The notes below the pieces were generated by a model. The model had not been told where the DNA came from, made no database searches, and saw only the letters and a list, made by a program, of their open reading frames with translations. A DNA stretch of 64,000 bases from Streptomyces sp. NBC_01255 (GTDB lineage: Bacteria > Actinomycetota > Actinomycetes > Streptomycetales > Streptomycetaceae), in the NCBI RefSeq assembly GCF_036226445.1, contig NZ_CP108475.1, forward strand, positions 62,001-126,000. The letters are read 5' to 3'. Positions 1 through 64,000 of the stretch are shown one piece after another. A program made the position numbers and the translations under genes. The number at the start of each line of letters is the position of its first letter. Position 1 is the stretch's first letter.

Positions 1-94
1 CAGCGACGCCGGTGAAGACGTGCAGACCCCTGCGGGCCGGGTTGGCGGTGTCGTGTATCGGGACGTCTACCTCGTAGAACTCGGGGTTCGGCAT
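1..94 (-). CDS. Hypothetical protein, 3' part outside window
   Basis: The reading frame starts at an ATG at 94 and runs off the left edge of the window; about 31 residues are visible, beginning MPNPEFYEVDVPIHD. An AAGGAG ribosome binding site lies about 10 nt upstream of this ATG. A second ATG at 104 overlaps the binding site and opens an arginine-rich frame that looks like noise. The visible residues match no family I recognise. It belongs to the same minus-strand block as the genes to its right. Confidence 0.55.
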   Translation of the reverse strand, partial: MPNPEFYEVDVPIHDTANPARRGLHVFTGVA

Positions 95-209
95 GACGAC
101 CCATCTCCTTCCTTGTCTGGTGCGTGAGGGGCCACCGCGTCCCCCCGGCCTTGGTGGCTGGGGCGGCGTGGAAGCCCGTCGCGGTCGCGACGAAGAGGGA
201 AGGGGGGCT

Positions 210-238
210 GTTCCGGCCCAGGGGGGCCGGGCCGGAAC
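210..238. terminator. GC-rich hairpin
   Basis: A perfect 10-bp stem (GTTCCGGCCC / GGGCCGGAAC) with a 9-nt loop lies just downstream of the broken small minus-strand gene. It has no T tract, as is usual for Streptomyces terminators. Confidence 0.5.
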
Positions 239-264
239 GGTTGCGCTTGCGGTCACGGGGGCGG

Positions 265-452
265 TCAGTAGCCGCGGTGGTCGTCGACGACGTCGGCCGT
301 CTCGACCATCTGGGCGACCAGGCGGTAGATGTCGCGCGCGGGTCTTCGATCAGACCGCTGTCGCCGGGGCGCTGGCGCCAGGCGGTGTCGGGCAGCGCGG
401 CGAGACGGGCCCGGATCTCGGGCAGCCGGTCGGCAGAGGAAGCGAGGTGCAT
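265..452 (-). pseudogene. Small hypothetical gene split by a frameshift
   Basis: An ATG at 452 with GAGGA upstream opens a frame of good coding character (MHLASSADRLPEIRARLAAL...) up to ..SGLIEDPR near 341. The same style continues in another frame (DIYRLVAQMVETADVVDDHRGY, stop 265-267). The switch lies in the alternating CG run at 333-340. Removing two bases or adding one there restores one protein of about 62 residues. Each half looks real and neither looks complete alone. It is either a true frameshift mutation or an assembly error in a CG repeat. The function is unknown. Confidence 0.55.
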
Positions 453-556
453 GTGGGTGTTCCTCACGCGGGAGAAGAGCGGGCTGGGCCCGTGGTGGGA
501 AGGGCCCGGCCCGGCGAGAGTCGGAAGGGGGAAGGCGGGTCGGCGCGGAGTGTCCG

Positions 557-1402
557 TCAGGCGCGGTAGACGGGCGGGCGGACTCCGGCGCGGAGTTCGC
601 GGATGATCGAGCAGGGGCCCTTGGTGGCGCAGTACGCGTCGTCGGTGTCCGGCAGGGCGTTGCCCGGGGTGCCCCACATGTCGCGGGCAACCGCGTTCAC
701 GGCGCGCAGCATCGCGCCGTTGTTGGGGCGGCAGGCGCTGTTGGTGCCGCCGACGCCGTGCCGGGCGGCGCTGATGATGTGCTGGCGGGCCTGGCGGGCG
801 GCCCAGCGACGGCGGTCGGGGCCGGCGTTCTCGTGCACGTCCCCGCCGCTGTGGAAGGTGTCCAGGTGGCAGGCGGTGCAGTGGTAGGTGACCATCTGCT
901 GCGGGGTGCCGCCGCGGCTCCACGTGCCTTCGAACTCGTAGACGATGACCTCGGCGCCCGGGATCTCGGTGTGCGCGAAGGCGGTGACGAGGCCGACGCC
1001 GTCCGCGAGCGCGCCACGCTGGGCCTGGTTCCAGAAGACGCGGGGGACGAAGTCGTCCCAGCCCTTGCCGTGGGGCCACTTCGCGTACATGACGCCCTGC
1101 GAGGCGTCGAAGGTCGCCTTGCCGTCGGCGTTCTCGCGCTTGTACTGCTCGATCTGCTCGATCGATCCGAAGTAGATCGCGCTGAACTCCTCGGACTCCA
1201 GGAAGATCAGCCCGTAGCCCTCGGGGCGGGTGTCGTGGCCGTTCTCCCGCAGCATCTCGACCATGTCCTCGTAGCCGGGGTTTCCCGGGGCAATGGTGCC
1301 GACGAGGGGCAGCCGGTAGGAGTTGCAGCTCGTGACGTGGGCCGGGTTGGTCTCGCTGACGTTGTGCGCGTTGCCGTACGTGTTGGTGATCGTGATGTTC
1401 AT
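557..1402 (-). CDS. Hypothetical protein, 281 aa
   Basis: The ATG at 1402 is preceded by an AAGGA site at about 9 nt. The protein has an acidic N-terminal half and a Cys/His-containing middle (YHCTACHLDTFHSGGDVHE) that could bind zinc, followed by a basic stretch. There is no signal peptide or membrane segment. I do not recognise the family. It lies downstream of the P-loop kinase gene and upstream of the frameshifted small gene in the same orientation, so it is probably cotranscribed with the conjugation block. Confidence 0.75.
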   Translation of the reverse strand: MNITITNTYGNAHNVSETNPAHVTSCNSYRLPLVGTIAPGNPGYEDMVEMLRENGHDTRPEGYGLIFLESEEFSAIYFGSIEQIEQYKRENADGKATFDASQGVMYAKWPHGKGWDDFVPRVFWNQAQRGALADGVGLVTAFAHTEIPGAEVIVYEFEGTWSRGGTPQQMVTYHCTACHLDTFHSGGDVHENAGPDRRRWAARQARQHIISAARHGVGGTNSACRPNNGAMLRAVNAVARDMWGTPGNALPDTDDAYCATKGPCSIIRELRAGVRPPVYRA

Positions 1403-1493
1403 GCGTTGGTGTCCTTCCCGGGGTGACGGCGGGCGCCCGGCGGGGCCGGGTCGCGGCGGGTTGTGGTTGTCCGGCGAGGCGTTGGGGCGCGGC

Positions 1494-2447
1494 TTACGCG
1501 CGGATCGCGTCTGCGTACTCGAGGTCGTCGTCCTGGTCGTAGTCGGCGGGGCCGCCGTGGACGGTGCAGACGGTGTCCGTTTCGTCGAGGGCGCCGGTGA
1601 TCGCGTCGAGGAGCGTGGTGACCGAGTGGGCGGGGGTCCAGGCCGGGGCGGTGCACTCGTCGTCGGCGGGGCAGGCGGTCAGCAGGTCGAAGCCGTAATC
1701 GCCCTCGCCGTCGACGTTCTCGCGCAGGGCGAGGCGGAGGCGGTCGGCGCCGAGGGTGATCTCGGCGACCCGGTCTCCGCCGGCGAGCGTGGAGCCGTCG
1801 ACCCACCGCCACAGCGGCAGGACCGCATCGCCGAAGACGCGGCGGACGAGGAGAAGGGAGCCGAGGCCGGGGTGGCCGTCCCAGCCGAGGTCGGCGCGGC
1901 GGGTGTCGCTGGCCCGCTGCAACAGCGGCTCCAGGCGGTGGAGGGTGTCGGCGAAGACGACGTGGTCGAAGCCCTCGTTGCGCAGGCCGGGGAAGGCAGT
2001 GACGGCGGCGGCGTGCTGGGCGCGGACAGTATCGGCGGGCACGGCGCGGTCGGGCGTGCGGGCGGTCTGCCGGATGACGCAGAGGGAGACCGGCGTGCCC
2101 ATGAGGACCGCGACCGCGGGGACGCCGTGGCGGCGGGCGGCCTGCACCAGCCCCGCCCGTACGGCCTTCTCGCAGTTCGTGGCGTCGATGACCGTGGTGC
2201 GCTTGCGGGCCAGGCGGGCTTCCAGGACGGTCCGCAGGGCGGCAACCGCGTCGACCGTGGCGGCTTGGTCGCCGGCCTCGTCCGAGACCATCGCCCGGAA
2301 CGCGTCGAGCTCCAACACCTGGGACGGGGACCAGGTGGAGGCGAAGGTCGACTTGCCGGAACCGGCGGCACCGATCAGGACGACGACGGCCGGGTCGGGG
2401 ATGGTCGTGTCGAGCGGCTGGAGCGTGGCGGTGAAGGTACGGGCCAT
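1494..2447 (-). CDS. P-loop kinase-like protein (polynucleotide kinase / AAA_33 type)
   Basis: The 317-residue protein begins MARTFTATLQ. A Walker A motif GAAGSGKST sits near residues 23-31, followed by a DAFRAMVSD segment and VIDATNC near residue 80, the order seen in small P-loop kinases and in the kinase domain of Pnkp-type repair enzymes. The C-terminal half has no motif I recognise. The ATG at 2447 is chosen over an in-frame start at 2549 because GGAGAA lies upstream and the extra N-terminus is low-complexity. The substrate cannot be told; nucleic acid 5' ends or small metabolites are both possible. It is one of several P-loop kinases in the window. Confidence 0.75.
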   Translation of the reverse strand: MARTFTATLQPLDTTIPDPAVVVLIGAAGSGKSTFASTWSPSQVLELDAFRAMVSDEAGDQAATVDAVAALRTVLEARLARKRTTVIDATNCEKAVRAGLVQAARRHGVPAVAVLMGTPVSLCVIRQTARTPDRAVPADTVRAQHAAAVTAFPGLRNEGFDHVVFADTLHRLEPLLQRASDTRRADLGWDGHPGLGSLLLVRRVFGDAVLPLWRWVDGSTLAGGDRVAEITLGADRLRLALRENVDGEGDYGFDLLTACPADDECTAPAWTPAHSVTTLLDAITGALDETDTVCTVHGGPADYDQDDDLEYADAIRA

Positions 2448-2506
2448 GAGCGCGAGTTCTCCTGGGAGGACGAAGAGCGAGGGCAGCGGTGAGGAGGAGA
2501 GGTCGC

Positions 2507-2557
2507 CGCTCCGTGCGCCCCGCCCTGTCGTGAGGAAGGCGGGGCGCACGCGGAGCG
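2507..2557. terminator. Strong intercistronic hairpin
   Basis: Arms at 2507-2524 and 2538-2557 pair over about 16 bp with one small bulge (core GCGCCCCGCC / GGCGGGGCGC). It lies between the stop of the 103-aa gene (2574) and the start of the P-loop kinase (2447), so it probably reduces readthrough into the kinase gene. Confidence 0.55.
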
Positions 2558-2573
2558 GGCCGGGCGGTTCGGG

Positions 2574-2885
2574 TCAGTCACCGGCCGCGGTGCGGTACTC
2601 CTGCGTCATGTCCCAGACGAGCGGGCGCAGGAGCTCGTGGGCCCGGCTCAGGAACACGTCGCGGGAGGTCTCGTCGGTGCTGTTGAGGGCCTCGTCGAGG
2701 TGGGACGAGGCGGTCTCCAGGTCCTCGTGCCCGTTGATGCCGGCCGCCTCGTAGCGCGGGGCGGCTGTATCGAGCTGGCTGATGAGGGCGGCGAGGTCGG
2801 TGGCCGGGGTCTGCTGCGTGACGTAGCCGATGTCGGCGGCGTAGCGGCGGATGAGGGTCTCGGCGGTGAGCACGGTGGCGGTCAT
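2574..2885 (-). CDS. Hypothetical helical protein, 103 aa
   Basis: The ATG at 2885 has an AGGAG site 7 nt upstream. The upstream in-frame extension to 3071 is arginine/proline noise and is rejected. The protein (MTATVLTAETLIRRYAADIG...) is acidic and predicted mostly helical, with no membrane segment or cysteine motif. I do not recognise it. It is part of the minus-strand block, between a membrane protein and the P-loop kinase. Confidence 0.75.
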   Translation of the reverse strand: MTATVLTAETLIRRYAADIGYVTQQTPATDLAALISQLDTAAPRYEAAGINGHEDLETASSHLDEALNSTDETSRDVFLSRAHELLRPLVWDMTQEYRTAAGD

Positions 2886-3003
2886 CGGCGTTCTCCTGCG
2901 CGGTGGGTGAGGCCGTCGTACGGCCCGGGCCGGGCTGTCCGGTCCTCCGCACCGTCCCCGGACTCCGCGCGGTGCGCGGGCCAGGGGGCGGCACAGGGAG
3001 CCG

Positions 3004-3657
3004 TCAGACCGTGCTCGGCGCCACCGCGTCGAGGGCCTCGGTCTTGCGGGCTCGCGGGGCGAGGTCCTCAAGAATGTCCCGGACGTTGGTGATGGGGACC
3101 GGCGTCGGGTCGCCGGCGGTCAGGAGCGTGTAGCGGTGCTCGGGGGTGCCGCGCTCGTCCTCCTCGCGGCTGTAGTGCAGGACCGCACCGGGGGCGAGGT
3201 AGTAGGTGGCCTCGCCGTTGGTGTAGCCGCGCCACCGGCCGGGGTTGCTCAGCAGCTGGTCGCTGAGGTCGATGCGGTAGGCGGCCTGGGCGGCGCGGCG
3301 TGCGGCGTCGTCCTCGGCGGCCGCAGCGACCTGGTCGAGCGCCTCGCTCAGGCCGCTCGGTACGGCGACGCCACGGGCTTCGGCCGCGCGGGCTTCGGCA
3401 GCGGTACGCATCTCGGCGACGTCGGCCTGGGCGAAGCGGCGGCGCAGCGGGGCGAGCATCGCGTCGGCGACCGTGGTGAAGACGAAGACTCCGCCGAGCG
3501 AGATGGCGCCGGCGGCGGCCAGACGCAGGTCGGCGTCGAAGGTGGCCGGGTAGTAGGTGTAGCCGGCCACGGCGCCGCTGACGGCACCGGCCAGCATGGT
3601 GACCATGTCGGCGCCGTCGAGCAGGGCCTGGATGGAACGGCGAACGGATGCGCGCAC
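3004..3657 (-). CDS. Small membrane protein, 217 aa
   Basis: The protein has two hydrophobic segments near residues 18-36 and 45-63, then an Ala/Glu/Arg-rich helical region likely in the cytoplasm (about 75-130), then a mixed C-terminal domain with aromatic residues (GRWRGYTNGEATYYLAPG). An N-terminal membrane anchor with a helical tail is common among plasmid spread (Spd-type) proteins of Streptomyces, but no specific homologue is recognised. It probably acts at the membrane during plasmid transfer, which is inferred from context only. Confidence 0.7.
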   Translation of the reverse strand: MRASVRRSIQALLDGADMVTMLAGAVSGAVAGYTYYPATFDADLRLAAAGAISLGGVFVFTTVADAMLAPLRRRFAQADVAEMRTAAEARAAEARGVAVPSGLSEALDQVAAAAEDDAARRAAQAAYRIDLSDQLLSNPGRWRGYTNGEATYYLAPGAVLHYSREEDERGTPEHRYTLLTAGDPTPVPITNVRDILEDLAPRARKTEALDAVAPSTV

Positions 3658-3684
3658 GGGGTTCTCCTTCGGGAGGGGTAAGGG

Positions 3685-3706
3685 CGGCCCGCAGAACTGC
3701 GGGCCG
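3685..3706. terminator. Intercistronic hairpin
   Basis: A perfect 9-bp stem CGGCCCGCA / TGCGGGCCG with a GAAC loop lies between the stop of the 170-aa gene (3784) and the start of the 217-aa membrane protein (3657). Confidence 0.5.
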
Positions 3707-3783
3707 GTTCAAGGCGGGTCAGGAGGGCGGTTCGTCGTGCCCGGCCGGGCGGCGCGGGCGGAGGAGCGTGTGGGAGCGGCCGG

Positions 3784-4296
3784 TTACCGGGTCTTCGCGC
3801 CGGTGGTGGCGATCAGGGCGGCGACCGTCTCCCAGCCGTGGTGCCAGGCGCTATCGAGGTGGAACGCGCCGTTGATGCCGTAGTCGGCCAGGCGGTAGAA
3901 GCCGCCCTTGCCGGCCTTGGTGGCGAGGTTCTCCAGCAGGCCCTCGCCCGGGACGCGCCGGTCCGCGGCGTAGTGGGTGCCGAAGGACACCGCAAGGGCG
4001 AGCGCGGCGGCGGCCGGGTGGACCCGGATGCCAAGCGCGCGGACACCGAGCCCGGCGACGATCGCCTGCGTGGCCGCGTAGGTCAGGCAGTGCTCCAGGC
4101 ACGCCTTACGGCCGTCAGCCGTGCCGTGGACCGTCTTCTTCTCGGTGACCGGGTCCTCGTAGGTGACCGGGTGGTCGTCGGACGCGCCCTTCACCCGGGC
4201 GCAGAAATCGTTCTGCACCCAGAAATCTCCGATCGCGCTCCCGGCACGGGTCAGTCCGAGCAGGGCGGCGAAGACGGCGGGACGGTGAGCCTGCAT
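3784..4296 (-). CDS. Small membrane protein, DUF3307-like
   Basis: The 170-residue protein starts at an ATG at 4296 with GAGAGG upstream; a longer frame to 4794 is a shadow. It has hydrophobic stretches near residues 7-22, 72-90 and 96-112, and motifs such as AIGDFWVQNDFCARVKG, CLEHCLTYA and SFGTHYAADRR. The pattern of a GDF-x-Q segment followed by a histidine-containing helix resembles DUF3307 membrane proteins, whose function is unknown. The gene stops 17 nt after the next gene's start region and is probably cotranscribed with the RRQ-motif gene. Confidence 0.65.
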   Translation of the reverse strand: MQAHRPAVFAALLGLTRAGSAIGDFWVQNDFCARVKGASDDHPVTYEDPVTEKKTVHGTADGRKACLEHCLTYAATQAIVAGLGVRALGIRVHPAAAALALAVSFGTHYAADRRVPGEGLLENLATKAGKGGFYRLADYGINGAFHLDSAWHHGWETVAALIATTGAKTR

Positions 4297-4313
4297 GAGG
4301 TGGTCCTCTCGGT

Positions 4314-4742
4314 TCAGGCGGCCAGCAGGTGCGGGGCCGGGGGAGCGAGGTAGGAGGCGGGGTCGGCGGGCGTGCCGTCGTAGCACTCCAGGCACGAGCC
4401 CAAGGCCTTCAGAGGGATGCAGTGGAAGTAGCGCCGGCGGCAGGTGCCGCAGGTCTGGCGCTTGGCCATCGCCTTGTCGAGCGCGGCCTCCTTGGCGAGG
4501 GTCATCGGGAACTTCGGCTTCGCCAGGTCGATCCGGTACAGCCACGCGAACCGCCGGCCGCCGCGGCATTCGATGCGGGCGACGGGCTCCTGGCCGCCGG
4601 GGCGCAGGCCCATCTCCCGCAGCTGACGGCGGGTCGCGAGCCCGGGGCCGGCCTGGCGCCACCGGAAGACCGGCAGGGAACCGTCGCCGGGGTCGTGCGG
4701 ATCGACGTCGACCAGGTCCTCGTCGGTGTCGTGGGCGTGCAC
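4314..4742 (-). CDS. RRQ-motif zinc-binding protein
   Basis: This 142-residue protein has an RRQLREMGLRPGGQEPVA motif near residues 38-55 and two CxxC pairs (CGTC near 98-101 and CLEC near 117-120) that suit a structural zinc ion. It matches the pattern of the RRQRL-motif zinc-binding proteins found on Streptomyces conjugative elements; their biochemical role is not established. The start is a GTG at 4742 with GGAGG 5 nt upstream. It is the first gene of the left sub-operon, reading from the divergent promoter region at about 4.8 kb. Confidence 0.75.
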   Translation of the reverse strand: MHAHDTDEDLVDVDPHDPGDGSLPVFRWRQAGPGLATRRQLREMGLRPGGQEPVARIECRGGRRFAWLYRIDLAKPKFPMTLAKEAALDKAMAKRQTCGTCRRRYFHCIPLKALGSCLECYDGTPADPASYLAPPAPHLLAA

Positions 4743-4789
4743 GGGTGCCTCCCCCGGAGTGAGTGGGTGGTCTCGCTCGGTGCACCACC

Positions 4790-4819
4790 ACCATGCTGTA
4801 AAGGGGTTTACTATGTCAA
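4790..4819 (-). promoter_or_regulatory. Candidate promoter for the 4742 gene set
   Basis: On the minus strand a consensus TTGACA (4819-4814) is followed after 18 nt by CATGGT (4795-4790). This lies about 50 nt upstream of the GTG at 4742. The neighbouring GTTAAC palindrome (about 4823-4828) lies between the two divergent promoters and could be an operator. Confidence 0.45.
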
Positions 4820-4840
4820 CGGGTTAACAGCCGAAAGACG

Positions 4841-4876
4841 TTGACAGGCTGGTGGGATGGCTTGATCCTCGTAGGC
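4841..4876 (+). promoter_or_regulatory. Promoter giving a leaderless mRNA for the HTH gene
   Basis: TTGACA at 4841-4846 is followed after 17 nt by GATCCT at 4864-4869 and, 7 nt later, by the ATG at 4877. The expected transcription start therefore coincides with the start codon. No ribosome binding site is visible, which fits leaderless translation. Confidence 0.5.
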
Positions 4877-5107
4877 ATGACGAATTCGGATACCTCCGCG
4901 CACGTCGGCGTCACGGAGATCGGGGAGATGCTGGGCGTCAGCCGCCAGCGGGCGAACGCCCTCGTGGCCAGGCCGGACTTCCCGCCGTTCCTCGCGCGGA
5001 CGAAGGCGGGCCGGGTGTGGGAGCGGGCGGCCATCGAGGAGTGGGAGAAGGGCTGGGACCGTACGAACGTCGGCGGCCGGCCTCCCAGATCCGCCCCGCA
5101 GCAGTAG
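4877..5107 (+). CDS. Small HTH DNA-binding protein (AlpA/excisionase-like)
   Basis: The 76-residue protein (MTNSDTSAHVGVTEIGEMLG...) has a helix-turn-helix of the MerR/AlpA kind: VTEIGEMLGVSRQRANALVA at about 11-30, followed by a wing region with FPPFLARTKAGRVWERAAI and a short basic tail. Such proteins regulate excision or transfer genes. It is transcribed divergently from the RRQ gene and convergently to the 5456 gene, so it probably controls the divergent promoter at 4.8 kb. The ATG at 4877 fits a leaderless mRNA; a TTG at 4841 in the same frame lies on the -35 box and is rejected. Confidence 0.75.
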   Translation: MTNSDTSAHVGVTEIGEMLGVSRQRANALVARPDFPPFLARTKAGRVWERAAIEEWEKGWDRTNVGGRPPRSAPQQ

Positions 5108-5120
5108 CAGCACAACGACA

Positions 5121-5180
5121 GGCCTCGAGCTGGAAGCGCGCCGTACGGATCATCCGTGCGGCGCGCTTCTGTGTGAGGCC
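5121..5180. terminator. Bidirectional terminator, two-tier hairpin
   Basis: The inner stem (5133-5149 with 5153-5169) is 17 bp with one G-T pair: GAAGCGCGCCGTACGGA against TCCGTGCGGCGCGCTTC. An outer GGCCTC/GAGGCC stem (5121-5126 with 5175-5180) extends it. It lies 13 nt after the HTH gene stop, between convergent genes. Confidence 0.75.
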
Positions 5181-5337
5181 GGACCGGACGTCATCGGCTC
5201 CAGGGGCCGGGGAGCCGGTCGGGGTGCCGCGGGTAGCGGGGGCCGGGGCGCTGCGGACGGGGCCGTCCGATCCGGCGGCGCGGGCGAGGGAAGAGCACGG
5301 TGTGTCCTCCAACAGGGAGGACGGCGGGCAGTGCTGC

Positions 5338-5435
5338 GCCCCGCCGACGAAGAAGTCGTCGACGGGGCGCGGAGGGGTGGGGTGGGTGGCCGGTCGGCCT
5401 GTCCAGCCTTCGCACACCCCAGGGGTGGGCGAAGG
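5338..5435. terminator. Two tandem hairpins after the 5456 gene
   Basis: Hairpin one is GCCCCGCCGACGA/TCGTCGACGGGGC (5338-5350 with 5356-5368). Hairpin two is CCTTCGC with GCGAAGG (5407-5413 with 5429-5435), with an inner CACCCC/GGGGTG pair. A third small stem GTCCTCC/GGAGGAC occurs at about 5315-5330. The 5181-5455 stretch carries no convincing gene. Confidence 0.55.
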
Positions 5436-5455
5436 CCAGGCGGAGCGACCGGGGG

Positions 5456-6238
5456 TCAGAGGTTGGGGAAGCGGATCACCGTCGGCGGGGTGTCGTCGCC
5501 GGGCGGGGTGGGCGCGGGCAGCGTGGCGTGCAGGTGGAGCTCGGGGCGGAATTCCGGGCTGAACACCGGCGCGGTCGGGGCCGCCTGATGGTTGTGGATG
5601 ACGGGGCGGAAGGTCAGGCCGCGCAGGGCGAGGATGCTGGTGAGCGCCCAGACGAAGGCGGCGAGCGCGGCGGCCAGAAGGCGACCACCGGCCGGGGAAG
5701 CGGTCCAGACGATCCAGATGCTGCCGGTGCCCCACAGGGCCCACAGGATGCGTGCACCGGTGATGCGCAAGTATCCGCCGATCAGACCGATCAGCCCGGT
5801 GGCCTGCCACAGGGTGTAGACGGTGGCGCCGGACAGGGCAGGCAGGTACGCGGCTTGGCCGTCGAGGAAGGTACGAATCGGGGTGGTGAGGGTGGGCCAG
5901 ATGCCGCCGGTGTCGTGCCCCAGGTCCATCTGAGGGCGGGGCACCGTGCTGGTGATGACCTCGGCGATGGCGCCCAGCACGCTGCCAGCCGCGCTGAGCA
6001 GCATCACCACCACCCCGGCCGCGACCACCAGCGCAAGGGCCTTGATCCAGTGGGCGAGGCCGTGCCAGTCGGCCTTCGGGGCGCGGCGGATGTCCTCCCA
6101 CACGCCGTGCAGGACACCACCCTGATCCCAGGCGCGGTTCCACCAGGCGCCGGCGGCGTCCAGCCGCGCCCGCACGCTGCTCTTCGCGGACGGCTTCGAG
6201 GTCGGAAGTTCGGGGGTGCTTTTCAGTCCGGTCTGCAT
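5456..6238 (-). CDS. Membrane protein of plasmid spread (SpdB-like) type
   Basis: The 260-residue protein starts at an ATG at 6238 with AAGGAG 8-9 nt upstream; longer frames are shadows. A soluble N-terminus with Trp-rich segment (AWWNRAWDQGGVLHGVWEDI) precedes hydrophobic segments near 65-90, about 130-150, 160-180 and 185-205. The C-terminus is proline-rich and soluble. Streptomyces Spd proteins that move plasmids between hyphal compartments have this general form, but sequence homology to a named SpdB was not demonstrated. It is the last gene of the 17.3-to-5.5 kb minus-strand run and is followed by tandem hairpins. Confidence 0.65.
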   Translation of the reverse strand: MQTGLKSTPELPTSKPSAKSSVRARLDAAGAWWNRAWDQGGVLHGVWEDIRRAPKADWHGLAHWIKALALVVAAGVVVMLLSAAGSVLGAIAEVITSTVPRPQMDLGHDTGGIWPTLTTPIRTFLDGQAAYLPALSGATVYTLWQATGLIGLIGGYLRITGARILWALWGTGSIWIVWTASPAGGRLLAAALAAFVWALTSILALRGLTFRPVIHNHQAAPTAPVFSPEFRPELHLHATLPAPTPPGDDTPPTVIRFPNL

Positions 6239-6293
6239 CGCCGGGTGCTCCTTCAGGAAGGGGACGGTGGTGGTGCTGGGCCGGGCGGCCTGT

Positions 6294-6340
6294 CCCGCTC
6301 TCGTCCTGCCGACCGCCGTGGGGCGGGGACGAGAGCCGGG
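6294..6340. terminator. Intercistronic hairpin
   Basis: CCCGCTCTCGTCC (6294-6306) pairs with GGACGAGAGCCGGG (6327-6340) with one bulged base. It lies between the 163-aa membrane gene stop (6355) and the next gene start (6238). Confidence 0.5.
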
Positions 6341-6354
6341 CGGAACGACCGGAT

Positions 6355-6846
6355 TCAGCGGTTGGTGATGCGGCCGAAGAACCCGCGGGCGGTCTGCTCG
6401 GTGTGCTGCACGTGCTGGGTGACCGGGCCGGCGTAGTGGTTCTCGGTGCGGGTGACGGTCGCGCGGGCGTGCTGGACGGCACTGCCGATCGCGGTGGCCA
6501 GAGCGGCGAGCGCGGCGAGCGGCAGGGTGACCATCAGCACGCTGGTGAGGGTGACGGCGGCCAGGCCCTGGAGGACCAGCCAGACGCCGCAGCCCGCGCC
6601 GGTGATCCCGGCGCCGATCCCGATGGAGGCGACGGCCGTCCCGGCCGCCCAGGCCGGGACGATCCGGGTCTCGGGCTGAAGCACCGGCGGCGTGGGCCCG
6701 AAGGCCGGCAGCGGGGTCTCGTCCCGGAACGACGTCGGGACCGGAGCCGACGGCTGGTCGCGGAACTCGGTACGCAGAATCCGTTCGGCCTCGACAGCGG
6801 CCTCGGGGTCGGACATCGGTCGGCCGGGAGCGGGGCGGTAGTGCAT
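6355..6846 (-). CDS. Small membrane protein, 163 aa
   Basis: The ATG at 6846 (MHYRPAPGRPM) has GGAG 7 nt upstream. After a hydrophilic N-terminus of about 65 residues come two hydrophobic segments (about 72-100 and 102-130) rich in Ala, Gly, Val and Leu, then a basic tail with HARATVTRTENHYAGPVTQH. It is probably an inner-membrane partner of the transfer ATPase encoded immediately upstream, as are the Spd proteins of other Streptomyces plasmids. The exact family is unknown. Confidence 0.7.
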   Translation of the reverse strand: MHYRPAPGRPMSDPEAAVEAERILRTEFRDQPSAPVPTSFRDETPLPAFGPTPPVLQPETRIVPAWAAGTAVASIGIGAGITGAGCGVWLVLQGLAAVTLTSVLMVTLPLAALAALATAIGSAVQHARATVTRTENHYAGPVTQHVQHTEQTARGFFGRITNR

Positions 6847-6870
6847 GCAAGTCTCCGATCGGGGATGGGC

Positions 6871-6905
6871 GTGGGCCCGGTCGCGCAGCACGCGGCCGGG
6901 CCCAC
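6871..6905. terminator. Intercistronic hairpin
   Basis: GTGGGCCCGG (6871-6880) and CCGGGCCCAC (6896-6905) form a perfect 10-bp stem between the transfer ATPase stop (6932) and the 163-aa gene start (6846). Confidence 0.5.
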
Positions 6906-6931
6906 GGGGATGGGGGAGCGGGAGGGTTGGG

Positions 6932-9067
6932 TCAGGGGACGAGGGTCTTGATGGCTTCGAGGGCCTGGCGGGCGGAGGTGACCTCGGCCCGGCGCTTGCC
7001 ACCCGGCTTCCCGCCGCCGCGCCGGCGCGGTCCGTCCTCGTCGCCGTCGTCGGGGGCGGGGTGGAACTCGCCCGGACGCTCGGGCTCGTTCCAGTCGAAC
7101 CACAGGCCCCGCTTGTCCAGCTCAGTGATCTCGTGATCGGTGAGCCGGACGACCTCGTCGGGAAAGATCTGCGCGAGGTCGGTGTCGAAGTCGGCGTAGA
7201 GCGAACGCATAAGGACGGCGCGGCCGTTGTCCAGGATGATGACCGCGACGCCGCCGGTGGAGACTCCGTTCTCCGGGTCGGCCTCGCCTCGCATCGCCCG
7301 CTCGATCACCGAGCCCTCCTGCTGGGAGTAGCGGGTGGGGATCGAGGGGACGTCGTGAGGGTTTTCCATGGCGCCCTCGACGGCCTTGCGGGTGGAGGAG
7401 GGGTTGCCCATGTTGAACACCACCGCGCGGGAGTTCTGCCGCAGGTTGGCCTTCATGCCGGAGGAGAACCCGTCGTGCGCGAAGGGGCTCTGTCCGGCGG
7501 GGACGAACCCGATGCCGTACTTCAGACCGGTGACCGTGAGGTCGTCACCGTCCTTCTGGATGAACTCGCCGTACTCCTCGTCTTGCGACGCGGTCATGAA
7601 CTCGTCCGCGAACACCGCCAGCTGCGGGTAGGGGCAGCGCGGGTCCCCGGGCTTGAAGTCGTGCGGCTGACCATCGTGCGACCAGGGCATCTCCGCCCGG
7701 ATCTCACACAGGGCCCTGGCCGCGCGCAGGGAGCGGGCCATCCACAGCGCGTTGGAGCCCTGCCGGTCGATGTACTGGCCCAGCACGGATGTTTTCTCGT
7801 CCTTGCGGACCGTGGACAGCCACGACACCCCGCCTCCCAGCGACTGGGCGGCCATCGCCAGGGCGAAGTACTGCGTCTTACCGCTGCGGGAGACGCCGAG
7901 GATCAGGCCGTGGCAGGGGGCGTTCTTGTCGTGCTGGTAGATCATGTTCTTCACCGGCTGGCCGGTGGTGGTGTACCCGCACACGTACATCCCCTTGGCA
8001 TCGGGGGTGAGCAGTTCGCGGGTGGCGGGGAAGGTCTGCGACAGCGGCGGGGTGTCGAAGACGCTGATCAGGAACTCGTGGCCGTCGATGAGGACGAACA
8101 CGCACGAGTCGTCGGCCGGGACCCCAAGACCGCGGCAGACCTTGGCGAGGTCGATCCGCGGCTCCTCGGTCTCGTCCGTCATCCGCCCGCGGTAGAACGT
8201 CACGCCGCGCTCCTCATCGCGGGTGCGGGCGACGAGCTCGGAGCCGGGGGCGCCGCCCTTGGCGCCGGCGACCTTGTCGGCCCACCGTTCGTTCAGGGTG
8301 GGGGCCTTGGCGCGGCGGGCGGTGGCGTCGGGGGTGATGTGGACCTGGAGCCAGCCGGGCCCGCCTTGCCTGCCGTCCGGCTGCTGCTCTACCGGCGCCA
8401 GGGCGACCTCCTCCTCGAAGACCGCGAACGCGGCGGCGACATCGGCCTTGGAGAGGGACTTGATCGGGCGTCCGGGGTCCCTGGAGCGCAGCAGGATCGT
8501 CAGGTCCTTCGCCGTGTCCGGGTGCGGGATCGCCTTCACCAGCAGCGTGCCGCCCGGCAGGCCGGCCCGCTCCCACAGCTCGCGTGCGCTGCGGGTGTAG
8601 AGGGGGGCGCCGTCCTCGGGGTGCAGCGGCACCTTCTCCGCTTCGGCCGGGGCGGGCAGGGCCGCCGTCGCGGGCGCGGCGGCCGGGAGGACGGGGGCCG
8701 GGGCAGACAGGGCGGGACGGTGGCCGCGCCGTCCGGTGCGCGACAGCGGCGCGAGCGTGCCGCAGAGCAGCGCCCAGCCTGCCGCGAGCAGGACGTCGGT
8801 CTGCCAGGGGCCGTATCCCGGCGTCCACACGGCCGCCAGGTCAGCCCCGGCGGCCAGGGCCAGTGGCATGGAGCGCAGGATCCGCTGGCCGGAGCCGGGC
8901 AGGCGGCTGATGCCAGCGTGGAGGGCGTTCGCGGTTCCGGCGGCGCCCGCCAGGAGCAGGGCGATGTTGGCCGGGCCGTCGGGGGTCAGGTTCGGGGCGA
9001 TGGCCACGGCGGGGGCGGCCAAGGTGTAGGCGAGGCGTTCGAGCGCCACACTGCGCGGCAGGACCAT
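6932..9067 (-). CDS. FtsK/TraB-like conjugative DNA-transfer ATPase
   Basis: The 711-residue protein has three hydrophobic segments in its first 110 residues, a proline/alanine-rich linker, and a C-terminal ATPase domain. Walker A is GVSRSGKTQ near residue 394 and Walker B is LAVFADEF near 487, followed by VPAGQSPFAHDG and a basic C-terminal tail. A membrane-anchored pump with this order is what TraB/FtsK-type transfer proteins of Streptomyces plasmids show; they move double-stranded DNA between mycelia. The ATG at 9067 has AGGAGAG 6-7 nt upstream. It lies between the small TraB-associated gene and Spd-like membrane genes. A different VirB4/VirD4-like role is less likely because no relaxase is present. 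Confidence 0.75.
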   Translation of the reverse strand: MVLPRSVALERLAYTLAAPAVAIAPNLTPDGPANIALLLAGAAGTANALHAGISRLPGSGQRILRSMPLALAAGADLAAVWTPGYGPWQTDVLLAAGWALLCGTLAPLSRTGRRGHRPALSAPAPVLPAAAPATAALPAPAEAEKVPLHPEDGAPLYTRSARELWERAGLPGGTLLVKAIPHPDTAKDLTILLRSRDPGRPIKSLSKADVAAAFAVFEEEVALAPVEQQPDGRQGGPGWLQVHITPDATARRAKAPTLNERWADKVAGAKGGAPGSELVARTRDEERGVTFYRGRMTDETEEPRIDLAKVCRGLGVPADDSCVFVLIDGHEFLISVFDTPPLSQTFPATRELLTPDAKGMYVCGYTTTGQPVKNMIYQHDKNAPCHGLILGVSRSGKTQYFALAMAAQSLGGGVSWLSTVRKDEKTSVLGQYIDRQGSNALWMARSLRAARALCEIRAEMPWSHDGQPHDFKPGDPRCPYPQLAVFADEFMTASQDEEYGEFIQKDGDDLTVTGLKYGIGFVPAGQSPFAHDGFSSGMKANLRQNSRAVVFNMGNPSSTRKAVEGAMENPHDVPSIPTRYSQQEGSVIERAMRGEADPENGVSTGGVAVIILDNGRAVLMRSLYADFDTDLAQIFPDEVVRLTDHEITELDKRGLWFDWNEPERPGEFHPAPDDGDEDGPRRRGGGKPGGKRRAEVTSARQALEAIKTLVP

Positions 9068-9090
9068 CGGGGACTCTCCTGGGAAACAGG

Positions 9091-9130
9091 GTCAGGGGCC
9101 GGACCGCGCGGTGGCGGTCCGGCCCCTGAC
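9091..9130. terminator. Very strong intercistronic hairpin
   Basis: A perfect 17-bp stem (arms 9091-9107 and 9114-9130, core GGGGCCGGACCGC) with a 6-nt loop sits 24 nt before the start of the transfer ATPase and 26 nt after the stop of the preceding gene. Confidence 0.65.
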
Positions 9131-9155
9131 ATGGGCGAGGCGGGGTGGGGTGGGG

Positions 9156-9545
9156 CTACTCGGCAAGGAACCCGGGCTTGGGGGTCCTCTCCCGGCGGCC
9201 CGAGCGGACTTCGTCGAGCTGGCCGTAGAGCTTGGCGTGCGAGTTCTGGACCACGCGGGAGTGAGCCGCGCCGGCGACCGCGTCCTCGGCCAGGCGCTGG
9301 ATGTGGACGGCCGCGCCGCCCAGCGCGGTGGAGACCGCGAAGGTCAGCTCCACGAACCGCGGGTCCAGGTCGGCGGCCTCGATGGCCTGGGCGGTGTCCT
9401 CGGCCTTCTTCGCGTTGGCCTTCATCCGGCGCAGCAGGACCTCGAGCTCGACGGCCTTGTCGTCCAGTGCCTTCGACAGCTTGTCCAGCTTGGCCTGGGT
9501 GGCCTTGTAGCCGTTGTCGTCGCTCGTGATCTCGTCGGTGCTCAT
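9156..9545 (-). CDS. Small conjugal-transfer TraB-associated helical protein
   Basis: The 129-residue protein (MSTDEITSDDNGYKATQAKL...) is helical, with a coiled-coil-like stretch at about 15-60 and a conserved-looking end, YGQLDEVRSGRRERTPKPGF. Short proteins with this ending accompany transfer ATPases on Streptomyces elements and are often named conjugal transfer protein TraB, a naming that should not be confused with the large ATPase. The start is an ATG at 9545 with AGGAGA 11 nt upstream. Its layout resembles the C-terminal domain of the next protein, suggesting that both act together. Confidence 0.65.
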   Translation of the reverse strand: MSTDEITSDDNGYKATQAKLDKLSKALDDKAVELEVLLRRMKANAKKAEDTAQAIEAADLDPRFVELTFAVSTALGGAAVHIQRLAEDAVAGAAHSRVVQNSHAKLYGQLDEVRSGRRERTPKPGFLAE

Positions 9546-9580
9546 CGGGACGGTGTCTCCTCTCGATGGTTCGGGTCGGG

Positions 9581-12346
9581 TCAGTCGTGGTGGGCGGCGG
9601 CCGAGGCGTGGGCCAGGCCCGCGTCCCGCTTGGCGTCCATGTCCTGGCCGTAGACGCGGGCGACGCCGGCGGCGGCCTGCACGGCGGCCTCGGCGGCGTC
9701 CGCGCACTCCTGGGCGCACCGCCCGGCCTGGGCCGTCATCGTGTTCAGCGCCTCGGACAGCTCGCTGATCTGCGAGATGATCTGCTTGTCGACGTTGTGG
9801 TCGTCGGCCAGGTCGTCGGCGATCTCCTGGAGCGCCTTGGCCGTGGCCAGCAGTCGGCCGATCATGTCCTCGGCCGTCTCCTTGTCGCCGAGAGCGGTCA
9901 GGGCGATGTTGGTCATCTCCACCAGGTACTGGTCGAGAGTGATGTCCGTCCGGTGCTTCGCGGCCAGCTGCGAGCCGGCCGAGGCCGGGGTGTTGCCCAT
10001 CGACGGGGCCTCCTTGGGGGTGGTGTCGGGTGGTACGGACTGCGCCGGGATCCCCGCCCCGGGGCCGCTTCCGGCCGGGGCGCTGTTGCCGTCCCAGACA
10101 GGCGTCGAAGGCGCGGGCGGGCGGGAGTGCCCCGGTACGAGGAACCCCAGGAGCTGGGTCTCGGTGAGGCCCTCCAGGGGGTCGGCCTTGCCGCCGGGCG
10201 CCTCGCCGGAGCCAGAGGGCTTGCCCTTCTCGGCCGGTTTGCTCTCCTCGGCGGGCTCGCTGGGGCTCTCCTTGGAGGCAGCCTCCGGGCCCGTTTCGGC
10301 GGCACCCTTCGGGGACGCTTCCTCGGGATTCCAACTCTCCGCGTCGATGCGGTCGCCGTCGCTGATGACCTCGGCGTCGACGACGTCATCGGCGGTCTTA
10401 GGGCGAAGTGGCGGGCGGGCACGCTCGCCTTCCGCCTCCATCCACAGCGGAGCCCGCGGCCCCTCCTCGACGGGGGGCTTGTTCTTGGTGAGCCGGTCCT
10501 TGACGCGCTCACCGAACGACCGCTTTCCCGGGGCCGGTTCCTCGCCTGCACCCGTCTTCTCGGAGCCGTCAGACGGCTTCTCCTCGACGATCTCGGCCTC
10601 TTCCGGCTCCGTGCCCGTAGACGCACTTGCCGGGGGCTCTGAGGGGCTTTCAGGGCTCTTGGCGGCGGCCGTGGACTCCTCGGGCCCGGCGGGCTTCCCG
10701 GTCTCACTGTCGTCGCTGCCGGACTCCTTCTCCTCCTCCTTGGCGACCTTGGCCGTGCCGGGATCGCCCGGCTCCTTCTTCTCGGCCTTGTCCTTCTCCG
10801 GCCCACCGGGCTCCGTCGTCTTGTCGCCGGATCCCTTGGCCGCCTTGGACTCGTCGGCTTCCTTGCTGCCGGACTCGTCCTTGCCGCCGGCCTTCGTGCC
10901 GTCCTCGGAGTCCGACCCCGGCTTCTCCGTCTTCCCGGTGTCGGTCTCGTCCTTGACCTTCTCGGACCCGGCCTTCTCCTTGTCCTTCTCCGTACCGGAC
11001 TTGCCCTCACCGGACTTGTCCTTGGCAACCCGGGCGGCCTCGGCGGCCTCGCGGCGCTTGTCGAACCGCCGCTGCGCCTCATCCCCGACCGCCGCGCTCA
11101 GCGTCGTACGCCCGGCCTCAGCCGCCTTCTTCTTCTCGCGCCGGGCCTTGCGCTCCTGGCGTCGGGCCGCGCGGGCGGCGCCGCGCTCGGCCCGGTCCTT
11201 CTTCTCCTGCTCCTGCCGGGCCTCGCGGTCCGCCCACTCCTTGTCCCCGGCCCGCTGCTTCTCGGCGCGTGCCTGGTCGCGGTCCTTCGTGCGGTCTTGC
11301 AGGCCGGCGGCGTGCTCGGCCGCCCGCCTCGCCTCGCGGGCCTTGCCCCGATCGGCATGCCGTTCGGCGCGGGCCGACTGCCGGGCCGCCATCCGCTCCT
11401 GACGCGGCGAAGCACCGCCGGAGCCCCTGGCGTCCCGGCCACCGCCGGTTCCGCCCCGGCCGCCTCCGGCCGGGGACTGCTCCTTGGCGCGCTGCCGTTC
11501 CTGACGGAGCTGGTCCTTGTGGCGGCGCTTGTCCTCGTTCGCCTTCGCAGCTGTGGCCTGCTGGTCCGCCTTGGCCCTGGCCTTCTGCTCGCGGCCCTTG
11601 TCGTCCGCCCGTACCGAGGACGGCGAGGCGGCGGAGGACCTGACGTCCTTGCGGCCGCCCTTGTCCGCGCCGGATCCCGCGCCACCCCGGCCGCCGCCCG
11701 ACCCGGAGGCGTTCGGGCTGCCTCCGGGGCGACCGCCGCCGAAACCACCGCGCGCGCCGCCGGTCCCGCCCCGGCCACCGCCGGAGGCGGAGGTGCCGGA
11801 GCCGGACTTCATTGCGGCCGCGTCGCCCTTTCCCTGGGCGGCTTTCTTGTCCGTCGCCGCCTGGATACCGGCCTGGCGCAGTTTGTTGTGCGCCTCCAGC
11901 AGAGCGATTTCGCGGTCGCTTTCCGATTTGAGGCGGGCGACTTTCGCCTCGATGACCGCCTCGCGGTAGGGGCCTTCGGCCTCGAGACCAGCATGGCCCC
12001 GGGCGATCCGGTATTCGAGCCAGTCGCCGACCCTTTCCATAAAGGTGCGGCTCGGCTCGTATTCGAATTCACCGTCCCCCTCTTCTCCGCTGTCGGATTC
12101 TGCCGGGGCCGGGGAATAGGCCGGGGCGGATTCGGCGCGCAGAACACTTTCTGGGGAAATGGGCTCTCTGATGGGCGGCAGTTCGATGGTCCGCTCCATC
12201 GGGGTTTCCGGGGGGATTTCACTGGGCGGGGGAATGAGGCGGTCGATATCGGCGAGCGGTACGGGCCGGTCGGTGACATCGCCTCCCGGGGGAAAGGGGA
12301 TGAGCTGGCCGGGGCCGTCGCCGGGACCGTCCGAGGTGCTGGACAC
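9581..12346 (-). CDS. Large low-complexity conjugation-block protein with C-terminal helical domain
   Basis: The 921-residue protein starts at a GTG at 12346 with AAGGAG upstream. Residues about 65-150 form an ordered domain (FMERVGDWLEYRIARGHAGL). Residues 150-770 are low complexity: Gly/Arg-rich stretches, then Lys/Glu/Ala coiled coil, then Glu/Ser/Pro-rich. Residues 783-921 are an ordered helical domain (DQYLVEMTNIALTAL; AHASAAAHHD at the end). A perfect AAGGAGG lies 8 nt before an internal ATG at 10000 (MGNTPAS..), so the last 139 residues may also be made separately. The function is unknown; a scaffold for the transfer pump is an inference. Confidence 0.7.
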   Translation of the reverse strand: MSSTSDGPGDGPGQLIPFPPGGDVTDRPVPLADIDRLIPPPSEIPPETPMERTIELPPIREPISPESVLRAESAPAYSPAPAESDSGEEGDGEFEYEPSRTFMERVGDWLEYRIARGHAGLEAEGPYREAVIEAKVARLKSESDREIALLEAHNKLRQAGIQAATDKKAAQGKGDAAAMKSGSGTSASGGGRGGTGGARGGFGGGRPGGSPNASGSGGGRGGAGSGADKGGRKDVRSSAASPSSVRADDKGREQKARAKADQQATAAKANEDKRRHKDQLRQERQRAKEQSPAGGGRGGTGGGRDARGSGGASPRQERMAARQSARAERHADRGKAREARRAAEHAAGLQDRTKDRDQARAEKQRAGDKEWADREARQEQEKKDRAERGAARAARRQERKARREKKKAAEAGRTTLSAAVGDEAQRRFDKRREAAEAARVAKDKSGEGKSGTEKDKEKAGSEKVKDETDTGKTEKPGSDSEDGTKAGGKDESGSKEADESKAAKGSGDKTTEPGGPEKDKAEKKEPGDPGTAKVAKEEEKESGSDDSETGKPAGPEESTAAAKSPESPSEPPASASTGTEPEEAEIVEEKPSDGSEKTGAGEEPAPGKRSFGERVKDRLTKNKPPVEEGPRAPLWMEAEGERARPPLRPKTADDVVDAEVISDGDRIDAESWNPEEASPKGAAETGPEAASKESPSEPAEESKPAEKGKPSGSGEAPGGKADPLEGLTETQLLGFLVPGHSRPPAPSTPVWDGNSAPAGSGPGAGIPAQSVPPDTTPKEAPSMGNTPASAGSQLAAKHRTDITLDQYLVEMTNIALTALGDKETAEDMIGRLLATAKALQEIADDLADDHNVDKQIISQISELSEALNTMTAQAGRCAQECADAAEAAVQAAAGVARVYGQDMDAKRDAGLAHASAAAHHD

Positions 12347-12446
12347 CGGGTGGGGCTCCTTCCTTGACAGGGTCGAGGCGCCTCGCGTATACGCGTGTGC
12401 GCGCTTGGGCGTGCGGGCGTGTGGGCGCCTGGGCGTTGGGAGCACG

Positions 12447-12483
12447 CCGGAGGGGGCCGGCCGTGGTGGCCGGCCCCCTCCGG
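12447..12483. terminator. Very strong intercistronic hairpin
   Basis: A perfect 16-bp stem (12447-12462 with 12468-12483, core GGAGGGGGCCGGCC) and a 5-nt loop, 18 nt downstream of the 80-aa gene stop. Confidence 0.65.
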
Positions 12484-12500
12484 GGCTGTGCGGGTGGGTG

Positions 12501-12743
12501 CTACTGCTGGGTGTGCTTCACGTAGAGGTCGTGCAGGTCGTGGGCCAGTCGCCGCAGTCCCTGCACGTCGCCTCGCCGCAGCATCTTCCTGCCGTGTGTC
12601 TGCAGCAGCATGATGAGGAAGTAGAAAGCGCCGAGGTCTTCCCCGTGTTTCTCCACGAAATCCGTCCGCTGCTTGAGCAGGTAGTTCCGGGAGTTCTGCG
12701 CTTTCACTTCGTGCCGGGTCAGCGGGCGGCTTGCGTTGCTCAC
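12501..12743 (-). CDS. Hypothetical protein, 80 aa
   Basis: A GTG at 12743 opens the frame (MSNASRPLTRHEVKAQNSRN...). Its GTG overlaps the TGA of the upstream gene (GTGA, 12743-12740), which indicates translational coupling. The protein is basic and helical with no cysteine motif or membrane segment, ending LYVKHTQQ. No family is recognised. It is followed by a strong hairpin. Confidence 0.75.
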   Translation of the reverse strand: MSNASRPLTRHEVKAQNSRNYLLKQRTDFVEKHGEDLGAFYFLIMLLQTHGRKMLRRGDVQGLRRLAHDLHDLYVKHTQQ

Positions 12744-13261
12744 GCTGATTCACGCCCTCGCAGGTCGTGAATGTTCGACACGGGGGAAGTGTAGCCGCTT
12801 ACCGGCCTGTTGTGAAGTCCGGGCGGGGTGGCGGGCATGGGCGGGATCTGCGGCGGGTTCTTCTTCCGCTGCTTTTCCAGCTCCTTTTCCTTTCGCTCTT
12901 TCACCGTGTTCGCGCAGTTCTCGTCGAAAGCGCGACGGCTGTAGGCGGCAGCCTCGAGGTCGGCGGCCAGGTTTTTGGCGTCCTTCAACACCTTCCGCAG
13001 GGCCTTTTCCACCGGCCGGGCGCGGTTCTTGGCGTGCCAGAAGCGGTCGCCTTTCAGGTGGGTACCGCGCAGGTGGACGCTGGTCTCGTCCGACAGCGTG
13101 GCCAGGTAGCGCTCGGTGTCGCGCACCACCCGCTGGATGTCGGCGAGGTAGTGGCCGGTGGCGTCCGCGTTGGCCGCCACGTCCTGCAGCGGGTTGGGGG
13201 TGTCCTGCCCGGGCTGCCGGCCCTGCGGGGCCGCTCCGGGACGGTGCTCGGGCTGGTTCAC
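12740..13261 (-). CDS. Hypothetical protein, 173 aa
   Basis: The GTG at 13261 has GGAGG 8 nt upstream; the longer frame to 13369 lacks support. The protein has a proline/glutamine-rich start, a helical centre (YLADIQRVVRDTERYLATLS; KALRKVLKDAKNLAADLEAA) with coiled-coil character and a Lys/Glu-rich then proline-rich tail. The stop overlaps the start of the 80-aa gene by 4 nt. The function is unknown; coupling suggests that the two products form a complex. Confidence 0.75.
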   Translation of the reverse strand: MNQPEHRPGAAPQGRQPGQDTPNPLQDVAANADATGHYLADIQRVVRDTERYLATLSDETSVHLRGTHLKGDRFWHAKNRARPVEKALRKVLKDAKNLAADLEAAAYSRRAFDENCANTVKERKEKELEKQRKKNPPQIPPMPATPPGLHNRPVSGYTSPVSNIHDLRGRESA

Positions 13262-13334
13262 GGGTTCGTCCTCCAGGAAGGTGGGTGAGCTGGTGTACTC
13301 GGTGGGCTGTGGACTGCTTCCGGCAGTCGCAGCG

Positions 13335-13367
13335 GAGGGCCAGCCCGCTTCGATCGGGCTGGCCCTC
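13335..13367. terminator. Intercistronic hairpin
   Basis: A perfect 13-bp stem (GAGGGCCAGCCCG at 13335-13347 with CGGGCTGGCCCTC at 13355-13367) lies 24 nt after the stop of the coiled-coil membrane protein gene. Confidence 0.65.
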
Positions 13368-13391
13368 ACTGGTGTGTGCCGGACGGGTGGG

Positions 13392-15668
13392 TCAGGTCAG
13401 GTACTTGTCCGCGTCCTCGGGACGCAGCAGGCCGGCCTCCTTCAGAAGCCGGACCGCGCGGGTCTGGTTGACCGAGAGGTCGGTACGGGCCCGGTAGAGG
13501 GTGACGTAGCCGTCCTCGTCTCGCGGGAGCGCCTGTACGAGCGGGAGGAGTTCGGCGTCGGTACGGGCGGGCGTACCGGGTCGGTCCGTACCGCCTGTAC
13601 GGCCCGCACCGTTCGTTCCGGTTGCGCGGGAGGAGGCGGTCGTCGTACCGGTACGGCCGCCCTGCACGGCGTCACGGCTCGACTGTGTACGGGCGCTGAC
13701 CGTGCTGGTGCGTTCCTGTACGGCCGCGTGAGCCGTACCGGTACGCCCCCGGGGCGCCGTACCTGTACGCGCCGCCCCGTCAGGGGTGGTGTGTACGCCG
13801 TATGTACGGTCGCTGTACGGGCTGGTCAGCGAACCTTCGCTCCCGTCATGGTGCGAGGGGTGAGAGAGGGCGTGTGCGGGGTCCGTACCGTCGTGTCCGG
13901 CGCCCGTACCGTCCGCTCGTCCGCCGTTGTTCGCGGCGTACAGGTCGCTGTGAGCGGGCTGTGTACGGACGGACGTTGCGCTGTCCGTACCGTCCGTCCG
14001 GCGGTGCGTACCTGTACGGGCGGGTGTTCCGTTTCCGCCGTCCGTACCGGTGCGGCCCTGCGTACCGGTGGCCGTATCGGACGGCGTGTCCGTACCGCCG
14101 TGTCCGTCCGTACCGTCGTCGTGCATGAGGGTGTGTACGCGCCAGATGACGGCCACGAAGATCAGCACGACGAAGGTGGTGAGCTGCCACGGGGCCGCCC
14201 CGCCCTCGGGGACGAGGTGCGCCTGCTCGGAGAGGTGGAAGACGACGTTGGCCGATGCCATCAGCAGCAGCGCCGGCGCGATGTCCCGCTTGGTGCGGAA
14301 CGCTGTGACGCAGTAGACGTCGATCGACACCGGCAGGAGCGGGGCAACGTACTCGTTGATGCCGACCATCCGGGCGAGCTCGTACTCGCCAGAGGCGGCG
14401 AGTCCGACGCCGGCGGCCAGCGCGACCCACGGCGCCGCCTTCCACAACTTGCCGCTGAGGCCCTGTCGCCAGCCGCGCCACCGGGAGGCGGCCTGCTTGG
14501 CCTCGCGGGCCTCGGTCAGCAGTCGGCGGGCGCGGGCCTCGTCGGCCTGCGCCCGCTCGGTGATGCCCTTGGCCTTGCGCTCGGCCTCGGCGGTGATGCG
14601 CTCGGCCTCCTTCTGTGCGGCCGCGCGCAGCTCCTGGGCGACGGTTGTGGCCTCGGTCCGCAGCCGCTCGCGCTGCTGGTCACACGCCGTCTTCAGTCCG
14701 GCGAGCTCCCCCGCCAGGGCCTGGCGCTTGGCCGCGGCCTCGGTGTCGAACTTCTCGCCGAGCTCCCGCAGCTCCTCGCGGAGCTCGGCGCGGGCCTTCT
14801 CCGCCTCGGTGTGGACGGCGGCGACGTGGGCGTCGGCCTCGCGCCGCCGCTCGGCGGCGGCCTCGACCGCGTCCGCGTACAGCGCCTCCGCCTCCGTGCG
14901 CCGGGCGTCGTACTGCTCGGCGGCGGCCTTGGCGAGCTGGGCGTGGCGCTCGCGGGCCTGGTCAACCTCCTTCTGCGCGGCGGCGAGCAGGTCGTCGGCC
15001 TCCTCTCGGGCGCGGGCGAGGATCTGCCCGGCCTCGGCGCGGCGGGCCTCGACCAGGGCGCCGATCTCGGTGAGGTCGGTCTCGGCCAGGCGCCGCAGCT
15101 CGGCGATCGCCGACGCGGTGGCTTGGTGGTCGGCGGCGGCCAGCTCGGTCAGCTCCGCGACCTGCGAACGCGCCCGGGCGAGGAGCTGGTCGGCGCGGTC
15201 GCGGGCCTCGGTCAGGAGCCGGTCGGCCTCGCCGCGCTGCTTCTGCGCCTCCTCGCGCGCCGTCTCGGTCTCGGTGGTGGCCGCCGCCCGCTGGGCGGTG
15301 GCCTCCTCCTGGGCGCCGGCGGTGACGGCCTCGGCGTGGGTGCGCGCGTCGGCCAGGAGGACGGTGGTCTGCTCGTGGGTGTCGGCGACGGTGCGCGCCG
15401 CCTGCTCCTCGGCCTTCGTCTGGAGGACGAGGGCCTGGTCGCGGGCGGTGTCGATGATGTCGGCGGCCCGGTCCCGGGCGTCCGCGACCCTGACCAGCGC
15501 CGCCCAGTCCGTCTCCAGCACCGCCGCCGTCTCCGAGGCCGTCTCCGTCTCGGGGGTCAGGGTCGGGGCCGGGATGGGCAGGGTGGAGGCGGCGGGTTGC
15601 GCGACCGTCGTGGCCGGCTTCTTGGTCCGGGCGGTGGCCCTCTTGGTCCGGGTTCGAGTGGCGGCCAC
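13392..15668 (-). CDS. Coiled-coil/membrane protein with DUF2637-like region and C-terminal winged-helix-like end
   Basis: The 758-residue protein has a Lys/Thr-rich start, a long Ala/Glu/Arg coiled coil at about 55-390, a membrane region at about 408-510 (VALAAGVGLAASGEYELA.. ; LLPVSIDVYCVTAF; ALLLMASANVVFHL) that resembles DUF2637, a Thr/Gly/Asp-rich linker at about 512-700, and a C-terminal segment (DEDGYVTLYRARTDLSVNQT) that could be a small winged helix. A GTG at 15668 preceded by AAGGAGG is preferred; an ATG at 15683 lacks a binding site. The linker DNA carries a dense GTAC array. DUF2637 proteins occur on Streptomyces plasmids and are tied to transfer or spread. The function here is inferred from context. 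Confidence 0.7.
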   Translation of the reverse strand: MAATRTRTKRATARTKKPATTVAQPAASTLPIPAPTLTPETETASETAAVLETDWAALVRVADARDRAADIIDTARDQALVLQTKAEEQAARTVADTHEQTTVLLADARTHAEAVTAGAQEEATAQRAAATTETETAREEAQKQRGEADRLLTEARDRADQLLARARSQVAELTELAAADHQATASAIAELRRLAETDLTEIGALVEARRAEAGQILARAREEADDLLAAAQKEVDQARERHAQLAKAAAEQYDARRTEAEALYADAVEAAAERRREADAHVAAVHTEAEKARAELREELRELGEKFDTEAAAKRQALAGELAGLKTACDQQRERLRTEATTVAQELRAAAQKEAERITAEAERKAKGITERAQADEARARRLLTEAREAKQAASRWRGWRQGLSGKLWKAAPWVALAAGVGLAASGEYELARMVGINEYVAPLLPVSIDVYCVTAFRTKRDIAPALLLMASANVVFHLSEQAHLVPEGGAAPWQLTTFVVLIFVAVIWRVHTLMHDDGTDGHGGTDTPSDTATGTQGRTGTDGGNGTPARTGTHRRTDGTDSATSVRTQPAHSDLYAANNGGRADGTGAGHDGTDPAHALSHPSHHDGSEGSLTSPYSDRTYGVHTTPDGAARTGTAPRGRTGTAHAAVQERTSTVSARTQSSRDAVQGGRTGTTTASSRATGTNGAGRTGGTDRPGTPARTDAELLPLVQALPRDEDGYVTLYRARTDLSVNQTRAVRLLKEAGLLRPEDADKYLT
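13483..14138. repeat. Dense array of GTAC-centred sites
   Basis: About 29 copies of the palindrome GTAC occur in 656 bp by eye count, most inside larger forms such as CCGTACCG, GGTACGG and TGTACGG. At the local base composition about two would be expected. In the coding frame they fall on Gly-Thr and Arg-Thr pairs that use GGT and CGT codons, unlike the usual GGC and CGC preference. The DNA may therefore be a protein-binding array in addition to encoding the linker of the 758-aa protein. Confidence 0.6.
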
Positions 15669-15690
15669 GCCGCCTCCTTCCATGTCGGGT

Positions 15691-15713
15691 GCCGCCCCGA
15701 AGGCCGGGGCGGC
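15691..15713. terminator. Intercistronic hairpin
   Basis: GCCGCCCC (15691-15698) pairs with GGGGCGGC (15706-15713), between the 122-aa gene stop (15735) and the start at 15668. Confidence 0.45.
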
Positions 15714-15734
15714 GGTTGTGCGGGGTGGGCGAGG

Positions 15735-16103
15735 TCAGCCGCGCGGGGCGGGCAGCTCCGGCGGCATGTTGGCGGTGGCGTGCTGCCGGGTGAGCCAGGC
15801 GAGCGCGGCCGCGGTCATGTCGGTGGCCGCGCCGTCGGTGTGCAGCGGGGCGGTGTCGATGTCGCGCATCGCGTCGATCGGCGGCAGCAGCCGCATGTAG
15901 TCCGGCTTGACGAACTCGACGAGGCGGCCGGAGACCAGCGCGGTCAGGGTGTACGTGCCGGTCGCCCACGCCTTCGTGACCTTGCAGACGAAGGTGTGGC
16001 CGCTCTGCCCGGTCCAGTACAGCTCCGGGGCGCGGTACAGGACGAAGTCGCCGTCCTTGAAGACGGTGACTTCGTTGGTGGTCTTCTGGGTGCTGATGTC
16101 CAC
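15735..16103 (-). CDS. Hypothetical protein, 122 aa
   Basis: The GTG at 16103 has GAGGAG 5 nt upstream. The N-terminal half is beta-rich (VTVFKDGDFVLYRAPELYWT; TYTLTALVSGRLVEFV), like a small SH3-type barrel, and the C-terminal part is helical and proline-rich. No catalytic motif, membrane segment or cysteine pair is seen. I do not recognise the family. It lies between the coiled-coil membrane gene and the 109-aa gene on the same strand. Confidence 0.75.
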   Translation of the reverse strand: MDISTQKTTNEVTVFKDGDFVLYRAPELYWTGQSGHTFVCKVTKAWATGTYTLTALVSGRLVEFVKPDYMRLLPPIDAMRDIDTAPLHTDGAATDMTAAALAWLTRQHATANMPPELPAPRG

Positions 16104-16219
16104 GGCATCTCCTCAAGGAGTTGGCGGTGCGGTCCGGGCTGCCCGGCTCCCCTCGCCCCGTCCGTACCGGCACAACAGGCCGGGACGGGCGGGGAAGGCA
16201 ACCGCCAGGCGGGAAGGGG

Positions 16220-16549
16220 TCACTTGACGCCGACGAAGCGGAAGGCCGCGAAGGCGGTCGTGCGGGGGTCGGCGGTGGCCTGGACGATGCGGTCGGCCTC
16301 GGCGACGTCGCCGCGGTTGACGGCGTCGGCCGCCGCCCGGGCCGCGTCCCAGTCGATGCCCGCCGCCGGCGTCACGGTGGTGGCGGGGCGGTGGAGCCGG
16401 GCGCGCAGCGTGTGCCAGGCCCGGCGGAGCGGGCGCCGACGGCGGGCCCGGTTCACCCGGGCGGCGGCGTCGCGGTGCCCGAGCTGGTGGAGGATCTGCT
16501 CGGAGTCGTAGTCGGCGGCGGTCCAGCCGTCGCGGCGGATGGTGCGCAT
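16220..16549 (-). CDS. Hypothetical protein, 109 aa
   Basis: The ATG at 16549 has AGGAGG 4-5 nt upstream; the frame extends to 16642 but without a start signal. The protein (MRTIRRDGWTAADYDSEQIL...) is basic in its middle (RVNRARRRRPLRRAWHTLRA) and helical at its C-terminus (AARAAADAVNRGDVAEADRI). The basic stretch could contact DNA. No family is recognised. Confidence 0.72.
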   Translation of the reverse strand: MRTIRRDGWTAADYDSEQILHQLGHRDAAARVNRARRRRPLRRAWHTLRARLHRPATTVTPAAGIDWDAARAAADAVNRGDVAEADRIVQATADPRTTAFAAFRFVGVK

Positions 16550-16745
16550 GGTGCCTCCTGGATGAAGGACGTCGGCCCAGGCCGATGCCCCGATAGAGGG
16601 CGTGCGAAAGACCGGCGGCCCGTCAGGCGGGCGGCCGGTCAAGGCGCGTGCGGTCAGGCGGGCAGGGATCTCGGTCGAGCTCCCGGCAGGCGGTCACGGT
16701 GGCCGGGAGCCCGACAGCCGGCGAAGCGGCGCTCGGTGTGTCAGA

Positions 16746-16847
16746 TCAGCAGACCGGGCATTGCGGGCTCTCGTACCAGCCGCTGCACCTGGAGCACTGC
16801 CACAGGTGTCGCAGGGGAGTGAAGAGCCTGGCCAGGACGGTGCTCAC
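16746..16847 (-). CDS. 33-residue zinc-ribbon peptide coupled to WhiB
   Basis: A GTG at 16847 overlaps the TGA of the WhiB gene (GTGA, 16847-16844) and is preceded by GGGAGG. The peptide contains CSRC at residues 18-21 and CPVC at 30-33, with a tryptophan/tyrosine pair between them, so it has exactly four cysteines in two CxxC pairs, the pattern of a zinc ribbon. It ends directly after the last cysteine. Normal gene callers would miss it because of its size. It may assist the WhiB protein or bind RNA or DNA itself; this is inference. Confidence 0.65.
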   Translation of the reverse strand: MSTVLARLFTPLRHLWQCSRCSGWYESPQCPVC

Positions 16848-17116
16848 GCCGCCTCCCGGCCGGTACGGGCCCGGTTGCGGGCGGCACGGCGCTTCATCGC
16901 CCGCCGCTCGTCCTCGCTGAGCCCGCCCCAGACGCCGGAGTCCTGACCGGACTCCAGCGCCCACTGCAGGCACGCCTCCATAACCGGGCAGCGGCGGCAG
17001 ACGGACTTGGCTTCCTCGATCTGCAACAGGGCGGGGCCCGTGTTGCCGACCGGGAAGAACAGGTCCGGGTCTTCCTCGCGGCAGACCGCGTTGTGGCGCC
17101 AGTCCATCCCGGTCAC
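16844..17116 (-). CDS. WhiB-family iron-sulphur regulator
   Basis: The 90-residue protein has the four cluster cysteines C12, C40, C43 and C49, the GVWGG turn at about 61-65 and a basic C-terminus (ERRAMKRRAARNRARTGR) for DNA contact. WhiB-like (Wbl) proteins bind a [4Fe-4S] cluster and the principal sigma factor, and control development or stress genes in actinobacteria. Plasmid-borne copies are common. The GTG at 17116 overlaps the upstream TGA (GTGA) and its own TGA overlaps the next start, so three genes are translationally coupled. Confidence 0.9.
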   Translation of the reverse strand: MTGMDWRHNAVCREEDPDLFFPVGNTGPALLQIEEAKSVCRRCPVMEACLQWALESGQDSGVWGGLSEDERRAMKRRAARNRARTGREAA

Positions 17117-17334
17117 CGCCTCTGTCCGACGAGGGCCATGTCGGCGAGCGTGCGACGGGCCCTGCGGCCGGCGTCGGCCGCGCGGCGGTCGCCGTCGACG
17201 ACGAGGTGGCGGACGAGCTGGTGGAACGCGGTGAGGTCGTCAGGCTCGAAGCCCTTCTTGTTGTCCGCGTCCTCGATGTCGTCGATGATCCCGGCGCTCG
17301 GCCGGGGCGCCGCACGTGTCATGCTGAGCTGCAT
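17113..17334 (-). CDS. Small hypothetical protein upstream of WhiB
   Basis: The ATG at 17334 (MQLSMTRAAPRPSAGIIDDI) has GGAGGG at about 5 nt. The 73-residue product is helical with an acidic first half and a basic second half (GDRRAADAGRRARRTLADMA). Its TGA overlaps the GTG of the WhiB gene, so expression is coupled. It is the first gene of the long minus-strand run, and the promoter must lie in 17335-17500. No family is recognised. Confidence 0.72.
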   Translation of the reverse strand: MQLSMTRAAPRPSAGIIDDIEDADNKKGFEPDDLTAFHQLVRHLVVDGDRRAADAGRRARRTLADMALVGQRR

Positions 17335-17357
17335 CAGGCCCTCCGATTCAGGTCCTG

Positions 17358-17390
17358 GACAGCCCCGGGGGCCTCATCCCTGGGGCTGTC
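17358..17390. terminator. Hairpin upstream of the 17334 gene
   Basis: GACAGCCCC (17358-17366) and GGGGCTGTC (17382-17390) form a perfect 9-bp stem with a 15-nt loop. Being 24 nt upstream of the first gene of the minus-strand run, it may insulate or attenuate that run. Confidence 0.45.
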
Positions 17391-17940
17391 GCGTTGGTAG
17401 AGCGGGTGTCCACCGCGCTCTCCACCGCCCACCGAACCGGCTTGAAGGCCGGGCGGCGGGCGACTGGGCAGCGCGGGGCTGCGAAAACCTCGGTGCGCGG
17501 CAAGCCCGGAGACGGGCTGCCAGATCTCGTGAAGACGCGGACCGCGGCTCCGACCGGGAGATCCGTCCGGGCGGGCATGTGCGGTGAAGGTTGGCCGCGT
17601 CGTTCTTTAACGTCGCGAGGGTGTCGACCCTCCGCGCTCTCCCACAGCAATGAGCCCTGCGGTGTTGCACGTGTCGGCTGCCACCACCAGCGGTAATGGC
17701 ACCTCGCGACGGGTTTCCACTCACCCCCGGCCGGAGCGTTCACGGCCGGTACTGCGGTGGTGGATCACGCTATGGAGTTCTCAAAGACCGGCCGCTGCCT
17801 TCCAGAGCCAGCCCGAGGGCTGGATGTTCCGGGCGGATGGTGTCGGGAGTCGCTTCCGGCTCCCTCATCCGGCGCCGCCTGCGGGGCGGTTCCGGGTGGG
17901 GGAGCCGGGTCCGAAGACCCGGCAGTGGTGCGAGGGAGAG
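17391..17940. other. Gene-free stretch, 550 nt
   Basis: No frame with convincing coding character or start signal is seen. GC is a little lower than in the flanks and the stretch has short stems such as GAGGG/CCCTC near 17620-17635. A D-arm-like GTTGGTAGAGCG occurs at about 17393 but no cloverleaf can be drawn. It probably holds the promoter for the minus-strand run on its left and the terminator of the gene on its right. Confidence 0.4.
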
Positions 17941-18330
17941 TCAGGCCGCGATCGGGAGGGGTACGGCGGCCAGCGGCGCGGTGCGCAGTTGCTCGGCGTA
18001 GGGGAGGAGGACATCGACCAGGCGCTCGCGGACCAGCGCGGTGATCGACGGGTCGGTCGCGAGGATGTCCATGGCCGCGTGCCGCCGCGCGAAGAAGTCG
18101 CCGAGGACCTCGGCGTGCGGACGAACCAGGGACTCCGCCTTCTCCCGGGGCGTCGCCCACAGCTCGTACATCTCAAGCGGTGTGCCGAAGGTGACGTCCA
18201 GGTCGATGTCGAGGGCGGTGAAGGCGGGGAGCGGCACCTCGATCGCCTCCAGGAGCGCGAGTGTCTCCGCGTCGAAGGTCTCGGTGGCGAGGCTGGCGGC
18301 GGGGCGGCGGGTGGTGGTGGTGGTGTTCAT
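17941..18330 (-). CDS. Hypothetical protein, 129 aa
   Basis: The ATG at 18330 begins MNTTTTTRRPAASLATETFD, with GGGAG about 9 nt upstream; a much longer frame is a shadow of the genes to the right. The product is acidic and helical, with PLPAFTALDIDLDVTFGTPL near the middle and a hydrophobic end (LAAVPLPIAA). The family is unknown. A consensus-like promoter lies about 105 nt upstream and shares an operator-like palindrome with the divergent ABM/XRE operon, so it may be a regulated partner of the XRE-TPR protein. Confidence 0.72.
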   Translation of the reverse strand: MNTTTTTRRPAASLATETFDAETLALLEAIEVPLPAFTALDIDLDVTFGTPLEMYELWATPREKAESLVRPHAEVLGDFFARRHAAMDILATDPSITALVRERLVDVLLPYAEQLRTAPLAAVPLPIAA

Positions 18331-18441
18331 GGGGTGGAGCTCCCTTCGGTAGGAGCCCGCGCAGAGGCGGGTCAGGTTCATTCGGGCAGGCCAAATAAGC
18401 GCCTTCTGGCGGCCCATCCCTTGCGGGGTGGAACACCTTGG

Positions 18442-18480
18442 ACAGTAGTAGCACTGTGAGTGCGAGTCAACACTTTGACT
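18442..18480. promoter_or_regulatory. Divergent promoter with AGTCAA-N4-TTGACT operator
   Basis: On the minus strand TTGACT (18470-18465), a 17-nt spacer and TACTGT (18447-18442) make a near-consensus promoter for the 18330 gene. The perfect inverted repeat AGTCAA (18465-18470) / TTGACT (18475-18480) covers this -35 box and a second TTGACT facing right, so one regulator could control both directions. The XRE-TPR protein encoded at 18876 is the obvious candidate. Confidence 0.55.
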
Positions 18481-18549
18481 GCGACCTAGCACCATTGCTT
18501 TAGGTGTGAGAATGTGTGCATGCTTACGCGACGTGGAGAGGAAGACTTC

Positions 18550-18879
18550 GTGGCCAGCGGATACGCACTGGTAGTGCGCTTCACCCTGCGAGACACCTCG
18601 GCAGCCCTGCAGTTCGACGGCCTGGTCGCCCAGACCATCGAGGGCATCCGCACCGAGGCCGGCACGCTCGTCTACGCCGTGCACACCCCGGTGGACGAGC
18701 CCTTGGTCCGGGTCTTCTACGAGCTGTACGCCGACCGCGACGCGTTCCAGGCACACGAGGACCAGGCCCACACTCAGCGCTTCCTCGCAGGCCGCGAGGC
18801 GCTCCTGAGCAACGTCGAAGTGACGTTCCTCAACGAGCTGGAGGACCTGAGCAAGCGACCCGAGACGGAGCAGTCGTGA
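18550..18879 (+). CDS. Antibiotic biosynthesis monooxygenase (ABM)-domain protein
   Basis: From the GTG at 18550 (MASGYALVVRFTLRD) the 109-residue protein shows the ferredoxin-like ABM pattern: an N-terminal beta strand, a helix (ALQFDGLVAQTIEGIRTEAG), a strand with TLVYAVHTPVDEP, then FYELYADRDAFQAHEDQAH and a final strand. ABM proteins are often small cofactor-free oxygenases or haem/quinone-acting enzymes; the substrate is unknown. GGAG/AGGAAG lies upstream. An earlier ATG at 18520 gives a longer, less typical start. The stop overlaps the XRE gene start (GTGA). Confidence 0.75.
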   Translation: MASGYALVVRFTLRDTSAALQFDGLVAQTIEGIRTEAGTLVYAVHTPVDEPLVRVFYELYADRDAFQAHEDQAHTQRFLAGREALLSNVEVTFLNELEDLSKRPETEQS

Positions 18880-20132
18880 AGCCGACCGGCAAGGATGTCG
18901 ATCCGCAGGATCGCGCCTTTGGGCAGCGCGTCCAGAGATTCCGGAAGGATCGAGGACGCACGCAAGCCGAGTTCGCGGCAGCGCTCGGGAAGACCAGCAG
19001 TTGGCTTTCCCAGGTCGAACGGGGTGTTCAGCCCGTCCAACGCATGGACCTGCTCCAGCAGATCGCGGACGAGCTGGGCGTGTCTGTCCAGCAGTTGCGT
19101 CCCAGCGTTCCGGCAGACGGGCCATCACAGGCACCCACCGCTCAGTCGCTCTCCAACGATCTGGACGAGACCCGTCGACTGCTGTCCGGCCACCCGGCGC
19201 TTCAGACTCTGCTGGCCGCCGGCCGTGACAACGCCGGAGCGGCGCGCACCGTCGAACCCCTGCGGAGCGACGTCGATGACCTCTGGGACCTGACCCATGC
19301 AGGTCAGCTCGCACAGGTCAGCACCCTCGCGGTACAGCTGCTCCCCGAGCTGGAGCGGACGGTTCGGACAGCTCCCAGCGAGCACCAGGCGGAGCTGTAC
19401 CTGCTGCTGTCCCGGGCCTACCAGGCCCTGTCCGCGGCGTTCGTGCGACAGGACGTGGCAGATGCCGCCTGGGTAGCCGCCGACCGCGCGGTCCTCGCAG
19501 CCGAGCGGTCCGGCGACCCTCTGCACGTCTGCGCCAGCGTGTTCCGTATGGTGCAGGCGTTCGTCCGTCTGCGCAGCCTCGAACAGGCCGAACACGCCGC
19601 CCAGACCGCGATCAACGCCCTGGGAGAGCAGAGCAGCCAGTCGCCAGAGTCCTTGTCCGTCCTCGGCTCCCTCCACCTGGCCCTGGCCCTCGTTCGGGCC
19701 CGTGCCGGTGCGCGAACCGAAGCCAAGGAGGAGATCGCCAAGGCCCGCGCCATCGCCGCGCAGCTCGGTGAGAACCGCAACGACTTCAACCTGGAGTTCG
19801 GTCCGGTCAACGTCGAGATCCAGGCGGTCAGCACCGCCGTGGATCTGGGCGACGCGGGCGAGGCGCTGGACATCGGCCTCACCATCGACGCCGCCGAACT
19901 CTCGCCCGAGCGCCAGGGCCGGCTCCTGATGGACCTGGGTCGTGCTCACGCCCAGAGGCGCCACGGCGGCGAGGCTCTCCGCTGCCTGCTGGATGCTGAG
20001 ACCATCGCCCCCGAGATCATCCAGACCCACCAGGCCGCTCGCGCAGCCATCCGAGAGCTCGTCTTGGTGGCAGGACCGAATGCATCGCGTGAGCTGCTGG
20101 AACTCGCCGAAAGGGCGGATGCCCTGGACTAG
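18876..20132 (+). CDS. XRE-family regulator with TPR-like C-terminus
   Basis: The 418-residue protein has an N-terminal XRE helix-turn-helix at about 17-70 (FRKDRGRTQAEFAAALGKTS, SWLSQVERGVQPVQ), then a long helical region with repeat-like pairs (residues about 130-410) typical of TPR-containing XRE regulators that respond to peptides or other ligands. The GTG at 18876 overlaps the TGA of the ABM gene, so the two are coupled. It probably controls the divergent promoter at 18.45 kb. There is no membrane segment. Confidence 0.85.
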   Translation: MKPTGKDVDPQDRAFGQRVQRFRKDRGRTQAEFAAALGKTSSWLSQVERGVQPVQRMDLLQQIADELGVSVQQLRPSVPADGPSQAPTAQSLSNDLDETRRLLSGHPALQTLLAAGRDNAGAARTVEPLRSDVDDLWDLTHAGQLAQVSTLAVQLLPELERTVRTAPSEHQAELYLLLSRAYQALSAAFVRQDVADAAWVAADRAVLAAERSGDPLHVCASVFRMVQAFVRLRSLEQAEHAAQTAINALGEQSSQSPESLSVLGSLHLALALVRARAGARTEAKEEIAKARAIAAQLGENRNDFNLEFGPVNVEIQAVSTAVDLGDAGEALDIGLTIDAAELSPERQGRLLMDLGRAHAQRRHGGEALRCLLDAETIAPEIIQTHQAARAAIRELVLVAGPNASRELLELAERADALD

Positions 20133-20317
20133 TTCAAATCCACTGGAGTGGTCGATAGCCACTGGTCTGCACCCCCTGCCAACCGCGTCGTTGTGTGTGG
20201 GCAATCACACCGGCGACGGCAGAGAAGAAACATCACAGAGGCTTGTCGAAGCCCGTGCACACTTCCGTTCACGGGTTTTCAACATCCACGTACACATGGG
20301 ATTTGGGGCCCGAGCCC

Positions 20318-20330
20318 TAGGCTCGCGCCC
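20318..20330 (+). promoter_or_regulatory. -10 element for a leaderless transcript
   Basis: TAGGCT at 20318-20323 lies 7 nt before the ATG at 20331, placing the expected transcription start at the start codon. No good -35 box and no ribosome binding site are visible. The 20133-20317 stretch holds no gene; a CCCGTG/CACGGG stem occurs at about 20250-20275. Confidence 0.4.
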
Positions 20331-21368
20331 ATGACGATGACGGAGGGGCAGAGGGTGGGGAAGCAGCGAGCAGGGTGGAGGCCGGACCTGCTCCGGGAGC
20401 AACGTGAGGCTCATGGCCTGACCTTGGAGAAGGCGGGCGAGCGCCTACGGGCGGTTGCCGAGCAGGCCAAGCTCAAGGGCATTCCCGCCGCGAATCCTCA
20501 GACGTTGTGGCAGCACGAGCAGGGCGAGGTCTTCCCCGGTCCCCACTACCGGCGGGCCTACTGCCTCCTCTATCGGGCCACCGAGCCCGATTTGGGGTTC
20601 CGCACTGCCCTGCCCGGTGAGGAGTCCTCCTTCAAGCTCACGCCGCTGGACGACCGCCTTAACGGATCGCACGTTTTGGCTGTTGAGCGCGCCATTCATC
20701 GCATCGCGCCGGGATCGGAGGAGGCCGACCACTTCGACTTGCAGCAGCGGATCATCGACGCGTGGAAGCGCCGGCACACGGGCGGTGACCCGCACCGCCC
20801 CGTGCTCATCCTGGTCGGTGGCTTCGCTGGCAGCGGCAAGACCGAGCTCGCTCGCTTCTTCGTTCAGCTCACCGGCTGGCCGCTGCTCGACAAGGACCCG
20901 CTCACCCGCCCGCTGGTGGAACGCCTCCTGGTCGCGCTGGGCGGCGACGCGAACGACAGGCACACCGACCTCTACCGCGAGAAGGTCCGGCCGGTGGAGT
21001 ACGACTGCCTGATGCAGTCGGCCATGGCAAACATCAAGTGCGGCATCTCCACGGTGCTGACCGCCCCGTTCATTGGCGAGATGACCGACCCGGCCTGGAT
21101 GCAGCGCCTGACCAACCGAGCAGGTTCGATGGGGGTCGACGTCTTCCCCGTGTGGGTGCGCTGCGACGAAGAGTCGATGCGCGAGTACATCGGATTCCGC
21201 TCTGCGGCCCGGGACGCGTGGAAGCTGGCGCGGTGGGACGAGTACATGGCCACGATCGACTTGGAGCTGCGCCCGGCGGTGCCGCACCTCGTGGTGGACA
21301 ACCGGCTGGGAACCGCGGTGACGCTCGCAGACCAGGCCCGGCAGGCGATGGGGGCGATGAACGCGTGA
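20331..21368 (+). CDS. XRE-like domain fused to P-loop kinase
   Basis: The 345-residue protein starts MTMTEGQRVGKQRAGWRPDL. Residues about 15-80 form a helix-turn-helix-like region (REQREAHGLTLEKAGERLRA) of XRE type, and a kinase domain follows with Walker A GGFAGSGKTE near residue 163 and LLDKDPLTRPLVERLL after it. AAA_33/zeta-like kinases share this order. The ATG fits a leaderless mRNA. The stop overlaps the GTG of the next kinase by 4 nt. The pair could phosphorylate a nucleoside or a cell-wall sugar, or act in a toxin-like way; the sequence does not decide. Confidence 0.75.
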   Translation: MTMTEGQRVGKQRAGWRPDLLREQREAHGLTLEKAGERLRAVAEQAKLKGIPAANPQTLWQHEQGEVFPGPHYRRAYCLLYRATEPDLGFRTALPGEESSFKLTPLDDRLNGSHVLAVERAIHRIAPGSEEADHFDLQQRIIDAWKRRHTGGDPHRPVLILVGGFAGSGKTELARFFVQLTGWPLLDKDPLTRPLVERLLVALGGDANDRHTDLYREKVRPVEYDCLMQSAMANIKCGISTVLTAPFIGEMTDPAWMQRLTNRAGSMGVDVFPVWVRCDEESMREYIGFRSAARDAWKLARWDEYMATIDLELRPAVPHLVVDNRLGTAVTLADQARQAMGAMNA

Positions 21369-21934
21369 ACCCGAGGCCGGGCGTGATCCTGTACGGCCCG
21401 CCGGCGTCGGGCAAGGACACCGTCACCGCCGCACTCACCGAGCTGAACACGAAGTACGCGCAGTTCACGCGGCTCAAGGTCGGGACCGGCAAGGCCGCCG
21501 GCTACCGGATGGGCACAGCGGAGCAGCTGCACGAGCTGGAGGCCACGGGCGACGTCGTCTACGCGAACTTCCGGTACGGCAACACGTACGTGATCGACCG
21601 GCCCGGCGTCGACGCGGCGTTCGTGGCCGGGGTGCCCGTGGTGCACCTCGGGCAGGTCGACGGCATCCGCGCGCTGGTCGACGGCTATGCGGCCGACTGG
21701 TCGGTGGTGCTGCTGTGGTGCCCGCGCGAGGTGACCGAGCAGCGGTCGGCGGGACGCGGCGACAGTGACACAGCGGCACGTCTGGCGGCGTGGGACGCGA
21801 CCTGCAAGGACCTGGACGAGCACCCGGGTACGGTCTGGGACCTGGTCGTCGACACCACGAAGGCCGCCCCGCAGGATGCGGCGCGGCTCATCGACCAGTT
21901 GCTGGCGCAGCGGGCAGGAGCGGCGACGGCATGA
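21365..21934 (+). CDS. P-loop nucleotide kinase-like protein
   Basis: The 189-residue protein (GTG 21365) has Walker A GPPASGKDTVT near residues 11-21 and a guanylate-kinase-like middle (YRMGTAEQLHELEATGDVVY), then VVLLWCPREVTEQRSAGRGD as a possible lid with arginines. It overlaps the upstream kinase gene by GTGA and ends 8 nt before the end of a convergent dehydrogenase gene. The substrate is unknown; guanylate or another nucleotide is plausible. Confidence 0.72.
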   Translation: MNPRPGVILYGPPASGKDTVTAALTELNTKYAQFTRLKVGTGKAAGYRMGTAEQLHELEATGDVVYANFRYGNTYVIDRPGVDAAFVAGVPVVHLGQVDGIRALVDGYAADWSVVLLWCPREVTEQRSAGRGDSDTAARLAAWDATCKDLDEHPGTVWDLVVDTTKAAPQDAARLIDQLLAQRAGAATA

Positions 21935-21941
21935 GCGCGGG

Positions 21942-22784
21942 CTACGGGTGGGCGAGCCGGTCCAGGGCGTCGGCGAGCGTAAGCGAGCTGTCGTCCTTGG
22001 CGTCGTTCCACCGGGCGAGTGTGGACGCGGCCGCGCGAAGCATGTCCGGCGGGAGGCCGGCGGCGGCGAGCGCGTCCGCTGCTTCCTCCAACTCGGGGCC
22101 CCAGCGCCAGGCGCGCGCTGCGGTCTTGGCGACGTACTCGGGCTCGGCCAGGTACGAGCCGGTCCGTCGGAAGGCGACCTCGATGAGTTCCTGGTCGACG
22201 CCGTGCTCGCGCGCGACCCCGAGCGCAAGCGCCGCCAGGACCCGCGACGTCTTCTGGAAACTCGAGTACGCCAGCTTCAGCGCGGAGGCCTGCCCAACCT
22301 CCGCGCCTAGCGTCTTCGTCCGTACGGCCGTACCCGCGAAGAGCACCTCAACGGCGGCGACCACGTCCAGCGGGCCGGACAAGTACAAGGTCGGCGACTT
22401 ACCGCGTACGGGCGGCGAGCCGACGACAGCACCGTCGACGACCGCCCTCACTCCCGGGCTCAACAGCTCATTGATCCGCTGCATCCGCTCCGGCGAGATC
22501 GCGTTGGCCTCTACGTACCAGCCGCCGAATCCCCCTGCGGCAACCTCAGCCGCCACGTCCTCCGCTGCGGCCGGTGGGCAGAGGCTGATGACGATGTCGC
22601 TGCGCTCCAGCAGCACGGACAGCGTGGCCACCGGCGCCAGGCCGGCCTGCTCGGCGCGCGCCGCGGAGGCGGGGCTGCGGCCTTCCTCGCACCAAAGGAC
22701 CGCGGCGGCGTTCTTCGCGGCGCAGGCGGCCACGGCGGCGCCCATGCTGCCGGGGTGGAGGATGCCGACGACGGGCTGGTCCAC
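21942..22784 (-). CDS. 6-phosphogluconate/3-hydroxyisobutyrate dehydrogenase-like oxidoreductase
   Basis: The 280-residue protein opens with a Rossmann signature VGILHPGSMGAAVA, followed by SDIVISLCPP near residue 75 and a helical C-terminal half with SALKLAYSSFQKTSRVLAAL that resembles the DUF1932 domain of this family. Such enzymes oxidise beta-hydroxy acids with NAD(P). The GTG at 22784 has GGAGT upstream; earlier in-frame starts overlap the HAD gene. It starts 4 nt after the HAD stop, so the two form an operon. Confidence 0.8.
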   Translation of the reverse strand: MDQPVVGILHPGSMGAAVAACAAKNAAAVLWCEEGRSPASAARAEQAGLAPVATLSVLLERSDIVISLCPPAAAEDVAAEVAAGGFGGWYVEANAISPERMQRINELLSPGVRAVVDGAVVGSPPVRGKSPTLYLSGPLDVVAAVEVLFAGTAVRTKTLGAEVGQASALKLAYSSFQKTSRVLAALALGVAREHGVDQELIEVAFRRTGSYLAEPEYVAKTAARAWRWGPELEEAADALAAAGLPPDMLRAAASTLARWNDAKDDSSLTLADALDRLAHP

Positions 22785-22788
22785 GGTG

Positions 22789-23439
22789 CTACTCCGCAGT
22801 CTCGTTGAGCAGGATGGCGATGGCGTCGGTGACGTCATCAACGACGTGGTGCGCAGCACGGAGGTCTTCGGGCCAAGGGCGTCCACGCAGCCAGATCGTG
22901 CGCAGGCCAGCCTGATGGCCGCCGCCGATGTCCCCGTTCGGATTGTCGCCGACCATCCAGCCGCCGTCCGTGAGGTTCACGCCGCAGCGGGAGGCGGCGA
23001 GTTCAAAGAGGCGCGGGTCCGGTTTGCGGATCTCCAGGTCGCCCGAGACGGCGACGCCGTCGACCAGGGCGGCGAGGCCGGTCGCTGCGAGTTTGGCGCG
23101 CTGGATATCGCCGGCCCCGTTGGTGATGATGCCGATCGTCCACGCGGCCGCGCGCAGATGGGCCAGGCCCTCGAGGACCTCCGGTCGGCAGGTGACGGCG
23201 GCCGCCATGAGGTCGACGTACTCGTGCCACAGGTCTGCGGCAGGTACCTCCAGGTCGAAGGCTTCCTGCAGCCTGATGAAGTCGGCGGCGTTCGCGCGGT
23301 CAACCAGCTCGGTGCGAAGCCAATGCTCGGCAGTCGGCGGGAGGGCGTGGGCGCGACAGAGGCCAGTCACTGCGTCGCTGAGCGCCGACTGACGATCGGT
23401 CAGCGTGCCGTCCAAATCGAAGAGCGCAAGGCGGGACAC
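22789..23439 (-). CDS. HAD-family hydrolase
   Basis: The protein has motif I DLDGTLTD with the two catalytic aspartates near its start, motif II IITNG near residue 105, motif III RKPDPRLFE and motif IV GDNPNGDI. This is a full set for a HAD phosphatase of phosphoglycolate-phosphatase type. The GTG at 23439 is used; a TTG at 23445 is possible. TAGGGT lies about 8 nt upstream, so the mRNA may have almost no leader. It is followed at 4 nt by the dehydrogenase gene. The substrate is unknown. Confidence 0.85.
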   Translation of the reverse strand: MSRLALFDLDGTLTDRQSALSDAVTGLCRAHALPPTAEHWLRTELVDRANAADFIRLQEAFDLEVPAADLWHEYVDLMAAAVTCRPEVLEGLAHLRAAAWTIGIITNGAGDIQRAKLAATGLAALVDGVAVSGDLEIRKPDPRLFELAASRCGVNLTDGGWMVGDNPNGDIGGGHQAGLRTIWLRGRPWPEDLRAAHHVVDDVTDAIAILLNETAE

Positions 23440-23553
23440 GGTCAAGGACCCTACCGGGCCTGGCTCAGACCACAGTTCGCCGTGGCGGGGTCTCCCGAGC
23501 GGAGATCACCTGGTGTATCTTTTCGGGAAACCGTTGATTGGATGGAGGCTGGA

Positions 23554-23814
23554 ATGTCGGATCCGCTGCGTCGAGTTGATGCCCTGGTGGATGCTGACAC
23601 GCTGCCCCCGCCTCACGTCCGGCAGCAGCTGCGAGTTGCTGCGAATCTCACCCAGGCGGAAGTCGCCGAGGCCATCGGCGTCAAGCGCCTTGCCGTCGTG
23701 CGGTGGGAGGCTGGTCTCACCCAGCCGCACCGGGGGAATCGCCTGAAGTACGCGGAGCTGCTCCGTCGCCTGGCGAAGGAACACCCGGCCGTCGCTCAGG
23801 GGGTTGCCGAATGA
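23554..23814 (+). CDS. Small XRE-family HTH protein
   Basis: The 86-residue protein (MSDPLRRVDALVDADTLPPP) carries a clear XRE helix-turn-helix at about 24-75: LRVAANLTQAEVAEAIGVKR followed by LAVVRWEAGLTQPHRGNRLK. The ATG at 23554 has GGAGG at 5 nt; an ATG at 23542 overlaps that site. It lies divergent from the HAD gene and upstream of the replication-type module, so it may control either. Confidence 0.8.
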   Translation: MSDPLRRVDALVDADTLPPPHVRQQLRVAANLTQAEVAEAIGVKRLAVVRWEAGLTQPHRGNRLKYAELLRRLAKEHPAVAQGVAE

Positions 23815-24267
23815 GGGCTGCCCTCGCACCTGTTTTTGGGTACGCCGACTCGCCTTCGGTATCGAGGGGGTCGGGGTGACGTAGCCGCCACCGGCCGCGC
23901 GCGCCATTCAGTGGATTAACCGCCCACTGCGGCCTCGCGCGGCCCTTCACGCCGACCGGACTAACCATCCAGTCGGCGCTCAGTCCCGGTAGCACCCGGT
24001 CCTGAGCTTCGGCTCATCGAGCCACTTCCAAATCACCACAACACCCGGCCACTAACCACGGCCACCACGGCCGCAGCAACAACCAGCTGCGCGTCGAACC
24101 ACCGGTCCCCCACCACAGGGGCTCCGTAGCTCCACCAAAACGAGAGGAGAAATCTCCCACCCAGTTCGGTGTCTGCCCGCTCCTCACGGAGGGGGCGCGC
24201 CCTCCCATCTGCTGAAACATCCATCCGGCGATACGCCGAGTGATACAGAGAGGCGGACGTCCTCATA
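23815..24267. other. Gene-free region with small hairpins; candidate origin/control region
   Basis: Two stems carry a TAACC core in the loop: CAGTGG/CCACTG near 23910-23930 with ATTAACC, and GCCGAC/GTCGGC near 23950-23976 with ACTAACC. A third ACTAACC occurs near 24051. The flanking bases GGATTAACCGCCCA and GGACTAACCATCCA match at 11 of 14 positions. No frame looks coding. Position upstream of the Rep-like gene suggests replication control or a binding site for the XRE protein at 23554. Confidence 0.4.
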
Positions 24268-24798
24268 GTGCCCGATCTAGTGTCCCCTGAAAAGCCGAGC
24301 AATGACCGTTTCATTGCGGTTCGCCTCGTTAGCGCGTTCCGCACGGCGGGATCGATGCCCGAATCGTCAGCTCTCAAGTCTTTTGGGCAGGAAGTAGGTT
24401 TTCCTGCAGGACCCTCCAAGCGCGCGACTGCCGACGGAGGCGCGGCCACAGCGGCGCCACCGGACGATGTGACGCCCGCCACGGAGCTTCGAGGTCACGA
24501 ATCACTGTCTCCTCGACCCTTCCGGTCATGTGACGCCTCATTCCTCCCTCGCTCGCCTCTCATCACAGGACAGGCCTCTGAGACTGCGGTGGCGGTGGCT
24601 GCTTCCTTGCTGGGTTCCGTCGACAAGCTGGTGGCCGTCCCGACCAGCGGGGTCCGAGTGCGTGTCTCGCGCTGGAGTCGCCCGTCTCTGTCCACAAACC
24701 GGCTCGGTGAGCCTGTCCGGATGATCTCTACGACGTACTACCGAGCGACCCTCCGTGCCGTCACTTCCTTCGCTCTGGCCGCCGGGGGTGCTCGATGA
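24268..24798 (+). CDS. Possible ORF coupled to the Rep-like gene
   Basis: The frame opens at GTG 24268 (or 24280) and ends with a TGA that overlaps the ATG of the Rep-like gene (ATGA, 24795-24798), a typical coupled arrangement. The 176-residue product (SPEKPSNDRFIAVRLVSAFR...; end RMISTTYYRATLRAVTSFAL) has lower third-position GC than its neighbours, so it is either foreign or weakly constrained. A GCAATGA/TCATTGC stem lies inside at 24299-24317. It could be a leader ORF or a small replication control gene. No family is recognised. Confidence 0.4.
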   Translation: MPDLVSPEKPSNDRFIAVRLVSAFRTAGSMPESSALKSFGQEVGFPAGPSKRATADGGAATAAPPDDVTPATELRGHESLSPRPFRSCDASFLPRSPLITGQASETAVAVAASLLGSVDKLVAVPTSGVRVRVSRWSRPSLSTNRLGEPVRMISTTYYRATLRAVTSFALAAGGAR

Positions 24799-27428
24799 GC
24801 GCCGTGGCGGCACCGGCCGCCGCGCTGGACCACCCCCTGTGGGAGGACGTCGACAACTCCGTCGACGAGCCCCGGCTTCCCGCGCAGCGGAACGCGCTGC
24901 GGTCGGTGCCAGCCTCCGGGCAGCCGGGCGACGGTGGCCTGGACGACCCGCTGCGCCTCGGTCGGACGATGCGGCTGCGGCTGCGCGACGCGGTCCAGGC
25001 GCTGCTGGCGGACCCGTCGATCGCCGGGCTGAAGGACGCGCCGAAGCTGGCCGCGGTGGTGCTGTACGCGAAGTCGCGGGCGCCGAAGGGCGAGAAGAAA
25101 GACAACCAGACCTCGATCTGGGGCTCGGAGCTCGGTCGGTGGCTGGGCATGAAGGAGTCCACGGTCCACCACAAGGTGCTGCCGGTGCTGCGTGGCTCGG
25201 ACGCGCTGCACACGCAGGTGGTGCGGGACGCGCAGGGGCATCCGACCGGGCTGGACTGCCTGGTCATGCCGCTGTGGAACGCCCGCCACGGCGGGGGAGC
25301 GGGGCACCCGTTGGCGCTGTCGAAGGCGGAGCTGGCGACGCTGCTGCGCCTGTGTGAGGCGCTGTTCGGGCACGGCTGGACGCCGGAGGACAAGGAGCCG
25401 ACGCCGCCGGGGCTGCTGGCCGGCCGCAGGGGCAAGGGTGCGGCGACCGACCGGCTCGGGCTGCTGCTGATGGTGCTGAACACGAGGGCGTCGGGCTGGC
25501 TGCAGCTGTGCGGCGGCTCGGTGAAGGCGAAGGAGGGGCGCGGGGCGGCGACGCTGGCCCGGCTGCTGGGCTGCTCGCCCTCGGGGGCCCGGAAGGTCCT
25601 GGCGCGGCTGACGGAGGCCGGTGTCGTGGCGCGGCAGCGCAAGGCGACGTCGACGCGGATGAACGGCCGGGCCCGGGTAATGGTGCTGCCGGTCGGCCGC
25701 GCGTACGGCCGCACGCTGGCCTCTGTGGAGGCTGTCCAGAGCGCCGGTCCCGTGTTTTCGGCGCGTCCCGATGGTGCAGTCGGAGATCATGCTCCGGCCG
25801 ATGCCGCTGGTGCCCTTGGTATGTCTGGGATCGGCGGTGCTGAGAGTGCCGGAGATGCTGTGGATCAGGAGCGTCCCGATGGTGCAGAGCTCCACGCAGA
25901 CCACGCTTCTGTGGTTACTTCCGTAGTTCCTCCGCAGCTTGATTGTGGTTTTTCCGGCGAAGGCCGTGGGGGTCAAGGCCGTCGGCCGGAGCGTGCGTGC
26001 GTGCGCGAGGACCAGGCCGTCGACGGTGAGACCGGCGTTGCCGGGTCCGGGAGCTCGGTGCCCGGGGTTGGCCCGCTTCGCGGTGAACAGCCGAAGAAGT
26101 CACCGGTCGACGAGCAGGAGCAGGCGGGCGCTGTCGCTGCTGGTGCCGGTGCTCGGCTGACGGTCGTGGGTGGTCGAAAGGCGCAGCAGCGGGGCAGGTC
26201 GGAGCTCCCGGCCGATCTTGGCCTGCGGGTGGCTCTGACGCCGGTGGCGTGGCTGTGGCAGGGGCTGAACCGCTGGCAGCAGGACCGCGTCGTGGAGGCC
26301 GCGAAGCTCGAGCTGGCGCAGCTGCGGCACGTGCTGGAGTGGCCGGCGCAGGCCCCCTCGGTGCTGGCCGCCCGGCTTAAGTCCCGGCTCGAGGAGACCG
26401 GTGGGGAGGCCCTGATCACCCGCCCGCTCGGGTGGATCACTCGCCGCGGGCTGGTGCGCCGGCCGTCGTGCACGGACCGGCGGTGCGACGACGGCGTCCG
26501 GCTCGACACCGGCGCCGACTGCGACAACTGCGACAACGTGCTGCACGTGCGCCGGGCATGGCGGGTCCGGATCGCCGCCAAGGTCGACCAGGAGCTGCCC
26601 GGCCTGGAGACGGACGCCCGCTACCGGGAGATCGAGGCCCGGATGCGCCGTCACACCGAGGTTGAGGCCGCCGACCTCGTGGACCGGCAGGCCGAGGCCC
26701 GGGAGCGGCAGGAGCGGCGAGCGGCGGCCCGTGCCCAGGCCGATGCGCAGGCCGCCATCGAGCAGGAGCGGGCGGCGGCCGAGGCGGCGGCCCGGCAGGT
26801 CGTGGCGTGCGCGGACTGCGGCCGGGCGCGGTCGACCGGGCTGTGCGAGGCGTGCGACCACCGGCGGCAGACCGATGCCCTGATCGCCGAGGCCGGTTTC
26901 CTCGCCGCCACATGGTCGGCCGACCTGACCGACCCGGCCGCCGTCGCGGCCGTCGCCGCCGAGGTCCGAACGGCCATCGAGGCCGACATCGCCGCCGAGT
27001 GGGAGCATTTCCAGCAGATCACAGACCTGGCCGACCTGGAGGCGGCCGGCCCGGATGTTGTCGAAGACACCGCCGCGCACAACGCGTTCCTGACTGCCGA
27101 GAGCGCGGTCGCGGAGTACCAGCACCAGGCGCTGGTGTTGCTCGGCCGCAGCGAGGAGGCCCAGGCCGAGGCCCGCAAGGCGTACGCCACCGAGCGCGCC
27201 AAGCCCTGGTTCCAGGCTTTGCCCGACAGCGACGACGCCCTGCGTGCCGCGACCGAAGCCGCCGCGCAGGCCCAGGTCCGCACTGCCGAGTACCTGCTCG
27301 CCGTGCGGCTGGAGAAGCTGCGCACCCAGGCCCTTCCCGAGCCGGTGAGGCCCGCGCCGTGGTCACGGCGTCTGCCCGAGCTCGCCGCCCACTCGCTGGA
27401 CGGCGAGACCCTGGAGGTGATCGCGTGA
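24795..27428 (+). CDS. Rep-like winged-helix/zinc protein (putative plasmid replication initiator)
   Basis: The 877-residue protein has two winged-helix-like regions (about 50-160, with SELGRWLGMKESTVHHKVLP; about 240-300, with LARLLGCSPSGARKVLARLT), a disordered linker (300-450), a helical domain with LGWITRRGLVRRPSCTDRRC and further cysteines (about 545-590) likely to bind zinc, a coiled coil, and a second CxxC set (CADCGRARSTGLCEACDHRR, near 675). Tandem winged helices are usual in plasmid initiators, and linear Streptomyces plasmids encode large Rep proteins with origin repeats inside the gene. Direct repeats occur here at 25763 and 25871. The next gene is DciA-like. The Rep role is an inference. 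Confidence 0.65.
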   Translation: MSAVAAPAAALDHPLWEDVDNSVDEPRLPAQRNALRSVPASGQPGDGGLDDPLRLGRTMRLRLRDAVQALLADPSIAGLKDAPKLAAVVLYAKSRAPKGEKKDNQTSIWGSELGRWLGMKESTVHHKVLPVLRGSDALHTQVVRDAQGHPTGLDCLVMPLWNARHGGGAGHPLALSKAELATLLRLCEALFGHGWTPEDKEPTPPGLLAGRRGKGAATDRLGLLLMVLNTRASGWLQLCGGSVKAKEGRGAATLARLLGCSPSGARKVLARLTEAGVVARQRKATSTRMNGRARVMVLPVGRAYGRTLASVEAVQSAGPVFSARPDGAVGDHAPADAAGALGMSGIGGAESAGDAVDQERPDGAELHADHASVVTSVVPPQLDCGFSGEGRGGQGRRPERACVREDQAVDGETGVAGSGSSVPGVGPLRGEQPKKSPVDEQEQAGAVAAGAGARLTVVGGRKAQQRGRSELPADLGLRVALTPVAWLWQGLNRWQQDRVVEAAKLELAQLRHVLEWPAQAPSVLAARLKSRLEETGGEALITRPLGWITRRGLVRRPSCTDRRCDDGVRLDTGADCDNCDNVLHVRRAWRVRIAAKVDQELPGLETDARYREIEARMRRHTEVEAADLVDRQAEARERQERRAAARAQADAQAAIEQERAAAEAAARQVVACADCGRARSTGLCEACDHRRQTDALIAEAGFLAATWSADLTDPAAVAAVAAEVRTAIEADIAAEWEHFQQITDLADLEAAGPDVVEDTAAHNAFLTAESAVAEYQHQALVLLGRSEEAQAEARKAYATERAKPWFQALPDSDDALRAATEAAAQAQVRTAEYLLAVRLEKLRTQALPEPVRPAPWSRRLPELAAHSLDGETLEVIA
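25763..25887 (+). repeat. 17-bp direct repeats inside the Rep-like gene
   Basis: GCGTCCCGATGGTGCAG occurs exactly at 25763-25779 and 25871-25887, 108 bp apart, in the linker-coding part where base composition is less GC-rich. Both copies are in the same reading frame. They may be iterons of an internal origin. Confidence 0.5.
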
Positions 27429-28267
27429 GCTCCGCACCGAAGACGAGCGGTGTCGACCTTGCCCGCCAGGCTCTCCTCGCCGCCCGCGAGGCGGCGAAGG
27501 CGAAGAAGACCGAGGCCCGGCAGAAGCCGAAGCGGCGGACCACCATCGTTGTCCGCGACGGTCGCGCGCCGCTCGCGTTCGGCACGGCGATCGGGATGAT
27601 GATGACCGAGCGCGGCCTGGTCGCCCCGGCCGCTGGCGGCAGCGTCCTGGCCCAGTGGGAGACCATCCTCGCCGCGGCCGCGCCGGAACTCGCCGGGCAT
27701 GTCCGGGCCACGGCGTTCGACGAGGAGTCCGGCCGTCTGGACGTTGTACCCGACGCCCCCGCGTACGGCACGAAGGTCCGCTGGATCGCCCCGAGGCTCA
27801 TCGAGGCCGCGAACAGCGCGGTGCCCAACGCGAATGTCCGGGCCGTGCATGTCCTGGCGCCTGCCTCCCGCACCGTCACCACGGCGACGTCCCCGGCGGC
27901 CGCCGCCGACCCGGCACCGCGGCCAGTCGTTCCGGCTGGGCCGGTGAAGACGAGGGAGAGCGCGTCGGCCGGCTACCATCGCGCGCTCGCCGCCCATCGC
28001 GCGGTCGTCTCGCCCCGGCAGGAGGACCCGGCCCTGGCCGCCGCCGTCGTACGGCAGGAGGAAGTCCGCCGCGAGCTCGCGGCCACCGTCTTCCCCGACA
28101 TCGAGCAGGACCAGGAGGACGAGGTGCCGACGTCGCTCGAGGACGTCCGTGCCCAGCAGCGCCAGGCTGCCGAAGCCGTGCGCGCGGCCGCGATCCGCCG
28201 CGCTCGCGCCGAACGTGCCGGGCAGACCGGTACGCCCGACGTTCCTGTACTGCGCCAAGTCGGGTGA
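27425..28267 (+). CDS. DciA/DUF721-like helicase-loader homologue
   Basis: The 280-residue protein starts SSAPKTSGVDLARQALLAAR; the DLARxALxxARExA start, the middle PLAFGTAIGMMMTERGLVAP, SVLAQWETILAAAAPELAGH and the strand region LDVVPDAPAYGTKVRWIAPR match DUF721 (DciA) of actinobacteria, a loader or partner of the replicative DnaB helicase encoded near dnaA on chromosomes. A disordered region and a helical tail (SLEDVRAQQRQAAEAVRAAA) follow. The GTG at 27425 overlaps the Rep-like TGA, so both are made together. The tail is found again, broken, at 32.5 and 36.35 kb. A role as a plasmid helicase loader follows from the family. Confidence 0.75.
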   Translation: MSSAPKTSGVDLARQALLAAREAAKAKKTEARQKPKRRTTIVVRDGRAPLAFGTAIGMMMTERGLVAPAAGGSVLAQWETILAAAAPELAGHVRATAFDEESGRLDVVPDAPAYGTKVRWIAPRLIEAANSAVPNANVRAVHVLAPASRTVTTATSPAAAADPAPRPVVPAGPVKTRESASAGYHRALAAHRAVVSPRQEDPALAAAVVRQEEVRRELAATVFPDIEQDQEDEVPTSLEDVRAQQRQAAEAVRAAAIRRARAERAGQTGTPDVPVLRQVG

Positions 28268-28335
28268 AGCCTGCTACAACCCGTCCGCGTGTGCGTTATA
28301 GACCTGAGCACCTTCTACCGGATGGGAAAAGACTG

Positions 28336-28809
28336 ATGCCGAAGAAGCGCCGGCCAGCCAGAAGGAAGCCTCCACGTACGACGAGCCCGGACACGCTGAC
28401 GAGGAGGCACGCCGACTATCAGCGGCTCTGCAACAACGACCGGCTAGTGGAGGAGTTCAGCGAAGAAGGCGCTCAGTGGCTGCTCGACGAGTACCAAGGA
28501 CCTCTCAACGTTGCCGAGTTCAAGCTGGAGCAGGCCATCCGGCGCGACTCCTTCATGATGGACAACCCATTCGCAGGGCCCACCGCCTGCACAGCCCGGC
28601 AGATCGGTCAGATGATCGATACGACCCTCCGCTTCATCGCGGAGGCGGCCGGCCAAGCCGGCAAACTCACCGCAAATCAGGCACGCGAAGTCGAGGAACT
28701 TCTAAGCAACCCTCTCGAACTCGCCGAGAACGAAGCCGATGTAGTCCGCGAAGCACACGAAGAAGGAGTTCTCTTACTCAATCATCGCAATCTATGGGCT
28801 TTCGCTTGA
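28336..28809 (+). CDS. Hypothetical protein with basic N-terminus, 157 aa
   Basis: The ATG at 28336 opens MPKKRRPARRKPPRTTSPDT, a strongly basic start, followed by an acidic helical body (RLVEEFSEEGAQWLLDEYQG; QAREVEELLSNPLELAENEA). A TTA leucine codon at 28774-28776 near the end may make it dependent on the bldA tRNA. It follows the DciA-like gene by 68 nt; a gene with a similar MPKKRKK start follows a DciA-tail fragment at 36.6 kb. The function is unknown. Confidence 0.7.
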   Translation: MPKKRRPARRKPPRTTSPDTLTRRHADYQRLCNNDRLVEEFSEEGAQWLLDEYQGPLNVAEFKLEQAIRRDSFMMDNPFAGPTACTARQIGQMIDTTLRFIAEAAGQAGKLTANQAREVEELLSNPLELAENEADVVREAHEEGVLLLNHRNLWAFA

Positions 28810-28901
28810 TCCGTTCTCGCGCCCCGCTTGCACTCACGATCCGGGCGCTGTACGGGGCTTCAACTTCATCCGGACTGACCATCCGCGCGCGAGGGGGACC
28901 C

Positions 28902-29036
28902 ATGGTCGCCACCGTGATCGCCGTCATCGGCATCCTGCGCGGCGCCGTCGTCGCCGGCCTCATCCAGCGCCGCACCGTCCGCACCACCCGCGACGCCGAA
29001 CGTTTCGTCACCCTCGCGGCCCGCCTGTTCGACTGA
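28902..29036 (+). CDS. Small single-pass membrane protein, 44 aa
   Basis: The ATG at 28902 has GAGGGGG upstream. The protein is one hydrophobic helix (MVATVIAVIGILRGAVVAGL) followed by a basic tail (IQRRTVRTTRDAERFVTLAA). Small proteins of this type are common on Streptomyces plasmids and phages; their role is unknown. A strong terminator follows 11 nt after the stop. Confidence 0.65.
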   Translation: MVATVIAVIGILRGAVVAGLIQRRTVRTTRDAERFVTLAARLFD

Positions 29037-29046
29037 CCACCCGTCG

Positions 29047-29072
29047 CCCCGTTCCAGAAATCCGGAACGGGG
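29047..29072. terminator. Terminator hairpin
   Basis: A perfect 9-bp stem CCCCGTTCC / GGAACGGGG with an 8-nt loop ends the operon that includes the Rep-like and DciA-like genes. Confidence 0.65.
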
Positions 29073-29267
29073 GGGGACGCAGGCCGACCCCTGTCCCCGG
29101 CCGGTGCCACAGGTACAGGTGCCGACCGGCCCGTGCGCCCGGTTTGTGGGGCCTCGCTCCGTCATGCGGTCGGTGGACGCGAACCGCTACACAGAAGAGC
29201 GAATGCCCGAGGCATTCGAGTGATGTCCCTTTGATCTACTGGCGCGCGATCAACCACTTACGGTGAC

Positions 29268-29987
29268 GTGTCGGCTGTGGACTTTCCGCAGCACTCCACC
29301 TACCGCGTGCCGACCAAGCGTCCGTTCTTCCTCGCGGAGCTACGCTCCAGTCTCCCGAGTGTGGACGACCGGATCCGTGCGATCCCTGGGCAAGGGGATC
29401 CGACGGAGTACGACGAGATCGCCGACTCGCTCTACAAGGTGTTCCTCACCGTCCGCAACCTTGCTCCGACCCGGAACTCCACGGACTGCGACTCCCATCC
29501 GAACGGTCCGGTCGACCCTGAGCCGCCCGAGGGATGGGGGCATTGCCTGTTCTGCAACAGCAACCGGCGCGTTGGCGATCCCCGAGCCCGTCGCGGCGCG
29601 CCAAGGTCGCCTGGTGTGTACGAGATCCCGCCGCCGCCGTACACCCACGAAATGCTGCTTGAGCGGATGCGGCTGATCAACGACATCAGCTTCGACCTGC
29701 ACTTCCGGTCGGAGTGGGAGGAGTTCTCGTTCGCGGCCGACCTTGTGCACGGCGCGTTCATCATTGCCCGTGAACTGTCCCGGCCACGCTCGTACTCACG
29801 GTGTCCTCAGCATCCCGGAGCCCCCATCGACCCGACGGCCCACGGCGGCCCGCGCTGTCTCTTCTGCGTCGCCCATGAGAAACGGGTGGCACCAGCGGTC
29901 CCACCACCGCAGATCCGTGACCGTGAACGGCGCCTTCCTCACCGGCGGCAACGGCCTGGTCCGCCTGTACTTCCTGACGAGAGGTGA
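29268..29987 (+). CDS. Protein with two Cys/His modules, 239 aa
   Basis: Two repeats are visible: CDSHPNGPVDPEPPEGWGHC followed by LFC (about residues 74-96), and CPQHPGAPIDPTAHGGPRCL followed by FC (about 179-200). Each has the order C-x2-HP-x-G-x-x-DP...CLFC and could bind zinc. The start is GTG 29268 or 29277; no ribosome binding site is seen. The last 40 residues are arginine/proline-rich and the neighbouring frame looks more protein-like there (VTVNGAFLTGGNGLVRLYFL), so a frameshift near 29900 is possible. The function is unknown. Confidence 0.6.
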   Translation: MSAVDFPQHSTYRVPTKRPFFLAELRSSLPSVDDRIRAIPGQGDPTEYDEIADSLYKVFLTVRNLAPTRNSTDCDSHPNGPVDPEPPEGWGHCLFCNSNRRVGDPRARRGAPRSPGVYEIPPPPYTHEMLLERMRLINDISFDLHFRSEWEEFSFAADLVHGAFIIARELSRPRSYSRCPQHPGAPIDPTAHGGPRCLFCVAHEKRVAPAVPPPQIRDRERRLPHRRQRPGPPVLPDER

Positions 29988-29990
29988 ACA

Positions 29991-30371
29991 GTGCCTTCCC
30001 CCTACGACCATCTGACCGCAGCGGAGGAACTCCTCCACCAAGCTCGCGCACTCCTGTCCTGCGGCCGATACCGGGCAGCCGACAGCCACTGTCTGCTGGC
30101 GTCCGGGTTCATGAAGGCAGCTCGCGCCCGTGGCCAGATTCTTCCGGAACCGACGCAGGTACCCACAGCCCGTCTTGCCCCACTGCCGGACTGGTGCGGC
30201 CGATGCGACGGTCCGGACCTCGGGCTCAGGTGGGTGCAGATCACCCTCCCCGGCGAGGACACGTCCCGCATGGCGCGATGCCCCGACTGCCATCCGTCCA
30301 GCGCTGCGCGAACGGCAGCCGATGTCGACTCCTCCGGAGAGGCCACACCTGTGGGAAGCGCGCTGACCTGA
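29991..30371 (+). CDS. Small zinc-motif protein, 126 aa
   Basis: GTG 29991 follows AGAGGTG. The N-terminus is helical and TPR-like (YDHLTAAEELLHQARALLSC GRYR region), and the C-terminal half has CGRC near residue 69 and CPDC near 97, suitable for one zinc ion. It lies immediately after the two-module Cys/His gene and is probably cotranscribed. No family is recognised. Confidence 0.6.
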   Translation: MPSPYDHLTAAEELLHQARALLSCGRYRAADSHCLLASGFMKAARARGQILPEPTQVPTARLAPLPDWCGRCDGPDLGLRWVQITLPGEDTSRMARCPDCHPSSAARTAADVDSSGEATPVGSALT

Positions 30372-30525
30372 TCCGCGAGGCATCAGCACGCAGTGCGTTG
30401 CTGTCGTCAGCGCCCCTGGGATCACGATCGGGCGACAGCACCCACCTCGCGGGTGAACCGGGTCGCATCGTGGATCCGGATCAAGGCGGCGGCCGGGAGG
30501 CACACCATTGGAATGCCGCCGCGGC

Positions 30526-31362
30526 TCAAAGGGATTCATCTGCGGCCATGGCGGCGTCCACGCGCTGAGGGTGTGTCCTGCTGTGCTTGCGGCCGCTGCC
30601 TGTACAGGGCGATCCCGGGGCGGCCGAGCAGTGCGGGCATGGCACCGCTGCAAGAGCCTCGTCACGGTGGGCGGCGGCCAGCCAGACGTCGCGCTGGAGT
30701 GCCTGCAGCTTCCTTTCGGCTTCCGCCTGCTTCTTCTTCTGGAATTCGTCGTTCATCTCGGCTGTACGGTCCGTCAGCGGATCGTCGAGGATGGCGCGGA
30801 GGTCGCCGTCGAGCGGCGGTGGCACTTCTTTCGGGCGGCCGTACGCATACGACTGGAGCAGGAACTCCTTCGGCCAGTTCCAGTCGGCCAGTTGCCGGCG
30901 CGCCTTGTGTAGCCCCCGCTGGGACTGGCCCTTCGGGGTCTTGCACAGCACCGCCGCAGGGGCCCCGCAGTGGGGGCAGGTCACCGACAGGATGTCGATC
31001 AGCGCGTCTCGCCGCTCTGCTCGGTCCTGGGCGATCTCGGTTCGCAGTTTCTCCGCCGCCTGTTCCTTGCGGGTCTGCTCGGCTTCCTTCTCCTGCGGCG
31101 TCACGTGGAACGGGCAGGGCGACTCGGCCACGACCCAGCCGCAGGGCGATCCGGTCTTCTTCGGATGTCCGCACAGGTCCGGGTTGCGCCACTGGACGGC
31201 CCGGCCCATCTTCCACGGCCCGGTATAGGGGTTGTTGCAGCATCCGCACGACGGCAGGGCTCCCGGTTCCAGCGGGACCGCGGCGTACAGGTGGCCGGCT
31301 ACCTCGACCACGAGGTTCGGGGAAGCACATGCGCACTCGGGCGCCTCGCTCTGTGTACTCAC
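30526..31362 (-). CDS. Protein with two phage-type zinc-finger modules, 278 aa
   Basis: Near residue 128 is CPHCGAPAAVLCKTPKGQSQ followed by RGLHKARR, and near 242 is CPHCSAAPGSPCTGSGRKHS followed by RTHPQR. Both follow the pattern CPxC..A..G.PC....H..R of the small zinc finger found at the ends of many phage and plasmid proteins of actinobacteria. The N-terminus also has cysteine pairs (CGCC, CGHPKKTGSPCGW). Between them is a charged helix. The start (GTG 31362) lacks a clear binding site and is uncertain. The same module occurs in the CoiA-like protein at 32739, suggesting nucleic-acid binding. Confidence 0.65.
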   Translation of the reverse strand: MSTQSEAPECACASPNLVVEVAGHLYAAVPLEPGALPSCGCCNNPYTGPWKMGRAVQWRNPDLCGHPKKTGSPCGWVVAESPCPFHVTPQEKEAEQTRKEQAAEKLRTEIAQDRAERRDALIDILSVTCPHCGAPAAVLCKTPKGQSQRGLHKARRQLADWNWPKEFLLQSYAYGRPKEVPPPLDGDLRAILDDPLTDRTAEMNDEFQKKKQAEAERKLQALQRDVWLAAAHRDEALAAVPCPHCSAAPGSPCTGSGRKHSRTHPQRVDAAMAADESL

Positions 31363-31867
31363 AGAGGATCAACGCGCGAGCTGGCCGACCCGACCCTGCG
31401 GTCTGGCTGCTGTCACCCGCCCGGACCAACGTCGAGCGGCATGGCGGACCGTGACGACTCGCGCTCCGCCCCGTAGAGCTGCTGTCCGACGCGGCGGGCC
31501 AGGGTGTCTAGGACGGCGGATTCCAGCAACCGGCGGTTACACCCGACCGCGAGCTCGAAGCCGTCACCGCTTTCGCAGCCGCCATAGCGGCCCACCGCCG
31601 CGCCATGGTCGTCCGCGTGTCTTGAACGGCTTCCGTTGGCCCCAGGCGAACGGGGTAAGTTCTAGATCTCGTCGACGCTTCCTCGTCATTGCAACACCTT
31701 CGGGGTCTTGCGTTGCGACGAGCTCTAGAACTCACCCCGTCACAGCGGGGCCAAAGCAGACCGTCCTAGACACATTGGCCTTGAGGCCGCCGCGTATACG
31801 GCACGCTCACCGTGAACCGCGTCTTTGATGGAGACGCGCCTTACCCCTGATCAGTGACGGAGCCCTC
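31363..31867. other. Non-coding stretch with decayed repeats
   Basis: No complete gene is supported. The motif GTGTCTAGGACGG occurs at 31504-31516, a near copy GTGTCTTGAACGG at 31617-31629, and an exact inverted copy at 31761-31773. A short frame ending at about 31625 (ELEAVTAFAAAIAAHRRAMV) looks like a truncated gene end. Confidence 0.4.
31617..31773. repeat. Long imperfect inverted repeat
   Basis: Arms of about 62 nt (31617-31678 and 31710-31773) pair with mismatches. The best blocks are GTGTCT-x-G-ACGG, TTGGCCCC, ACGGGGT and AGTTCTAGA followed by TCGTCG. The spacer is about 31 nt. It could be a recombination site, an element end or a structured RNA. Confidence 0.5.
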
Positions 31868-32398
31868 GTGTCTCTCATCACCGAGTACATCACCAGCGCC
31901 CGGCCGGATCGTGGGCTCGTGGAGGTGTACGACTCGGACGCCTACGTCGGCAGCGACGAGGCGTACTACCGGTCAAGGACCCAGGTAGTCGCCGGAGACG
32001 GCTATCACCTCTACCTGCAGACCCGCCAGCCCGACATCGCGGTAAAGGTCATCATCAGGGTCTGGGACACCCCCCAGAACCCCCCGGAAGACGCCGAGGG
32101 CACGGTCCCTGTCTCTCTGCAATCAGAGACGGGCCAGCTCGTCATCAACCAGGTCACCTTCGGGCCGGCGGGCGAGATGGTCTTGCCTCGACCCGGCGTC
32201 TACGACGGCCACGCGGCATGGAGCGGGCGAGAAGCCACAGCCGCCTACTACAACGCGTGCACCCAGCGCGGTGCCGAGGAACAATGGGACGCGGAACAGA
32301 TCGGAGCAGCGTGGAGCCAGTGCCCCACGACTGAGCAGTACACCCTCGACCTGTGGTTCGTCCGGGAATCCGAACCAGACGACGACTGGGACGAATAG
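31868..32398 (+). CDS. Hypothetical protein, 176 aa
   Basis: GTG 31868 has CGGAG at about 5 nt. The product (MSLITEYITSARPDRGLVEV...) is acidic and beta-rich, with YHLYLQTRQPDIAVKVIIRV and an aromatic C-terminal half ending ESEPDDDWDE. No signal peptide, membrane segment or metal motif is visible. The closest general impression is a small soluble beta-barrel or immunity-type protein, but no family is recognised. It stands alone, upstream of a DciA-tail fragment. Confidence 0.7.
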   Translation: MSLITEYITSARPDRGLVEVYDSDAYVGSDEAYYRSRTQVVAGDGYHLYLQTRQPDIAVKVIIRVWDTPQNPPEDAEGTVPVSLQSETGQLVINQVTFGPAGEMVLPRPGVYDGHAAWSGREATAAYYNACTQRGAEEQWDAEQIGAAWSQCPTTEQYTLDLWFVRESEPDDDWDE

Positions 32399-32530
32399 CC
32401 TGCGCCCACCAGCGCATCGAGCGCCTTCTCCAGCTCCCCCTCCGCGCCCACGGCCGCGTCCGGACCAGGGATCGGCGACGGGTAGAGGTTCGTGTCGCGG
32501 GTGGGGGCCGCCACAACCTCGCCTGGCATC

Positions 32531-32641
32531 GTCTCCCCCGACATCGAGGACGGCCAGGAGGACGAGGTGCCGATACCGCTCGAAGATGTCCGCGCCCAGC
32601 AGCGCCAGACCGCCGCTCGCGCCCTCCGCCGAACCGGATGA
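32531..32641 (+). pseudogene. DciA-like tail fragment (copy 2)
   Basis: The 37-codon frame ends at TGA 32639-32641 and reads PDIEDGQEDEVPIPLEDVRA followed by QQRQTAARALRRTG. It matches the C-terminal part of the DciA-like protein (28088-28190) at most positions in protein and DNA. No DciA body precedes it. It is a remnant left by duplication or recombination. Confidence 0.65.
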
Positions 32642-32738
32642 GTGCTCTGGTAATCGCGTCGGGCGAGACGGACGCGGGATCGGCTGCGGAGCCGCCGTGT
32701 GTGGTGGCACGCTGAGTTGGGACGAAAGGTGGGGGTTC

Positions 32739-34391
32739 GTGCGAGGTGACAGGCGGCAGATTCAGACGGCGGTTCTGGGCAGCGCGGACTCGGAGGAGCC
32801 GCTGATGCTGCCGCTGGAGGCGATCGAGCTGGACGCCTTCCGCCGGCAGCACGAGCACGACACGTACTGGTGCGGGCTGCTGCTCGGAGGCTGCGGCCTG
32901 CAGCTGACCACCAAGCTCTACACCGACCGCGTCTGCCACTTCTCTCACTTCCCGAACCCTGACGGGCACCCTCACCTGTGCGGACGCCGTGCCCGCGGCG
33001 TGGCGAGCGCCGACCACCTGTACGTGAAGGCCGCAGCCGATGCCTGGCTGCGCGGGCGCGGGACGCAGGCCGGCTTCGACTTCGTCCAGCCGGATGGGGT
33101 GCCGATCGGGTCGGTCGTCGACATCCAGCTCCCGCACAAGAGGCTGCGCGTGCACCTGGACCAAGAGGTGGCGCCGGACTGGGACGCGGAGCACGAGCCG
33201 GTGCTCGGGGTGTCTGTTCCGGTGGACTCCGACACCCTGATCGACCGCTGGTACGTGCACCGCATCCGTCTGGACAGCGAAGGCACCACCCGCCGGGTGC
33301 GGATCGGCACCGAGGCGTTCGCCCGGCCCACCGAGTGGTTCGCCCTGGACGAATGCGAGATCACCGACCGGGGCCTGTCCACCCCGGCGGTCGAGCGGAT
33401 CGTCCAGGCCCGTAACACGCCTTCCTCGACCGTGTGGACTCCGGGCAAGAAGCAGGAGGAACCGGAGCAGGACGTTCAGGCGCACGAGCTGATGCGCCGG
33501 CTGCTCTACGCCCGTCGGACCGAGTCCACCGATCTGGCGCAAGAAGTGTGCCGCGAGATCACCGAGCTGGCCGGGGTGAGCCCACAGCTCCAGCGCCAAC
33601 TGGACGCCGCCCGCCGCAACGCCCTGCTCTGGGTGAAGAAGGAGACAGAGGCCCGCCAGGAACTGTTTGCCCGCTTGAACCAGGCCATGGCCGATCAGAA
33701 GACCGGCAGGGTCAAAGCGCTCCTGGCGGAAGTGAAGACGGTCACCCGGGACGGCCGGTCCGAGGAGGAGGAGCACACGGTCCGCGCGGCCGCTGACTAC
33801 CTGGCCGCCGTGGTATCGGCCGCGCTCGCACGCCTGGACACCCTCCTTGAGGACATCAGTCGCCTGCCTGCGAACGAGGACCCATGGCGCCTGAAGGCCA
33901 AAGTCCAGCAGCTGTTCCAGGCAGCCACCGGGATCGGCAAACTCGGGGAGCACCGGCAGGCTCAGCTCGAGCTGTGGAGCCAACGCCTGCGATACATGCC
34001 TTTCCCGCCCCAACCCTCCACACCACTCAGGCCGCTCAAGCCGCAGGAGACCGCACCGCTCCACCAGCAGGTCGGCCAGGCGTACTGGAACACCAGGCCG
34101 TGCCCGCACTGCGGAGTGGACCCCGGCCAGCAGTGCGTCATCGACGAAGGGCGACGTACCGGTCAGGCACGGAAGGTGCCGCATGCCGATCGGCTGCGGT
34201 CCACCATCCGCGAGCTCCAGGAGCAGCAGAAAAAGCACGAGGTGGCCCGGACCGTGTGGCAGGTGTACGACGTGGCCTGCCCCGACTGCGACCAGAAAGC
34301 CGGGGCCTGGTGCCTCACACCTGGCAGACCGCACTCCTCGCGTTCCAGGCGCGCCAAGGAACGCACCGAGCAGCAAGAGCCGCGCTTCTGA
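32739..34391 (+). CDS. CoiA-like protein with two C-terminal zinc fingers
   Basis: The 550-residue protein starts at GTG 32739. The N-terminal part (about 10-115) has a CoiA-like order: WCGLLLGGCGL, then CHFSHFPNPD and CGRRARGVASADHLYVKAA; a further part FDFVQPDGVPIGSVVDIQLP could contain the nuclease-like acidic residues. A helical middle follows. Near 454 is CPHCGVDPGQQC and near 513 CPDCDQKAGAWCLTPG, both phage-type zinc fingers. CoiA-family proteins are linked to DNA uptake and recombination and to nuclease activity. The longer upstream frame runs over the DciA fragment and is rejected. Confidence 0.7.
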   Translation: MRGDRRQIQTAVLGSADSEEPLMLPLEAIELDAFRRQHEHDTYWCGLLLGGCGLQLTTKLYTDRVCHFSHFPNPDGHPHLCGRRARGVASADHLYVKAAADAWLRGRGTQAGFDFVQPDGVPIGSVVDIQLPHKRLRVHLDQEVAPDWDAEHEPVLGVSVPVDSDTLIDRWYVHRIRLDSEGTTRRVRIGTEAFARPTEWFALDECEITDRGLSTPAVERIVQARNTPSSTVWTPGKKQEEPEQDVQAHELMRRLLYARRTESTDLAQEVCREITELAGVSPQLQRQLDAARRNALLWVKKETEARQELFARLNQAMADQKTGRVKALLAEVKTVTRDGRSEEEEHTVRAAADYLAAVVSAALARLDTLLEDISRLPANEDPWRLKAKVQQLFQAATGIGKLGEHRQAQLELWSQRLRYMPFPPQPSTPLRPLKPQETAPLHQQVGQAYWNTRPCPHCGVDPGQQCVIDEGRRTGQARKVPHADRLRSTIRELQEQQKKHEVARTVWQVYDVACPDCDQKAGAWCLTPGRPHSSRSRRAKERTEQQEPRF

Positions 34392-34756
34392 GACCTCAGT
34401 CCGACCGGAAAGAGGTACGTCGAAGCCGTTCATGCGTGTTCCGTCAGGATCTGCCTCCCTGCCCTTGGCACAACGGGGCCGCAGTGCAGGGATGGAGGCC
34501 GCACCGCGACGACCTTCCGCCTGGCTTCGAGGACGCTCTGGCGGGCTGACGCGGCTTTTCGCTAAGCTGCGCTTTGCGTGACTCGTATCTTCACAGGGTC
34601 GCTGCCCATCCGGGTGGTGACCCTTTGTCATATGCGGCTCGGCGAGCCGCCGACTGCCGGTCATACGGCTTCGCCAGCCTCTTTCCCCAGGGCGTTTTCC
34701 GTGTCACACTGAGGGCGGCCCCGGCGTGCCCGGAAACGGCCGGCGCCAGAGATGCG

Positions 34757-34921
34757 GGCCATCGTCCAACGACGGTGGCCCTTCGTCATTTCACGGACAG
34801 CGGCGCTCCGGGACGCCTCGCGGCCGCGCGGTGCGCTGGACCGGCATCGGGCACAGCAGCGCGGCCCGTCACGACGAAGGCCTTGCGCCGGAGTAAAGGC
34901 CATCGTCCGGGGACGGTGGCC
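34757..34921. repeat. Repeated hairpin unit
   Basis: Two copies of GGCCATCGTC-N4-GACGGTGGCC occur at 34757-34780 and 34898-34921, each followed by CTTCGTC. A weaker third copy, CCATCCGGGTGGTGACCCTT, lies near 34608. Repeated terminator-like stems in a 780-nt gene-free region (34392-35175) suggest a duplicated element or stacked terminators. Confidence 0.5.
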
Positions 34922-35032
34922 TTCGTCGTGTCCGGCACCACGACACAAAAGGAGGTTGATCCTCTGCGGAGCTAGCGCAACACTGATGCCAGCAGATCGC
35001 GTATGCCCTCATCCAGGGCGTTGTCCATGACA

Positions 35033-35064
35033 GGCGGAAGGTCACCTCGACCTCCGCCTTTTTT
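35033..35064 (+). terminator. Intrinsic terminator with T tract
   Basis: GGCGGAAGGTC pairs with GACCTCCGCC (one bulge) and is followed by six T residues. Such T tracts are rare in this GC-rich DNA, so this is the clearest intrinsic terminator in the window. Confidence 0.75.
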
Positions 35065-35104
35065 GTTGCCCTGCCCAAGGGGCAAGGACACCTCTCTCTT
35101 CCCC

Positions 35105-35156
35105 AGGCCCCGCTCCGAATCTCGGACGGGGCCTTTCGCATGCCCGGATCCGGGCA
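35105..35156. promoter_or_regulatory. Hairpin and palindrome before the 35176 gene
   Basis: AGGCCCCG/CGGGGCCT with an inner TCCGA/TCGGA stem (35105-35134) is followed by the perfect 16-bp palindrome TGCCCGGATCCGGGCA (35141-35156). AAGGAGG begins 4 nt later. The palindrome may be an operator or a stem that affects access to the ribosome binding site. Confidence 0.45.
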
Positions 35157-35175
35157 CTCCAAGGAGGCCACCTCC

Positions 35176-35703
35176 ATGAACCCGACGTTCGACGACCCCA
35201 GCATCATGGCCGTCTACCGCTACCTGACCGGTGCCGCCGAGCCGCCCCGCACCGGGCAGCGCCCCACCCCAGCCAACATGCCGCGGCGCATCCAGCGCCC
35301 CCGAAGCGCGGCCGACATCGCCCGAGCCGAAGGCCTCGACCTCGGCGACATGACCCGCAGGCCCCGTTCCGAGCGGCGCTCCGGCCCCTGCCCGCCCCGT
35401 CGTTCGGCCCTGCGTGTGGTGATGGACCACCTCCTCGAAGCCGGCTGCCCGCGCCAGGAAGCCGCCGAGCTGGCCGGCCGGTGGCTGCAAGTCGACCCCT
35501 CCGCCGAGGGGGTGCGCCGCTGGATGGACACGATCGGCGCATACCGGCCCGACGTCGCCCTTCAACTGCGCCTGCACAACTTGGGCACCGACGACCTGGA
35601 CGTACCGGTCGACGGCACGCCCGCCCGTCGACGGCTGCGTGACGGCGAACCGATCGGCCAGGTCATCGCAGCCCTCCTGGCGCTGCGACAGCCACCCGCC
35701 TGA
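35176..35703 (+). CDS. Hypothetical protein, 175 aa
   Basis: The ATG at 35176 has a perfect AAGGAGG at 8 nt, one of the best sites in the window, so good translation is likely. The product (MNPTFDDPSIMAVYRYLTGA...) has a proline/arginine-rich first half and a helical second half (MDHLLEAGCPRQEAAELAGR; EGVRRWMDTIGAYRPDVALQ). No catalytic motif is seen. It precedes the PIN-like gene by 168 nt and could be its partner. The function is unknown. Confidence 0.72.
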   Translation: MNPTFDDPSIMAVYRYLTGAAEPPRTGQRPTPANMPRRIQRPRSAADIARAEGLDLGDMTRRPRSERRSGPCPPRRSALRVVMDHLLEAGCPRQEAAELAGRWLQVDPSAEGVRRWMDTIGAYRPDVALQLRLHNLGTDDLDVPVDGTPARRRLRDGEPIGQVIAALLALRQPPA

Positions 35704-35871
35704 ACCCGCCGCCCCCGGTGCCGGCCGGTCCCGTCACACCGGCGTGCGTGCGAACGCCCCGCCACAACGGCGGGACGCTCGCACGCCCCCCGCCCAGGTC
35801 ATGCCACGCCACAAACCGGCCCTGGTGCGCCCCGTCCAGCTCAGCCAACCAGCTTCTCCCTTGGAGGAACC

Positions 35872-36318
35872 ATGACCGCCCCGGTACACCCCGCCCCGGC
35901 CACACCCGGATCCCGCGCGACGGCACCGATCGCCGTTGTCCTGGACCACACGACCGCCACCGCGCTGCACGATCCCCACAACCCGTTCCACAAGGCCATG
36001 GAGCAGCTCTACGACGAAGCAAGCAAAGGCTTCGGCGCCCTGTACGTCCCCGCGCTCTGCCTGACTGCCGCGGACGCCTGCCACCCGGGCCTGCTCGCCT
36101 CCATCAACAGCCGCCGGTTCATCCAGATCGAAGCCTTCGACACCGCCGTCGCGCTCACCACCACTGGGATTCAATACGCCGGATACTCCTGGGCCGCCAT
36201 CCACGCCATCCACGCCGCCCGTCCAAGCGCCGACTTCCCCACCGGCCGCTGCCTCCTCACCCTCACCCCCGAGCTGTATGAGGGAACAGGCGTCCATGCT
36301 TTCCACCCCGACCGGTAA
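35872..36318 (+). CDS. PIN-domain-like protein, 148 aa
   Basis: After a short proline-rich start the protein shows IAVVLDHTTATAL (an aspartate at the end of strand 1), ALYVPALCLTAADACHPGLL and a C-terminal WAAIHAIHAARPSADFPTGR followed by CLLTLTPELYEG. The order resembles PIN/VapC RNases, though the usual second and third acidic residues are not clear. The ATG at 35872 has GGAGG upstream. No typical VapB antitoxin is next to it; the 175-aa gene upstream is a possible partner. Confidence 0.55.
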   Translation: MTAPVHPAPATPGSRATAPIAVVLDHTTATALHDPHNPFHKAMEQLYDEASKGFGALYVPALCLTAADACHPGLLASINSRRFIQIEAFDTAVALTTTGIQYAGYSWAAIHAIHAARPSADFPTGRCLLTLTPELYEGTGVHAFHPDR

Positions 36319-36348
36319 CCACCTGCCGGAGTACGGCACGGAAGGACG

Positions 36349-36414
36349 TTGCTTGAGGATGTCCGGGCTAAGCAGCGTTGGGCCGACGAGGCCGTACGCA
36401 TCGCCGCGATCCTG
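36349..36414 (+). pseudogene. DciA-like tail fragment (copy 3)
   Basis: The stretch LLEDVRAKQRWADEAVRIAA matches LEDVRAQQRQAAEAVRAAA at the end of the DciA-like protein. It is in the same frame as the following gene but has no start signal and no DciA body, and the next 60 codons are low quality. It is followed by a gene with an MPKK start, as at the intact locus. Confidence 0.55.
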
Positions 36415-36606
36415 TGGCCGGCGCCGAGCGGCCGGGAGGGACGGTGTCTCGACCGTGGCTCCCGCCCTGCGCCAGGCCGGGTGACAGCACTGCGGCAGGA
36501 CGATCAACCGGCAGATCACATAGGCCTTTCAGTTGATCGAGGTACAGGTGCCACCTGGCCACTGCAAGGATCATCGAGCCACGAAAAGGTGAGGAGAGCG
36601 ACGAGG

Positions 36607-37491
36607 ATGCCGAAGAAGCGCAAGAAGGACCGCAAGGCGCCCCACAAGCCTGCCGTAGTTCGTACAGCCCCGACCCAATACACAGAACTGGCGGATTGGG
36701 ACGATGCCCCGGAGGAGGAGTTCAACCCGCTCGCATCCCTTAAGGACCGGTTTCCCACTCCTGCTGACGCGGTGAAAACCGTTCAGGCTGGCGAAGAGGT
36801 GGAGTGGATCGGCAGCGTCGAAGGCGCCAAGATGCGCCACCGCGTCGTCCTGACCGACAACAGCGAAGCTCTCATTGAGCAGGCCGTTTTCCTCGACGGC
36901 GCCCTGGAACAGATGGTGCTGTGCGCCGCGCACCAGGCCGGCGAACACGGCCGGGACGAACTGCACGCCGGAGTGCTCGTCGCTCTCGATGTCCTGCACA
37001 CCGTGATCCGCCCGATTACGGAATCGGATGTCCGCAATTTCCAGCCCGGCTACACCGCTGCCGTACTCGAGTCCTTCCAGGAAGCGCCTGAACCCCATGG
37101 CCCGGGCACCCCGGTGTTCGGATGGCGCACCTTCCACAGCGTCGGCCCGAACACCACCTGGGACGACACCGTCGACACGGCCACCTGGAACAGCTCCACC
37201 ATGATGTCCGGCTTCCTCGGGGACTCGGACGACGTGCCCGAGCTCCAGCCCCTCCAGCTCGCACGGCTGCTGCGCGACCACGGGGTACCGGTCATCCTCT
37301 GCGCCGGTTGCGGCGATCCCATCACCGACCGACACCCGCGATGGAACGGTGTATGGGTCTCGCCCGGCAACGACACTGGCCCGCTCTGCGAAGCGCCCAC
37401 CCCCGCGCTGCAGCTCCCGGCCCCCCGACTCGGGTGGCTCACCGACGCAGAGTTCGGCCACCCACACCTGCCCGCACCCATGGCTGACTGA
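36607..37491 (+). CDS. Hypothetical protein with basic N-terminus, 294 aa
   Basis: The ATG at 36607 begins MPKKRKKDRKAPHKPAVVRT, like the gene after the intact DciA-like gene (28336). A GAGGAG site lies about 11 nt upstream. The middle is helical and acidic (LIEQAVFLDGALEQMVLCAA; RDELHAGVLVALDVLHTVIR), and the C-terminal part has CAGCGDPITDRHPRW, a single CxxC that may be half of a zinc site. An in-frame extension to 36349 contains the DciA fragment and is not used. The function is unknown. Confidence 0.7.
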   Translation: MPKKRKKDRKAPHKPAVVRTAPTQYTELADWDDAPEEEFNPLASLKDRFPTPADAVKTVQAGEEVEWIGSVEGAKMRHRVVLTDNSEALIEQAVFLDGALEQMVLCAAHQAGEHGRDELHAGVLVALDVLHTVIRPITESDVRNFQPGYTAAVLESFQEAPEPHGPGTPVFGWRTFHSVGPNTTWDDTVDTATWNSSTMMSGFLGDSDDVPELQPLQLARLLRDHGVPVILCAGCGDPITDRHPRWNGVWVSPGNDTGPLCEAPTPALQLPAPRLGWLTDAEFGHPHLPAPMAD

Positions 37492-37583
37492 CCAGGAACA
37501 GACATCTCAGCAGCCCGAGACCGATCGATACGTCGGCTGGGCGCGGTCGGAGACCATGTCGGCCTCGCAGGCCGGGGCGAGCG

Positions 37584-37997
37584 ATGAGCACCGGGGTTCC
37601 TGGCAGTGTCCCCGCGGCCGCGCGCGGCGTTGGGGACGGCATGGGGCTGGTGGACCGGGCAGGGCCCGGCATCGAGGAGCAGGCGGATCAGGTGGCGGAG
37701 GCGGCGTGCGAGCTCGCGGACGCCGCAGCCGGGTCCGGCTGGAGCTTGGCGGCCGTCGATGACGCCCTGGTCGCGATCGACACCTTGGCCGCCGCGCTCG
37801 CCCAGGTCGACCCGGAGGTGGCCGAGGTGCTGGCCGCGGTGACTGCCGCGACGTCCACGGCCCGCCGCCGCTTCGGCCTGCCCGTCGAGCCCGATCCGGC
37901 GCCGGCCGGGGCAGAGCGGGTGTCGGACCCGCGCCCTGCCCGCAGTCCTCGGCCCAGGCGGCGCGGTCTCGGACCCGGATTTCAGGGCATCCGCTGA
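37584..37997 (+). CDS. Hypothetical Ala-rich helical protein, 137 aa
   Basis: The frame opens at ATG 37584 (or ATG 37641, MGLVDRAGPGIEEQADQVAE). The central 80 residues form alanine-rich helices (AACELADAAAGSGWSLAAVD; VEVLAAVTAATSTARRRF region), and the tail is arginine/proline-rich. No ribosome binding site is obvious. Similar helical proteins often accompany regulators, but no family can be named. Confidence 0.55.
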   Translation: MSTGVPGSVPAAARGVGDGMGLVDRAGPGIEEQADQVAEAACELADAAAGSGWSLAAVDDALVAIDTLAAALAQVDPEVAEVLAAVTAATSTARRRFGLPVEPDPAPAGAERVSDPRPARSPRPRRRGLGPGFQGIR

Positions 37998-38061
37998 ACC
38001 GCACAGTCGCCTTGGCCCCCCTGACGTGCCAAGATCCCGATCAGCAACGAGGGGAGCGGGT

Positions 38062-38439
38062 GTGGCTGTGAGAGCGGCAGGGCCGGATGCGGTGGTGCGC
38101 GGTGTCGAGGAGCTGACCATCGAGGAGGTTGAGAGGCTGTTGGGCTGGCTCTTCCCCCGCCTTGATCCCAAGGCGCCCGGCGTCTTGGCGACTGCGCAGT
38201 TCGCCGAGAGGAGGGTACGCGAGCAGCTGGCACGGCGGGATGCCGAAACCGTGCCGGGCTTGCCGGTGCTGGCCGACCTGGCACAGGACTGGCACTTCCT
38301 GCGGCAGGTCGTGCGCGGGATCGCTGGCGTCGAACTTCCTGACGACCTGACCGTGGTCTGGAAGGGGACGTTTGCCTACATCCCCCGAGCCACGGGCGCG
38401 AGTGCGACGGCCGCGGCAGGGACGATGCTGTGGGGATGA
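38062..38439 (+). CDS. Hypothetical protein, 125 aa
   Basis: GTG 38062 is preceded by AGGGGAG. The product (VAVRAAGPDAVVRGVEELTI...) is helical, with IEEVERLLGWLFPRLDPKAP and DLAQDWHFLRQVVRGIAGVE. No motif of known function is present. It lies downstream of the Ala-rich gene on the same strand. The following 160 nt to 38602 hold no gene. Confidence 0.62.
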   Translation: MAVRAAGPDAVVRGVEELTIEEVERLLGWLFPRLDPKAPGVLATAQFAERRVREQLARRDAETVPGLPVLADLAQDWHFLRQVVRGIAGVELPDDLTVVWKGTFAYIPRATGASATAAAGTMLWG

Positions 38440-38602
38440 GGAAGTAGCCGGCCTGGTCCGCCACGTGCTGCGCCAGAACTACGAGGTGCGGACGGTCAGC
38501 TCCTCGAGGACGTCCAAGACCAGGGTCAGCAGGTCAGCCACGGTAGTGACGGCTCTTGTGGCCCGGCTGTCTCTTCGCGGGTCTTGCGTACGGACGTGTC
38601 CG

Positions 38603-38821
38603 TCAACCGGCCGCCGTCCCGGGCTCGGGGCGGCGGCGGGGTGAGGTGGGGCCGTCGCCTTGCGGGGCGGGATGTCCGGTGTCCTTCGTGAAGTGCAGCC
38701 ACGCGCTCAGCGCCGCCTGCAGTTCGACTACCGCCGCCCGGTCGAGGAGTTCGTCTGTCGGTCCGACGTGCAGCCGCGCGTCCTGGCTGATCCGACATCG
38801 GTGTCCGCCGTGGCGCGACGG
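38603..38821 (-). pseudogene. Start-less continuation of the 38822 gene beyond a TAG
   Basis: The frame directly after the TAG of the 72-aa gene continues for 73 codons with high third-position GC and a sensible sequence (ISQDARLHVGPTDELLDRAA followed by VVELQAALSAWLHF), ending at TGA 38603-38605. It contains no ATG, GTG or TTG near its beginning. It is probably the second half of one gene broken by an amber mutation, or a readthrough extension. Confidence 0.5.
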
Positions 38822-39040
38822 CTACGGGGCGGGCAGGCGGCGGGCGAGGTTGGCGGCGAGTTGCCCAGCCGCCTGGCCGCGCCTGTCCGGGGCGAGCCGC
38901 TCCAGGAGCTGGAGGTACTCGATCGTCTCGCGGGCCTCGGCGTGCGTGAGCAGGGCGAGGCGGGTCTCGTCCGGGTAGGTGCCGGCCACCGGTGCGGCGG
39001 CGTTGTCGTGGTCCATGCCCTTCTCAACGCCGGTCGCCAT
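38822..39040 (-). CDS. Small helical protein ending at an in-frame amber stop
   Basis: The ATG at 39040 (MATGVEKGMDHDNAAAPVAG) or 39016 (MDHDNAAAPV) starts a protein of 72 or 64 residues. Its helical end (HAEARETIEYLQLLERLAPD; GQLAANLARRLPAP) stops at TAG 38822-38824, after which coding character continues in frame. No good ribosome binding site is seen. The function is unknown. Confidence 0.6.
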   Translation of the reverse strand: MATGVEKGMDHDNAAAPVAGTYPDETRLALLTHAEARETIEYLQLLERLAPDRRGQAAGQLAANLARRLPAP

Positions 39041-39627
39041 AGCGGGGGTACGGGAGGATCGAGCTCGCAGGCGGGCCCGGCCGTCCGGGGGGCTGACGCG
39101 CGTCGAGCCGGCGGCCATGGAGGCCGCCGGCTCGATGTCGTGGTCCGGGGGCACTCCGGGGCCACGTTGTCCCTGAGCTATGCCATGCGGTACAGGGGCG
39201 TGGTCGGATCCTCGCAGCGGCGGCGGGACCTGGGCAACCCAAACTGGTTTACGGATGGGTGTTTACACGATCGTCTAACGATGAAGGCCGCCACCATCAA
39301 TCCGAACGTGTGGACGGTAGAGCAGATGTGCTGGTCACAAGGGTGAGGTGCACCCGGAGCATGATCTTTTAGCCACGGTTCGACCCGATACGGCTACAGG
39401 AATTTCTGGAGAATCCAGGTTTCCCGGGTGAGATGGACGTGAAGGAAGTGCACCCATTCGTCGTAACACCCCGTCACGGAGTGGCACGATCTCTGTCACC
39501 GCGACAAGGGCAGGGCACGCCCCGCGGGATGCAGTGCGGTACAGCCGCGGAGCCGATCCGGCTCCGCGGCACACCGGTTCGGCCGCTTCCCTGTACGGCC
39601 GGACCCATCTACGAAGGGTGTACCCCC
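39041..39627. other. Intergenic stretch, 587 nt
   Basis: Less GC-rich than the flanks near 39230-39450. A 21-codon frame at 39284-39346 (MKAATINPNVWTVEQMCWSQ) might be a leader peptide but has no clear signal. A strong terminator is listed separately. Promoter-like TTTACG and TTTACA elements occur near 39248 and 39272. Confidence 0.35.
39544..39570. terminator. Perfect 12-bp hairpin
   Basis: GCCGCGGAGCCG (39544-39555) and CGGCTCCGCGGC (39559-39570) pair with a 3-nt loop, 57 nt before the membrane protein gene. It may end a transcript from the left or attenuate the XRE operon. Confidence 0.6.
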
Positions 39628-39870
39628 ATGAGGATCATCACGCGCCGCCACACGCGGCACCTGCTCTTCCCCGACGCGGTCGTCATCGTGGTCGTGGCCG
39701 TCATCGCGCTCGTCCTGGCGCGCACCGGCACGCCGCCCCTCGACGCCGTGCTGTTCGCGGCCGGGGCGGGCGCGGCCGGGGCGGTGACGGTCCGGCTGGC
39801 CACGAGCGGGGCGCTTACCCGGCTCGTCCGCTCCGCCGTGGCCGTCCTCCAGGCGCCCCCGCAGGTCTGA
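39628..39870 (+). CDS. Small two-helix membrane protein, 80 aa
   Basis: The ATG at 39628 has GAAGGGTG upstream. After a basic start (MRIITRRHTRHLLFPDAVVI) come two hydrophobic helices at about 14-32 and 38-58 and a short amphipathic end. The stop is 3 nt before the XRE gene start, so they are cotranscribed. The protein may anchor or signal to that regulator; the function is unknown. Confidence 0.65.
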   Translation: MRIITRRHTRHLLFPDAVVIVVVAVIALVLARTGTPPLDAVLFAAGAGAAGAVTVRLATSGALTRLVRSAVAVLQAPPQV

Positions 39871-39873
39871 CCC

Positions 39874-40803
39874 ATGGAGGACAAGCCGTATCGGGCTCGG
39901 CGCCTGAAGCCGATGCCGCGGCCTGACAGCGCCCTGGGCCAGCTCGCCCAGGCGCTGCGGGCCGCCCGCCAGGCCAAGGGCCTGACTCAGGAGCAGGCCG
40001 GAGAGGTGATGGACGTCTCCTCCTCCACCGTGCAGCGGGCGGAGGCCGGCAGGCGCGCCCCGGAGAAGTACGTGGTGGACAGCTACGTCCGCCGCCTCGG
40101 CCTGAACTCCGACCAGGCGGAGCAGATGTGGGTGGAGGCGTCGCGTCCGGCGGGACGGCAGCGGCGTACGCTCACCCCCGCGCCGGCGGTGCACCTGGTG
40201 CAGCACCGTCACGACTTCAGCGACGCGCTGCGTCGGGTACGCGAGGAGAGCAGCGACCAGCCGCCGTCCATGGCGGCCATGGAGGAGCGGGCCGAGGCCG
40301 CCTTCCGGCGGAACAAGGACCGTTTCGCGCCCCTCTCCCGGAGCGCGGCGAACCGGATCTACAACCGTCGCCAGCTTCCCAGCAGCATCCGGCAGCTCTG
40401 CTCCTACCTGCACGCGTGTCACGTTCCCGAGCGTCAGTTCCGGGACTGGATCGCGGCCTACCACAGGGTCAAGGCCAAGGAGCACGAGGAGGCGGTGGCC
40501 AAGAAGAGGGCCGCGAAGGAGGCTCGGGAGCAGTGGAGTGGGTGGGCGGGGCGCAGCCGGGCCGAAGCCGTTTTGCGGGCGGCCGGTCTCGACCCGGTCG
40601 AACGGCCGCCCCGGTCCCCCGGCGCCCCCTGGTCGGCGCGCTGCTCCCGCTGCGGTCAGGTGAGCCGGGTCCGGCTGACCCGCGTCGTGCAGGAACGCGC
40701 CGGTTGCCCCCTGTGCGGTCAGGACATCGGACACGTCCGTGACAGACGGCCCATCGCCGTGGCCCAGGAGCGGCCTGGCCGCTTCGACTGCAGCGCCTGT
40801 TAG
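39874..40803 (+). CDS. XRE-family regulator with C-terminal zinc ribbon
   Basis: The 309-residue protein has an XRE domain at about 20-80 (LAQALRAARQAKGLTQEQAG; VMDVSSSTVQRAEAGRRAPE), a long helical middle with a charged stretch (KEHEEAVAKKRAAKEAREQW) and a CSRC...CPLC pair near 256-283 that should bind zinc. A second unknown all-helical part (DALRRVREESSDQPPSMAAM) is common in Streptomyces XRE proteins. It is in an operon with the small membrane protein and ends at a bidirectional terminator. Confidence 0.85.
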   Translation: MEDKPYRARRLKPMPRPDSALGQLAQALRAARQAKGLTQEQAGEVMDVSSSTVQRAEAGRRAPEKYVVDSYVRRLGLNSDQAEQMWVEASRPAGRQRRTLTPAPAVHLVQHRHDFSDALRRVREESSDQPPSMAAMEERAEAAFRRNKDRFAPLSRSAANRIYNRRQLPSSIRQLCSYLHACHVPERQFRDWIAAYHRVKAKEHEEAVAKKRAAKEAREQWSGWAGRSRAEAVLRAAGLDPVERPPRSPGAPWSARCSRCGQVSRVRLTRVVQERAGCPLCGQDIGHVRDRRPIAVAQERPGRFDCSAC

Positions 40804-40825
40804 AGGCCGGCGACCGCCGTCATCT

Positions 40826-40859
40826 CCGTGTAGGTCCCGTCCTGGCGGGATCTACACGG
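40826..40859. terminator. Bidirectional terminator
   Basis: CCGTGTAGGTCCCG (40826-40839) pairs with CGGGATCTACACGG (40846-40859) with one G-T pair. It lies between convergent genes and contains the stop codon of the minus-strand gene. Confidence 0.75.
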
Positions 40860-41187
40860 AGCTGGCCGTTCCGGCCTGGACCCCACCCTCGGCGGTCCAG
40901 TGCTTTACCGGGTGCACCACGCCGTCGACGATGGCGGTGAGGGTGAGGACGGCGCCGGGCTGTCCATGCGCCCCGAGCCACTCCAGGAACTTCTCGTCGG
41001 CCGTCTCGGGCCTGGACCACACGCCGAAGATGGCCGGCCCGCCCGGACGGAAGCGGAGCACGACCTCGTACTCGACGTCCTTGCCCTCGAGACCGGTGCC
41101 GTCCACAGAGGGGCCTTCCTGCGCTGATCGGGGGGCCAGTGCCCGGCGGAGCGGCGTCGGCTTCACGGGCGCGACCCCACCGGGCAC
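40852..41187 (-). CDS. Hypothetical protein, 111 aa
   Basis: The frame can start at GTG 41187 or at the in-frame GTG 41166. The core is beta-rich: DVEYEVVLRFRPGGPAIFGV; PGAVLTLTAIVDGVVHPVKH. It looks like a small soluble beta domain. No motif or family is recognised. The gene is convergent with the XRE operon and shares its terminator. Confidence 0.65.
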   Translation of the reverse strand: MPGGVAPVKPTPLRRALAPRSAQEGPSVDGTGLEGKDVEYEVVLRFRPGGPAIFGVWSRPETADEKFLEWLGAHGQPGAVLTLTAIVDGVVHPVKHWTAEGGVQAGTASSV

Positions 41188-41288
41188 CTCCAGCGTGGCA
41201 CACCGGCCGCTCCCCGCCGCAGGCCGGCCTGCCGAGTCGTGTGCCTCGCAAGGGGCGGCGAGCGGCGGTTCATCAAGCGGACGGACGG

Positions 41289-42071
41289 CTACGGCCTGGT
41301 GGCGATGACGGCTTCGATGGGGACGGTGTTCTCGAAGATGCCGGTCGGGCTGAACGCGGTGAGGTCACGGCGCAGGAGTTCTTCGAAGGCGGCCTGCTTG
41401 TGGCCGAGGACGGCGGGGCTGGAGTAGGAGAAGGAGTACTGCAGGCCGACGAGCTCGTCCAGGGTGCGGGTGAAGGTCTGGTCCCAGCGGGCGGTCTCGA
41501 TGCGGGGGAACGCGGACCGGCGCAATGCGTCGTCCCGTCCTTCGGCGGGGTGGGCGACGGGTCCGTGCTCCTGCCGATAGCCGGGTCCGATGACGCCGGT
41601 GCAGACGCTCTCGATGATGTCGAGCCACGCCGGCCTGACCGTGCTACTCCTGGGACCGGTGGAGACGAGGGCGATCCCCCCTCCGGGGCGGATGAGCGTG
41701 TCGAGGTCGGCCAGGACCTGAGGCTGGTTCATCCACTGGAAGGACTTGCCCATCGTGCACAGGTGGAGCGGGGGCAGGCCCATGCCGGTGAGGTCGGCGG
41801 CGTCGCCGCACGCCCAGGTGATGTTGCCGGTGCCGTGTGAGGCGGCGGCCTTGCGTCCTTCGCTGATCATGGCCGGTTCGATGTCGACCGCGTAGACGTG
41901 GCCGGCGCGTGAGGCGAGGGGGACGGTGATGGTGCCCGGTCCGCAGCCGAGGTCGAGAACCGTCTGGGTCCCGTCGAGCTGAAAGCGTTCGGTGAGGAGC
42001 GTGAACAACTCCTCGGGGTAGCGGGGGCGGAAGGCGGCGTAGTGGTGTGCGGCGGAGGCGAAGGTCGTCAC
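41289..42071 (-). CDS. SAM-dependent methyltransferase (copy 1)
   Basis: The 260-residue protein has motif I VLDLGCGPGTI near residue 39, acidic post-I residue in YAVDIEPAM, and a middle part HLCTMGKSFQWMNQPQVLAD like class I methyltransferases of the UbiE/MenG type. It is paralogous to the next gene (both begin FASAAxHYxxFRPxYPxELF). The GTG at 42071 has AAGGAG upstream and overlaps the TGA of the upstream methyltransferase (GTGA). A small-molecule substrate is likely. Confidence 0.9.
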   Translation of the reverse strand: MTTFASAAHHYAAFRPRYPEELFTLLTERFQLDGTQTVLDLGCGPGTITVPLASRAGHVYAVDIEPAMISEGRKAAASHGTGNITWACGDAADLTGMGLPPLHLCTMGKSFQWMNQPQVLADLDTLIRPGGGIALVSTGPRSSTVRPAWLDIIESVCTGVIGPGYRQEHGPVAHPAEGRDDALRRSAFPRIETARWDQTFTRTLDELVGLQYSFSYSSPAVLGHKQAAFEELLRRDLTAFSPTGIFENTVPIEAVIATRP

Positions 42072-42886
42072 GGGGTGGTGCTCCTTCGGTCGGGGCGGGT
42101 GGCGATGAGGACTTCGGTGCGGATCTCCTCGTGGTAGAGGCCCGAGGGGTCGTGGTCGAGGAGCGCACGGCGCAGGTCGCGGGTGAACGCGTCCAGACGG
42201 TCCCCGAGGAGGGCGGGGGTGGAGTAAGAGTTGGACAGCTGGAGTCCGACGAGCTGGTCGAGGTCGCGCGTCACGTGCTGGTCCAGGGACGTGAGCTCCA
42301 CGCGGGAGAACGGCGAGCGGCGCAGGGTGTCGGTGAAGCGGTCTTCGGGTTCGGGGTAGGTGCCGGTTCCGGCGCGGCGGACGGGTCCCAGGTAGGCGGT
42401 GCGGACCTGGGCGATGACGGCCGCCCAGGCGGGCAGGGGCGTGGTGCCGGGGGGACCGGCGGAGGCGATGACGACTCCGCCGCCGGGGGTGATGAGGTGG
42501 TCGAGGTCGGCCAGGAGGCGGGGCCGGTCGAACCAGTGGAACGACTTGGCCATGACGCACAGGTCGATCGGGGGCAGATCCAGGGCGGTGATCTGGGTGG
42601 AGTCGCTGTTGATCCACTGGATGTTCGTGACGCCGCGCTTTTCGGCGAGGCGGGCGCCGGCGGCGAGCATCCCGGGCTCGGGGTCGATGGCGTAGAGGCG
42701 GGCGACGTGGGGCGCCAGCGGTAGGGCGGACATGCCCGGGCCGCAGCCCAGGTCCAGGGCCGTCTGGGTGCCGTCGAGGTCGAACCGCTCGGTCAGGAGC
42801 GCGAAGAGCTCGTCGGGGTACCAGGGGCGGAAGCGGACGTAGTGCTCCGCTGCCGATGCGAACAGCTCGGGCGGGTTGGCTGTCAC
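42068..42886 (-). CDS. SAM-dependent methyltransferase (copy 2)
   Basis: The 272-residue protein has motif I ALDLGCGPGMS, YAIDPEPGM after it and CVMAKSFHWFDRPRLLADLD, colinear with copy 1 over the whole length. GTG 42886 has AGGAGG upstream. The stop overlaps the start of copy 1. A tandem duplication has given two coupled enzymes that may act on successive positions of one substrate or form a heterodimer. Confidence 0.9.
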   Translation of the reverse strand: MTANPPELFASAAEHYVRFRPWYPDELFALLTERFDLDGTQTALDLGCGPGMSALPLAPHVARLYAIDPEPGMLAAGARLAEKRGVTNIQWINSDSTQITALDLPPIDLCVMAKSFHWFDRPRLLADLDHLITPGGGVVIASAGPPGTTPLPAWAAVIAQVRTAYLGPVRRAGTGTYPEPEDRFTDTLRRSPFSRVELTSLDQHVTRDLDQLVGLQLSNSYSTPALLGDRLDAFTRDLRRALLDHDPSGLYHEEIRTEVLIATRPDRRSTTP

Positions 42887-42912
42887 GGCGTGCCTCCTGC
42901 ACGGGGGAGGGG

Positions 42913-43929
42913 TCATCGGGCGAGGGTGGCGAGGTAGGACTCGGCGGCGGTCCAGGGGGTGAGCTCGATGCCGAAGCCGGAGCGGGGCCCGTCCTTGGTG
43001 TGAACGAGCTTGCCCGACAGGTAGACGGTGTCGCCCGTACGGAACGCCCCGGTGTATGCGCCCAGGTAGGAGCGCATGTGGGTGATGCGGCGGGCGAAGA
43101 TCTCGGGGTCGTCGACGGTGGACTGGATGACGGTGTCCACGTCGATGCCGTACAGGGCCGGCGTGGCCAGGCCCTGGACGTCGTCGGTGATGGTGGCGAC
43201 GACGCTGATGGCCCCGACCTCCTTGGTGGTGACGTCGGTGAAGGTGCGGTCGCCGTCCTCGCGCAGGGGCTCGCAGTTGATGTGGGCGTCGGCCCCGGCC
43301 GTGAGTCCCTGCAGTTTGCGGGTCTCCTGCCGCATCAGGACGTCGAAGGAGCTGCCCGTCATGTACTTGGCGCGGCGCAGGTAGAGCCGGGTGAGGGCGT
43401 CGCCTTCGTACGGGCGGATGAGCGTGCGGTCGGAGAAGAGTTCGCGGGCGGCTTCGTAGCCGCGGCGTCCGTAGCAGACGAGGTCGACGTCGGAGCGCGC
43501 GTTGAAGCAGCCGACGAGGAACGAGCCGGTCACGCCGATCACGTCCTGCGCGCCGAGGTCGACGACGCGGTCGATGACGGCCTTCAGGTCCCGGGCGACC
43601 GGCGCGCTGCCGAGGAGTTCCGGCGTCTGGTGCAGGGCGGTCAGGGCGTGGCGGCACGAGTAGTGCCGGGTGACGTCCTGGCGGGGCACGCCGGTGATGA
43701 CACAGCCGATCGTGTCGGAGTAGAGGTAGCACTCGGGCCGGTCGGCGAGGATGCCGAACGCCTTGGACACGATCGTGTTCTGCCGGTAGGTGCGGCCGAA
43801 CAGGGTCCGGTCGCCCTTGTCGTCCGGGTAGTACTTCACGTACCCGAGGTAGTGGGTGGGCGGGTGGACGTCGCCGATGACCTTGAACACCACGCCGTGC
43901 CGGTCGAGTAAGTAGTCCCGGTCACGCAC
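42913..43929 (-). CDS. Nucleotidyltransferase-domain protein with TTA codon
   Basis: The 338-residue protein has the polymerase-beta-type nucleotidyltransferase motif GSFLVGCFNARSDVDLVCYG near residue 140 (GS...DxD). An N-terminal part RDYLLDRHGVVFKVIGDVHP and a beta-rich C-terminal part (TGDTVYLSGKLVHTKDGPRS) flank it. GTG 43929 gives an 8-nt overlap with the kinase gene; an ATG at 44013 has a better binding site but would overlap by 92 nt. Codon 7 is TTA (43911-43909), so expression may need the bldA tRNA. It may adenylate or uridylate a small molecule or a protein. Confidence 0.75.
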   Translation of the reverse strand: MRDRDYLLDRHGVVFKVIGDVHPPTHYLGYVKYYPDDKGDRTLFGRTYRQNTIVSKAFGILADRPECYLYSDTIGCVITGVPRQDVTRHYSCRHALTALHQTPELLGSAPVARDLKAVIDRVVDLGAQDVIGVTGSFLVGCFNARSDVDLVCYGRRGYEAARELFSDRTLIRPYEGDALTRLYLRRAKYMTGSSFDVLMRQETRKLQGLTAGADAHINCEPLREDGDRTFTDVTTKEVGAISVVATITDDVQGLATPALYGIDVDTVIQSTVDDPEIFARRITHMRSYLGAYTGAFRTGDTVYLSGKLVHTKDGPRSGFGIELTPWTAAESYLATLAR

Positions 43930-44866
43930 CGCCGGTACGGCAGTGCTCAGGCTGAGCGGCGAAGTCGTCGAGGCTGGGGAAGGTCCCGGTGTCGATACGG
44001 CCGGTGCGCTCATACTGCTCGACTCCCATCGTGAACAGGGTGCGGCGGTAGTTCCACTTCAGGACCTTGTCGGTGTTCGTGAGGTCGGCCGGCTTCATGA
44101 GCGCGAGGAAGAACAGGGCCTTGATGAGCAGGAACTCGCCCAGGTGCCGACTCGGCCGGCTCCCGAGGACGCTCAGGGCGGCTTCGTCGAGCGCGGCCAC
44201 GTACCGCTCGCGCTGGGCCCCGGTGGCGTAGTAGCCCTTGGTGCCGCCCTTGAAGGCGATGATCTCCAGGGCCGGGAAGGTGTCGTAGCCGACCGGGGCG
44301 AGACCGTGGTGCTGCCAGTCGATGACGCCGGCGGGGAAGGCGTTGGGCAGCCCGTAGTCGTAGTGGGCCCAGCACATGGGCGTGTGGGACAGCCGGTCCA
44401 GCGCGGCGTCCACGACGGCGCGGGTGTGGGGGGTGTCGAGGTCGGGGTTTTCCGCGAAGACGTTGCCCGTCCACCCCGCCTCCTCGAACCAGGAGCGCAG
44501 CGCGGCCCGGGTGGCGGGCTGTGCGTGCTTCGCCTGGGCGTCAAGCAGCTGTGCGCCGACGGCCGCGGCGGCGTCGACGACGGCGTCGGGCATCGGCCCG
44601 TAGGCTCCGCCGACAGCGTTCCAGGCCGTGTCGTGCAGCGAGGCCGGCCCGAGCGAAGGCTCCACGAAGGAGAACTCCGCGCCGACGGATCCGGTCTCCA
44701 AGACGGCGGGGACGGGGTAGCCCAGGGCGGCGATCCGCTGCTGGAACGCGGCTTCCGCCTTGAGCCGGCTGTCCCCGGTGCGCCGGTAACGGGAGCGGTC
44801 CTGGTTCACCCAGACGGCGCCTTCGGCCGCGGTCCGCTTCTTGACGAACGTCCACTCATCTTTCAC
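43922..44866 (-). CDS. Aminoglycoside-phosphotransferase-like kinase
   Basis: The 314-residue protein shows the Brenner motif HYDYGLPN and then GVIDWQHHGLAPVGYD, the catalytic and metal-binding elements of APH/choline-kinase-type enzymes, near residues 172-200. The N-lobe carries SRYRRTGDSRLKAEAAFQQR. The substrate is unknown; antibiotic resistance is only one option and context argues for a biosynthetic step. GTG 44866 has GAGGAAAG upstream. It is the first gene of the minus-strand operon and divergent, at 48 nt, from the histidine phosphatase. Confidence 0.8.
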   Translation of the reverse strand: MKDEWTFVKKRTAAEGAVWVNQDRSRYRRTGDSRLKAEAAFQQRIAALGYPVPAVLETGSVGAEFSFVEPSLGPASLHDTAWNAVGGAYGPMPDAVVDAAAAVGAQLLDAQAKHAQPATRAALRSWFEEAGWTGNVFAENPDLDTPHTRAVVDAALDRLSHTPMCWAHYDYGLPNAFPAGVIDWQHHGLAPVGYDTFPALEIIAFKGGTKGYYATGAQRERYVAALDEAALSVLGSRPSRHLGEFLLIKALFFLALMKPADLTNTDKVLKWNYRRTLFTMGVEQYERTGRIDTGTFPSLDDFAAQPEHCRTGGA

Positions 44867-44914
44867 GAACTTTCCTCTTTTCTCGGGAGGTATCGGGGCG
44901 TAGCGTGCGGCGGC

Positions 44915-45586
44915 ATGATCCTGGCTGTGGTGCGGCACGCGGAGTCGGTCGAGAACGCCGACAAGTACAACGGCTTCTATCAGGACCCCCGGCCGTGGGC
45001 GGGTGAGGCGGCGCACGCCTTGTCGCGGGATGTCGTGGGGTTGACGGCCCGGGGCTTTCGCCAGTCGGTGTGGCTGGGCGGGACACTGCCGCCGGTGGTG
45101 GGGGAGCAGCCGGTGGTGTTCACCTCGCAGTACCGGCGTGCCCGGGACACCGCCGAGCTCGCAATGCCGGCGGTTCAGGCGGAGGTCACGGGGCTGCTGA
45201 ACGAGCAGCACTACGGGGACGCCACCTACATGACGATGCGTGAGCTGTTCGCCACCTTCCCCGAAGGGGCGGACGACCGCCGCAACCGCAAACACCTGTG
45301 GACCCCGCCCGGCACGGGCGGCGAGTCCCTGGCCCTCGAGGTCCACGGGCGGGTGACCGCGTTCTTGGCGCTGCTCTCGTCCGGCGCCGTCGAGGCCGGC
45401 CGCAACGTGGTCGCCTTCACCCACCACACCGCGATCCTCGGTCTCCGCGCCGTCCTGGAGAAGCGCCCGGTGACCGAGGTCGTCGAGGAATCGCGCGCCC
45501 GCAAGCTGCCAAACGCCGCCGTGATCGTCTACCGGGCCACTGCGGGCGGATACGAGCTCCAGCAGGTCATCGAGCCTCCCGCGTAA
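44915..45586 (+). CDS. Histidine phosphatase-family protein
   Basis: The 223-residue protein begins MILAVVRHAESVENADKYNG, containing the catalytic RHA motif, followed by SQYRRARDTAELAMP (second arginine) and VVAFTHHTAILGLR with the second histidine. All core residues are present, so activity as a phosphomonoesterase or mutase is likely. TAGCGT 8 nt upstream of the ATG indicates a very short leader. It is followed after 9 nt by the zinc-ribbon gene. Confidence 0.85.
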   Translation: MILAVVRHAESVENADKYNGFYQDPRPWAGEAAHALSRDVVGLTARGFRQSVWLGGTLPPVVGEQPVVFTSQYRRARDTAELAMPAVQAEVTGLLNEQHYGDATYMTMRELFATFPEGADDRRNRKHLWTPPGTGGESLALEVHGRVTAFLALLSSGAVEAGRNVVAFTHHTAILGLRAVLEKRPVTEVVEESRARKLPNAAVIVYRATAGGYELQQVIEPPA

Positions 45587-45595
45587 GGGGAAACC

Positions 45596-46720
45596 ATGCG
45601 CCTCGCCTTCTTCAACGGTCCCGTCCAGAACGGCGACTTCACCTTCGCCGACAAGCCCGGCAAGGCCGTCGGCATACGCGCGGCCGCCGCCCTGAACGCC
45701 CTCCTCGGTGAGCCCGCGGTCCCCCACCTGTGGAACACGGTCACCCTCGAAGGGGACCTGCGGCACCAGACGGAACCGGCCGCCGGCACGGACAGGCATC
45801 AGCACGAACAGGCCCGCATACGCGCGAAGTACCCCGAGGGCCTGCTGCCCGCCGCAGGAGTGCTCACCGACGCGGACCCGGCAGTCGCCCGCCTCGCCCA
45901 CGACATGATCCGTGACCGGCTCGAGGCGGGCGTCCTGAGCGTGGAGAGGACGGCCACCGTGGTGTGCTCGTCCTGCGATCACATGGCGGGCATCGGCTCG
46001 CTCGCCTGCAAGGCATGCGGCAGCACCGAACTGGCGGAGGCGCTCGCGCCCCAGCTGACGGCCCGCAGACCCGCCGGCGCCCCGGTCCTGGGCCCGGACG
46101 ATGTTCACGGGCGCCGCCTGGCGCACCTGGAGAACATCGCCCGCAACGTCCCCGACCAGCTCATCCTCTCCCGCACCCGCGCGCACGGAATCAGCCTGTC
46201 GCCGTTCGGACTGACCGGGACGGTGCTCGACCCCCGTGCCGCTCTTCACATCGCGATCCTGGCCGCGGCCGGGCCGCACGGCGCCGAGCACGCCGTCATG
46301 CTGGCCACCGAGACCGCCGCCGCGCACGTCGCCGCCTACGGCCTGCCGTTCAGGAGCCACGGCGGCATCCGGCTGGGCTACGCCGTCCACGGGAAGGTTC
46401 CCTACGGCGACCCTCTGCTCGGCCGGCTCTACGAGGTCCACCGGCTGGGCGACGCGCAGCGCACGCTCTTCGAGTCGTGGTTCCTGCCGCTGTACGCGAT
46501 GCGTGAGCGGGGCGGCATCCACCCCGGCAAGCTGCCCGCGCTGGTGAAGTTCTTCCGCCGGATCTCCCTGGCCCCCTCCGGCTCGGAAACCGAAGGCCGT
46601 GCTGGCGACGTGCGGCGTGCGGTGCGCAGCGGGGACATGGGCTGGCTGATGGACGCGCGTACGGTGACACATCTGCTTCCCGCCTTCCCCGGCCGGGACG
46701 CCGTCGGCCGGCGGCGGTGA
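45596..46720 (+). CDS. Zinc-ribbon enzyme-like protein (possibly class I tRNA-ligase-like)
   Basis: The 374-residue protein begins MRLAFFNGPVQNGDFTFADK and has CSSCDHMAGIGSLACKACGS near residues 123-142, a four-cysteine zinc ribbon inserted in a Rossmann-like context. QLILSRTRAHGISLSPFGLT recalls the substrate-binding part of class I aminoacyl-tRNA synthetases, but the HIGH and KMSKS motifs are not visible, so the assignment is weak. It follows the phosphatase by 9 nt and is probably cotranscribed. A tRNA-ligase fold used for metabolite assembly would suit the cluster. Confidence 0.6.
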   Translation: MRLAFFNGPVQNGDFTFADKPGKAVGIRAAAALNALLGEPAVPHLWNTVTLEGDLRHQTEPAAGTDRHQHEQARIRAKYPEGLLPAAGVLTDADPAVARLAHDMIRDRLEAGVLSVERTATVVCSSCDHMAGIGSLACKACGSTELAEALAPQLTARRPAGAPVLGPDDVHGRRLAHLENIARNVPDQLILSRTRAHGISLSPFGLTGTVLDPRAALHIAILAAAGPHGAEHAVMLATETAAAHVAAYGLPFRSHGGIRLGYAVHGKVPYGDPLLGRLYEVHRLGDAQRTLFESWFLPLYAMRERGGIHPGKLPALVKFFRRISLAPSGSETEGRAGDVRRAVRSGDMGWLMDARTVTHLLPAFPGRDAVGRRR

Positions 46721-46791
46721 ACCTGGCCGACCCGGCAGCGTCGCCCTTGAGAGCGATGGGTGTTCCTCGAAAGTAGGGACGCCCCGATACC

Positions 46792-46862
46792 CTGTCAACA
46801 CAGTTCGCATCTGCCCTGTCACCGGTGGCCGGTTCTCAGCAACCCACGCTGTCAATACAGTT
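46792..46862. promoter_or_regulatory. Two CTGTCAAYACAGTT operator sites
   Basis: CTGTCAACACAGTT (46792-46805) and CTGTCAATACAGTT (46849-46862) are near-identical; each contains the dyad CTGT-N4-ACAG typical of GntR sites. They lie 64-134 nt before the GntR gene, 57 bp apart. A TTGACA lies at 46874-46879. Confidence 0.65.
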
Positions 46863-46925
46863 GAAGTCCTGGCTTGACACAGGATCAGGGCGCGAGCCAG
46901 GGAACGCCGCCGAGTCGGAGGGCAC

Positions 46926-47678
46926 ATGGACGCCAGCACGATCGCAGCGCAACTACGGCAGAAGATCATCGAAGGGGAGTACCCACACGGGAGCAAACTC
47001 CCGACCGTACGAGACCTCGCAGCAGAGCACGGAGTAAGCCAGCAGACCGTATCCGCCGCCTACACCGCACTGGGCGCGCTCGGCCTGGTCCGCACCGATG
47101 CCCGCAGCGGAACCCGCGTGGCAGCGTCCAAGCAGTCCGACGCCCACCTGGGGACCTTCACGCCCCCGGACCTGTCGGTCGCCCAGGCGTGGAAGCCCAC
47201 CGCCCAAGGGACCGCGACGGAGGAGACGACGCTGGTGCGCCAGCTCGACGCGCCGGCCCAGATGACAGCGTGGGGCATCACCGAGGGCACGACCGTCGTC
47301 GAACGCACCCGCATCCGGTCGGTCGACGGTGTGCCCGTGCAGCACAAGATGACGCTGATGCCGTACGAGATCGCGGCCAAGGTGCCCGACGGGTACGAAG
47401 GCACCCCGCCGATGCTCACCCCCGCCGGGGAGACGTCACCGAAGGCACCAGTCGGCGTACGCGTCGCGGACTGGCTCGGCTGGGACGTCGCAGGCACCGA
47501 GTCAGTGATTACCGCCGAGCCGATGGACGAGACCGTCTGCGCAGCCCTGGGCATCCCGGCCGGTGCGCCCGGCTTCCGGATCGTCGGCATCACCCGCAGC
47601 TCCCGGGGCGGCACCGTCTTCGTGACCATCACCTCGGCACAGCTGCACCACCGCGTCACCTTGAACATCATCGGCTGA
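46926..47678 (+). CDS. GntR-family regulator with UTRA domain
   Basis: The 250-residue protein has the GntR winged helix at 1-68 (LRQKIIEGEYPHGSKLPTVR; DLAAEHGVSQQTVSAAYTAL) and a UTRA ligand domain at about 80-245 (VVERTRIRSVDGVPVQHKMT). HutC-type members sense small molecules and usually repress their own gene and a nearby pathway. Two matching operators lie upstream. The enzyme cluster at 41.3-46.7 kb is the natural target. A long hairpin follows the stop. Confidence 0.9.
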   Translation: MDASTIAAQLRQKIIEGEYPHGSKLPTVRDLAAEHGVSQQTVSAAYTALGALGLVRTDARSGTRVAASKQSDAHLGTFTPPDLSVAQAWKPTAQGTATEETTLVRQLDAPAQMTAWGITEGTTVVERTRIRSVDGVPVQHKMTLMPYEIAAKVPDGYEGTPPMLTPAGETSPKAPVGVRVADWLGWDVAGTESVITAEPMDETVCAALGIPAGAPGFRIVGITRSSRGGTVFVTITSAQLHHRVTLNIIG

Positions 47679-47681
47679 ACA

Positions 47682-47742
47682 AGCCGATACGAGCGCGGTG
47701 TCCCAATGGCATGCCTGGTAGGACGCCGCGCTCGTACCGGCT
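47682..47742. terminator. Long hairpin after the GntR gene
   Basis: AGCCGATACGAGCGCGG (47682-47698) pairs with CCGCGCTCGTACCGGCT (47726-47742) with one mismatch; the loop is 27 nt. Confidence 0.65.
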
Positions 47743-47823
47743 GGCTCCTACCCCGAACACCGACCCGCATCGCCGGACGGGGCTCCAGGGCATCCGGTGA
47801 GTGGTGACACTCGTTCACACGGT

Positions 47824-48177
47824 ATGAGCACCCCGCAGGGCGGCTTCGCCGCTCCCCAGGACGCCGCGGACGCGATCGTCGACGAGATCCTGCGCCGCCG
47901 CATCTCCACCGAGGACGCCGGCCGTCAGGGCCGACGGCTCCGTCGGTCCCAGCAGGAGAGCCCCTGGTTCGGCCGCGTTGACGTTGTAGTGCAGATCGAG
48001 GCCGAGGTGGAGGAGCGTGCTCTCCTCGTGGCGCTCGCCCATCTTCTGGAGGGCGGCGACGTGGAGGTGTTCGTCCAGGAGTCCGTCCAGCGCCGCTACC
48101 TCACCGCCACCACCACCGGGGCGAGCACCGGCGAGATCGTCATCTCCCGCGAAGGCCTCGCCCTCAAGCCCAGCTAA
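47824..48177 (+). CDS. Hypothetical protein, 117 aa
   Basis: The ATG at 47824 (MSTPQGGFAAPQDAADAIVD) is used; a GTG at 47797 is in frame. The first half is helical and basic (ILRRRISTEDAGRQGRRLRR), and the second is acidic and beta-like (VVVQIEAEVEERALLVALAH; GDVEVFVQESVQRRYLTATT). No ribosome binding site is obvious. The family is unknown. The gene stands alone between the GntR gene and the sigma-factor operon; 48178-48440 has no gene. Confidence 0.62.
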   Translation: MSTPQGGFAAPQDAADAIVDEILRRRISTEDAGRQGRRLRRSQQESPWFGRVDVVVQIEAEVEERALLVALAHLLEGGDVEVFVQESVQRRYLTATTTGASTGEIVISREGLALKPS

Positions 48178-48440
48178 CCCCGGCAGGACAGGTGCCTCCT
48201 GAGCGGCGTCTGGCGGCAGGGGTGAAGCGAAGGACTGGGAGTCGGCAGCACGTACAGCGGCTCGGGGTACGGGTCCACGTTGCCCGGCACGTCATCCGAT
48301 CAGGAGCGGTCAGGTTCGTCGCCGGTCCGGTCAGTTCCGGTTTTCTCCGGTCCTGGGAGGAGAACGCAGGGAGCTCGACCGTCAAGAGGTCGAAGGCGCA
48401 CCTCAAGCGCCTCTGAAACCTCAGATGGAGAGCGACTCAC

Positions 48441-48749
48441 ATGATGTCGTCCTTGGACTGGGCCGGGCTCGTCCCGGCCATCGCGGCCGCCGTGCAGACG
48501 GCGGCCGTCGTGGTGCAGGTGTACTGGGACCGGCGAGAGCGCGGGGCCTGGATGACGCAGCACCCTGTCTTCGGCGAACCCGTGCCCGCGCGCGTCGAGC
48601 ACGCGGCGCACGGCTCCCTTTCCGTCCACGTCCAGATCGCCACGCCCCAGGCCTCCGGCGCTTCGGTGTCGGTGATCGTGCGGGTGGGCGAGGCCGGCGG
48701 TGCGGACGGGCAGGCGCTGCCGCCAGCGAAGGAGTACAGCCCGTGGTAG
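48441..48749 (+). CDS. Small membrane-anchored protein before the sigma gene
   Basis: The 102-residue protein has one hydrophobic helix near residues 7-27 (GLVPAIAAAVQTAAVVVQVY) followed by a soluble domain of about 70 residues. Its TAG overlaps the GTG of the sigma-like gene (48743), so the two are coupled. A membrane partner for an ECF-type sigma factor would suggest an anti-sigma factor, but no zinc anti-sigma motif is present. Confidence 0.62.
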   Translation: MMSSLDWAGLVPAIAAAVQTAAVVVQVYWDRRERGAWMTQHPVFGEPVPARVEHAAHGSLSVHVQIATPQASGASVSVIVRVGEAGGADGQALPPAKEYSPW

Positions 48750-49351
48750 CGGGTGACGAGGGTCCGGGGGAGCCCTGCGCGGTCGCCGACGTGGACCTGG
48801 TCCAGCGGCTGCGGGACTGCTACGAGACGTTCATGAAGGCGGAACCGCAAATTCTGCGCAGGAAGACGAACCGTCAGCTCTCGTACCAGGCATGTCAGGA
48901 CGTCGCGCACGAGGCGTACCTGAAGGTGGCGAGGAAGGTCATGAACGGCCAGCTGGGGCCCGATGTGCAGCTTGCCGGCTACCTGCGCAGGACGTCGCGG
49001 AATCTGGCGATCGACACCCTGCGGGCGCAGACGCGGCTGAAGCCGCTGGACGACATCGGGCTCGTCGTGGCGGTCCCTGGTCAGCGGCAGCCGGTCGACG
49101 ACTTCGATCCGCTGGAGGAGCTGGTCGTCCCCACGATCGACGCGATGCCGTTGAGCCGACCCCGCAAGGTGGTGCAGCTCCAGAGCCAGGGCCTGAACGA
49201 CACGCAGATCTCCAAGGTCCTGGGCATAGGCGCGGACCGCGTTCACCGGGACCGGTACATGGCCGTGATCGAGCTGCGTGGCCGGCTCGGCGGATACATC
49301 CGGGACGGGCACCGGAAGAAGAAGACACGACGCGTGGAGAAGGAAGGATGA
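48743..49351 (+). CDS. Sigma-70-like RNA polymerase sigma factor
   Basis: The 202-residue protein has a region-2-like part (SYQACQDVAHEAYLKVARKV; LAGYLRRTSRNLAIDTLRAQ) and a C-terminal region-4-like helix-turn-helix (LSRPRKVVQLQSQGLNDTQI; LGIGADRVHRDRYMAVIEL region). This is the layout of ECF-type sigma factors. GTG 48743 has AAGGAG 8 nt upstream. Its TGA overlaps the ATG of the IclR-type gene, so three genes are coupled. Its target promoters are unknown. Confidence 0.75.
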   Translation: MVAGDEGPGEPCAVADVDLVQRLRDCYETFMKAEPQILRRKTNRQLSYQACQDVAHEAYLKVARKVMNGQLGPDVQLAGYLRRTSRNLAIDTLRAQTRLKPLDDIGLVVAVPGQRQPVDDFDPLEELVVPTIDAMPLSRPRKVVQLQSQGLNDTQISKVLGIGADRVHRDRYMAVIELRGRLGGYIRDGHRKKKTRRVEKEG

Positions 49352-51030
49352 GGGCTGTGAGCCGCTTCAACGAGGACAGCGGCGGCCGCCCGGCGCCGGA
49401 GGCCCGGGCCGAGCTCTGGACGCTCATCGACCGGCTCGCCGGGCCACCGGACTTCTGGGACCGCCCGGACGGCGACTTCGGATCCCTGACCCGCCTGTAC
49501 GGCCTGGACGTAGAGGAGCGGGAGCGGGCGAACTCGCTGTACCGGCTCGGCTCCAAGGCGCTCGGCCGGGGCGAGCTGCCCGCCGCGGCCGACTGGCTCG
49601 GCGAGGCGGCCTCGGCAGGGCACCCGGGAGCGCTGTTCCGTCTCGCCCTGGTCGTGCTGCGGGCCCGCGCCGGGTCCGCGGACGACGCGTGGTTCCTCGT
49701 CGACGAAGCCGCTCGCCACGGACACGGCGACGCCAAACGGCTGCTCGCCGCGGCCGCCGGCCGCTTCCCCTCCACCAGTGCACCGGCGCCGCCCGAGGAC
49801 CCGTCCTTCTTCGAGGAGCTCCGCGGCCTGCTGGATATGCCCCTCCACCTGCTTCAGCCGGACCCGCACCCGGCCCTGCCCGATCCCGGGCGGCAGCCCG
49901 GCACCGCTCCGGAGGCCTCCTTGGCCGCCGAGCCACAAGACGAGGACGGGCAGCCGGGAGGGACCGGACTCGTTCTCGTTCCCGCCCCCGTACTGCCCAC
50001 CCCGTACGGACCCGCCCCGCGCCCTCGCTCGGCGACGGATACCGGTCGGCCCCGGCTGACCGCCCTCGCCGGCGGACTGGCCCTGCCCATGCCCGACCTG
50101 AGCTCCACAGCCCCCGCGCGCCCCCAAGTCGTACACGGTTCCATCGACTCCCGCGGCGAGCCGTGGTGGTCGGCCAGCGCCCTGCGCCCGGCCGTCCTCA
50201 CCGACATGGCACGCCACAGCACCACCCCAGCCCTCGTCCCGGCACGGTGGCAGACCACGCAACGAGCACGCGACATGCTCCTGCTCATCCACGAGGCCGA
50301 CGGCATCGACACCCGCACCCTCGCCCGGCGGACCCGGATGCCGATGAACTCCGCGGTCCGGCTGCTGGACTGGCTCCGCGGCGAGCGGTTCATCGACACC
50401 GTCGCGGGCGCCCACTTCCCCGGAGATCTGATGGCCCTGGCCACGCGCGCCGACCCGGACCACTCGCTCCTCAAAGACACGCTCGCCTCTCTGCGCGACG
50501 AGCTCGGCGCGGCCGTCTACCTCAGCACCTACACCGACGGCGAGATCACGGTCCGGGAGTCCGCGTTCAGCACGAGCGCACCCCCCGTTGAGGAGGTGGC
50601 CCCGTTCAGCGGCACCGGGCACGCGAGCGCCAACGGCAAGAGCCTCCTGGCCCAGCTGGACTTCGACTCCCGCATGGACCACCTCACTCGCTACCCCTCG
50701 GTCCAGCTCACCGGCCGCACCATCACCAACCCGCGTACGCTCATCGAGGAACTCGACGGACCCGGCCCCCACTCCGCCCAGTTCGACCTCCTTGAGTACT
50801 CGGACACGGTGCTCTGCGTCGCCTTCTCCCTCGGCCTGCCCGGCCGGGCCTCCAGCGTCGCCCTCTCTCTGCCCGTCCACGAGCACCTACGCCTCATCGA
50901 CACCGCCACCATCCTCAGCCGACGCGCCACCGGCCTCCTCCTGGTCCACCTGCTCGGCGACGGCATTCAGGAGAACGCGGGGAGCGCATGGCCACAGGCA
51001 GAACCTCGACGCCGACGCGCCTTGCCGTAG
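49348..51030 (+). CDS. IclR-type regulator with N-terminal Sel1/TPR-like region
   Basis: The 560-residue protein starts at ATG 49348, which overlaps the sigma stop. Residues about 55-145 are Sel1-like helical repeats (RANSLYRLGSKALGRGELPA; AADWLGEAASAGHPGALFRL), then a proline-rich linker. A winged helix lies near 305-350 (LLLIHEADGIDTRTLARRTR) and an IclR effector domain near 370-545 (FSGTGHASANGKSLLAQLDF). IclR proteins bind DNA and a small ligand; fusion to Sel1 repeats and coupling to a sigma factor is unusual. Confidence 0.78.
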   Translation: MRAVSRFNEDSGGRPAPEARAELWTLIDRLAGPPDFWDRPDGDFGSLTRLYGLDVEERERANSLYRLGSKALGRGELPAAADWLGEAASAGHPGALFRLALVVLRARAGSADDAWFLVDEAARHGHGDAKRLLAAAAGRFPSTSAPAPPEDPSFFEELRGLLDMPLHLLQPDPHPALPDPGRQPGTAPEASLAAEPQDEDGQPGGTGLVLVPAPVLPTPYGPAPRPRSATDTGRPRLTALAGGLALPMPDLSSTAPARPQVVHGSIDSRGEPWWSASALRPAVLTDMARHSTTPALVPARWQTTQRARDMLLLIHEADGIDTRTLARRTRMPMNSAVRLLDWLRGERFIDTVAGAHFPGDLMALATRADPDHSLLKDTLASLRDELGAAVYLSTYTDGEITVRESAFSTSAPPVEEVAPFSGTGHASANGKSLLAQLDFDSRMDHLTRYPSVQLTGRTITNPRTLIEELDGPGPHSAQFDLLEYSDTVLCVAFSLGLPGRASSVALSLPVHEHLRLIDTATILSRRATGLLLVHLLGDGIQENAGSAWPQAEPRRRRALP

Positions 51031-51514
51031 GGGGCGCGTCTGGGCCTGGTGGTAGCGCGCGCCGCTGGACGCAGCGGCATGCCCGGCGCACTGGGGGGAC
51101 CCGGCTGCATCCGCTCTCTGGGGTGGTGCCCGGCGGCGGCATCGGCTTCAAGGATGGGCGCTGCCGGGCTCCGTCAGGGTGCCACGGGGCACTGACACGG
51201 CCGTCTAGGACGGCTGGGTATGGCGGCGCGCCGGTGGCCTCCCGTGGGGAGCCGGGAGGCGGGCGCGGCCCGGCCCCCGCGGGGTGACACGGGGCCGGGC
51301 CGGCGGCCGCGCACCGCAGGAACGGGGCTGCGGGGGCCGCTTGCTGTTCACCCTGCCACCGGGCCGGTCAGGTACGCCAGGGTCCTGCACGAACCGGCCC
51401 CGGCATATGCCTTCCGGTCCTCGTACGCACACGTGGAGAACGACGAACGGGAGCTGGCCACGTGGCAGACCGCCAGACAGCGGGGCTTGGCGCCCGCAAC
51501 GTCAGTCGCCTGTC
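51031..51514. other. Gene-poor stretch with hairpins
   Basis: GCCGTC/GACGGC at about 51200-51214 and a perfect 11-bp stem GGCCCGGCCCC/GGGGCCGGGCC (51267-51277 with 51291-51301) end transcription from the left. A short frame near 51385-51525 (SYAHVENDERELATWQTARQ) has some coding character but no clear start. Confidence 0.4.
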
Positions 51515-51802
51515 TTAGAGGATGAAGACGCTCTGGGCGGTCTCAGTGTTGTACGTCTCGCCCGGGTACACGAGCCACTCCACCTGACCAGTGCAATCGG
51601 GGCCTGAGTGGACCTCTGCGATCGCATCGGTGTGGTTGGCCACCGACGAGGGGAACCAGTCGATCGGGTAGCAACCACTCGGGTTCTCGTACGCGGCGCC
51701 ATTCACGGTGAGGACGCCTTCCGCAGCTGAGGCGGAAGAGGGAAGGGTCACCGCGAGAAGCGTTGCTGCGACGAGCGCGAAGGTCATACGGCGGGTTTTC
51801 AT
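51515..51802 (-). CDS. Small secreted protein, 95 aa
   Basis: The ATG at 51802 begins MKTRRMTFALVAATLLAVTL, a clear signal peptide with a likely cut after SASA near residue 26. The mature part of about 69 residues has two cysteines (SGCYPIDWF, GPDCTGQ) that probably form a disulphide, a layout like small beta-sandwich or inhibitor proteins of Streptomyces. No family name is certain. Confidence 0.75.
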   Translation of the reverse strand: MKTRRMTFALVAATLLAVTLPSSASAAEGVLTVNGAAYENPSGCYPIDWFPSSVANHTDAIAEVHSGPDCTGQVEWLVYPGETYNTETAQSVFIL

Positions 51803-52107
51803 GATCCGCTCAACGTCCGGAGCGCGCTGAGGTCACGGTCCGTCACGGCAGACGAAGCCAGGTCAGTGCGGCAACGGCAGACGCGTGGTGCCGTCCCCTG
51901 ACGAGGAGGCCTTCGGATGCACCGTCGTCAACGAGCCCGTCACCGTCGGCGTGACCGTGTAGCTCGTCCCGGTGAACTCCGGCCTTGGCCCGCTGGCGGT
52001 GCCGCTACGGTGAGGCGTGGGAGGTCGAACCGGTTGGTCAAACTGAAGTACCTCCCGTGTGCCCCACGCTCCGGTGTGGGGCACAGTGCGTTCCCGGGCC
52101 GGGACGG
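51803..52107. other. Intergenic stretch with terminator
   Basis: GTGCCCCAC (52059-52067) and GTGGGGCAC (52076-52084) form a perfect 9-bp stem after the HNH gene. Minus-strand codons near 51863-51985 (TSYTVTPTVTGSLTTVHPKA) look like the remnant of a secreted protein, without a start. Confidence 0.45.
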
Positions 52108-52788
52108 CTACGGGGCGGGCGTGTAGTGGACGACGGTCGTCTCGCAGGCCTCCGCGTACACGGCCAGGGCATCGGCCTCGCCCTGGTCGACCGTGAGGCC
52201 CCAGCGGAGCTTGGTGGCGACCCACTCGGAGATGTACCGGCAGTGGGTGTCGGGGAGCGGCGGCATCCAGTGCTGCGGGTCCTGGTCGCTCTTGGAGCGG
52301 TTGGAGCGGGCGGTGACTGCGACGAGGGATGCGTCGGCGCCTTGGTCGTTCGCGTACGCCTCGCGCCGTGCTGCATCCCAGGCGGAGGCCCCGGAGTCCC
52401 AGGCCTCGGCCAGGGGCACGAGGTGGTCAAGGTCCAGCTTGCCCGGGTCAGTGACGAACTGGCCGTCGTAGTAGCTCAGCCACTTGCCCCCGGACAGCTT
52501 GCACTTGTCTCCGACCTCGGGTGACTCGATCGCCTCTGCCAGGAGCACCTCTGCCCTCGTGCTACAGCCGTCTGCCAGGAGGCCGGCGTTCCAGTGCTTG
52601 AACTGCGATTCCCGCTGGTAGCCGGTGCGGTCCTCGACTGCGATCGGGATCTGCTCGACCGCGTCGGCCACGTTGAGGACCTCGGCGGCCGCAGGAGCTG
52701 TGGGTGCCGCGGCCGCTGCCGAGGGCAGGGCGAGCGGGGTCAGGAGAAGAGAGAGCGCGGCAACACCGCGGAGCATGTTCTTGATCAC
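52108..52788 (-). CDS. Secreted HNH-type nuclease (DUF1524-like)
   Basis: The 226-residue protein has a signal peptide (MIKNMLRGVAALSLLLTPLA), then a domain with DLDHLVPLAEAWDSGASAWD, YANDQGA, and NRSKSDQDPQHWMPP. The DHxVPxxxAW, ND and NxxKxxxxP-like elements match secreted HNH/DUF1524 nucleases of Streptomyces. Cysteines suggest disulphides, in line with export. GTG 52788 or ATG 52776 is the start; no binding site is clear. Extracellular DNA degradation is likely. Confidence 0.8.
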   Translation of the reverse strand: MIKNMLRGVAALSLLLTPLALPSAAAAAPTAPAAAEVLNVADAVEQIPIAVEDRTGYQRESQFKHWNAGLLADGCSTRAEVLLAEAIESPEVGDKCKLSGGKWLSYYDGQFVTDPGKLDLDHLVPLAEAWDSGASAWDAARREAYANDQGADASLVAVTARSNRSKSDQDPQHWMPPLPDTHCRYISEWVATKLRWGLTVDQGEADALAVYAEACETTVVHYTPAP

Positions 52789-53144
52789 GAACGTAAGGAA
52801 TAGCGCCTGCAGGACCACTGACGTGCAGGAATTCGGCAGATCGCCTCCCTATGGGGGACGAGGTTCACCGGGGAAACGGTCCTTCGGCGTCGCCTGTCCA
52901 AACTGCCCTTCGTGAGGGGCCCGGCGCCGCGATCTGGGGGCGAGATCGCGTGCGCTGGGCCGTGGAGGCGGTCCGTCCTGTCGGGTGACGCTCCTCGACG
53001 GTAGAAGAGCCGAAGGGGCTCGGCCTGTTTCGGTAGGCCGTGCGGACCCTTGCCGGGCAGTGCCTCACGCCGAGCGGGTGATCGGCGTGCGCCCGGCCGG
53101 AGGTTCTCCGGTCCCGGCTGTGTCGGCCGGTCGCACAGTGGGGT
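52789..53144. other. Intergenic stretch, 356 nt
   Basis: No frame with a good start or consistent coding character is seen. It separates the minus-strand HNH gene from a decayed plus-strand gene and probably holds the HNH promoter. Confidence 0.35.
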
Positions 53145-53378
53145 GTGGATGTCGACCAGGTCACCGATGAGCTGTACGGGCTGAAGCCGTCGGACAACTG
53201 CGGGCGGCGAACAGGCAGCAACACCAGCTTGTCACCGCGCTCGCCCGTACGGCCGCTGCTCCGCCCTCGCCGACGTCGGAGTCGCGCCGCGCTCCGCCAC
53301 TTCGTACGCGGACTGAGCTACGGCACCGGCCTGAGCATCACTGGTCTGCTCGGCTACCGGATCCAGCAGCTGCTGTGA
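53145..53378 (+). pseudogene. Decayed gene with TDELYGL start
   Basis: The frame reads VTDELYGLKPSD, a start common in small Streptomyces proteins, but then turns into arginine/proline noise. In another frame the sequence continues sensibly as QLRAANRQQHQLVTALARTA from about 53202. A single frameshift near 53201 explains both. The same phrase QLRAANRQQ occurs at 54509. Confidence 0.45.
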
Positions 53379-53465
53379 CCACCCGCCGCCGGACCCGGCG
53401 AAGGGCATCGGCCGCGCTGGCAACGGCGTGAGGACGGCAGACGGCGTTCAATCGTTCTGACCCAT

Positions 53466-53523
53466 CGGTAGGGCCCGGGAAAATCCCGGTGTCCCGGATG
53501 CTTCCGGGCCCTACCGTCAGCCC
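53466..53523 (+). promoter_or_regulatory. Palindrome and -10 for a leaderless gene
   Basis: A perfect 13-bp inverted repeat CGGTAGGGCCCGG (53466-53478) / CCGGGCCCTACCG (53504-53516) ends in TACCGT (53512-53517), which lies 6 nt before the ATG at 53524. The dyad overlaps the promoter and is a likely operator. Confidence 0.5.
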
Positions 53524-54315
53524 ATGGTCTACAAGTTCGGGGACAACCCCGCTACGCAGAGGCGTGCGCACGCCATCACTCGCCGTCTGCTCGACGAGGC
53601 TGCGGAAGTCGTCGCATCCCACCCTCAGCTGCGCACCGCGCAGCAGGACGTCGCTCACCAGATGCTCGGATGGTGGCAGTTCACGAACCGGACCGCAGAC
53701 CTGCTGATGCGCTCGTACGACAGCAAGTTCACGGTCGAGGCGGCCGGTCTGATGCGGAACCTGATCGAGCACGCGCACTGCATGGACTGGCTGGCCGAGC
53801 ACCAGGAGGTGGGCCTGCAGGCCATGGAGCACGCTGAGTGGGCGCGGAGGAAGAAGCTGATCGACAACCTCGGCAAGGTGGACTGGCCGGTGCCGTCCGA
53901 CATCGAGGTAGGGGAGGAACCGTCCTACGACTTCGCCGACGAGGACGAGGAGAAGCTCCACCGGAAGCTCAAGGGGCAGATCGGCACGGTCTCCAACCTC
54001 GTCGCATCCCGAGGCATCCGGACCATGTACCCCGTCTACCGCTACCTGTCGTCGTACGCACACGCCTCACTCCAGACCGGCGAGGCGTTCGTGGAGCGCG
54101 GGCCGGGGGCGGCGCCGGCCCTGTACCGGACCGGCAAGGTTGAGGTCAGCGAGTCGCGAACCTGGATCCCGGTGTGCCTGTACGTGGCGGGGACCGCGAT
54201 GGGGCAGTTCCTCGTGGGCGAGCCCATGCGCAAGACCCTGGAGAAGGCGGCCTACGACCTGGGCGTCGGGGAGATCGTGGCAGAGCGCATCCGGCTCGAG
54301 CTGAACAACCGATAG
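53524..54315 (+). CDS. DUF5677-like protein, 263 aa
   Basis: The 263-residue protein is helical: QQDVAHQMLGWWQFTNRTAD, LMRNLIEHAHCMDWLAEHQE, and PVYRYLSSYAHASLQTGEAF. The spaced R-N-x-x-E and Y-R-x-L-S-x-Y-x-H elements resemble DUF5677, an all-helical family often found near mobile or defence genes, with unknown activity. The ATG at 53524 fits a leaderless mRNA; no ribosome binding site is seen. Confidence 0.65.
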   Translation: MVYKFGDNPATQRRAHAITRRLLDEAAEVVASHPQLRTAQQDVAHQMLGWWQFTNRTADLLMRSYDSKFTVEAAGLMRNLIEHAHCMDWLAEHQEVGLQAMEHAEWARRKKLIDNLGKVDWPVPSDIEVGEEPSYDFADEDEEKLHRKLKGQIGTVSNLVASRGIRTMYPVYRYLSSYAHASLQTGEAFVERGPGAAPALYRTGKVEVSESRTWIPVCLYVAGTAMGQFLVGEPMRKTLEKAAYDLGVGEIVAERIRLELNNR

Positions 54316-54399
54316 CCGGTCCGACGACATGCCCGACTACACGGTCCGGCGTGCCCCGAGGAAGCGCAGCCGAATCGGGCGCCGCCGCCAGCTGTTCGA

Positions 54400-54594
54400 G
54401 TGGCGGCAGCGCCCGCCCGGCCGGCCCCATCAGCGGCCCGAGGAGGTCCGGCAGTTTCTGACGCTGGGGAGACGCTTCGGGAGGCACACCGGACGCTCGA
54501 TGCCGGGCAGTTGCGGGCGGCGAACCGTCAGCAGGACGTTGCGGCCCTGTTCCTCCTCGGGGACGCGGGGGCCGAGGAGCAGCTGCGGGGCTGA
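54400..54594 (+). CDS. Small ORF, possibly frameshifted
   Basis: The last 45 residues of this 64-residue frame (GETLREAHRTLDAGQLRAAN; RQQDVAALFLLGDAGAEEQL) look real, but the first 19 are Pro/Ala noise. The frame upstream in another phase (RPEEVRQFLTLG) could be its true start if one base were missing in the GGGG at about 54464. No binding site is seen for GTG 54400. The function is unknown; it shares QLRAANRQQ with the decayed gene at 53.2 kb. Confidence 0.4.
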   Translation: MAAAPARPAPSAARGGPAVSDAGETLREAHRTLDAGQLRAANRQQDVAALFLLGDAGAEEQLRG

Positions 54595-54617
54595 GTTTCA
54601 TCAACTCCCACCCAGGG

Positions 54618-54645
54618 GCTAAACAATTCGTTTAGCGTGGGCTGG
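54618..54645 (+). promoter_or_regulatory. Operator overlapping a leaderless promoter
   Basis: The perfect dyad GCTAAAC-N5-GTTTAGC (54618-54636) overlaps the -10 element TAGCGT (54633-54638), which is 7 nt before GTG 54646. The encoded protein has an HTH-like N-terminus and may bind here. Confidence 0.5.
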
Positions 54646-56403
54646 GTGAATCTTCTTCGCTTCCGCGGCACCGAGAACGCGCTCGCCGCGGTCTACGGCA
54701 GTGCCGACATCGCCCGCCTCACGGGCCTGTCCCGCGGCCGGATCACCCAGCTGCGCTCCGCCGACGAAACCGTCCCCCTGCCCGAGCCCGACGCCGCCGA
54801 CAGCACGGACGCGCGGCCCTTGTGGCGTGGCATCACGGTGGCCCGCTGGTGCGCGGCCTCCGGGCGTCGGCTGCCGGCACGTACCGCGTCGTGGCTCCTG
54901 CCTGGTCCCGATGGCCCCCGCCTGCAGCGCGCGGAGCAGCGCACGGTGACGCTGCACCAGAAGGACGACGTCCTCGCTGATCTGCAGCGCCCGCCCATCG
55001 ACGTGCACGTCACCCAGTACACCGCCGACGGCTTCACCGGCCGTGGCCCGTCGGTGTGGCTCGCCACGGTCATGGCGCCCGGCGAGAGCGCCCGGCTGGT
55101 GGGGTGGCCTCCCCACTGGGAGAACGGCAGCCCGCTGCAGAACCTGGTGCACGAGCTGCTCGACGACCGCGAGCTCCGCCCGGCCAGCGGGGAGGGGCTG
55201 CTGGGCACGCTCGTGGTGATCCCGACCGAGAACGATCCCCGCTACGGCATCGGGACCGGATTCGTCCGCGTACTGGACCTCTACCAGCCGGATGCCGAAC
55301 ATTCTGGGAAAGACCTCCATGACCGCCTGCGTCAGCTGCCCGTTCAGGCGGCGGAGATGGCAGATCTTGCCGGAGCGATCGGCCACCGGCTGCCGTGGTG
55401 GCCGCCCGGCTGCGCGACACCGCCACTGGTCTCCGCCTGGGACCCACAGACCTCACGGACCGAGACGATCCCGCCGCCGCTCGCCGACGCGTACGCCTTT
55501 CAGCGACGCTGTGCGGCCACCGCCGACCAGCTGGAGGGCACCCTGGCCGCTTCCGTACGCGAACTCGGCGACACCCGCTGGGGCCAGGCTTCCAACGACT
55601 GGCGTCCCGGTTACGAGCCCGACCTCGGCGTACTGCCCAAGGAGTGCGACTCCGAGGTCTGGCAGGTCGCTGTTCGCTTCGGCCTCTCCAACCAGCGACC
55701 GTCGGGGAACGGCGATTTCTGGGAGGGCCTGCGATGGCTGATGGAACACGCCCCGTCCATGCACCTGGCCCGCGATGCCCACCGCACCTTCGGCGACCCC
55801 GAAAGCGCGGCCACCGTCATCATCGACACCGCCCTGCTCCCCGCCGCCGCGGCAACGCAGCTGACCGGTGGCGCCGTCACCCCGGCCAACGCGGGCGGCA
55901 GCTACCGGGCCCAGAGGGTCCTGGACACCCTCGACGCCCACCCCGGTAGCGCCGCGGGAGCGGCCCTGGGTACCTGGCCGGCTCTCGCCGGACCCGCCTG
56001 GTGTGCCACCGCGCCCGGCACCACGCTGATTGCCCTCCACGTCCCCCGCAGCCTGCCCGCCCCCGGACCCGAGAGCTTCCTGGAAGCCGTCGTACTGCGC
56101 GCCGTCCGAGCGGGCGACCACTACGCCGACGCGCCGGCCCTCGTCCTTGTCCTGACCCACCGGGACAACCTGGTGGTGCTCCCCGAATGCGGCGGCGCCG
56201 CCCGCCTGGCCGCCGTGATCGAGCACACCGTCTGGCACCCCGGCACCGGAGTGCACACGGTGGGACTGGTCCCCAGCAGCAACAAGCGCCTGATCGAAAC
56301 GGTGGACTCGCTCCTCGACGCCACCGCCCGCACCACCCCCTGGGAGCAGCTCACAGATCTGGTCGGCCCGCACGCGGCCGGCCCCTCCTGCATCTACTGC
56401 TGA
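54646..56403 (+). CDS. Large protein with AlpA/MerR-like HTH start, 585 aa
   Basis: The protein (MNLLRFRGTENALAAVYGSA) has an HTH-like region at about 17-45 (SADIARLTGLSRGRITQLRS) and a wing with LWRGITVARWCAASGRRLPA. The remaining 500 residues are mixed alpha/beta without recognised motifs; the end is GPSCIYC. The GTG at 54646 fits a leaderless mRNA; GTG 54637 overlaps the -10 box. A regulator with a large sensor or effector part is the simplest view. The next gene is a small coiled-coil protein on the same strand. Confidence 0.62.
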   Translation: MNLLRFRGTENALAAVYGSADIARLTGLSRGRITQLRSADETVPLPEPDAADSTDARPLWRGITVARWCAASGRRLPARTASWLLPGPDGPRLQRAEQRTVTLHQKDDVLADLQRPPIDVHVTQYTADGFTGRGPSVWLATVMAPGESARLVGWPPHWENGSPLQNLVHELLDDRELRPASGEGLLGTLVVIPTENDPRYGIGTGFVRVLDLYQPDAEHSGKDLHDRLRQLPVQAAEMADLAGAIGHRLPWWPPGCATPPLVSAWDPQTSRTETIPPPLADAYAFQRRCAATADQLEGTLAASVRELGDTRWGQASNDWRPGYEPDLGVLPKECDSEVWQVAVRFGLSNQRPSGNGDFWEGLRWLMEHAPSMHLARDAHRTFGDPESAATVIIDTALLPAAAATQLTGGAVTPANAGGSYRAQRVLDTLDAHPGSAAGAALGTWPALAGPAWCATAPGTTLIALHVPRSLPAPGPESFLEAVVLRAVRAGDHYADAPALVLVLTHRDNLVVLPECGGAARLAAVIEHTVWHPGTGVHTVGLVPSSNKRLIETVDSLLDATARTTPWEQLTDLVGPHAAGPSCIYC

Positions 56404-56600
56404 AGCGACAGGCTGGTACGGCGGGTCAGGTGATGGGGGGGCACCGGTGCCGGCGCAGGTGCTGGTGCTGGTGCTGGCGGTCACGACGGCGGGCTTCCGC
56501 TCCAGGAGAGGTCTGCGGAACCAGAGGCCGTGCGGCGGTGTGGGCGCGATATCGTGGAGTCTTCTTATCTGCGGTTTTGTGATCTGGCAGGAGTACCCGC

Positions 56601-56840
56601 GTGTCCGAGGACCCCATCGCCCACGGCGAGCTCGCTGCCCTGACCCGGCGTTTCGAAGAGGTCGCGGAGAAGCACGACCGCGAGTTCGGCATCATCAAGT
56701 CCGACCTCACCGCGGTGCGCCTGCAGATCGGCAACCTGGACCAGAAGGTCGAAGCTCTCGACAAGAAGATCGACCGGAACCAGGCCCAGATCATCGAGCT
56801 GCTCACCCAGCTCGTGGGACAGCGCCCCGACGCCGGCTGA
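56601..56840 (+). CDS. Small coiled-coil protein, 79 aa
   Basis: GTG 56601 has CAGGAG 7 nt upstream. Nearly the whole protein is a heptad-patterned coiled coil (FGIIKSDLTAVRLQIGNLDQ followed by KVEALDKKIDRNQAQIIE). It could oligomerise or act as an adaptor. (GGTGCT)-type short repeats occur upstream near 56457-56480. A terminator follows. Confidence 0.72.
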   Translation: MSEDPIAHGELAALTRRFEEVAEKHDREFGIIKSDLTAVRLQIGNLDQKVEALDKKIDRNQAQIIELLTQLVGQRPDAG

Positions 56841-56878
56841 TTTCTCCGGGCCCCGGCGCCCGGCCCGTACATGGTGAG

Positions 56879-56908
56879 GGCCCCGACCAGACACCTCTGG
56901 TCGGGGCC
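56879..56908. terminator. Bidirectional terminator
   Basis: A perfect 12-bp stem GGCCCCGACCAG / CTGGTCGGGGCC with a 6-nt loop lies between the convergent coiled-coil and STAND genes. Confidence 0.75.
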
Positions 56909-56923
56909 GTCGCGCGTCCAGGG

Positions 56924-59590
56924 TCAGTTTCCGGCGAGCCGGTGTTCCTGCCGGGCCTGGACGAGGCCGCGCCACATGGAGCGGACGTCGTCTTCGCTCG
57001 TGGTCCAGCGGATGGGCGACGGCCCCGGCAGGGGCAGGGCGGCCATGAAGTGAGCGATGTCGCAGAAGTAGGCGAAGTCGCCGGTAGCGGTCAGCGTGCG
57101 CAGGCGGTCGATGGTGGCGGCCAGGTCCTGGTCCTCTTCGCGGACGGCGTGGTGGAAGGCCACGGCGAGCTCTACGAACCGGTGGAGGAAGGGGAGACCG
57201 GCGCTGTCGATGTCGGCGTGCAGGACCTGGGCGCGGTCGGTGACGCCGGGGATCCCCGCGTCCTTGATCAAGGCCACGACCGATGCGAGCAGGGTGTTGG
57301 AGCGTTGGTCGAGGCCCTCGAGGAGCTGGTGGGCGAGCGCGAGCTCCTCGCCGGCCCGTACGGGATCGGCGAAGGACAGGGCGAGGGCGAGGCGGACCTG
57401 CATCATGGCGCGTTCACCGGCCGCACCGTGATCTTCTGCTTCGGCGCGGCCGGCTTCGAACGCGGCGACGGCGCGGCCGGTGTCGGCGTGGGCCCAGTGG
57501 ATGTCGCCGAGGACGCGGTGGTGGCGGCCCTTCCAGCCGAGGCTGGGGACTGCGGCCAAGGCACTGGGAAAGTCTCCGGCCAGCCTGGACAAGTTGGCCA
57601 GGCCCCGGCGGGCCTTGGGTGCGAGGCGGCCGTCGGCGTCGGCGACCTGCCGCATTCCGGCCCGGGCGGCGGAGCCTTGGTCGAGGTCCTTGTACGCCTT
57701 CGCCCTGTAGTACAGGGCGAGCTCGACGAGGTCGGCGGACAGCAGCCTGGAGTCCAGCACCGCGGTCAGCCGGTCCACAGTGTGCTGGCGGTGCTCGCGC
57801 TGGCGGCGGGTGATCGCGGTGAGGAGCTCGGCCAGGGCGTCCGCGGGCGTGTCCGGGGCACCGGTGGTGTCGGCGGGAAGGGTAAGGGGTTCCCAGATGG
57901 AGTCGTCGGTGTAGTCGTAGGCCGCGTCGGTGAGCCAGCCCAGGTCGTCGAGGCGGTGGTCGCGGGCGAGACGCAGGCCCTGACGCAGGCACGCCACCAG
58001 CAGCATCCGGCTGGGGGCCTGGGCGGTGGCTGTCGTCCACTGCTCGCCGAGGGCGGCCAGCGCGCGGCTGGCGGCCTGGTGCCAGTCGGCCGGGGTCCAG
58101 CGGTCCTCGCTGTGCGTGTCCTCGCGCACGGCCGTACGGATCGCCCGGTGCAGGTGGTACGGCCACAGCGCCCAGAGGTTCTCGGAGATCAAAGGGCGTT
58201 CGGTCAGGCGGCGTGCGGGGGCCTGTTGGGTGAGGCCGGCGGTCCGGGTGGCCAGGTCCAGGTCCCAGGCGTCCAGCAGGGAGACGCTGCGCAGCAGCTG
58301 ACGCTCCTCCGCGGTGAGATCGGACAGGGTGCGGGCCAGCAGGGCGGGGAAGGAGCAGTCGAAGTCGGCCGGGGTGGGGGTGCGCCCGGTGCGGCGGATT
58401 TCCAGGAAGCGGGAGACGGCGAGGTCCAGATGCAGGGGCAGGCCGTGGGAGCGGGCGGTGATCGCGGTCCGGATGTCGGCGTCGATGAGCGGGCGCCCTT
58501 CGACGGTGAGCCGGCGGGCGAGGTGGGTTTCGCAGTCCTCAGGGGACAGGTCCCCGATCAAGTGCTGGCGCCCGGAGCGCTCTGCGGAGCGGGGCGCGGG
58601 GACGTTGTGGGTGGACCCCAGCCCGGGCCAGGCGGTGGGGCCGGTCCAGTCGAGCTGGCCTTGGAGGGCGGGGTCGGCCCACTGCAGGCGGCTGCGCCCG
58701 GCGAGGATGAAGAAGGTGCCGGGCATGAGCCAGACCAGGCGCTGCAAGAGCCGCTCGAGGTCGCGGTGGCGGTCGGCGGTGTCCTCGAAGGTGTCCAGCA
58801 GGACCACCGGCGTCAGCTGCTTCTTCGCGGGCAGCTGGCTCAGGTCCCAGGACAACAGGTGCGGGTAGTACGACAGGGCCTCCAGGTCGGGGGTGGCCTC
58901 CAGCAGGGCCGCGGTCCGTACGGCGCCCGCGAGGGCCTGGGCGCGCTCGTGGCGTTCGCGCAGCGCGGTGACCAGGGCCGAGGTGAGCTGTCCAGCGGCC
59001 GAGCCGACCAGCCCGGGCAGCTGCAGGGCGGCCGCGACTTCCCCGACGCCGGCCTGGAGCTGGCCGGGCAGCATGCTGGTGAACCGCCCCGCGATCCCGG
59101 TCCGCCGGACGTACTCGTCGAGAGGTTCACCGGGGTGGGTGTGCTCCCAGTAGGCGCGCAGTGCCACGTCGAAGGACGGCAGGGTCCTGCCGAGCTCTCC
59201 GGCGAGCGCGAGGCGGATCGTCAACAGCACGCGTTCGAAGTCTGATCCCGTCGACGCGGAGCGCGACAGGTCGATCCGGATCGGCAGGAGCCGCTGAGTC
59301 CAGGCCGGTGCGCCCCACTGGGTGGGCCGGTCCTCGGCGGTGGTCAGGGCGGCTTCGATCTTGCGGAGCAGGGTGGACTTCCCGGCCCCACCCACCCCGT
59401 GGAACATGATCAGGTTCGTGCGGGGGGATTCGAGGTCCTCGATGTCGAAGCTGGGGCCAGTCACGCGCTGGAGGTGCTCTCCGAGTGCGGCCGAGACCGC
59501 CGTCCACTGGTTCTGGCGATCGGTGAACGCCTCCACCGCGTCGTACCCCGCCGGGTCGTTGGAGCTGAACAGCGCACGAAGGTCGGCCAC
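56924..59590 (-). CDS. STAND-type NTPase with TPR-like C-terminus
   Basis: The 888-residue protein (GTG 59590) has a P-loop FHGVGGAGKSTLLRKIEAAL at about 63-82 and a Walker B PVVLLDTFED near 262, the two hallmarks of NB-ARC/NACHT-like STAND NTPases. A helical region with winged-helix character (about 400-480) is followed by TPR-like repeats (600-880; QHTVDRLTAVLDSRLLSADL; ALGDIHWAHADTGRAVAAFE in part). STAND proteins act as signalling ATPases and many protect bacteria against phages. No N-terminal effector domain is visible. An ATG at 59614 is an alternative start. It lies in a set of possible defence genes. Confidence 0.8.
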   Translation of the reverse strand: MADLRALFSSNDPAGYDAVEAFTDRQNQWTAVSAALGEHLQRVTGPSFDIEDLESPRTNLIMFHGVGGAGKSTLLRKIEAALTTAEDRPTQWGAPAWTQRLLPIRIDLSRSASTGSDFERVLLTIRLALAGELGRTLPSFDVALRAYWEHTHPGEPLDEYVRRTGIAGRFTSMLPGQLQAGVGEVAAALQLPGLVGSAAGQLTSALVTALRERHERAQALAGAVRTAALLEATPDLEALSYYPHLLSWDLSQLPAKKQLTPVVLLDTFEDTADRHRDLERLLQRLVWLMPGTFFILAGRSRLQWADPALQGQLDWTGPTAWPGLGSTHNVPAPRSAERSGRQHLIGDLSPEDCETHLARRLTVEGRPLIDADIRTAITARSHGLPLHLDLAVSRFLEIRRTGRTPTPADFDCSFPALLARTLSDLTAEERQLLRSVSLLDAWDLDLATRTAGLTQQAPARRLTERPLISENLWALWPYHLHRAIRTAVREDTHSEDRWTPADWHQAASRALAALGEQWTTATAQAPSRMLLVACLRQGLRLARDHRLDDLGWLTDAAYDYTDDSIWEPLTLPADTTGAPDTPADALAELLTAITRRQREHRQHTVDRLTAVLDSRLLSADLVELALYYRAKAYKDLDQGSAARAGMRQVADADGRLAPKARRGLANLSRLAGDFPSALAAVPSLGWKGRHHRVLGDIHWAHADTGRAVAAFEAGRAEAEDHGAAGERAMMQVRLALALSFADPVRAGEELALAHQLLEGLDQRSNTLLASVVALIKDAGIPGVTDRAQVLHADIDSAGLPFLHRFVELAVAFHHAVREEDQDLAATIDRLRTLTATGDFAYFCDIAHFMAALPLPGPSPIRWTTSEDDVRSMWRGLVQARQEHRLAGN

Positions 59591-59741
59591 GGTCGGTCCC
59601 CCCAGAATGATCATCGACGGTATCAACCGTAGGGCCTGTGCCGTACGGCGTCGCCGCATTCCGCAACGCCGGCGGACCGGCCCCAGTGTTTCGGCCAGAG
59701 ACAATGACGCCCCATCACAGCCCACACGCGAAGGACATCCC

Positions 59742-59987
59742 TTGTCAGAGCACGTGAGTCCCGAAGCCGCCGAACAACTCGTGAAGAAAGTGAGCCTTTG
59801 GTACGCGGAACAGATCATGAAGGAGCAGCGCGCTGCTGGGCCCGACCCGGAGCGCCTCAAGACCCTGCAGGAGGGGTCGGTGGCGTGCGCCGTCGATCTG
59901 GAGACGCTCCTGGACGCCGGCCCGGAGGAAGTGGCCGAGATCGCGGCCCGTTACGCGGCCCGGTCGAAGGAGCTGGGCGGCCAGTAG
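59742..59987 (+). CDS. Small helical protein convergent with the zeta-like gene
   Basis: TTG 59742 has AAGGA about 8 nt upstream (GTG 59754 is an alternative). The 81-residue product (MSEHVSPEAAEQLVKKVSLW) is helical throughout and acidic at its end (VDLETLLDAGPEEVAEIAAR). Its 3' end overlaps that of the minus-strand zeta-like gene by 37 nt. Small helical proteins commonly pair with zeta toxins, so it is a candidate antitoxin, which is only an inference. Confidence 0.65.
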   Translation: MSEHVSPEAAEQLVKKVSLWYAEQIMKEQRAAGPDPERLKTLQEGSVACAVDLETLLDAGPEEVAEIAARYAARSKELGGQ

Positions 59988-61807
59988 CCGGACTTGTGGT
60001 GGAGGACGGGCAGCGGTGCCGTGGTGATTGTGGCGGCGAGGGTGCGTGGCTGCAGGTGGGCGGGCATCAAGGGCCAGGCCAGCGCGGCGATGTCGACCAG
60101 GTCCGGCCGGTACTGCGGCAGCTCGCCCTTCAGCCGTTGGAGGGTGGCGAGGAGCTGGGCCGCTTCAGCCGCCGTGTACGGGCGGTGCTGCTCAGCCTCC
60201 AGGAAGTCCCCGCCTCGGGGCGGCCTGCTCCAGGACCCGTCCGGGGTGCGCTCGTTGCGGTACACCGCGGTCAGGTCTCTGCGGATGACGGAGGTGCAGT
60301 GCACGTACGGCGAGTGCTCGGCCGCGCGGACCACGTCAGGCACGACCTGGAACGTCGTGGCGTGGGCGGCGGCCGAGGTGAACCTTGGGGTTCCGCCCAG
60401 GCGGGCCACCTCGGCGCACCGGGTCGCGGTGCCCAGCCGGCTGTCCGCGGCGCGCGCCCCGATCGCGACCAGCTCCACGCGGCGGCCCGCTTGGTGATGA
60501 CGGCGCGCACCGTCGAGGAAGTGGCTGACGCTGTCCGGGGCGATCTCGATCAGCATGTCCCCGTGGCGGGCCCGTACGTACGCCTCGGCCATCTCCTGCC
60601 ACTGCCTGTAATCGCGCCTGATACGGGCGGAGGCTGTGCGCGGATACTCCTCGAGGAGCCGGCGGTAGTCGGGGTGGACCGACTTGAAGAGGCCGCCCTC
60701 GATCCGGGTGGGCTTGCGTCGCCGCAGCGCGCGGCGCAGCATGCGCGCCGTGTAGCTCTTCCCGGCTCCCTGCGGGCCCATCACGTACAGGGTGACCGGG
60801 TCATCCTGCGGGGTGATGGAGCTCAGGTACATCGGGACGATGAGCTCGTCGAAGATCCACGTGTGCTCGCTGGGGGACAGGCGGTGGTAGTCGACGCCGG
60901 GCGGGCCCGCGAGCGGCTGGGCCATCCGGCGTACCGGCTCGGCCAGCGCGAAGGCGCGCTCCAGGCCGCCGGCCACCGCCAGGCGCCGCTCCGGCGTGAG
61001 CACGGAAGGGTACAGCCGCTGCTCCGCACCGGCGATTTGGCGGCGAAAGCGCCAGGTCTCCGGCGCTGTCCACGGCCGGGCCCAGTCCGCGGTCAGTGCC
61101 TGGGGAGCGGCCGGTGCACGGCGCCAGGAGGCGTCGTCGGTGAGCTCGTTGCGGTACAGGACCTCAAGGCCGCGCCGCACCACCATGACCTGGTCCGCCA
61201 GCCGCTCGGCTTCGACGGCCTGTAAGAAGAGCGGCAGGTTGCGGGCGCACCGGTCGAAGTTGCCCCAGGAGACGTACCGGCCGACGCCCTGCTCGGCGAC
61301 CTGCGTCAGGTAGCGGTCCAGGCTGCTGAGCTGTGCGGTGGCCTCCGCCGTGGCCAGCGCCACCAGCTCGACGCGGTAGCCGTCCGCGCGGTAGGTGCGG
61401 GCCTTCGCACATGCTTCTTCCAGGTCGGCGACGGGCTCTTCCAGCACCACGTCGAAGCGCCGGTTCCGGGCGTACGTTTCGACCTCCGCCTGCCACCGCA
61501 GGACATCCGGACGGACCCGCACTCCCGCCGTGCGGTCATCACTGCGCATGAGGGCGACGTAGCGGGGGTGGGCCCCCTTGTAGAGGTCGCGGCCGATCAG
61601 TACCGCGCCGCCCCGCCGGTCAAGGACTGCCAGCAGGAGGTCGCACAGCTCGGATTTCCCGCTGCCCGCCGGTCCGGCGACGATCACCACCACCGGCTGG
61701 TCCTGAGGAACGGCGTACCTGGTCCAGGTCGGCAGGATCTCCGTCAGCAAGATCTCCTCGTGCTGGCTCTCGGCCAGCACGACCGGAACGACGTCCTCGT
61801 CTCTCAA
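59951..61807 (-). CDS. Protein with two tandem zeta-toxin-like kinase domains
   Basis: The 618-residue protein starts at TTG 61807 with GGGAG upstream. Domain 1 has Walker A AGPAGSGKSELCDLLLAVLD near 44-63, then LIGRDLYKGAHPRYVALMRS and DVVLEEPVADLEEACAKART. Domain 2 repeats the plan: MGPQGAGKSYTARMLRRALR near 343, RIEGGLFKSVHPDYRRLLEE and DMLIEIAPDSVSHFLDGARR. Zeta toxins phosphorylate UDP-amino sugars of cell-wall synthesis. Domain 2 lacks the aspartate of the GRD-type motif and may be inactive or regulatory. It lies just left of tap, divergent from it. Confidence 0.8.
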   Translation of the reverse strand: MRDEDVVPVVLAESQHEEILLTEILPTWTRYAVPQDQPVVVIVAGPAGSGKSELCDLLLAVLDRRGGAVLIGRDLYKGAHPRYVALMRSDDRTAGVRVRPDVLRWQAEVETYARNRRFDVVLEEPVADLEEACAKARTYRADGYRVELVALATAEATAQLSSLDRYLTQVAEQGVGRYVSWGNFDRCARNLPLFLQAVEAERLADQVMVVRRGLEVLYRNELTDDASWRRAPAAPQALTADWARPWTAPETWRFRRQIAGAEQRLYPSVLTPERRLAVAGGLERAFALAEPVRRMAQPLAGPPGVDYHRLSPSEHTWIFDELIVPMYLSSITPQDDPVTLYVMGPQGAGKSYTARMLRRALRRRKPTRIEGGLFKSVHPDYRRLLEEYPRTASARIRRDYRQWQEMAEAYVRARHGDMLIEIAPDSVSHFLDGARRHHQAGRRVELVAIGARAADSRLGTATRCAEVARLGGTPRFTSAAAHATTFQVVPDVVRAAEHSPYVHCTSVIRRDLTAVYRNERTPDGSWSRPPRGGDFLEAEQHRPYTAAEAAQLLATLQRLKGELPQYRPDLVDIAALAWPLMPAHLQPRTLAATITTAPLPVLHHKSGYWPPSSFDRAA

Positions 61808-61936
61808 CGCAACTCCCTGCTCGGTTCGCGTCTTTCGCGCTCTGCTGACGCCACGTTAGCAGGACTTCGGGCGGGTTAAATGTTCGAGTGAAATACTTGG
61901 GTTAAGTCTGCTACTGTTCAGGCTGGAGGTAGACCC
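61808..61936. promoter_or_regulatory. Divergent control region of zeta-like gene and tap
   Basis: Two direct GGGTTAA repeats (61873-61879 and 61899-61905) lie 26 nt apart, and TACTGT (61912-61917) is a possible -10 for tap. The stretch is less GC-rich than its surroundings. Tap has its own HTH and may regulate here. Confidence 0.4.
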
Positions 61937-64000
61937 ATGGCATCCGAGGAAGAGCTGTTCGCGAGCATCGACGCACTACTGGAGGAGGAGCCGCAGCTCC
62001 CGCCCCCGGCGGAGCGCGCCCGGCTCCGCGAGGCGGCCGGCATCACCCAGGCCCGCCTTGCGCAGGCCCTGCAGTTGAAGTCGACGCAGAGCATCAAAAA
62101 CTGGGAGAACGGCAGGAGCGAGCCAACGGGGTCGCGCCTGTTGGCGTATCAGCGACTGCTGAACGGCTGGGCGGTGAAGTACCCCGCGCCCGGCACCGCC
62201 GCTGCCGTCCCGGCCGCTCCGGCTCCGGCGGCCCCGCCGCAGCCGGAGGTGCCCGAGACGTTCACCGGCCCGGCCGCCCCCGAGCCGCAGGCGGAGACCG
62301 CCACGCCGGTACAGGCTCCGGCCGCGCCCGAACGCCCTGCCCGTCCGGCCGCGCGCCCCACGTCGACGTCGCGGCGCCCGGCGGCGAAGAAGGCCGCCGC
62401 GCCCGCGCTGGACCCGAACTTCCCGCACGGCCCGCTCGCCGTCCTGGACGGTGACGGCTCCGCGTACGGCGTCGGCGGCATCGTCCTGGACTGCCCGGCG
62501 ACCACCGTGGTGGAGCTGGTGGAGTGGACGCTGCGGGAGTCCGGCCTCGGAGCGGCGAAGCTCCATCGCTACGGCAAGGACGCCGACCCGCTGATCGTCC
62601 TCACGGCGGCCGCGGCCGTGAAGTTCGGACTGCCCGAACACTTGGAGGACCGCCGGGGCCTGCGCCTGCCGGAGGATCACCCGGTCGTCAAGCAGGTCCT
62701 CAAGGCGAAGTGGCAGCTCACCCAGCGCGGCTTCGGCCCGTGGGCCCGGGTCTATCGCAAGGCGCAGGGCCGCGAGCGGCAGTGCGTGCAGCTCGCGATC
62801 CTGCCGTGGGACGCTCTCGACTCCCGCTCCTGGCCCGGCGTGAGCGAGATGGAGCCGGCCGACGTCGCCCGCGTCCTCGGCGTCTACGCCCAGCGGGTCA
62901 TCACCCCGCGCGGCTCCACGGCCGTCTCCGGGCTGGAGCTGATGACCGCGCTGCGCCCGCCGACCCGCCCGGTGCGCGACGAGGAGACCGGCAACTGGAT
63001 CAGCGGCATCAACCCCGGTTCGCTGGGTACGGAGCCGATGGACCCGGCGCCGCCGGAGGGCCAGCCCGAGCATCCCGCGATCCACCGGATCGGCTGGAAG
63101 GGCGGCTACCTCCACGAGGAGGCGTACCAGTGGGTGCGCTCGGTGGACACGCTCACCGATGAGGAGTGCCTGCTCCCCTATGCGGTGGGCCTCGACTTGA
63201 ACACGGCCTTCCTCGCGGCCGCGGCCCGCCTGGTCGTCGGCCTGTCGGAGCCCGAGCACTTCGTACGCCCGAAGTTCTACCCGAAGGTCCCCGGTTCCTG
63301 GCTGGTCGACCTGAGCCACATCGACCTGGACCCCCGCCTGCCCAGCCCGTTCACGCCGACCGGCGAGCGTCCGACGGGCCCGGCCTGGTACCAGACGCAC
63401 ACCGTCGCCTACGCCCAGGAGCTCGGCTTCAACGTCGAGATCCTGGAGGCGTACCTGCGCAAGGAGACCGGCGCGTACCTGGATCCGTGGCACGACCGGC
63501 TCCGGACCGCGTACGTCGACACCCTCGCCGACCTCGGCGTCACCAAGGACCTCACCGACACCGAGTTCCTGGCGGCGATGGAGCGGCACAAGGACGTCGA
63601 CCCGGCAATGGCCGCAGTCCTGGCCGCGATCAAGGCGACGGTCAAGGGCGGCATCGGGAAGCTGTTCGAAAATCCGCAGGGCAAGGGCTACAAGGACGGC
63701 GAGCCGTGGCCGGCCATGATGCGGCCGACCTGGCGCCCGGACATCCGCGCCGCCGTCATCAGCAAGGCGCGGGTCAACATGCACCGCAAGCTGCTGAACA
63801 TGTCCCGGATGACCGGGCTGTTCCCGCTCGCGGTGCTGTCCGACTGCGTCGTCTACCCGAGCCCCGGCAGCAGCCCGCTGGACTTCCTGCCGTACGCGGC
63901 GTCCGGCAAGCCGCAGCCGGGCGGCTTCCGCCTCGGGCCAACGCCGGGCCTGGCCAAGCTGGAAGGCGTCCAGGAGATGCTCTGGGCGATCGACCTCATG
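61937..64000 (+). CDS. tap: Telomere-associated protein Tap, 3' end outside window
   Basis: The visible 688 codons begin MASEEELFASIDALLEEEPQ, with an XRE-type HTH at about 27-65 (RLREAAGITQARLAQALQLK), a proline/alanine-rich linker, and a long domain (from about 150) with ALDPNFPHGPLAVLDGDGSA and SYLHEEAYQW-like aromatic stretches. This order is that of Streptomyces Tap, which binds the single-stranded 3' overhang of replicating linear replicons and recruits the terminal protein Tpg. The usual length is about 740 residues, so little is missing; tpg would be expected just beyond the window. ATG 61937 has GGAGGT upstream. Confidence 0.85.
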   Translation, partial: MASEEELFASIDALLEEEPQLPPPAERARLREAAGITQARLAQALQLKSTQSIKNWENGRSEPTGSRLLAYQRLLNGWAVKYPAPGTAAAVPAAPAPAAPPQPEVPETFTGPAAPEPQAETATPVQAPAAPERPARPAARPTSTSRRPAAKKAAAPALDPNFPHGPLAVLDGDGSAYGVGGIVLDCPATTVVELVEWTLRESGLGAAKLHRYGKDADPLIVLTAAAAVKFGLPEHLEDRRGLRLPEDHPVVKQVLKAKWQLTQRGFGPWARVYRKAQGRERQCVQLAILPWDALDSRSWPGVSEMEPADVARVLGVYAQRVITPRGSTAVSGLELMTALRPPTRPVRDEETGNWISGINPGSLGTEPMDPAPPEGQPEHPAIHRIGWKGGYLHEEAYQWVRSVDTLTDEECLLPYAVGLDLNTAFLAAAARLVVGLSEPEHFVRPKFYPKVPGSWLVDLSHIDLDPRLPSPFTPTGERPTGPAWYQTHTVAYAQELGFNVEILEAYLRKETGAYLDPWHDRLRTAYVDTLADLGVTKDLTDTEFLAAMERHKDVDPAMAAVLAAIKATVKGGIGKLFENPQGKGYKDGEPWPAMMRPTWRPDIRAAVISKARVNMHRKLLNMSRMTGLFPLAVLSDCVVYPSPGSSPLDFLPYAASGKPQPGGFRLGPTPGLAKLEGVQEMLWAIDLM

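Follow-up and report, generated by a model that had tools for sequence, protein, structure and literature searches.

The window, that is, the whole 64,000-bp stretch of DNA analysed here (70.7% G+C), is part of a 138,003-bp contig in a two-contig Streptomyces genome. It carries a gene block whose order is common to the window and SAP1 of S. avermitilis: a WhiB-like gene, a small gene, the gene that holds a dense array of GTAC palindromes (the array gene hereafter), a 158-aa-type gene, a large low-complexity gene, a 138-aa-type gene and a pump-like ATPase (Table 1). A gene set resembling this SAP1-type order is described as a possible conjugation system in the accessible text of PMC9513070. Judged by gene order, the window genes would be that set, and the size and place of the 138-aa-type gene suggest that it may correspond to the 'short TraB' in the tripartite set outlined in the same text. 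The product of the downstream gene matches the plasmid transfer protein TraA weakly in NCBIfam (E 0.017, 15.2 bits, cut-off 80).

Table 1. The array gene, its parts and the surrounding genes, in window positions
Feature	Position	Strand	Basis or comparison
Array gene, 763 aa	13392..15683	minus	ORF; matches on 58 plasmid records and 48 genome contigs; AlphaFold2 model
Array of 29 GTAC	13483..14138	.	word count in the window
C-terminal winged-helix-like domain, helices within aa 709-762	13398..13559	minus	AlphaFold2, pLDDT about 90
Segment coding for the disordered linker, aa 522-703	13575..14120	minus	AlphaFold2, pLDDT<50
Helices read as membrane helices, aa 417-520	14124..14435	minus	AlphaFold2, low to medium confidence
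Coiled coil, long helix aa 58-395	14499..15512	minus	AlphaFold2
Pump-like ATPase, 711 aa	6932..9067	minus	homology
Short gene, matched part	9165..9518	minus	54% identical to the 138-aa SAP1 protein
Large low-complexity gene, start uncertain	9581..12445	minus	place of the 'ATP/GTP-binding protein' gene in several related plasmids
Downstream gene, start uncertain	12740..13369	minus	58.7% identical to the 158-aa SAP1 protein
Small gene just upstream of the array gene	15735..16103	minus	66.7% identical to the 121-aa SAP1 protein
WhiB-like gene, upstream, matched part	16907..17155	minus	SAP1 comparison

The AlphaFold2 model lays out the array-gene protein as a coiled coil, membrane helices, a disordered linker and a C-terminal winged-helix-like domain. 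The membrane helices are predicted, and they would place the protein in the membrane; the region that codes for them is conserved in all 16 aligned sequences. Modelled alone, the C-terminal domain has a mean pLDDT of 88.8. A structure search with this domain returned weak matches only, several of which are DNA-binding winged helices, and they include FtsK gamma (both free and KOPS-bound), DasR and LsrR. The whole protein has neither an informative match nor a convincing NTPase match in Pfam and NCBIfam. PHROGs gave no informative match to the C-terminal 64 aa, the pump or the downstream gene. The window protein does not match PF10935 (DUF2637) at E≤0.001 or at E≤5, and the Pfam gathering score is not reached; the protein of a relative, L105, matches PF10935 at E 0.0015 only, short of the cut-off. 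PDB sequence matches of the array protein (coiled-coil, designed-repeat and calmodulin-type) were taken as chance.

A first-pass annotation of this DNA had reported about 29 GTACs in 656 bp, and the count confirms it: the 29 starts make up the window's densest 656 bp for GTAC. None of the other 11 four-base palindromes tested peaks in this interval (with GTAC, 12 of all 16 were covered). The accompanying estimate of about two expected overstated the contrast. It is too low a baseline because GTAC already exceeds the dinucleotide expectation 2.6-fold across the whole window (257 against 97), plausibly through a preference for TAC codons. The segment that codes for the linker holds 24 of the 34 GTACs of the array gene, and the linker contains many Gly-Thr and Arg-Thr pairs, whose codons can form GTAC. 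When the array gene was shuffled among its own synonymous codons, 300 shuffles gave a mean of 15.6 GTACs and a maximum of 23, as opposed to the 34 observed. This control is conservative because the inflated GGT and CGT codons stay in. With codon usage based chiefly on the remainder of the gene, 3.4 GTACs are expected in the post-membrane part, where 30 are observed. The density is thus not normal for this protein sequence, and the proposal of selection on the DNA itself gains support from codon-matched shuffles and from the context-dependent codons described below. In a uniform test of 46 genes from L001, L002 (SAP1) and the window, the three array genes have z of 6.3-7.0 and the remainder, bar one, at most 3.8. 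The one other gene, L002:2420-5089, annotated as a tetratricopeptide repeat protein, reaches z 13.0 and exceeds the array genes in the same test; it holds GTGCTGAA 11 times (0.1 expected), perhaps from protein-level repeats.

Relatives of the array gene keep the array. A tblastn search hit 58 plasmid records; in 32 of these a single locus accounts for 80% or more of the query. The 18 genes fetched first and the window gene all lie above every one of 300 within-gene shuffles (19/19). Two peptide patterns, run against a species-genome collection, picked out 48 loci, and 44 of them lie above all 200 shuffles, the exceptions being L053 (early-ending frame), L063, L064 and L065. Genes with the window-type C-terminal domain form class A, which comprises 69 genes after dropping 10 near-duplicates, window included. 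They carry 13-40 GTACs past the membrane part (median 27), and all 69 are above all 300 codon-matched shuffles, although, the genes being related, these are not independent counts. The earlier remark that the sites demand GGT and CGT codons was right, and it extends further: the choice of CGT, GGT, AGT and GTA depends on whether the codon completes GTAC. In class A (n=69), Arg is CGT before ACN in 710 of 768 cases and in 26 of 263 otherwise. Gly is GGT in 398/608 cases when completing GTAC and in 135/1094 otherwise, and the corresponding figures are 91/116 and 34/728 for Ser as AGT. For Val, GTA is used before C in 164/290 cases, as opposed to 8/134 otherwise. The class-A GTACs occupy all three codon phases (xGT-AC 1349, GTA-C 268, xxG-TAC 168). 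The number of sites is kept in these 69 homologues, but most individual positions turn over: among 96 alignment columns, six are used in at least 90% of the genes and 32 in a single gene. L017, for example, has 19 sites, only eight of them common with the window's 30.

GTAC is not a universal word, as L063, L064 and other classes differ. L063-L065 have the coiled coil and membrane part in common with the array gene, but their C-terminal domain is different and their linkers carry TACCGGTA/ACCGGT/CGGTA. Homologues without GTAC therefore exist (L063, L064), but with a different C-terminal domain, so they are not the same protein. We scanned further relatives, namely 10 plasmid genes and 30 loci from matches in 57 of 394 Streptomycetaceae genomes. 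These brought additional members of classes A and B, together with the words TGAGA(C), CGCTCA, CGG(A/T)(A/T)C and TGCAAC, which accompany other C-terminal domains. Relatives with other C-terminal domains thus mostly carry other words (ACCGGT/CGGTA, TGAGA, CGCTCA, CGG(A/T)(A/T)C, TGCAAC), an assignment of words to classes that is descriptive because both labels and words were chosen after the scans had been seen. In the nine class-C genes, TGAGA/TCTCA counts are 17, 18, 10, 16, 17, 14 and 16 against about 1 expected, the weakest genes being L103 with 5 and L114 with 4; eight of the nine are above all shuffles or nearly so.

A choice-free test, with no preselected words, scanned 116 genes for 5-mers; L055 (which contains N) and seven genes with a short post-membrane part were dropped. 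A 5-mer at z≥5 was present in 89 genes, and 24 representatives were compared, so that the correlation leaves out the 27 of 116 genes without such a 5-mer. Among these representatives the word profile correlates with C-terminal similarity (r 0.84). Given the membrane part, the partial r of word and C-terminal domain is 0.80, which none of 2000 permutations reaches; given the C-terminal domain, the partial r of word and membrane part is 0.00 (997/2000 permutations). It is the C-terminal domain encoded by the array gene itself, not the membrane part, that the word follows. The pattern is imperfect: GTAC sits within longer words in L105 and L065, the words of class E split between CGGTACCG in L105 and CGGAAC in L119 and L124, and those of class G are weak and mixed. 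L120 and L125 show no word in the post-membrane scan, and L064, L114, L119, L122, L125, L131 and L135 (classes B, C, E and G) fall below the z cut in the 5-mer test. Weaker words (GATGC, GGATA and GGGTA, z 4.6-5.5) occur in L122, L131 and L134, genes with an RAQ-type C-terminal domain.

DUF2637-matching loci served as negative controls: the 30 taken, from 21 genomes, show no comparable array, three of their post-membrane parts being too short for the test. The best of them are L070 with GCCCCC (z 6.0) and L067 with CGACA (z 4.2, or 5.9 in the 5-mer test). L067 comes from a genome (G014) of the same order and another family, and it has 16 CGACA in its post-membrane part against 5.0 expected, perhaps a further word. 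Outside the window on the same contig lies L088 (G000:C2:50253-50714), a second gene with a DUF2637 match, without a comparable array in its post-membrane part.

L137, a gene on a 21.6-kb S. chartreusis plasmid, joins parts of two classes. Its membrane part is closest, of 14 compared, to that of L105, with 99 of 130 aligned residues identical, as opposed to 59-66 identical of 110-126 aligned for five class-C genes. Its C-terminal domain is class-C-like (z 12.1-22.4 against the five class-C domains, 0.6 against L105). The word of L105 is the longer class-E one given above, whereas the L137 linker has 11 TGAGA (0.5 expected) and 5 CTCTCA (0.3 expected), i.e. the class-C word. L137 and L105 are thus one natural domain exchange in which the word changed with the domain, and the swap may have gone either way. 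L137 was added after the classes had been set and without a written prediction; it was picked from one list of relatives together with L138, a Micromonospora relative that has no array, so not every relative has one.

Within class A, the bases that flank GTAC differ between domain subtypes. In the 12 genes with a CNRDRAVRLL domain, 201 of 204 sites are CGTACG. In the other 57, mostly with VNQxRAVRLL-like helices, CGTACG makes up 140 of 1581 sites, and CGTACA (446), GGTACG (423) and CGTACC (237) are preferred. The flanks of the 57 genes are compatible with a single asymmetric site, (A/G/T)GTACG, lying one way or the other; in the large-plasmid lineage the array sites are mostly (A/G/T)GTACG or its complement CGTAC(A/C/T). 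In the 57 genes the rare Thr codon ACA follows CGT in 261 of 616 cases, whereas the rest of the post-membrane part has it in 26 of 938; after GGT, ACG is used in 401 of 452. The flanks and the ACA and ACG bias indicate, therefore, that selection extends to bases beyond GTAC, following a rule that is not the same in the two domain subtypes. This pattern amounts to one contrast, since the two subtypes are two lineages.

We propose that the C-terminal winged-helix-like domain binds the GTAC array inside its own gene. The linker DNA would be free to act as a dense array of sites because the disordered linker peptide can drift. The coiled coil probably oligomerises the protein and the membrane helices would hold it in place, and such a membrane protein could gather about 30 sites on its own plasmid. 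The plasmid would thus gain a specific address at the membrane, beside the transfer pump, and this address may be used for conjugal transfer or spreading. Considering the covariation of word and domain, the protein's own C-terminal domain is very likely the reader. That the array consists of sites for this domain and marks the plasmid at the membrane is the probable reading as a whole. A role in transfer or spreading is more tentative, and we give it slightly less than an even chance. The array is a candidate recognition site for this transfer-type block. The first-pass view of a site array inside a transfer-type gene block is supported. The functions named there, a transfer locus, a partition array and a regulator array, are all conceivable.

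Partition is the strongest competitor, though an unlikely one. The array would be centromere-like, and the membrane protein would segregate or anchor the plasmid rather than serve transfer. In pIJ101, loss of spdA2 or sps affected stability and not transfer, according to the accessible portion of PMC4170104, and many homologues of the neighbouring pump carry the name 'chromosome segregation protein ParM'. The resemblance of the SAP1-shared gene order to a possible conjugation system (PMC9513070, as far as its text is available) and the array protein's lack of a convincing NTPase match speak the other way, neither decisively. Rather less likely is autoregulation, in which the protein would bind the array in its own gene and block transcription into the downstream genes. 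Same-strand genes, mostly annotated hypothetical, do lie directly downstream both in the window and in the first 18 plasmid loci retrieved, and the covariation of reader and array would fit as well. However, about 30 sites are more than a roadblock would be expected to need, and a membrane-anchored repressor would be unusual.

It is improbable that another protein, encoded elsewhere, reads the array. The covariation analysis covered just four neighbouring genes, in six loci of which four are class A and two class B, which leaves room for such a reader, but those four genes do not follow the word and were rejected as readers. The upstream gene u2 of L018 (A) is 76% identical to that of L097 (B), and the downstream genes d1 and d2 of L100 (A) are 67% and 71% identical to those of L097, whereas A and B C-terminal domains are at most 31% identical. 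In addition, an unlinked reader would have to change whenever the C-terminal domain does.

Slightly less probable again is a reader role for the pump or the short TraB-like protein, by analogy with TraB and TRS. Array and pump do lie in one block, and the TraB of pSVH1 reads repeated 8-bp motifs through a C-terminal winged helix, as reported in the available sections of PMC3583192. The first-pass annotation had suggested the pump for this role, and three observations speak against it. First, L001 keeps the gene (89.7% identical over 89% of the query) and the array (26 GTACs in its best 656 bp) beside a pump that is only distantly related, with 28% identity over just 268 residues. Second, Pfam yields nothing for the window pump at E≤5, and so no DNA-reading FtsK gamma domain either, and a PDB sequence search with it found nothing beyond one match at E 1.9. 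Among the 120 homologues listed of 378, P0169 alone is marked with FtsK gamma (confirmed at 2e-18). Third, the word tracks the array gene's own C-terminal domain. On these grounds the pump was set aside as an unlikely reader. Since the listed pumps mostly have no recognisable DNA reader, a partner could supply it. L001, with its near-same array gene, distantly related pump and other downstream genes, suggests that the block is exchanged in modules. Finally, a by-product of low-complexity peptide and codon bias, which the Gly-Thr- and Arg-Thr-rich linker and the window-wide excess of GTAC would favour, has next to no likelihood and was rejected on the codon shuffles, the context-dependent codons in all three phases with rare GTA and ACA, and the 46-gene control, in which the array genes stand apart from all but the TPR-annotated gene.

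Returning to the array as an address read by its own protein, we favour, on balance, a broader view in which membrane-anchored plasmid proteins form a class in Streptomycetaceae whose members bring their own address with them, the linker DNA serving as a 10-40 copy array for an exchangeable reader. As linker array and C-terminal reader lie in one gene, reader and address would therefore move as one segment. If so, single-domain swaps would give new plasmid-specific codes for transfer or maintenance, and each plasmid's address word could be told from sequence alone. This would explain how large Streptomyces plasmids with the block mark their own DNA, and it would be a clear example of DNA duties shaping the sequence of a disordered protein segment. 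The several reader-word pairs are also material for learning winged-helix specificity.

In the open-access literature surveyed, as far as its texts are accessible, we found no described recognition site for this block and no account of the array or of words that switch together with the C-terminal domain. Related arrangements are described in several systems. Phage lambda O, a replication initiator, binds iterons within its own gene (ori-lambda, four inverted repeats), as given in the accessible text of PMC5043065. The likeness lies in repeated sites inside the gene of their reader, here a putative one. In contrast to O, the array protein is a coiled-coil protein, probably membrane-held; its sites are shorter and number about 30, and the word varies with the reader domain. 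Closer in host is SpdA2 of the Streptomyces plasmid pIJ101, which binds the palindrome sps within its own coding region, as shown by EMSA; the same partly available source (PMC4170104) states that SpdA proteins are 117-163 aa long and that the conserved 12-bp palindrome occurs in 1-3 copies. Here, too, the sites lie inside the gene of the presumed reader, but the array protein has 763 aa, 13-40 GTAC-core sites (29 in the window array) and a word that differs between plasmids. SpdB2 of pSVH1, by the description in that source, is an integral membrane Spd protein that binds DNA and contacts TraB. It resembles the array protein in combining a membrane protein with DNA binding, proposed in our case, and differs in that its binding is non-specific. 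In the TraB/clt (TRS) system the DNA for transport is selected by a winged helix that recognises short motifs occurring in repeats (PMC3583192, in its accessible part), and short repeated motifs likewise lie here in what gene order suggests is a transfer block. FtsK gamma, the reader of KOPS, also turned up in the structure search with the C-terminal domain, as a weak match. In TraB and FtsK the ATPase carries the reader, whereas the protein that carries the reader proposed here has no ATPase match, and the sites lie in that protein's own gene. Compared with all these systems, what is new is the combination of many sites, a word that changes along with a swappable domain, and a reader that is probably membrane-held and lacks any ATPase match.
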